This document shows positions 1 through 23,526 of a stretch of 23,526 nt of DNA, one piece after another (within the stretch, counting starts at the first letter, position 1; each line of letters begins with the position of its first letter). Made by a program: the position numbers and the translations under genes. The DNA is from a virus. Below the pieces are notes generated by a model that searched no databases, had not been told where the DNA came from, and saw only the letters and a program-made list of their open reading frames with translations. The stretch is taken from positions 1-23,526 of the IMG/VR virus record IMGVR_UViG_3300033144_000895; one strand, 5' to 3'.

Positions 1-715
1 ACTTACCAATGAAGTCCATGGCCTCCTTGACCTCAGTATTGAGATCCTCGGTAGACACAGACCGACCTTCGTCAGAGGCACGCTTCAGGATCTGGCCCCG
101 CAGCTGGATGGCCATACCTTCACGGCTCTTCTTGCTTCCGGTTAGGCGAGTGAATAATTCTTGCTTGGTGATCGGCTTGCCATCGCGGCCCTGCATGGAA
201 CCCATGAAATACTCGACGTTCTTTATCAGGTTTGTGGAGCCGGCCTTGCCTTTCGACTTGGCAGCCTGAAGTTCCAGATCCCGCTTATGTTTTTCGCCGG
301 GCATCTCGGAATCGCCCGGACGCAACCCAGCCATCATCATGGCGTACTTCATTTCAGTGACAACCTGCTCGCCAGACTCTTCGTCATTCCACGTGAAGAA
401 GGTGTTCCCCTCCTCATCCTGTTCAGCGCGAGCCGAACCTTTTTCCATCTTGCGTTTGCCGCTCTTGCCATAGGCCGACTCAGCTGCGCCGAAGTCACCA
501 ACCATCATGTGCTGCAGGGCTTCCTTGAAGTTTTCCCGGCGCATGGTTTCCTTCATCTGATCCATCTTCATCCGACGGGCATCAGAGGTTTCAGTGCGCT
601 CAGTCGATACAGCTTGAGCCTCAACGGCTGCAGCCTCTCGACCTCGACCGGCCTCCTCTTCTTTGAGGTAGCCCTGAGTAAATGGAACCATTGCTTCTGC
701 TAGTCCTGCTGGCAT
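1..715 (-). CDS. Putative internal virion protein, partial (N-terminal 238 aa)
   Basis: The ATG at 715 has TAGGAGACGATT upstream, and the frame stays open to the left edge. It begins MPAGLAEAMVPFTQGYLKEE and is dominated by Ala/Glu/Lys/Met-rich helices, such as ARRMKMDQMKETMRRENFKE and EQVVTEMKYAMMMAGLRPGD. A middle segment has AAKSKGKAGSTNLIKNVEYF then MGSMQGRDGKPITKQELFTR. This composition and the position after an ejection-type gene suggest another DNA-ejection protein of the virion interior. No lytic transglycosylase motif is visible in the part present. The window ends inside the gene. Confidence 0.78.
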   Translation of the reverse strand, partial: MPAGLAEAMVPFTQGYLKEEEAGRGREAAAVEAQAVSTERTETSDARRMKMDQMKETMRRENFKEALQHMMVGDFGAAESAYGKSGKRKMEKGSARAEQDEEGNTFFTWNDEESGEQVVTEMKYAMMMAGLRPGDSEMPGEKHKRDLELQAAKSKGKAGSTNLIKNVEYFMGSMQGRDGKPITKQELFTRLTGSKKSREGMAIQLRGQILKRASDEGRSVSTEDLNTEVKEAMDFIGK

Positions 716-724
716 AATCGTCTC

Positions 725-1450
725 CTAGTAATCTACGTCGGCGTCGCCGTACCCGGCATCCATCCCAAAGCTGCCGCCCGGGGCAACATACCCACCACCA
801 CTATAATCTCCGCCCACACCAGTATCTGGTGTTGCGTTATAGGCGTCTACCCCTCTGGCAACCAGCTGTCCTGCCATGCCATAGCTTGCTGACGCCCCCT
901 GTCTGGATCGGCTTGCGTCGGCACTGTATGCGTCGGCCCCACTCTGGAGCGCGCCCATCACTGCGCCAGCCTGACCCGGGATCTCCTTGCCTGTGCTAAT
1001 AGCGGCAAGCCTGCGGGCAAAGTTCTTGTCATCGTCAGCCTCAGATTTTCTGCGTGCGCCTGTGCGACCACTAACCTCAGCCAAGGCTTTCTCACGACCA
1101 ATCTCATCCTGACGCTCATCAAAGCGCGACTGCGAAGGATCAATACCGTATCGACCCATCTCGCGGGATGTCTGGCCCCGGCGCTTGTCGAAGGCCATGG
1201 CGACGTCGGCAGTTGATTCGCCCATGTACGTCTGGAGTTTTTCGCCGGGAACGTATGACTCAATCTCAGAGATCATGTCAGCCTCCATGCCGCCGTACAT
1301 CTCTTTGTAATCGGCGTACTGGCCTTTGGCAAAATCCAGACTCTCCCTCTGGAGAGCGCGACCTTTCTTCGCTTCACTGGCCGCCCGGTTGCCCTGCATC
1401 ACTCCGCCGGCAAGGGCCATCGCGCCACCCACTGCTGCTGCGTATGGCAT
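725..1450 (-). CDS. Internal virion (ejection) protein candidate (241 aa)
   Basis: The N-terminus is a small hydrophobic helix (MPYAAAVGGAMALAGGVMQG), followed by NRAASEAKKGRALQRESLDF and a long Ala/Arg/Glu-rich helical region to about residue 200. The C-terminal ~35 residues are Gly/Tyr/Asp-rich and probably flexible. This layout is typical of the smallest podovirus ejection protein (T7 gp14-like in position and composition), which leaves the virion early and helps form a channel through the host envelope. There is no sequence-level proof. The Shine-Dalgarno AGGAGTAAC lies in the last codons of the hydroxylase gene, and the stop TAG is part of the Shine-Dalgarno of the next gene (TAGGAG). 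Confidence 0.75.
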   Translation of the reverse strand: MPYAAAVGGAMALAGGVMQGNRAASEAKKGRALQRESLDFAKGQYADYKEMYGGMEADMISEIESYVPGEKLQTYMGESTADVAMAFDKRRGQTSREMGRYGIDPSQSRFDERQDEIGREKALAEVSGRTGARRKSEADDDKNFARRLAAISTGKEIPGQAGAVMGALQSGADAYSADASRSRQGASASYGMAGQLVARGVDAYNATPDTGVGGDYSGGGYVAPGGSFGMDAGYGDADVDY

Positions 1451-1452
1451 AA

Positions 1453-2016
1453 TCAGTTACTCCTGTGTTTGATGCATATGATCATAGCGATCCTGTCAAT
1501 ATCTGAGTTGTTCTCAACCCAGTGCAAGTTCGAGTTGTCGAACCAGAAAACCTCACCCTCTTCAGGTGCGATCACGCCATCATTAAAAGCAAAAATGGCG
1601 CCTTCAGCGTTCTGTATCGGCACGTAATATTTATCGTAGAACTCAGCATGCCAGCCCGAGTCTCTGTGTGGCTGAATCTTTCCGCCCGGTGGTAGTTTGG
1701 TTATAAGTATACCTCCTAATCTCTCGCCATCAACCGCATCGATCACATCAAACAAAGGCTTTTGTATCTCTGGTAATTTGTAGTACGCCGGGTACCAGAT
1801 AGACTCATGCTCATCAACAATTGTAGAGAAGTCTCCAGACTCAACGAACGGCTTTACGTCATTGAAGCGGATCCAGATATCTTTCATCTCAGTATGAGGG
1901 GATCCTTCCACTCCACGGTACGGGTACTCACCAAACAGATGATCGTTTTTATGGAGCGCACTTTTCAATGCGTCCACGTTAACCTTTAGATCAAGCTGTT
2001 TGTGCGTGACAGGCAT
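1453..2016 (-). CDS. Aspartyl/asparaginyl beta-hydroxylase-like 2OG-Fe(II) oxygenase (187 aa)
   Basis: This family (Asp_Arg_Hydrox, PF05118) hydroxylates Asp/Asn or related residues using Fe(II), O2 and 2-oxoglutarate. The sequence shows LPPGGKIQPHRDSGWHAEFY, with H117 and D119 as probable iron ligands. Later, NSNLHWVENNSDIDRIAMII gives distal H165 and R175, the probable 2-oxoglutarate-binding Arg, ten residues apart as in AspH. The core is complete. The N-terminal ~95 residues are an add-on helical/strand region (WYPAYYKLPE and others). The substrate is unknown; free amino acid, peptide or virion protein are all possible. The ATG has an AGAGGAAG ribosome site within the end of the sulfotransferase gene, and the two genes overlap, so they probably act as a pair. 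Confidence 0.86.
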   Translation of the reverse strand: MPVTHKQLDLKVNVDALKSALHKNDHLFGEYPYRGVEGSPHTEMKDIWIRFNDVKPFVESGDFSTIVDEHESIWYPAYYKLPEIQKPLFDVIDAVDGERLGGILITKLPPGGKIQPHRDSGWHAEFYDKYYVPIQNAEGAIFAFNDGVIAPEEGEVFWFDNSNLHWVENNSDIDRIAMIICIKHRSN

Positions 2017-2462
2017 TTGCGTACTTCCTCTATCATGTAATCGTTGTTCAGTATCTGGTCTTTCATTTTCATATAGCGGGCAACAGGGAACTCTGCATTA
2101 ATGCAGTAGCGCCAGATCTCCTCGATGCGTTCATCGATGTCATTAAAATCGACATGCAGCGCGCCATGCTCGTTCTTTAATCCTTGCTGCGCCTCATCAA
2201 GAAAAGTAAGATCAACGTCTCCAAAAATTCCATGCAGTGACTCCACTACTTCTTTTATGTCTCGATGTATTACCACCTTGCGATGGTTCTCAACAAAATT
2301 CCTTACCTGCAAATAACATGTCGTGCTGTCGCCAGAATAATCTGACTCCATGAACTCCGAGTAGTCAGGATAATAAAACAACCCGTCGTGCATGCAGCCT
2401 AAGAATTTCGACAACCAATACGTTCTGCTTCTTGGCAACGCCAACACAAAAAACTTACTCAC
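1986..2462 (-). CDS. Sulfotransferase-like protein (158 aa)
   Basis: Sulfotransferases move a sulfate group from PAPS to a hydroxyl or amine. Near the N-terminus, FFVLALPRSRTYWLSKFL fits the 5'-phosphosulfate-binding loop (PRSxTxWL, residues 10-17). VVIHRDIKEVVESLHGIF (63-80) fits the 3'-phosphate-binding motif with R67 and S74. Most sulfotransferases are longer (about 250 residues or more), so this is a compact or minimal form. The acceptor cannot be inferred. A P-loop-like nucleotide kinase is the main alternative, but the loop lacks the GxxGxGK[ST] pattern. The start is GTG at 2462, needed to include the binding loop, and overlaps the preceding stop (GTGA). It overlaps the hydroxylase gene by 31 bases. 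Confidence 0.72.
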   Translation of the reverse strand: MSKFFVLALPRSRTYWLSKFLGCMHDGLFYYPDYSEFMESDYSGDSTTCYLQVRNFVENHRKVVIHRDIKEVVESLHGIFGDVDLTFLDEAQQGLKNEHGALHVDFNDIDERIEEIWRYCINAEFPVARYMKMKDQILNNDYMIEEVRKCLSRTNSLI

Positions 2463-2674
2463 TTCGGTACCTGATCCTCTGTAATTAATCCGAGGTCAAT
2501 CAGATCCTGAAATGTCGGCACCGCAGTAACCTTTCTTTCTCCGGGCTTTACTCTCTCGCCGTTCATAACTTCGAGCCTCTCCTTGATTGTCTGGAGCCAT
2601 TTTTTTTCTGGGTGATCTATCGGAACGTCCGGTATCGCCGGCAACTTCCTTGCCAAGAATTTAAGAGGCGGCAT
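2459..2674 (-). CDS. Small conserved phage protein following the nozzle gene (71 aa)
   Basis: I choose the ATG at 2674, which has AAGG seven bases upstream and gives MPPLKFLARKLPAIPDVPID. A longer frame from 2713 would add 13 residues and overlap the nozzle gene by 53 bases without a better ribosome site. The protein has a Pro-rich opening, a helix with KKWLQTIKERLEVMNGER, and a C-terminal segment VPTFQDLIDLGLITEDQVPK. This opening-helix-'FxDLIDLGL' layout is recurrent in small proteins encoded next to nozzle-type genes. The function is unknown. It overlaps the nozzle gene by 14 bases and the sulfotransferase gene by four (GTGA). Confidence 0.75.
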   Translation of the reverse strand: MPPLKFLARKLPAIPDVPIDHPEKKWLQTIKERLEVMNGERVKPGERKVTAVPTFQDLIDLGLITEDQVPK

Positions 2675-4406
2675 AAGCCTTAAGCTCCCGTATCGATGTT
2701 GCCAACACGACATCCCTCACAGGGTACTGTCCTGATATTTCAATCTCGTACTGGTTATATCTTTCAACTATTGGAACCCGGAACGGAGACACGCTACTCA
2801 CCACCTGTTCAACCAACAGCTCACCGTCACCAAAAATCTTCAGCACGTATGATGACACTGTTGGCACAATAGGTAGCAGCCATAGACAGTCACCATTAAT
2901 CGGGTACTCGTTGATCACGTTCCCGTTGATCGAACTACATAGATCTCCAGACGCAATGAGTGCCGCGTTCAGAATCGTTAGTGCGTCACGCTCAGCCTGT
3001 ATCTCGTCGGTTTCTTCCTGTGTTATCTCAGCATCGTAGTCAGCGTTAAGTTTGCATGACGTCATCGCAATAAGCTGTGGCATCAGGAACGACTTCGATC
3101 TCCATGTATAATTTAGACGGCTTCCGCCAGCATTGAATTCTTTTATGCTGGTTGTTAGCGCCGTCTCGTCATAGATGGCCATGTAAAGTTTGTCGCCCTC
3201 ATCGTCAGACCATACCGCGTCAGCATCAATATCAAGAAAGACCGGGCCTGACTCTGGGTCAATAAGAAGGCCTTGCTTAAGCGCAGTAAAAAAGATGACA
3301 TAGTTTTCATCAACACGTTCGGCGTGGCTGGCTGTGGGTGTAAGTGCCTGCCACTCTTCACGAGTGTAGTGATCTTTTGTTACCAGCTCTGTTCCGTTAT
3401 CACCAACATAAAAGACGCCGTCAGGACAAGCATAAGCAACGCCTCTATTGAGATTAACTATGCTCCGCTTGGAGACGCACGCCTGCCTGACCGGAAGCTT
3501 GGCCATCGACATAGACTCTGGTGTGATTCCAGTAATTGTGTATGGGTTTGATTTGGTGGTGACAACTAGCGTGCTACCAAAAGATCCGAGGCCCACGACA
3601 TCTACGGGAACGGTAAAGGAATACTTATCTGGGTATGCGTAAGGAATATATGGCTCGCTGAAATAAACTTTGTTGTCAACGAACCCTGCGAAGATTCCGT
3701 TGGCCATCTCAGTCAGGCCGATCAATCCTGCTGGTGGAAAATCCCAATCTTCAGTTACGAGTGACTCACCAAGAGCTTCCGTTAGAATTGAATCGTTGTA
3801 CTGTGGTGAACTTACGTTCCACTTATTTATTGGAACGTAATCGCCGGCTGGGGCAGCATCAAGAGTTGTGAGATTAATGCTCTCCACATCAAAGTCGCAC
3901 GCAACAATATTTGATACCGGGCTTGGTGCGCTCTCTTCACCCCAGTCATTAACGAACGTATAAACGTATGCGGTATCGACAGGGGTTACCGGCGCTCCAG
4001 AAACAAGCGTTGCGGTCGGCGCGCCTGTAGGTGCAGGCACCCCAAGAATGTAAGAGTTCTCTGGATAAATATTATCGCCACCCTCATCAACCAAGGCGTT
4101 ATTGGTCACGCGAGGAACGTCTGTGCCTGTATAGTAATGTCGATCAGTTGCATCATCAGCAAGCTGACTCTTAACGATGTCTACATCCTGAGTGAACTGA
4201 AGCCACTCGCCGCCCGGCATTTGGTAGATGGTTTTTATTTCACCGGCAAGCGCAAGGTCAGCCTCGTCACGATTACTTCTCCATGAGCGAAGTGCGCCGC
4301 CATCAAGCCTGCAGTTTTTTGCGACCTGCGATTGGTGTGATTTTAGAAAGACAGGATCCAGCTTCGGAGCTATCCCTGAAAATCCATGTAGTCTTACAAT
4401 TGACAT
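2661..4406 (-). CDS. Tail nozzle / DNA-stabilisation-type protein (581 aa)
   Basis: It opens MSIVRLHGFSGIAPKLDPVF and continues with QVAKNCRLDGGALRSWRS. This 'G..P..dp..L....a..a.Nc.ld.G.l...r' start is typical of phage tail proteins of the P22 gp10 / nozzle type. The middle shows repeated strand motifs of a beta-propeller-like fold: YVYTFVNDWGEESAPSPVS is the standard 'Y.yt.v..wG.EsaPs..s' element, and GIFAGFVDNKVYFSEPYIPY and AYACPDGVFYVGDN follow. The C-terminal ~120 residues form an extra domain. Such proteins form the distal tail tube and hold the packaged DNA in place. The Shine-Dalgarno lies within TAAAGGTAATCG at the stop of the upstream fibre gene. Confidence 0.85.
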   Translation of the reverse strand: MSIVRLHGFSGIAPKLDPVFLKSHQSQVAKNCRLDGGALRSWRSNRDEADLALAGEIKTIYQMPGGEWLQFTQDVDIVKSQLADDATDRHYYTGTDVPRVTNNALVDEGGDNIYPENSYILGVPAPTGAPTATLVSGAPVTPVDTAYVYTFVNDWGEESAPSPVSNIVACDFDVESINLTTLDAAPAGDYVPINKWNVSSPQYNDSILTEALGESLVTEDWDFPPAGLIGLTEMANGIFAGFVDNKVYFSEPYIPYAYPDKYSFTVPVDVVGLGSFGSTLVVTTKSNPYTITGITPESMSMAKLPVRQACVSKRSIVNLNRGVAYACPDGVFYVGDNGTELVTKDHYTREEWQALTPTASHAERVDENYVIFFTALKQGLLIDPESGPVFLDIDADAVWSDDEGDKLYMAIYDETALTTSIKEFNAGGSRLNYTWRSKSFLMPQLIAMTSCKLNADYDAEITQEETDEIQAERDALTILNAALIASGDLCSSINGNVINEYPINGDCLWLLPIVPTVSSYVLKIFGDGELLVEQVVSSVSPFRVPIVERYNQYEIEISGQYPVRDVVLATSIRELKAYAAS

Positions 4407-4415
4407 CGATTACCT

Positions 4416-5750
4416 TTACCAGAAAATATAACAAACACCATCGCCGCCAGCGCCACCGATTCTTCTGGCTCCAGTAAAACTGTTTGCACCACCACCCCCA
4501 CCGCCACCGTTCACGCCATCTTCTGCATCAGTACTGACGGTTCCTCGCCCTCCTGATCCTCCAACACCAAACACCCCGCACGACTGACCGAAGTTACCGA
4601 GATCATAACCGTACCCATTGAATACTGCGCCAGCGTCGGGCCAATAAGAGTCAGGGCCTTGAATTCCTCCTGTGGCAATAACCGGGGCATTCTTCGCCCA
4701 TATTCCAGCGCCAGAAAACACGTTGTATGCCGAGCTGTTTTCATCATCAAGCTCGTAGGTGTCAGGAGTAAGAACTGTGACCTTGAAATATCTGTCATTT
4801 ATTTCTGTCATACCACCAACCCCGCTAACATAAATTATGTCGCCTGTTGTTAGGTCGTGCGCTATGTCAGAAATGACGCAAGGGTTCGCATTACTCGCTG
4901 CATCAACTGTACCTGCTGTTGCGCCAGAGCTATCCATAAACGTCGAGTCAGCGCCATCTGCTGACGCTAATCCACCAGCGCCAAGCGTGATTGGAATAAT
5001 TGCGCCGGGGACAACATTCATTACGAACGTCTGAATATTTCCGCTATCACCGCCCATAGATTTAGTGCTTTCATCGCTTCCTGTGTTGCCATTTCCGCCT
5101 CCACCACCACCACCAGCGATAGCCACTGTTATTTCTGTTACTCCGCCCGGGACTGTGAACGGGTGCGAGCCGGCCCCAGTGTAAAGCTGCTGCACCGAAT
5201 CAACTGTCGCTAATGCGCCAGCGTCAGAGATGGTTGCCATCAGCTGTGTGCCTGTGTGGTTACCTCGTGCGCGATGGTATGCGCTGTTGTTGCCTTCCAA
5301 CAACAAAGCGTTCGCCACGGTGGCTTGTAGGATTGCTGAGCCGTCGAGGGCGAGCAATGCCCCGGGTGTTGCTGATGCCGCAGCTTCAAGCCCATCAACC
5401 TGATCGGCGTTCGTGTTCAGAATAACGATACCGTCGCCCTGAAGGATCTGCTCAAGGATGGCCTGCGTTACACGAATATCGATCGAGTCACCAGCCAGCC
5501 ATGATAAGGCTGTCGTACTCTCTTCACCACGAGAAACGGTAAGCTCATCAGCGTTCGGCTGTGCCGAGCAGTAAACTATTTCTTTATCGCCTGCGGCGTT
5601 GGTTAACGTCGCAGCAAATCTTTGTCCTGCTGCCGGGCTTGGGAATAATGTTCCCTCGCCCGTTGCAAGGAAGATGGCCGTGTCGGTATCGTTGATACCA
5701 GCCAGCAGTGTTGAGACTGCATTGTTTCTAAATAGAAATGTGTCGGCCAC
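4416..5750 (-). CDS. Tail fibre with glycine-rich tip interrupted by an FCCH-like domain (444 aa)
   Basis: The start codon is GTG at 5750, chosen because the protein then begins MADTFLFRNNAVSTLLAGIN, a common fibre opening, with GAGGATAAGAAG upstream. Residues 1-110 form the N-terminal attachment domain, and NHTGTQ at 164-169 is a typical fibre shaft motif. From about 186 a glycine-rich domain begins (FTVPGGVTEITVAIAGGGGG) and ends GGAGGDGVCYIFW. It resembles glycine-rich receptor-binding tips of phage fibres. Residues ~282-351 interrupt it with a segment like the FCCH domain found in phage proteins (HDLTTGDIIYVSGVGGMTEI, then NDRYFKVTVLTPDTYELDD). The gene is probably a second, shorter adhesin alongside the giant fibre. 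Confidence 0.85.
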   Translation of the reverse strand: MADTFLFRNNAVSTLLAGINDTDTAIFLATGEGTLFPSPAAGQRFAATLTNAAGDKEIVYCSAQPNADELTVSRGEESTTALSWLAGDSIDIRVTQAILEQILQGDGIVILNTNADQVDGLEAAASATPGALLALDGSAILQATVANALLLEGNNSAYHRARGNHTGTQLMATISDAGALATVDSVQQLYTGAGSHPFTVPGGVTEITVAIAGGGGGGGNGNTGSDESTKSMGGDSGNIQTFVMNVVPGAIIPITLGAGGLASADGADSTFMDSSGATAGTVDAASNANPCVISDIAHDLTTGDIIYVSGVGGMTEINDRYFKVTVLTPDTYELDDENSSAYNVFSGAGIWAKNAPVIATGGIQGPDSYWPDAGAVFNGYGYDLGNFGQSCGVFGVGGSGGRGTVSTDAEDGVNGGGGGGGANSFTGARRIGGAGGDGVCYIFW

Positions 5751-5777
5751 CTTCTTATCCTCGCGTCAGGTTACTGG

Positions 5778-6149
5778 TTACTTGCTATCGCCAGAGGTCT
5801 TCTCGACCACTTTTGGTTTTGGCGGATCGATCAAGTCGTATGCTGCCTTGATGGCTGCCGGGCCATACAGTGGAAGCATAAGCTCTTTGATCATTGCTGC
5901 ATCATCAGAAATAATATCAATGTTACCGTCGGCAGATTCTTTTTCGGTAGCGTTATAAATTTCCTGAGACAAGATCGCGCGATGAATTTTTTTCTCAGCA
6001 GAGAGATCTTTATCTTTCTCCTGCATAGCGTTCAACGCAACCATAGCCATATGACCAAGCATCATGTCGGCCCCACCCTCTTTTTCGCCGGGCTTCAACA
6101 TTGGCTTGCCGTCATATCCGTTAATGAACTTCTTAAAATTAATCTTCAT
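5778..6149 (-). CDS. Small helical phage protein, possible assembly factor (123 aa)
   Basis: It opens MKINFKKFINGYDGKPM. A helix with LGHMAMVALNAMQEKDKDLS follows, then AEKKIHRAILSQEIYNATEK, an acidic turn, DDAAMIKELMLPLYGPAAIK, and a Pro/Lys tail. The layout of N-terminal strand plus DG[KE]P[ML], then two helices with a Y/[IL]Y-containing repeat, then 'IK.L....YGP...' matches a very widespread family of small phage proteins that is annotated hypothetical. Several members sit among tail genes. The Shine-Dalgarno AGGAGAAGG is strong. A role in virion assembly is an inference from context. Confidence 0.74.
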   Translation of the reverse strand: MKINFKKFINGYDGKPMLKPGEKEGGADMMLGHMAMVALNAMQEKDKDLSAEKKIHRAILSQEIYNATEKESADGNIDIISDDAAMIKELMLPLYGPAAIKAAYDLIDPPKPKVVEKTSGDSK

Positions 6150-6182
6150 TACCTTCTCCTCTACTCTCTCGTTTATAAATTA

Positions 6183-6527
6183 TTAAACAGCTGCGTCAAA
6201 GTCAGCCAAAGTTTTCAGCTCCGTGTTTAGCAGGGCTTCCATAGCCATAGGCTCATTCACCTGATAGCTGCGTGTATCGAACGGACTATCACCAGAATCC
6301 AGAGCAGCCTGTGACTCAAAGAAATCCACCAGAACAGTGATGGTAGCTGGACTTTCTGGAACAGCAGGAACTGCTGGTACTGCCGGGGTTTCGCCGACTG
6401 CAGGGATCTCAGGGATCTCAGCAATAGCTGCAGCAAAGTCGTGGTTAAACTGAATCCGTTGGATTCGTGATACTGGGTCAGTCGATACGACGCCAGTTGA
6501 TCGTGCTTTATTTACGTTCATTGACAT
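6183..6527 (-). CDS. Hypothetical protein with Pro-Ala-Val linker (114 aa)
   Basis: The stop codon of the fibre gene is part of the Shine-Dalgarno (TAAGGAG) for this gene. Residues 1-37 form a strand-rich head (RIQRIQFNHDFAAAIAEI). Residues 38-61 are a low-complexity linker of repeated P-A-V/P-E units (ETPAVPAVPAVPESPA). Residues 62-114 look like a second small domain (TITVLVDFFESQAAL, then YQVNEPMAMEALLNTELKTL). It is cytoplasmic-like, with no signal peptide. Genes of this size just after a fibre gene sometimes encode fibre chaperones or attachment factors, but no known chaperone family is recognisable here. Confidence 0.72.
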   Translation of the reverse strand: MSMNVNKARSTGVVSTDPVSRIQRIQFNHDFAAAIAEIPEIPAVGETPAVPAVPAVPESPATITVLVDFFESQAALDSGDSPFDTRSYQVNEPMAMEALLNTELKTLADFDAAV

Positions 6528-6538
6528 AATTGTTCTCC

Positions 6539-9500
6539 TTAAGCTAATGCAACGCTGATCCAGCTGCCGTCATAGACATATAGATTGTTGTTGGTTGTGT
6601 CGAAAATAAGGGCCACCCGGCCAGTCTTTGTAGTCGGCGTTCCTGTCGGAACTCCAGCACAAGTTGGAATATACAGGAATCCATCGGTCGCTGTCGTGGC
6701 CAACGCAGCACTACCTATAGACACGTTGGCATTGTTATCTATCTGGAGAGCTTCCTTCCATGTGATCGCGGTATCGATGGTGCCAGAGGCCGCCACCTTA
6801 AAGTCAATAATGCCTGCCGCCATATCAATAATGCTTGCAGCCGCCGTTGCGGCATAGGTATCGACACCGCTGCCGTTGCGATACATGCTCTGACACAGCT
6901 CAAGGCCAGTAGACAGTGCCGCAATAGCAGACTCACCACCAAGCTGGATGACCGTTCTTGATCCATGCCATGCAGGATTGAATGACGTATCAAACTTAAA
7001 GACACCACCAGTCTCCATCTCAAGCAGCGTAACCCACGTTATGGCGGTATCCACCGTTCCAGCCTGAGCATACTCAAAGGCTATAGATGGCGTAGTTCCG
7101 TCTCCAAAAGTTAATCTGGCTGGCCATGCTGTGCCGCTAGAATATTTCCATGACCCATCATCATAGGCAAACCTTGCTATTGATGAGTCTGATGACGCCA
7201 TTGCAAAGTTATCACCGACCTGTAGTGATGCGGCGGTGTATCCAAGCAGGCTGGTTGTGCCAACGCCGACCTCTGTTCCGGCTGCTTTCAACCTTACGGT
7301 GGATCCGTCAACAAGCTCGAAATCACCACTGGCGGCATTCTTCAAGTACCAGCTGGCTACAGAGTTTCCTAGCCTGACATCAACTGCATTAGCGGCATTG
7401 TCAAGAATATAAAGCCGGTTGCCATAAATAGTAAGGTCGGTGTCGTAATATGTGGTGTTACCCATTGTCCAATCATGGGTATCTCTGCCAAACGACATAG
7501 CCTCAACGAAAGTAACGGCGTTCCCTATCGTTCCACTTGCTGCGTACTGAGAGTAAAACATCTTGGCTGAGGCGTGAGGAGTCCATTTAGCTGCGTAGCC
7601 AGTCTTTTGATATTTGTACCCGCTAGAATAATAATAATTGTTGCCAACATAGCCGCCATTCGAGGCGTTGAAATTACCCTCAAGAACAAGGCCTGCGCCA
7701 ACGTAGAATCCAAAGATAGTACTGGCACTAGCCCACGCTGGAGGCTCTGCAAACAAACTAACAGAGCCAGCGCCATCAAGCACTATTCCTTCTTTGTTGG
7801 CTTCACCTAATTTTAAGTAGTTATTCTCATAGTACATTCCAGAGTTAGTACTGGATGTGAACGAGTACGCTGGTGCAGCTTGCGTACCACTGGCAGCCTT
7901 AGAAACTTGCAGCAAGAGAAGGTCTTTATGAACCTGAGTATCACCATCAGCCTGCAGTGTTAATGCTGAAGTCCAGCTTATAGAAGTATCAATAGTGCCG
8001 CTGGAGGCTGTCTTGAAGTAATGGCCACCGAGCTGCTGCTCATATTTGCTGGCCACTTTGGTTGATTTATATTTCCAGTTTGATACATCACGATAAGAGT
8101 TATCGGTCATGCCGATAATTTCAAGACCGGCAGAACTATCGTAATAAAAGGCGCCTTCGTCGCCAATCTCTATAGCAACAAAGTCAGTCTCCCACGCTTC
8201 ATGATCGCTGGTTCCAACACCAATATTGCCAGTGGTGTAGTTGATGTTACTACCACTGGTTGTCCATGGGCTAGATGCTAACCCGGTACCACCAATCTGG
8301 AAGTCAGTACCTGCATCATCTGTAAACCAAAGAGTATTTGCTACATCGTTCTTAACCCAGATCTGGCCATAACCCGCAGCATCAGTCTCAGCAGCTGCAA
8401 CTTCTGCGATCTTGATTCCACCAGCTGAGCCGATTCTCATGCGCTCAACACCGCCCGTTATTAGGGAAATATTATTTGAGGCGAATCTGCCGATACCGGT
8501 GTCAGCATCAGTTCTGCTAGGAAGAAATACAGGATTAGTGCCACTAGAATCCTCATTTTTTAATTGAGGAGCATTAGAAGCAATTCCTAATATTCCTGCA
8601 GCCATTATTCTCCACTGACTAGCTCCTGCAATACTTATATGTAATTCATCATCGTTCTTCTCAGAGAAGCCTGTATCACCATCACCAAATGCAAGCGTTG
8701 GAGTAGCCACCTCATTAACCTGCGGGATTATTGTATGCCCACCGTTGTCGATGGTTAGGGCGGTTTTCCATGAGATGGCGGCGTCGGCAGTACCTGATGC
8801 AGCTACATAAAAATAATGGAATCCTCCAGATTGCCGGTACGAAGTGGCTTGATCGGTGTCTTGATACCTCCACCCTGTGCTAGAGTCGTAGGCGTTCTGC
8901 GATAGATGAATAACTCCATTTATTCCGGGGCTGGTAGTGGCAGAAATAGACCCGTTACTTCCAAGCTCAAGCACAGAAAGGGTAGCGTCCCAGCTCTCTA
9001 ATCCATTGCTAGACCCTATCCCAACATTCTGGGCAGCATCAATCCTGATGGCCTCAGTGGCGAATGTGGCTACAACTAATACGTCATCACTTAGTTCATA
9101 AAACCCGGTATCTCCATCACCGAAAGATAAAGTAGGGGTTGCGGAATCATTCTCTAAAGGCAAATGCAATTTGCTAGTTGGGACTGTGATTCCAATGCCA
9201 ACATTACCAGTGCTGTAATAAATATCAGAGCCGGTAGTAACCCATGGGCTACCGCCAGCTACTCCTCCGCCAGCAACCTCGAAGTCAACGCCGGCATCGT
9301 CGGTGAACATTAGAGTATTGGCTGTGTCGCTCCTTACCCATACCTGACCGTAGGAGGCGGTGTTTGTAATTGCTGCAACGGACTCTTTTATCCTAAATAT
9401 TCCCAGAGGAAGCGAAACTTCTCCAGAAGGATCGAATGACATTTGTGCGTTAAACGATGGGTTCCTTATTGAAAAAACACCACCGGGCTGATTCCATAGA

Positions 9501-11848
9501 ATCCACTGGCCAGACGTATTAAGAAACTCAATACCACAATAATTATTTCCACTCGATTCAACCCTAATGTGAGCATCAGCAGCTGAAGTTCTCTTGATTA
9601 ATAATTCGGCGCTATTGTTCGGGGTGAACCCGCCGATACAGGCGTTGCCAGAAGAATTGACCTCGAACAGCGTTGTCCATGTTATTGCGGCGTCTGCTGA
9701 ACCTACGGCAGCTCCAAAAAACTCAAACCCTCCGTTGGCAAGCTGTAACAGCGTGGCATCATCAGCGCCATAATATTTATAAGACGAATCAAAATAAGCG
9801 TTGGCCGATATATTTACGTCAGCAGATGTTTTACTTGAATATATTGCTCCCCAGTCACCAAGAGATAACACAGCAAAAGAAGCTGACCATGCTTGAAGGT
9901 CGTCGCTATCTATTCCTACGGTTCCATCATAATTAATGCCGTTGGTAATCGTTGCCCACTGACTTGCTGTTGGTATTGTTCCGTCAGCGTTAACAATGGT
10001 TGCTGCAGTGCCGCTTGTTCCTCGATACTTTAATGCCCCGGTATCGACATACATTGCTCCACCACCAACAGGATTTGCTGCCGGGAAAGTAGTGGCATTT
10101 CCGATGTGCATTACACCAACTGACGAGGTAGCTCTATTGATTATAGCGCCACCAAGATAAGTGTTGTAAAACCCATCAATACGAATACGTTCTACGCCGC
10201 CAGCAATTAGAGAGAGCTGGTCTGCGCCAGCCCAGCCGATGCCGGTATTGTTGTCGTTATTATTTACAGCGAATGAAGGAACCGTTGATGAAACCGTAGA
10301 GTTTCTTATTCCCCCTCGGTCACCAGCAACACCACTAATAACCCAACCATTACCAAAATATGTATTGGCCGCCCCTGAGATTGCGATAGCTACCTGATTG
10401 GCGGCAATTTCATAAAAACCAGAGTCACCATCACCGAAAGCAATTGTTGGGGTAACGGGATCACCAACAGATGGGAATATGGTGTGGCCACCGTTGTCAA
10501 TGGTGAGGGCTGTTGTCCATGATATGGCGGTGTCAGCTGTGCCGGATGGGGCAACAGAAAATATATGAGTACCGCTTAGTTGACGATATTCAGAAGCAGA
10601 ATCGGTTGTTAAATATTTGTAACCAGTATCATAATAAACATTCTCGGTAACATGGGTTTGCCCATCAGACCAAGCCCAGAATGCTGCAGTTGGTGATAAC
10701 TGTATTGAAGTAACATTAGCGTGCCAAGCCTCTGGCACAACCCCAACACCAACATTCTGGTTGGCATCAATCCTGATGGCTTCTACGCCGCCTGTGATCA
10801 GGGAGAGGTTGTCTGCAGAGGCTGCACCGACACCTGTATCAGAGTCTTGGGTCTGAAAAACAAAAGGAACTGTTGCAGAAGATCCTGTTCGCCCTAGTGA
10901 TCCTCCCGTAGAAGCTGTCGCCCCCATTCTGCTTGTATCAAAGCTATACTGCTCTGCCCCTGAAATTCCAACACCTAGCACTGTAAGTGATCTTGCAAAC
11001 AGACCTATGGTGCCATCACCAAAGGCGAAGTTTGGTGTTGCTCCGTCGTTGACCTGTGGGAGAATGACATGGCCGCCGTTGTCGATGGTAAGCGCATCAA
11101 TCCATGAGATTGCTGCGTCTGCAACGCCAGCTGCAGCAACACTGAACGTATGAACTCCACTGTTCTGAATGTAGCGAGTAGCTTCATCATTAAGGATGTA
11201 GCGATAAGTGCCATCCCAGTAGACATTCTGGGACATTATTAGAAAGTTATTTCCAGCTTCTGTTTTGGTATTCCATAGCGCAGCAGTGCCACCAACCTCA
11301 ATAACAGAAAATGATGAATCCCATGTATGGAAAGTGGCATCACCAATACTGACGTTACCCAGTACAGTCAGCTCGTTGACATCAAGATCACCAGTGCTAC
11401 CCATCACCGCTCTACCGAAAGAAGTTAATGCGGTAACGTCGTAAGTGTTCAGGCCCGTCGCATAATGCATTTCGTTTGCATTGATCGTGACGCCTTCCAT
11501 TCCCTGAAGGACAGCGTCGAGCGAGACAGCTGCATCGATGTCAGAGGCCGCATTGTTTAACTGGTTAATTATTTCAGCGAAGTTGTCACGAACGCTTTCG
11601 GTAGTCGGGTTGCCGAATACCGGTTTGCTTGCGTCAATGCCAGAGGTATCAATCGTACTCATCGTAGCTGCGTAGACGCTGTAAGTAATTACATATCTGG
11701 ACTCACCTACTATTGCTACTATTTCATCACTCTCAATAATTGCTCGTATGCGCGGGAAGACATGTGCAACTATCTTCATCGCATCCTGAACAGGCTCTAC
11801 TACCGCGTTCAGCTTTACATAATCAATCGCAGCTCTTATGTGTGACAT
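6539..11848 (-). CDS. Giant modular tail fibre protein (1769 aa)
   Basis: Residues 1-62 are an N-terminal strand-rich extension (VEPVQDAMKIVAHVFPRIRA). From residue 63 the sequence MSTIDTSGIDASKPVFGNPT is the usual start of phage tail fibres, so the extension looks like a fused small domain. No Shine-Dalgarno precedes the inner ATG, which favours the long start with its TAATG overlap. The shaft has about eight ~85-residue repeats beginning with an aromatic (usually Trp) and containing [AS]SGTxDTAI[ST]W, then ALTIDNGGH. Between them are TPTxAFGDGDTGFxE, NxSLITGGVExxRI and YGQ[IV]WVxxDxANTLxFTDDAG modules. The C-terminus is GRVALIFDTTNNNLYVYDGS then WISVALA. No S74 intramolecular-chaperone Ser/Lys domain is seen. 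Likely a long trimeric adhesin; receptor unknown. Confidence 0.9.
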   Translation of the reverse strand: MSHIRAAIDYVKLNAVVEPVQDAMKIVAHVFPRIRAIIESDEIVAIVGESRYVITYSVYAATMSTIDTSGIDASKPVFGNPTTESVRDNFAEIINQLNNAASDIDAAVSLDAVLQGMEGVTINANEMHYATGLNTYDVTALTSFGRAVMGSTGDLDVNELTVLGNVSIGDATFHTWDSSFSVIEVGGTAALWNTKTEAGNNFLIMSQNVYWDGTYRYILNDEATRYIQNSGVHTFSVAAAGVADAAISWIDALTIDNGGHVILPQVNDGATPNFAFGDGTIGLFARSLTVLGVGISGAEQYSFDTSRMGATASTGGSLGRTGSSATVPFVFQTQDSDTGVGAASADNLSLITGGVEAIRIDANQNVGVGVVPEAWHANVTSIQLSPTAAFWAWSDGQTHVTENVYYDTGYKYLTTDSASEYRQLSGTHIFSVAPSGTADTAISWTTALTIDNGGHTIFPSVGDPVTPTIAFGDGDSGFYEIAANQVAIAISGAANTYFGNGWVISGVAGDRGGIRNSTVSSTVPSFAVNNNDNNTGIGWAGADQLSLIAGGVERIRIDGFYNTYLGGAIINRATSSVGVMHIGNATTFPAANPVGGGAMYVDTGALKYRGTSGTAATIVNADGTIPTASQWATITNGINYDGTVGIDSDDLQAWSASFAVLSLGDWGAIYSSKTSADVNISANAYFDSSYKYYGADDATLLQLANGGFEFFGAAVGSADAAITWTTLFEVNSSGNACIGGFTPNNSAELLIKRTSAADAHIRVESSGNNYCGIEFLNTSGQWILWNQPGGVFSIRNPSFNAQMSFDPSGEVSLPLGIFRIKESVAAITNTASYGQVWVRSDTANTLMFTDDAGVDFEVAGGGVAGGSPWVTTGSDIYYSTGNVGIGITVPTSKLHLPLENDSATPTLSFGDGDTGFYELSDDVLVVATFATEAIRIDAAQNVGIGSSNGLESWDATLSVLELGSNGSISATTSPGINGVIHLSQNAYDSSTGWRYQDTDQATSYRQSGGFHYFYVAASGTADAAISWKTALTIDNGGHTIIPQVNEVATPTLAFGDGDTGFSEKNDDELHISIAGASQWRIMAAGILGIASNAPQLKNEDSSGTNPVFLPSRTDADTGIGRFASNNISLITGGVERMRIGSAGGIKIAEVAAAETDAAGYGQIWVKNDVANTLWFTDDAGTDFQIGGTGLASSPWTTSGSNINYTTGNIGVGTSDHEAWETDFVAIEIGDEGAFYYDSSAGLEIIGMTDNSYRDVSNWKYKSTKVASKYEQQLGGHYFKTASSGTIDTSISWTSALTLQADGDTQVHKDLLLLQVSKAASGTQAAPAYSFTSSTNSGMYYENNYLKLGEANKEGIVLDGAGSVSLFAEPPAWASASTIFGFYVGAGLVLEGNFNASNGGYVGNNYYYSSGYKYQKTGYAAKWTPHASAKMFYSQYAASGTIGNAVTFVEAMSFGRDTHDWTMGNTTYYDTDLTIYGNRLYILDNAANAVDVRLGNSVASWYLKNAASGDFELVDGSTVRLKAAGTEVGVGTTSLLGYTAASLQVGDNFAMASSDSSIARFAYDDGSWKYSSGTAWPARLTFGDGTTPSIAFEYAQAGTVDTAITWVTLLEMETGGVFKFDTSFNPAWHGSRTVIQLGGESAIAALSTGLELCQSMYRNGSGVDTYAATAAASIIDMAAGIIDFKVAASGTIDTAITWKEALQIDNNANVSIGSAALATTATDGFLYIPTCAGVPTGTPTTKTGRVALIFDTTNNNLYVYDGSWISVALA
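6719..11323 (-). repeat. Eight ~85-codon repeats in the fibre gene
   Basis: Repeat copies by residue are 176-260, 375-455, 654-738, 953-1038, 1219-1303, 1372-1454, 1536-1620 and 1627-1710, the first at the right end of the interval. Copies 1, 2 and 4 also match closely as DNA around the ALTIDNGGH codons (11071..11094, 10486..10509 and 8737..8760). Copies 3, 6 and 7 are the most diverged. Shared submodules between copies occur in different combinations, so the gene is a mosaic rather than a simple tandem array. Confidence 0.82.
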
Positions 11849-12198
11849 TAGAAGTCTGCGCGAATATTAAAATTAACTTCATCGTAAACGGTTTGTATTG
11901 TTCCATTGAAGTCGATGTAGATCTCGCCTTCATATAATCCTGATACCAGTCCTGCAAGAGCGGTTGGACTCCACACCATGATGACCTTGCCGTCAGCCCC
12001 GTCAGTCTCATTAACGCACACCATGGTGTCGATAATTACTGCGGTACCTTTCTTGCGGAACTTCATGTACACGATGTCGTTCGCGTCGGACACATCTATC
12101 GGATCCCACGTATCTGAATCATCAGACTCGCCCGTCTTTGCGTTCTTCAGGGTGATCGCCATTGCTGGCAAGCCATCGTTCGCTACAAGATTAATCAT
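11848..12198 (-). CDS. BppU N-terminal-like domain protein (baseplate/fibre attachment)
   Basis: A 116-aa protein with the strand pattern of the BppU N-terminal domain. ANDIVYMKFRKKGTAVIIDT gives the central strands. A Gly/Asp turn with VIMVW follows, then LVSGLYEGEIYIDFNGTIQT, and the C-terminus VNFNIRADF. In lactococcal phages BppU links receptor-binding proteins to the baseplate. Related single-domain proteins occur next to fibre genes in many phages. Here it sits immediately upstream of the giant fibre gene with a one-base TAATG overlap, so it probably helps attach that fibre. Confidence 0.78.
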   Translation of the reverse strand: MINLVANDGLPAMAITLKNAKTGESDDSDTWDPIDVSDANDIVYMKFRKKGTAVIIDTMVCVNETDGADGKVIMVWSPTALAGLVSGLYEGEIYIDFNGTIQTVYDEVNFNIRADF

Positions 12199-12854
12199 GC
12201 TAGTGGCCTCATGGCTACGTGTTTAGGCCCACGTGTGTGGCTGCGGGTTGCGGCATTTCGGATGTCTTGAATGCCTTTATTAAAATCCATCAGCTCATCG
12301 GCTGCAGCTTTAGGGTCATACCACGACCGGCCCTTCATGTTTAATAGTTTTGCCTTTGCGCCACACGCGATCGTTTCCAGATACTGATCGAAGAACCACT
12401 TCGGAGCCTCGAATGAAGCCTGAGTCGGCTTCACAAATATTCCCAGATAACAAGCGAACTGCTGGTTAGGGATTATCGCCAGTCGGATCGTGATCGGTGA
12501 TGCCATGTAAACAAATTTCGGTGTGCCTTCGAGTGCGCGCCATCCCTTATTGGATGATGCGTCAAGCTCGTCCTCTGACACGACGTCGAGATCGAACCGT
12601 TCATTACTTGCTTCCAACACAAGGTAACCCCAGCTGACCTGACACAGCTGCTCATAGTCATCCATCAGGATCTCGTAGGTTGGTGTGCCGTCGGAGGTGT
12701 AAAATGTTGGTAGCTCTTTGCGCCATATCGATGTTGACTGGCAGATCTCAATGATCGCATCACGGATCTTGTCTTCAGCGACAATGGGCGGGCAGCCGGA
12801 AACTTCAGGCAGCACCTTGAACAAGTAAGAATCGTACCCGACCATGTGTGTCAT
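12195..12854 (-). CDS. Putative neck/tail connector protein (219 aa)
   Basis: The opening MTHMVGYDSYLFKVLPEVSG leads into VAEDKIRDAIIEICQSTSIW, a pattern I recognise in small connector proteins that follow the adaptor gene in many phages (helix with I-x-[DE]-A-x-I-x-[FI]-C then an aromatic). A beta-rich centre follows, then WFFDQYLETIACGAKAKLLN and a basic C-terminus (THTRGPKHVAMRPLA would be part of the final coil). No enzymatic motif is present. Its position between the DUF6682-like adaptor and the BppU-like gene, with ATGA overlaps on both sides, supports a structural role at the neck or tail hub. This is an inference from family resemblance and context. Confidence 0.7.
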   Translation of the reverse strand: MTHMVGYDSYLFKVLPEVSGCPPIVAEDKIRDAIIEICQSTSIWRKELPTFYTSDGTPTYEILMDDYEQLCQVSWGYLVLEASNERFDLDVVSEDELDASSNKGWRALEGTPKFVYMASPITIRLAIIPNQQFACYLGIFVKPTQASFEAPKWFFDQYLETIACGAKAKLLNMKGRSWYDPKAAADELMDFNKGIQDIRNAATRSHTRGPKHVAMRPLA

Positions 12855-13522
12855 TTAGGTGCATCCCTTTTTATCTCTGCGCTCGGGGTGTAGGCCTTGA
12901 TGGTTTTAGTATCAACGCCAAGCAATCCTGAGAACGCCTTGAAGTGGAACTGGGCCAGTGATCGACTCTCCATGGAGTCAGTCTCTTTGGAGTACGCCAT
13001 GTGCAACATCCAGTGACGGATCATGATCTCGAACACAGGATCAAGCGCAATGGCGTCGTTATCTACGTCGGTTACTATCTCAGGACTCTGTGCGATCTTA
13101 GCCTCGACAAGAACCGCAATCGTCGCATGAACGGGCGGGTAAACATAGAAAGCCTTCGGGGTCTTCTCGTCATAGACGAAGTTGCGAACGACGGTCTTGC
13201 CCGTCTCACTATGCCACTTGGGTCGGTAAGTATTGAGTGTAGGCTCATCGATGGCCCATATTGGTTTGCCGGGCGTGTTGCCGTCGGCTCCCATGTTGCG
13301 AACGATATCAAGCAGTCTGCGGTGTGCTGGCAGTAGAGCCTGCTTGGTACCGGGAATTAGTGTTAGGTTTATAATATCTGAAGATGCGTCAGGGCGAAGC
13401 TCTGAGATCAGCATCTGTGCAGAGTTCAGGTAATCAGTTAAATTCCCCTTGCTCCATATGCGGAACAAGGGGTCTGTTAACTCCTGAGCAATATCATCAA
13501 CAATGGTTATTGCTTGCGTCAT
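12851..13522 (-). CDS. Head-to-tail adaptor protein (DUF6682-like)
   Basis: A 223-aa protein matching the phage adaptor pattern. An N-terminal helix pair carries W-x-x-x-x-L-x-x-x-L-N (RIWSKGNLTDYLNSAQMLIS) and ends in ELRPDAS. A strand region with LIPGTKQALLPAHRRLLDIV follows. Then come a W/Y/P-rich receptor-like segment (NTYRPKWHSE and AFYVYPPV) and a C-terminal helical part with the family's typical MLHMAYSKETDSMESRSLAQ followed by FHFKAFSGLLG. Such proteins form the ring connecting portal to tail in podoviruses and siphoviruses. The gene starts shortly after the 254-aa gene and overlaps the next by four bases (ATGA). Confidence 0.85.
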   Translation of the reverse strand: MTQAITIVDDIAQELTDPLFRIWSKGNLTDYLNSAQMLISELRPDASSDIINLTLIPGTKQALLPAHRRLLDIVRNMGADGNTPGKPIWAIDEPTLNTYRPKWHSETGKTVVRNFVYDEKTPKAFYVYPPVHATIAVLVEAKIAQSPEIVTDVDNDAIALDPVFEIMIRHWMLHMAYSKETDSMESRSLAQFHFKAFSGLLGVDTKTIKAYTPSAEIKRDAPK

Positions 13523-13528
13523 AAAGAA

Positions 13529-14293
13529 TTACTCTTTGTTGTCAGGATTACTATCCGATCCATCACCTTTCGAGCTGTCTTCGTCATCAGTATCGCTGTC
13601 TTCATCAGAATCGTTGCCACTATCATCAGTGTCATTATCTTTATTCTGATTGTCTTCTTGATCATTTTTCTGTTTCTCACGAATGTTGTTCAAGAAGTCT
13701 TCGTCAGCGTCCTGCAACATGGCCATACTCTTCTGGACTGAATCCAGATCGCCCTCGACGTCGAGAACAATTCCGAACTCTTCCAAGGCCTGAAAAGCAA
13801 TTTTGTCTTTCTCAAAAACCTCATCAACCCCAATGCTTTTACCTTCAGTAAGAGCCTTGTAATCAGATCTCATTTCAACAAGACCCTGATCCATTGATAT
13901 CTCAACATCAAAATCTTCGATACCTTTGTCCTTGATCGCCTGCTTGTTTGCCTTACTTAAAACAAAATTGGTAGCAGCCTTACTGGTAACGACGCCGGGC
14001 TTGTAGTCATACAAAAATTCCATGTCGCCGCGATCAATAAGCTCGGCAGTTGCAACAAACACACGACCGTTCTGTGCGCGCACATGTGAAGGCGGGCCTC
14101 GCTCAGCCAGCAGATCCAGATTGCTGTTACTGTTCTTTATTTCTTCTTCATCGCCATCAAAGATTGGTGACATATCGTCACGATCAATCAGCTGCGGTGT
14201 TGCAATAAAAATACGTCCAGCCTTGTTTCGCACATGAGTAGGTGTGTTTCCCTTCTCGTCAGCGACAGGCTTGTCATCTCCACGTAACGTCAT
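13529..14293 (-). CDS. Head-associated protein with duplicated HVR-GR-F-AT-LIDR motif and acidic tail
   Basis: A 254-aa protein lying between the capsid and adaptor genes. It carries two near-identical copies of a ~23-residue motif at residues 19-41 and 69-91 (HVRNKAGRIFIATPQLIDR and HVRAQNGRVFVATAELIDR, each followed by xDM). An acidic spacer separates them. A middle segment (about 100-195) is mixed alpha/beta. The last ~50 residues are almost only Asp, Ser, Asn, Glu and Lys, giving a highly acidic disordered tail. Single copies of a motif like this occur in small phage proteins encoded beside the capsid gene, and a minor head or decoration role is inferred. The Shine-Dalgarno is AGGAGAAGG, just downstream of the terminator. 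Confidence 0.78.
   Translation of the reverse strand: MTLRGDDKPVADEKGNTPTHVRNKAGRIFIATPQLIDRDDMSPIFDGDEEEIKNSNSNLDLLAERGPPSHVRAQNGRVFVATAELIDRGDMEFLYDYKPGVVTSKAATNFVLSKANKQAIKDKGIEDFDVEISMDQGLVEMRSDYKALTEGKSIGVDEVFEKDKIAFQALEEFGIVLDVEGDLDSVQKSMAMLQDADEDFLNNIREKQKNDQEDNQNKDNDTDDSGNDSDEDSDTDDEDSSKGDGSDSNPDNKE
14021..14239 (-). repeat. Internal duplication within the 254-aa gene
   Basis: Two copies lie at 14171..14239 and 14021..14089 and are offset by 50 codons. They keep the residues H-V-R, G-R-[IV]-F-[IV]-A-T, L-I-D-R and D-M. The bases have diverged at many third positions, so the duplication is not recent and has been kept under protein-level selection. Confidence 0.85.
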
Positions 14294-14310
14294 GTCCCTT
14301 CTCCTCTCTA

Positions 14311-14344
14311 AATTAAAAGACTACCGAGGATCTCTCCCCGGTAG
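14311..14344 (-). terminator. Intrinsic terminator after the capsid gene
   Basis: Twelve bases after the capsid stop codon, minus-strand RNA can form a 10-bp stem, CUACCGGGGA pairing with UCCUCGGUAG. It contains one G-U wobble and a GAGA (GNRA) tetraloop. The stem is followed by the U-rich tract UCUUUUAAUUU. On the plus strand the same position would be an A-C mismatch, so the structure is better in the minus orientation, matching the genes. Transcription evidently must continue into the adaptor and tail genes, so this is probably a partial terminator that raises capsid mRNA relative to downstream genes. Confidence 0.82.
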
Positions 14345-14355
14345 CTCTATACTAC

Positions 14356-15291
14356 TTAGCCTTTCTTAGCATACAGGTGGCAAAGGTAGTTACCTTCGAT
14401 CACCTTGTAGCCGTACACATTCAGACCGCGGATCAACTGACCGAAGCTGGATGGGTTAGGCAGAGTTTCCATCTTGGTCATTTGAGCAGCAAAAGTTAAG
14501 CCTGCCTTGTGACCAGAGATGATGTTGTAGACGGTGTCAGGGCCGTCTGTGGTTGTGGCGATGTTGTTGCTCATGTAAAGCATGAAGCGATCAATCATCC
14601 CGATACGACCATTACGCATAATGGAGGTGCCATCACCGGAAAGACTTGCGTCTTTCAGGTCGGACTTTTTGATCATGCCGCATGCCCATGCAGGCAACAC
14701 CAACCAACGACCGGTTTCAGGAATGTTCTGCTCATCCATAACCGTACCCAGATCAACAATGTAATCAAGGATATTGGCTTTAGTCAGCGCAACAGGTGCG
14801 CCGGTATCGCCAAGGTTGAAGGAAGCGGACTTGCGTCCAGCAGTCAGGCCTGAGTTCTGAGCATCTACGTCAACATAAATGTTGGCAAGTAAATCAGTGT
14901 CGATAGCGATCTTCATCTGTTCGCCACCGTCACCAGCCCAATCATCCATGATGTCGATGTCAGCTTGGTACTCATCAACGTCATCCACGGCGAAGGCAAA
15001 ATACTTACCCTTGTCGATAGCCAGCTCTACAGCAGGGCTTGTTGGATTTTCGTAGTTGAGGTTCTGGCCAACCTTGTAATCACGGATGGTCAGTGTTGGG
15101 GTAGTACGGATATTAACCGTGTCGCCCATTGCTTTGATTTCGCCTTCGTAGTCTGTAGAAGCGATTTCGCCAAAGACGGTCGCATCGTAAAACTTCTCGA
15201 CGAGTTTGCCCGACCAGATTGCCGGGATGAATTTACCGGAGCTTGTTGAACTTAAGTCAACGTATCCAGAGTCGCGTGGTAAACCAGCCAT
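14356..15291 (-). CDS. Major capsid protein (HK97 fold)
   Basis: A 311-aa coat protein. It opens MAGLPRDSGYVDLSSTSSGK, then FIPAIWSGKLVEKFYDATVF, which fits the N-arm leading into the first helices of an HK97-fold coat. GDTVNIRTTPTLTIRDYKVG fits the E-loop region. The segment FAFAVDDVDEYQADID with a following amphipathic helix fits the spine helix, and WLVLPAWACGMIKKS with IGMIDRFMLYMSNN fits the A-domain. This layout resembles the capsid proteins of BPP-1-like and other environmental podoviruses, but I cannot assign the closest relative by eye. The gene follows the scaffold gene after 39 bases, starts within a hairpin, and is followed by a terminator, consistent with being the most heavily expressed virion gene. 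Confidence 0.93.
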   Translation of the reverse strand: MAGLPRDSGYVDLSSTSSGKFIPAIWSGKLVEKFYDATVFGEIASTDYEGEIKAMGDTVNIRTTPTLTIRDYKVGQNLNYENPTSPAVELAIDKGKYFAFAVDDVDEYQADIDIMDDWAGDGGEQMKIAIDTDLLANIYVDVDAQNSGLTAGRKSASFNLGDTGAPVALTKANILDYIVDLGTVMDEQNIPETGRWLVLPAWACGMIKKSDLKDASLSGDGTSIMRNGRIGMIDRFMLYMSNNIATTTDGPDTVYNIISGHKAGLTFAAQMTKMETLPNPSSFGQLIRGLNVYGYKVIEGNYLCHLYAKKG

Positions 15292-15312
15292 GTTATATCA
15301 CTCCATAACATG
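15289..15312 (-). promoter_or_regulatory. Translation-initiation hairpin over the capsid gene start
   Basis: On the minus strand the arms CATGTTAT and ATAACATG form a perfect 8-bp inverted repeat around an 8-base loop, GGAGTGAT. The loop holds the Shine-Dalgarno GGAG. The last three bases of the 3' arm are the ATG of the major capsid gene. The Shine-Dalgarno ends nine bases before the ATG, a workable spacing. In RNA the stem has two G-C and six A-U pairs, so it should be marginally stable and able to open. The structure is seen directly in the sequence. That it controls capsid translation is an inference. Confidence 0.6.
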
Positions 15313-15330
15313 ACACCTATTGCCTAAGTC

Positions 15331-16401
15331 TTAGAGTTCGTCCTTACTAAACCGGGCTGCCTTTGCGGCTGCCTTGCTTGTAATGACGCGGCCCTGCTGA
15401 CCTGCGGCGAAGATGTCGTTTTCAATTACCCTCGCCTCATCTTCTTTGCCTCTGTATTTACCTTGCGCTTTGTCTTTGTAAAATTGCGTGACTTCTTCGC
15501 TGGTGTAATACCTTTCTTCCTTATTAGGAATAAAGCCGCCACCTGAATTCTTTGGTGTGATCAGATCTTCTGGCACATCAAACTCAGGCTTAAGCTCAGG
15601 CTCATCAGAATGAGACGAACTTGTCGGCGCAACACCTAGAAAGTCAGTAAAGATCTGGATCACTTTGGATGTCTGCAACTTACCCCGGGCCTCAGTCAAA
15701 AACTCTGACTTCGTCTTATCGGTGTAAGCAACTTTCTCATCCAAAAATGCATGGAAGGCTGGGTTCGTATTAATCGCTCTCCAGTCCGGCACCGCTTTTG
15801 TTACATCATCAAAGAACTTCTGTTCATTGCTGACGACGGTATCTTCCTCAATCCGTTTCTGTCCTGACGAAAGCTCAGCAATAGTATTCTGGAGTTCCAG
15901 CATGTCTTTAGCCATCTGAGTTCTGGAGCCTTCCGCGATACGTTTCATCATCCCAATCTGGCCGGGGCCATACTGTTCGATTTCTTCGTCCGTAAACTCC
16001 ACACTTTCAACTGGCACATCAACAACTGGATCTAATGGTTTACCGATAGCTTCCTTCAGTTCATCGATCTGCCCCTGAAGGCTCTCGATGCTCGTGTAGG
16101 CTGTTCCCAGTTCACCACGCAGCTTAGGCACATCACGATCATAGGCGGTCTGTAACCCCTTAAATCGTGCTTCCCAATCGACGTCTGTCTTGGCGGGTTC
16201 CGCACCCGGCCCAGAGGACTTCGGTTGGTCTAAATTCTTTTCAAGGTCAGCCGATGCCTCGACCTCACCTTTGGGTACCTCTTTCAACTGTGCCTTGTCA
16301 TCTTCGCCGGGAGCAGGTTGCCCTGTGTCTTCAGCTTGTTGACGTATTAATTCATCTGCTGCCATTCCTGCTTGCTTTGCTTTCTTATTGGCGCTGCCCA
16401 T
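15331..16401 (-). CDS. Capsid assembly scaffolding protein
   Basis: Scaffolding proteins direct assembly of the procapsid and leave before or during DNA packaging. The identification rests on composition and position. The protein has 356 residues and is strongly charged and hydrophilic, with a low-complexity N-terminus (Ala/Glu/Lys/Pro to about residue 75). Predicted coiled coils lie at about 76-122 (WEARFKGLQTAYDRDVPKLR, then LQGQIDELKEAIG) and 155-190. A folded segment around 195-255 contains DWRAINTNPAFHAFLDE. The C-terminal ~35 residues are basic and helical (AAAKAARFSK), where scaffolds usually bind the coat protein. The gene lies directly upstream of the major capsid gene, as in T7- and P22-like orders. 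The ATG is preceded by GCAGGAGAG. Confidence 0.88.
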   Translation of the reverse strand: MGSANKKAKQAGMAADELIRQQAEDTGQPAPGEDDKAQLKEVPKGEVEASADLEKNLDQPKSSGPGAEPAKTDVDWEARFKGLQTAYDRDVPKLRGELGTAYTSIESLQGQIDELKEAIGKPLDPVVDVPVESVEFTDEEIEQYGPGQIGMMKRIAEGSRTQMAKDMLELQNTIAELSSGQKRIEEDTVVSNEQKFFDDVTKAVPDWRAINTNPAFHAFLDEKVAYTDKTKSEFLTEARGKLQTSKVIQIFTDFLGVAPTSSSHSDEPELKPEFDVPEDLITPKNSGGGFIPNKEERYYTSEEVTQFYKDKAQGKYRGKEDEARVIENDIFAAGQQGRVITSKAAAKAARFSKDEL

Positions 16402-16503
16402 ATCTCTCTTCTCTCCTGCGAGCCATTGCGCGTGTACGGGATGTAGCGCGCTTCCGGTGTCACAAATTGTTGACTAAAGCCCGAAGGTGTTCGGTCATCA
16501 AAG

Positions 16504-16716
16504 TTACATTGATTCTAGTGCATTCCTTGCGTTATTGGCAAGGCCTACTATTTCTTCCAATTCCTGAGCCGCACCTTGCGCTCGGTAGATCAGATTGCCC
16601 TCCATGTTTCGGCAATCGGCATCCTTGACGCCAAGGCACTCTTCCAAAAATTTCTTGATCACCTGACCCTCTGGGGTGGTGAACGCCTGCATAACTCGTT
16701 TGTCTGCACGTACCAT
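16504..16716 (-). CDS. Small helical hypothetical protein (70 aa)
   Basis: This starts at the base immediately after the TAG stop of the 166-aa gene, with GGAGG sequence inside the end of that gene as Shine-Dalgarno. The product is predicted to be almost entirely helical: MVRADKRVMQAF, then VIKKFLEECLG, then a segment with two cysteines (C27, C35), and AQELEEIVGLANNARNALES. I do not recognise the family. Its position just before the scaffold gene suggests a small head-assembly or accessory protein, which is an inference from context only. Confidence 0.65.
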   Translation of the reverse strand: MVRADKRVMQAFTTPEGQVIKKFLEECLGVKDADCRNMEGNLIYRAQGAAQELEEIVGLANNARNALESM

Positions 16717-17217
16717 CTAAACCTCCGCTAATATGATGATCAGCGCAAGCTCATCATCCTCTCTCACCAGTGACACCTTGAATTCCTGTGCTGCCACGAT
16801 CTCTTTTTTGGCCCGAATCTTCAGGGCTTTGATCGCCTGTAGCTTCGTTACGCCAAGCTCTTTCTTAACCGCCTCTATTTTCGACGCCAGCTCCGACGGA
16901 GGAAGCATCTCCAGCGCCTGCTTAGGCGTCGGAACGGGTAGCCCTGATACCAGATAAGGCTCACCCTCGACCACAATCTCTGTGGCTTTACTCAGGATCT
17001 CCTCTACTTCCTCTGGCTTAATATCCGCCAACCTTAGCGTCGGCTCGCCTACCTTCGACCGGATAAAGATCCGCCGGGGCATTACCTCAAACTGTTTCTT
17101 CGTACCACCCAGCCCGGGCTTATCCTCGTCAGGAGGAACAACGATGTACGCTTTGTATGGCCCAAGCCCTGCGGTGCATAGCAGGTTGACCGGGCCAAGC
17201 CCTCTCGTGGCCAACAT
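16717..17217 (-). CDS. Hypothetical phage protein with TxGLGP repeats (166 aa)
   Basis: The N-terminus has two copies of a short motif, TRGLGP at residues 4-9 and TAGLGP at 15-20. I have the impression that this style of opening is common in small phage proteins encoded next to the family of the preceding 424-aa gene. A basic linker and a strand (PRRIFIRSK) follow. Two charged helices come next (around KPEEVEEILSKATEIV and PSELASKIEAVKKELG). The C-terminal strand region ends DDELALIIILAEV. The protein is probably a compact alpha/beta accessory or assembly factor. There is no signal peptide or membrane segment. The start codon overlaps the preceding stop (TAATG), and the stop TAG abuts the ATG of the next gene. 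Confidence 0.72.
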   Translation of the reverse strand: MLATRGLGPVNLLCTAGLGPYKAYIVVPPDEDKPGLGGTKKQFEVMPRRIFIRSKVGEPTLRLADIKPEEVEEILSKATEIVVEGEPYLVSGLPVPTPKQALEMLPPSELASKIEAVKKELGVTKLQAIKALKIRAKKEIVAAQEFKVSLVREDDELALIIILAEV

Positions 17218-18491
17218 TATTCTAGTGCTTCTCTGCTGTTCACGGCGTTGCCTGCGTATGGAGTGGTCTGGGCAATATTCTCCCAGATGTTTGCGGTGAA
17301 CAATACCGTCACCTTATCGTCATCAAATACGGTCATGATTCCGGTCACTGGATCTGTCTCGGTATAGTTTTTCAGGATCTTCCTCGAAAGGTTCAGCTGG
17401 CCGCCAGCCGTATTGACTGTCGTGTGTCCACGGACATCGTGCGCCCATGTCTCAGCATTTTCAGTCTCATCGATGATCACTGTGCCGGCTGATTGATCGT
17501 CAGGCGGTAGGCTGTAGTTGCCCCGCAGATGGATCGTGCCGCCGACGCAGGTCGCGTCCAGATGAAGTTGGCCGCCATACATTTCAATCGTATGGGTGCC
17601 GCCAGTCATCCCCTTGATGCCCAGTGACCTGTGCCAGTCGCTGACCTGTAGCACGTTCGACCCGGTGGTAATGTTGGCGTAGCCACCCCCAGATTTATTT
17701 GAGTAGCACTCTATGAGATGAGCGGCGCCATTAATTGTAATGTCACCAACAATAGCGCATTTTTCCACAAACCCAGCAAACTCAAAAGTTGGAAGTAGCA
17801 CCCCCTGCTGGACGATAACTGATCCGGTGGACATCCCTTCCATCTGGCACTGGAAAAACTTTGCGCCCGTCAATATGCGGCTACTGGTATCTACGGTTGG
17901 CAGTCCAACACCAACCACCGTAAGGTTCTTGAGATCCCTGTCAAGAAGGATGTCGCTCAGCAGATGGATATGCCTGATGTTTTTTGCCTCAGCGTAGTCG
18001 ATTGCCGTAGGCGTATCATTAAACGGGGTTTCCTGAGAGCCATCCCCTAGCGCCGCCAGAGAAGTATCAATCCACACGAACTGCTGGATATGAGACAGCT
18101 TCTCGTCCAGAGGGGCCACTGACTGAGTGATCGGCTGCAGGCCATTAATCAACACCCGATAGGTGCCTATTGTCGGAATGAGTATGGGGATGGCTGAGTC
18201 TTTGGGAACAAGCTGCCCGATAAAAGTATAGGTGCCATCATTTTCAGCAGGACGAATTCGCCAGCCTTCAACATTATTCATGAATGTATAGCGCCCCTGA
18301 TCAATGGAGCCAACAACTAGCGGGTTACCGCCGTCAGGAAAGAATGCTGGAATATACTTAGCGTTGTCTCCGGTCTTTACCCACTCCTTCCATGGCTCAT
18401 ACAGATCGTCGATGACATCAACGGTCAGCACACCATCGACGACAACATCGAGGGTGATTATCAAATTGTCGCCATCGAATGAGGTAGGCAT
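17217..18491 (-). CDS. Putative virion fibre/baseplate-type protein (424 aa)
   Basis: The N-terminal ~120 residues match a pattern I recognise from many phage structural proteins. It opens SFDG..LIITL, followed by DDLYEPWKEWVKTGDNAKY, a GGNPLVVG turn, WRIRP, then FIGQLVPKDS and IPTIGTYRVLINGLQPITQ. The family is usually annotated only as a structural or tail-fibre protein. After about residue 150 there are repeated short strands (SDILLDRDLKNLTVVGVGLP, then GDITINGAAHLIECYSN) compatible with a small beta-helix. The last ~50 residues, near TETDPVTGIMTVFDDD, look like a separate C-terminal domain. No enzyme motif was found. One-base TAATG overlaps with both neighbours suggest that the 531-, 424- and 166-aa proteins are translated in a coupled series. 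Specific placement on the virion cannot be read from sequence. Confidence 0.78.
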   Translation of the reverse strand: MPTSFDGDNLIITLDVVVDGVLTVDVIDDLYEPWKEWVKTGDNAKYIPAFFPDGGNPLVVGSIDQGRYTFMNNVEGWRIRPAENDGTYTFIGQLVPKDSAIPILIPTIGTYRVLINGLQPITQSVAPLDEKLSHIQQFVWIDTSLAALGDGSQETPFNDTPTAIDYAEAKNIRHIHLLSDILLDRDLKNLTVVGVGLPTVDTSSRILTGAKFFQCQMEGMSTGSVIVQQGVLLPTFEFAGFVEKCAIVGDITINGAAHLIECYSNKSGGGYANITTGSNVLQVSDWHRSLGIKGMTGGTHTIEMYGGQLHLDATCVGGTIHLRGNYSLPPDDQSAGTVIIDETENAETWAHDVRGHTTVNTAGGQLNLSRKILKNYTETDPVTGIMTVFDDDKVTVLFTANIWENIAQTTPYAGNAVNSREALE

Positions 18492-20086
18492 TATGGGTTG
18501 TCGTAATTTCTGTCGAATCGCTGATTAATAACAAGCGTCTGGGCAAGGCTGGGCCACGTAAATCCTTCCACCCTGATGTACTCATACTGCTTGTTGTGAA
18601 TAACGTAATCTACCAATGTGCCGCCAGCAACCGAAGCGCCGAACGACCGATCATCTACCGTTCCTGCTGTGGCGTCTTCGATCCCGTCCAGTTCAACACC
18701 TGTTGCATTATCATACACCCTTACCTCTGTGAGATCTCGAAGATTCGAGAACGTCATGGTCACATCGTTATTGAACACCACCGTTGCCCCGGCAGTTTTA
18801 TAGGTTGGTGAGGCTCCAACCAGCGTGATCGTTACGGTTCCTGATGACGCTGTGATATCCAGCGCGGCGTCGTCAGTGGTATCGGCGCCGTATCCAGTAA
18901 AGGTTAGGTTGGTGAACGTGTAGCTTCCGGCTGCATTTATCTCCAAAGCATGCCCGGCCCCTGACTGAATGAAGTCAACGTCATGAAGATCCGTGACGGT
19001 ACCGAAGACAGGATCCTGCAGGCAGGCAATACTGGTTAATGCGTTGGTGCGAATGATCGTGTTAGAGATGTTGGCTGAACCCTGCACCAGCAGCTCACAC
19101 TCGATGTCAGCGCCATCGATATCACAGACGCTGGTGTAGGTGACGTTGCGAAAGTTCCTGAGCTGAGCCGCGCTGTCAAACGATCCACTGGTGCCTGACA
19201 CCTCGAAGTCTGGGCGGGTATCATCAGCACCATAAATCCGGCCCTCACCAATAATCAGGGAGTCGATCAGGATTATCGAGCTGGCACTCTGGATGTCCAC
19301 GTACACGCCCACCAGACCGACCGAGTGGTACCCGTCTGGGAATGTGACAACAGACTCGGTATCAAGAAACTCGGTAGCGGTAGCACTTCCGATGGACAGC
19401 AAGCCAATAGCGGTAACAGCATTGCCGCCACCAACCACCACGCCATATCGGTTTGTCGTGATGTCCTGATCCCATGCCACAAAGTCAGGGAAGGTTCCCG
19501 GGGTATCGGCCCCGTCGCCAGAAACAATGGTCAGCCCGGTACCAACATCGATAGCATCCCACGCCAAGTTCTCTGCCTTGGCAGCGCCATTAATGACCGC
19601 GCACTGGACGCCATACCAATCAACATTAGTGAGGTCTGGCGAACCATTTATTGTTTCCCGCCACTGTGAAATATTAGGATCAATGGCCGCGATCAGATAC
19701 CCACCCTGTGCCGGGTAAGCGAGGCGCTCATCATTATTCGCACCACTGCCAGCCATGTTGTACTCATACATGTCGGCAAGGGCTGAACCGATACCAGCAT
19801 TAGCTCCATAAGCAACATTCAAGTCAAAGGAATCGGACACGTACATCTTCAGGAACAGCAGCTTATTTGCAGCTGCAGTCATGTCAATCGGGCTGGCGCC
19901 GGGGTCGTAGTCGATACCAGCCAGAGATGTGGCTGTGGTCTTCTTGTTGATCGCTAATGCGTTCTGGTAAGCAAGAGGAGCCTCAGCAGCTGGAGCTGGG
20001 CCAGAGCCACCCCAGTGACCAAAATCAGTCGCTGAATCAGCAGCATTTACGCGGGTGCCGTCAAAGGAAACTGCTAATGCAGTCAT
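18491..20086 (-). CDS. Virion structural protein with beta-helix-like region and RNYDNP C-terminus (531 aa)
   Basis: The N-terminal ~230 residues form a Gly/Ala/Asp-rich domain opening MTALAVSFDGTRVNAADSAT. Residues from about 240 to 450 show repeated short strands with Asn/Ser turns (for example NISNTIIRTNALTSI and YTFTNLTFTGYGADTTDDAA, followed by GTVTITLVG). This resembles pectate-lyase-like beta-helices in phage surface proteins. A final beta-sandwich-like part (LTEVRVYDNATGVELDGIED) leads into INQRFDRNYDNP, which resembles the end of the 813-aa protein. No lyase or hydrolase active site can be picked out, so a depolymerase function is not claimed. The start overlaps the 55-aa gene (ATGA) and the stop overlaps the 424-aa gene (TAATG). 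A surface, fibre or head-decoration role is inferred. Confidence 0.8.
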   Translation of the reverse strand: MTALAVSFDGTRVNAADSATDFGHWGGSGPAPAAEAPLAYQNALAINKKTTATSLAGIDYDPGASPIDMTAAANKLLFLKMYVSDSFDLNVAYGANAGIGSALADMYEYNMAGSGANNDERLAYPAQGGYLIAAIDPNISQWRETINGSPDLTNVDWYGVQCAVINGAAKAENLAWDAIDVGTGLTIVSGDGADTPGTFPDFVAWDQDITTNRYGVVVGGGNAVTAIGLLSIGSATATEFLDTESVVTFPDGYHSVGLVGVYVDIQSASSIILIDSLIIGEGRIYGADDTRPDFEVSGTSGSFDSAAQLRNFRNVTYTSVCDIDGADIECELLVQGSANISNTIIRTNALTSIACLQDPVFGTVTDLHDVDFIQSGAGHALEINAAGSYTFTNLTFTGYGADTTDDAALDITASSGTVTITLVGASPTYKTAGATVVFNNDVTMTFSNLRDLTEVRVYDNATGVELDGIEDATAGTVDDRSFGASVAGGTLVDYVIHNKQYEYIRVEGFTWPSLAQTLVINQRFDRNYDNP

Positions 20087-20250
20087 GGAGTTACATCCAC
20101 GGTCGTGGTTGTGTCAGGCACAATTTCGGTCGAAGCAGGGAATCGGCTGCCAAGATCTGTAGTGATTAGATCCTGAGCAGCCTGCGAGTCCTCCGCCTCA
20201 ACATTTCTTACGATCACCGTGCTGGTGATCTGTACGTCAAACACTGGCAT
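20083..20250 (-). CDS. Small conserved-looking phage protein (55 aa)
   Basis: The ATG at 20250 lies 10 bases after the stop of the 813-aa gene and has AAGGG upstream. The frame encodes 55 residues beginning MPVFDVQITSTVIVRNVEAE and ends in TGA at 20083. The first 20 residues predict a beta-strand pair. An acidic helix (EAEDSQAAQDLIT) and a Thr/Pro-rich tail follow. This strand-plus-'VEAES..A'-helix layout is common in very small phage proteins of unknown role. Its stop overlaps the start of the 531-aa gene by four bases (ATGA), and that coupling supports its being real despite its size. I do not recognise a named family. Confidence 0.72.
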   Translation of the reverse strand: MPVFDVQITSTVIVRNVEAEDSQAAQDLITTDLGSRFPASTEIVPDTTTTVDVTP

Positions 20251-20260
20251 TTAGTTACCC

Positions 20261-22702
20261 TTACGGATTACTGTAGTTACGTTCCAACGGCGACGTCGCA
20301 GTGAATGATAACCCAGTAATTCGAGAGATCGTCAGACCTGTTACCACTTCAACATACTGCCCTGTCTCCAGACCAATCGCTTTCAGTACGCACTCAGCAT
20401 CGGTACCCGGTGTGCGGCCACCTTGAGAGTTGTTATCGTAATCATAATCGAACGCGACCGACGCAGCTGATGCTGCACCCACGATATCAGCCCCGGCATT
20501 ATTGTCTACCAGTATGGCGTCAGGTGAGTTGTACGGGTTCTCATCAATATTGACTGTCTGGTCAGTTTCAGCGATACCAACATCGGTGCCATCCACTCGT
20601 CTTACGTCATAGTCAGATGAAGGTGTCGTCTCAACGGTAACAATGAATAAACCATTATTGGCTGGATCAACAAACCCGGAGATACGAATGTAATCATTCA
20701 CCGTCATGTTAGGCAGGGTGCCTGTCAGCTTGAAGGTGTCGCCAGACGGCGTGACTGTGTCGATGTCAGCATTGGTGGTTCGATTCGTGTACTTGTAGTA
20801 CAGGAAGTATTCAGGATCAGAGTCACCGGTAAGGTTAGAGTTAAAGTTAAGATTACCAGCAGCAACGAATGGGAAGTTGCGAGTGCCAGCTGCCGCTCCA
20901 GTGTTATCAACAAAGAACATGTTGTTGGTATCGTTAGCATCAAAGCCTTCAACAATTACACCAGCCCCGCCACCATTCGGGTTGATTGACTCAGCGCCAC
21001 CGAAGGTGATGTTGTCGCCAACGTAATTTGCAAGACCGCCCGTCATCTTACCAATAACAGTACCATCGCTTTCATCAATATCAGTAGTTTGTCGCAACTG
21101 ATACTGGATCTTCTCGTAAATATTTTGCACAGATGGCGTGATAGGAACTGCTCGATCAATCGTAAAGGACAGACTTGTTTCTGAGTTAGTTAATGCGGAA
21201 GACACTGTGATCTCAAGTGTGCCTGCGTTATCAACTGGCGTACCAACAATGGTGTGCGTAGCGCGATCAGGTGCGGTTGCGTCATGCATGGTGATAGTTC
21301 CGCCAGTATAATCAGCCAGTGCCTCACCAGCGCCAAGCACGAAGTTTGCAGAGGTGATTAGTGTAGTGCCGACCGATACACCGTTAGCCTGAGAGAAAGT
21401 ACCAACATCAACAATAACCCCCCAGCTACGCAGTGTCGCTGAATCAACTGCACGATTGTATGTTTCATCCATATAGCGAAGGCGAACCTCAGTCCATGGA
21501 GACGTAACAACATTAGCGTCGGTTGCATCGATCTTTTGATCGGCAGCGTTAGCGAGCGGGAACTTGATGATCTTGGAAGAGATCGCAGTCTCACCAGCGT
21601 CGGTCAGTGTTGATGTCTGGAAGCTCTTACCCTTCGCGTCACCATCACGAATACGCAGTGATGTAGTGAATGCGTTAGAGTTGTCATAAGCGATGGTGCT
21701 TGTACCCCATGCCTCTACAGTCAACGGTGTTCCAGCCACGGTAACAACGGTCGCTGAAACGGCAGTGATCACATAAGTGCCATCATTGGATGATGAGTTG
21801 GTTACTTCCACCTGACCACCAACAACAAACCCGTCAGCAATGAAGTCTCCGGTTGAACGGCCAATGGTTGATGTCGTTGCAAAGATTGGCGTGTCACCGG
21901 TCAGATCACCAATGAGTTCGTAATACTGAACAGGCTCATTAACAACGCCAGTGAACGCATAGTTGACCGTGTTATCGAGAGCGAAATCATTACCGAAGAA
22001 GTAGAAGGCTTGATCAAGCGTGTCCTCGAATGCACCCAAGGTTGAGACGTTAAAGAATTTCTTCTGCGTCACTCCAGCGTTATCTTTCTCATCAAAGCCA
22101 GCGTTACGAATAAGACGAACAGAATCAACAATGGCTGGTGCATCGACCTTAAGTTTCCAGTCAGAGTTATTGCCTGATGGATCTTCACCGAACTCCCACT
22201 GACCAGCAGCGAAGGAGATACCAACCATCGGGAATGCACCAGAGTCGATAAGCAGCTGATCAGTCTTCCACTCTTCCTTAATGAAGGAGTGAACGGCCAG
22301 CATGATGACGCCAGCGGTATCGAGGTTGCCTTGCTCAAGCAGCCAGACTTCTTCAGTCAGCGTATCGAGATATACGTTTTTGTAATTGCCAATCGCAGCA
22401 TCATCACCTAAGAAAGTTGCGGCCTCTGATCCAGCTGTTGCTGGCGCGGCTCCGTTCGATACCTTGTCGGCTTCGTAGCTTGCTGCGTCAGTATTGACTG
22501 TGACGATCTTCCACAGGCCGTTGGCCAAAGGATCAGAGTGATCACGTATCTCAAAGAAGTCGCCAGCAACAAGCGATCCCATTTCAATTGCAGCTGAAGT
22601 GATTGTTGATTCAGCGCCAGACCCCGGTGTCGTAATGACAAGGTCTGATACCGCGTTAGATAAGCCTTGGCTTAAGTCGTCTGGATCTATAATTTGCGGC
22701 AT
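20261..22702 (-). CDS. Large beta-rich virion structural protein (813 aa)
   Basis: The ATG is preceded by an AGGAG Shine-Dalgarno, with TAACAGGAG beginning at the stop codon of the upstream gene. The protein is acidic and rich in Thr, Asp, Gly and Val. Three segments (about residues 31-82, 276-340 and 647-712) share a pattern in which a hydrophobic strand is followed by a polar turn and N-x-G-x-[WYF]-x-[IV], as in ANGLWKIVTV, NDGTYVITAV and ANNGLFIVTV. They look like repeated small beta modules. Around residues 527-640 is a different segment starting YEKIQYQLRQ. The C-terminus is PLERNYSNP, a motif also ending the 531-aa protein downstream. No catalytic motif is visible. Its size, composition and place between the membrane genes and the scaffold/capsid genes suggest a virion surface or fibre-like component. 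The exact role is unknown. Confidence 0.8.
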   Translation of the reverse strand: MPQIIDPDDLSQGLSNAVSDLVITTPGSGAESTITSAAIEMGSLVAGDFFEIRDHSDPLANGLWKIVTVNTDAASYEADKVSNGAAPATAGSEAATFLGDDAAIGNYKNVYLDTLTEEVWLLEQGNLDTAGVIMLAVHSFIKEEWKTDQLLIDSGAFPMVGISFAAGQWEFGEDPSGNNSDWKLKVDAPAIVDSVRLIRNAGFDEKDNAGVTQKKFFNVSTLGAFEDTLDQAFYFFGNDFALDNTVNYAFTGVVNEPVQYYELIGDLTGDTPIFATTSTIGRSTGDFIADGFVVGGQVEVTNSSSNDGTYVITAVSATVVTVAGTPLTVEAWGTSTIAYDNSNAFTTSLRIRDGDAKGKSFQTSTLTDAGETAISSKIIKFPLANAADQKIDATDANVVTSPWTEVRLRYMDETYNRAVDSATLRSWGVIVDVGTFSQANGVSVGTTLITSANFVLGAGEALADYTGGTITMHDATAPDRATHTIVGTPVDNAGTLEITVSSALTNSETSLSFTIDRAVPITPSVQNIYEKIQYQLRQTTDIDESDGTVIGKMTGGLANYVGDNITFGGAESINPNGGGAGVIVEGFDANDTNNMFFVDNTGAAAGTRNFPFVAAGNLNFNSNLTGDSDPEYFLYYKYTNRTTNADIDTVTPSGDTFKLTGTLPNMTVNDYIRISGFVDPANNGLFIVTVETTPSSDYDVRRVDGTDVGIAETDQTVNIDENPYNSPDAILVDNNAGADIVGAASAASVAFDYDYDNNSQGGRTPGTDAECVLKAIGLETGQYVEVVTGLTISRITGLSFTATSPLERNYSNP

Positions 22703-22714
22703 GATGCTCTCCTG

Positions 22715-22993
22715 TTAACCGTGTCGTTTCTTTTCATGTTTTTTAATTGATTTGTTTATTAGTGGCTGGCAATCGGTTGGTCGCTTGCTTACCTCTTTAA
22801 TCGCCTGAGCTGGTGGTGCAGGTCTTGGCGTGACCGGAACAACAACATCATCAGGATAAATATTTCCGACTAAATCATTAACTGTGTAGGTGCCTGTCGT
22901 TAACAGCAACACCAATAACAAATACACTGCCGGCTTGTTCTCCATGAACGGTCGCACAGCGTTTTCCATTATGACCTTAAACCTGTCCTTCAT
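22715..22993 (-). CDS. Single-pass membrane protein, function unknown
   Basis: A 92-aa protein. A basic N-terminus (K2, R4, K6, R14, K20) precedes one hydrophobic segment at about residues 21-37 (PAVYLLLVLLLTTGTY). A Pro-rich linker around VPVTPRPAPPAQA and a basic tail (KKHEKKRHG) follow. Basic residues before the membrane segment predict N-in/C-out topology, which would put the Pro-rich part and the single Cys in the periplasm. Size and topology could fit a holin, an inner-membrane spanin-like protein or a membrane moron. There is no long periplasmic coiled coil typical of Rz and no adjacent endolysin, so I do not call it a lysis gene. Its ATG overlaps the stop of the secreted protein upstream, so the two are probably made together. 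Confidence 0.7.
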   Translation of the reverse strand: MKDRFKVIMENAVRPFMENKPAVYLLLVLLLTTGTYTVNDLVGNIYPDDVVVPVTPRPAPPAQAIKEVSKRPTDCQPLINKSIKKHEKKRHG

Positions 22994-23328
22994 CAGAAAT
23001 GAAAGTTCAGTCCGGCGCCAATGCCGACCAAACCATCCTCCTCTGCAATAACGCCATTAAAAAGAAATGCGCCGGAGCGCAATCCAAGTCCGAACGCTTT
23101 ACCTGCAGCATCATCAACACTGCTTATACCAACGCATCCCTGTAGAGACTTTGCTCCCCAGTCATGCTTGCATTGTGTTGCAGCCAGTCCTAATGCAGCG
23201 CCACCAGTCTTTCCATTCAGCGAGTTGCTGTAGTAGTTATTTGTGGTTGTAACGCTGCTATTAGGGCCGCCAGCAAAAACTAAACCCGAGTACATCAACA
23301 CCAATAAAATTAAAAGTTTCTTCCCCAT
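22993..23328 (-). CDS. Small secreted protein with outer-membrane-like C-terminus
   Basis: A 111-aa protein. Residues 1-19 form a clear Sec signal peptide: MGKK, then a Leu-rich core, then VFA as the likely cleavage site before GGPN. The mature part begins with an Asn/Thr/Tyr-rich stretch (VTTTNNYYSNS), carries two cysteines (C53, C65) that could pair in the periplasm, and becomes Gly-rich with alternating hydrophobic residues. It ends in VGIGAGLNFHF. A terminal Phe preceded by alternating hydrophobic residues is the usual insertion signal of outer-membrane beta-barrels and of YadA-type anchors, but about 92 mature residues is too short for a monomeric barrel. A trimeric anchor or a phage protein altering the cell surface (for example against superinfection) is an inference. 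It overlaps the next gene by one base (TGATG), which suggests translational coupling. Confidence 0.75.
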   Translation of the reverse strand: MGKKLLILLVLMYSGLVFAGGPNSSVTTTNNYYSNSLNGKTGGAALGLAATQCKHDWGAKSLQGCVGISSVDDAAGKAFGLGLRSGAFLFNGVIAEEDGLVGIGAGLNFHF

Positions 23329-23362
23329 GTCCTTAGCCTCTGAGTTCCTCTCTCCTTGGCCC

Positions 23363-23526
23363 TTAGAAAATTAGATCCATGTACACGCCTGAACCTACAG
23401 CTACGTTGCCACGAATCTGATAGCCTTCGGATCCACCTACCTGTACAGCGTAAGAGCCGACAGCTGTTACATTCAGTAACGTAAACCATGTGACACCGTT
23501 GTCAGGCGAGATCTCAAGATCAACAT
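23363..23526 (-). CDS. C-terminal fragment of a beta-rich virion-type protein (partial)
   Basis: An open frame enters from the right edge and ends in TAA at 23365..23363, leaving 53 readable codons. The visible end runs DLEISPDNGVTWFTLLNVTA and finishes GSGVYMDLIF. It alternates hydrophobic and polar residues and is rich in Gly and Val, as in small beta-sandwich virion proteins; this is only a resemblance. Its start and most of its length lie outside the window, so I give no function. It is the first gene of the visible minus-strand operon and is followed after 34 bases by the signal-peptide gene. Confidence 0.7.
   Translation of the reverse strand, partial: VDLEISPDNGVTWFTLLNVTAVGSYAVQVGGSEGYQIRGNVAVGSGVYMDLIF

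Follow-up and report, generated by a model that had tools for sequence, protein, structure and literature searches.

A probable minimal YadA-type anchor gene overlaps a gene for a single-pass membrane protein in environmental phages

A 23.5-kb virus record (the window, i.e. the whole stretch of 23,526 nucleotides that was analysed) carries tailed-phage genes, including the capsid gene, on its minus strand, and has two small overlapping genes at 22715..23328. Gene A very probably encodes a minimal YadA-type outer-membrane anchor, and gene B encodes a single-pass protein predicted to lie in the inner membrane. We tentatively read the two as a late envelope-spanning pair whose most likely role is that of a spanin-like lysis accessory, with a barrel replacing the lipoprotein. 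The observation behind the initial annotation, which had proposed such a pair, is confirmed, and its interpretation is partly supported. The features of the two genes are as follows.

22993..23328, minus strand: gene A, 111-aa protein, very probably a minimal YadA-type outer-membrane anchor (ORF, model, structural matches)
22715..22993, minus strand: gene B, 92-aa protein, predicted single-pass inner-membrane protein (ORF, hydropathy, charge)
23330..23334, minus strand: AAGGA very near the ATG of A, a possible ribosome-binding sequence (by eye)
23272..23328, minus strand: signal-peptide-like segment of A, residues 1-19, with presumed cleavage after A19 (sequence; AF2 helix 3-17)
23200..23271, minus strand: N-terminal tail of mature A, residues 20-43, containing TTNNYYSNS (modelled at low confidence)
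23176..23199, minus strand: helix of A, residues 44-51, counterpart of the helix inside YadA/Hia anchors (model, structural match)
22996..23142, minus strand: four beta strands of A, residues 63-71, 74-85, 88-97, and 100-109, with the C-terminal Phe last (model)
22993..22995, minus strand: TGA of A, its last base being the A of B's ATG (TGATG; sequence)
22871..22933, minus strand: transmembrane (TM) segment of B, approximately residues 21-41, hydrophobic core 21-38 (hydropathy)
22718..22870, minus strand: C-terminal tail of B, ca. 51-54 residues, Pro-rich then basic, with one Cys (residue 75; sequence)

The N-terminus of A, MGKKLLILLVLMYSGLVFA, is signal-peptide-like by eye, and cleavage after A19 would leave the 92-residue mature protein ending in GIGAGLNFHF that the initial annotation had described. 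At the A/B junction, TTC-TGATG, base 22993 is common to stop and start, which agrees with the overlap noted there. By eye, AAGGA precedes A and no obvious ribosome-binding sequence precedes B, so the translation of B probably depends on that of A. The two genes are thus probably translationally coupled.

A structure model of the single A chain, built from four relatives, has a pLDDT of 65 overall, with 68-81 across residues 41-110 and 63-68 in the last blocks. It consists of one N-terminal helix followed by four antiparallel strands, which is the fold of a trimeric-autotransporter anchor. Hydrophobic residues alternate with small ones, and the C-terminal Phe, the aromatic end of the barrel, is present in all four A proteins. 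The model was compared with solved structures by VIA-align, and the best five matches are the anchors of Hia, AtaA, and YadA (2gr8, 3emo, 2gr7, 9vnj, and 2lme with Z of 10.3, 9.8, 9.4, 9.1, and 8.8, respectively); the next row is an unrelated chain with a Z of 5.3. The first four rows of the Foldseek PDB search are Hia or AtaA anchors with a probability of 1.00 each. In the viral structure library, 9 of the top 15 rows carry adhesin or YadA-like names, and the other six are nameless. Hence, the model and both structural comparisons bear out the earlier suggestion that A is too small for a normal barrel and resembles a trimeric anchor.

Database searches with the window A sequence alone were silent. 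Among the pair-bearing viral records, only the A of relative L007 matches the Pfam family YadA_anchor (PF03895), with 32.8 bits against a cut-off of 22.7, and the A proteins of the window, L011, and L003 are unmatched even at an E-value of 10. In profile-profile comparison with four named-phage anchors, profile A4, which contains L007, gave an E-value of 2.3e-4, yet a probability of 44, and profile A1 (window and L003) gave no match (probability 1.2). In the PDB sequence search, profile A4 found nothing, the window A found only unrelated proteins, and the L007 A had YadA 2lme as its sole match (E 0.12). NCBIfam gave no match for A or B. On the strength of the fold matches and the PF03895 match of L007, we class A, with high confidence, among the YadA-type anchors, as a minimal one. 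By analogy with this family, A would form a homotrimer. We rejected A as a full YadA-type adhesin, as the secreted passenger (head and stalk) is missing and A is an anchor-only protein. Its signal-like start also speaks against a virion protein.

The type Vc anchors (PF03895) of YadA, Hia, and AtaA have, like A, a helix and four strands per chain and a C-terminal aromatic residue. Unlike them, A is nearly devoid of a passenger or stalk, measures 111 aa in all, and is followed by a coupled inner-membrane gene. YadA-type proteins are already known in phages, i.e. in phiEco32, N4-like, and Yersinia phages. Seven named phages, picked from the viral fold search or from papers, were tested with PF03895, and matches were found in five: phiEco32 (phi32_119), FSL SP-076, Erwinia S6, and Yersinia phiR1-RT (g139, 122 aa) and TG1 (90 aa). 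The records of P-HM2 and My1, which according to passages of PMC3728262 carry a yadA homologue, have no PF03895 match. Like A, phiR1-RT g139 has a signal-like segment and little beyond the anchor, so the window is not the only phage sequence with a small anchor. When the next or nearby ORFs of the five phage YadA genes were translated, no overlapping single-TM partner was seen; SP-076 has two TM genes upstream of its YadA-type gene.

Passages of two papers describe phage PF03895 proteins as adhesin or virulence genes (PMC10654107, PMC3728262), and EibA-type phage genes match the L007 A weakly. A could accordingly be a shortened adhesin-like coat protein that helps the infected host by surface modification or lysogenic conversion, with B as an accessory. 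We consider this improbable, as only ca. 24 residues lie between the signal segment and the helix of A, compared with open frames no shorter than 293 aa for all 33 YadA-anchor matches in 369 Gammaproteobacteria. Phage YadA-type anchors may instead serve the phage's own cycle, and we found no report of such an anchor with a phage lysis role in the literature searched.

Each of the four B proteins has one hydrophobic core, the C-side flank of which is less positive than the N-side flank. All four are therefore predicted to be N-in/C-out, with periplasmic tails of 44-78 residues. The hydropathy and charge of the window B and the segment VPVTPRPAPP in its tail agree with the single-pass protein with a Pro-rich periplasmic tail that had been predicted. 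A tail Cys is present in the B proteins of the window and L007. These two proteins are similar over 42 residues (E 3e-6, one comparison), and the comparisons window-L011, window-L003, and L007-L003 gave nothing useful. The structure model of B is poor (pLDDT 59, pTM 0.21) and was left unused.

Gene A occurs in the window and L002, in L007, in L003, and in L011, which are all from environmental phages and represent at least three lineages. L002 is an IMG/VR contig of the window's own phage, identical down to window position 18379 and reaching 7.8 kb further upstream. In 4/4 records B directly follows A with a 1-nt overlap of the form TTC-T(G/A)ATG, being TGATG in the window, L003, and L007 and TAATG in L011; the pair is thus conserved together, as the initial annotation required of its reading. 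In single comparisons, the window A is 36% identical to the L007 A over 97 columns (E 1e-17) and 35% identical to the L011 A (E 6e-7). The recurrence with the same overlap in three further records, together with these identities, indicates that the pair is more than chance, and we rejected A and B as chance ORFs in view of the four records and the fold match. The recurrence also bears on the possibility that A is active alone as an outer-membrane permeabiliser or plug. B would then have nothing to do with A, being for instance a small holin or antiholin, and the overlap would be a matter of gene packing. Such overlaps are common in the window (4 of 23 neighbouring gene pairs, A/B counted), and the similarity of B is weak beyond window and L007; but a single-TM gene stands after A with the same overlap in every record and in at least three lineages, which makes this explanation rather unlikely.

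The family is known from these four members only. By tblastn against 50,697 phage records, the A proteins of the window, L003, and L011 and the B of the window were unmatched, and the L007 A had no match in plasmids. A pattern scan of IMG/VR returned 22 stretches, of which only the two loci already known were family members, and a pattern scan of bacterial genomes returned 42 stretches with no family member; being pattern-based, these collection scans miss divergent members. Profile A4 found nothing in 7 bacterial genomes. It gave weak matches (E 0.0008-0.0075) in 369 Gammaproteobacteria (two), 385 Alphaproteobacteria (two), and 399 genomes from the order to which a Burkholderiaceae MAG belongs (four). 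Among them, L080 is a partial match whose frame is cut at the contig end and has no signal-like start, L081 was rejected as a mini anchor because it is a 364-aa adhesin-like ORF, and the other six were rejected from the match table as long frames or frames with stops.

We then inspected the gene neighbourhood of the pair. L007 has, in this order, a tail fibre/spike-like gene, a Glyco_hydro_108 (GH108) endolysin (4130-4681), a TM protein, a holin-like protein (5052-5651), a 100-aa TM protein, A (5959-6285), and B. In L003, the order is a 1099-aa protein (fibre-like by eye), an endolysin (phrog_894, 5734-6261), a holin-like protein (6258-6830), a 79-aa TM protein, a 193-aa exported-looking protein, A (7986-8411), B, and a tail-collar-like gene. 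In L002, an Amidase_2 endolysin (631-1089) is followed by small membrane proteins, a terminase, a 94-aa TM protein, the portal, an 88-aa protein, A (at 8001), B, and an 813-aa protein; the small membrane proteins include a 161-aa holin-like one (by eye; PHROG match without stated function). Hence, the pair follows endolysin and holin-like genes within ca. 1.2 kb in two of three lineages, and the expectation that relatives would have it beside endolysin genes holds for these two, whereas in the window lineage it lies 6 kb downstream of the lysis genes. On the L011 contig, only 3.6 kb of sequence precedes A. The holin-like protein of L003 and L007 is common to nine named Vibrio or Oceanospirillum phages. 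As none of the nine has a PF03895 match, the pair is an optional rather than fixed part of the holin cassette.

Two-component spanins (lambda Rz/Rz1, T4 PseT.3/PseT.2) resemble A/B in combining an outer-membrane protein with an N-in/C-out inner-membrane protein, encoded by adjoining or overlapping genes that are often in the lysis region. They differ in that the outer partner of A/B is a barrel and not a lipoprotein, the outer gene comes first, and the inner tail is short. Specifically, by charge and hydropathy all four B proteins have the N-terminal TM segment, N-in/C-out orientation, and periplasmic tail of an i-spanin, but the tail is 44-78 aa compared with 130 aa in lambda Rz and 121 aa in T7 18.5. 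A tail of this length would span the periplasm only as a nearly extended chain or with the membranes drawn together. Outside the TM and signal segments, all four pairs carry one Cys or more; passages of a spanin survey give a Cys in either component in 507 of 528 two-component spanins (PMC6139136).

An o-spanin is an outer-membrane lipoprotein with a lipobox, and A is not. Lipoproteins were sought in two scans, the first limited to the first 32 residues and the second reaching residue 55 and controlled with the known lipoproteins lambda Rz1 and T7 18.7, both of which were found. In the second scan, none of the pair-bearing records had a lipoprotein candidate on the late strand, and the window had no candidate at all; A and B have no lipobox, which places the pair outside the spanin family. 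In the first scan, G002, G003, and G004 had each shown a single candidate ORF, and the second flagged the same G004 ORF, on the opposite strand, and a different G003 ORF of 49 aa, likewise on the opposite strand, at ca. 28.0 kb of the contig and just past the pair. The two ORFs of the second scan are unlikely to be o-spanins, although we say this less firmly of the G003 one. Just past A/B of L007, on the opposite strand (6668-6817, minus strand), a 49-aa ORF has a lipobox-like segment and a tail of 13 residues. The nine holin-sharing phages have neither a late-strand o-spanin lipoprotein within 4 kb nor a YadA anchor, and the two ORFs flagged in them by the second scan are both on the opposite strand.

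The anatomy of the pair, i.e. a barrel, an inner-membrane tail, coupled translation, and the late strand, fits a device linking both membranes. A would be exported, inserted via the BAM pathway, and trimerised to a 12-strand barrel with four strands per chain, its helices and short N-terminal tails lying in or near the pore. B would sit in the inner membrane with its N-terminus in and C-terminus out, holding its 44-78-residue tail in the periplasm. After the action of holin and endolysin, the tail of B might meet A on its periplasmic side, and together they might then disrupt or join both membranes in the manner of a two-component spanin with a trimeric-barrel outer partner. We favour lysis because spanins are an established two-membrane phage device and because lysis genes neighbour the pair in two of three lineages. 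Several observations count against it: the 6-kb distance in the window lineage, the short tails, and the missing lipobox. The missing o-spanin lipoprotein is also nothing special, as the nine pair-less holin relatives show none either, and similarity between B sequences appears detectable only for window and L007. In addition, the 94-aa or 100-aa TM protein could be the real inner-membrane spanin. These two (L002 4682-4966, and L007 5655-5957 just before A) have an N-terminal TM segment and a charged helical tail and show no BLASTP similarity to each other.

Both lysis genes and tail-fibre genes surround the pair, and its position is variable. L002 and L011 are sister phages with portals 78% identical, 94-aa proteins 90% identical, and 88-aa proteins 87.5% identical; their A proteins are only 35% identical, their B proteins are unmatched, and the next gene has no meaningful match. 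This steep divergence places A and B on the border of a variable module. Such variability relative to the portal fits lysis-gene swapping and receptor-linked variation alike, and the L011 pattern is a further point against the lysis reading. It suits superinfection exclusion or receptor masking, in which A would hide or occupy a receptor, or stop progeny from binding debris, and B would block DNA entry or hold A. This is the strongest rival, because the pair stands at a variable site next to tail genes and because of the Cor cassette of T1, and we rank it below lysis as a less probable but serious explanation. According to passages of PMC13164509, the T1 locus has an outer-membrane and a membrane-associated protein beside the exclusion lipoprotein Cor, downstream of the tail fibres. 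The tail fibre/spike-like gene upstream of the pair in L007 and the tail-collar-like gene downstream in L003 also speak for exclusion, as do the YadA genes of the five named phages, which lie near tRNA, dUTPase, or small genes and away from lysis genes. The Cor/Llp cassette of T1-like phages resembles A/B in setting an outer-membrane and a membrane-associated protein side by side near tail fibres. It differs, by its published description, in its receptor-binding outer-membrane lipoprotein: no Cor/Llp-like lipoprotein was seen beside the pair on the same strand, and the lipobox is absent from A and B themselves. Moreover, A/B are in the late, structural orientation and not in an early block, and PADLOC found nothing above chance for either protein.

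If the lysis reading holds, a minimal trimeric YadA-type anchor in place of the lipoprotein, coupled to a short single-pass inner-membrane partner, might even be a barrel spanin. The final stage of phage lysis in Gram-negative hosts would then have a third architecture, one that could account for some of the phages in which no spanin has been found, although we consider this less likely than not. Passages of the spanin survey give 91 of 677 phages in which no spanin was found (PMC6139136), and a coupled barrel and inner-membrane protein near endolysin and holin-like genes is a testable candidate for phages without a spanin.

Other genes of the window were also observed. By its match to PF24175 (E 2.2e-20), the gene at 13522..12851 (minus strand) encodes an SU10-type adaptor protein, which is a structural marker of the phage type. 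The gene at 2016..1453 (minus strand) has an aspartyl/asparaginyl beta-hydroxylase domain (PF05118, E 1.9e-10), and beside it 2462..1986 encodes a small protein that is P-loop sulfotransferase-like by eye, with no Pfam match. L002 and the window are identical over 5,148 bases, after which 127 of the last 219 bases differ (L002 12951-13169; window positions up to 18378). The divergence falls within the gene 18491..17217 and reflects either an artefact of the contig end or the exchange of a tail-type gene.
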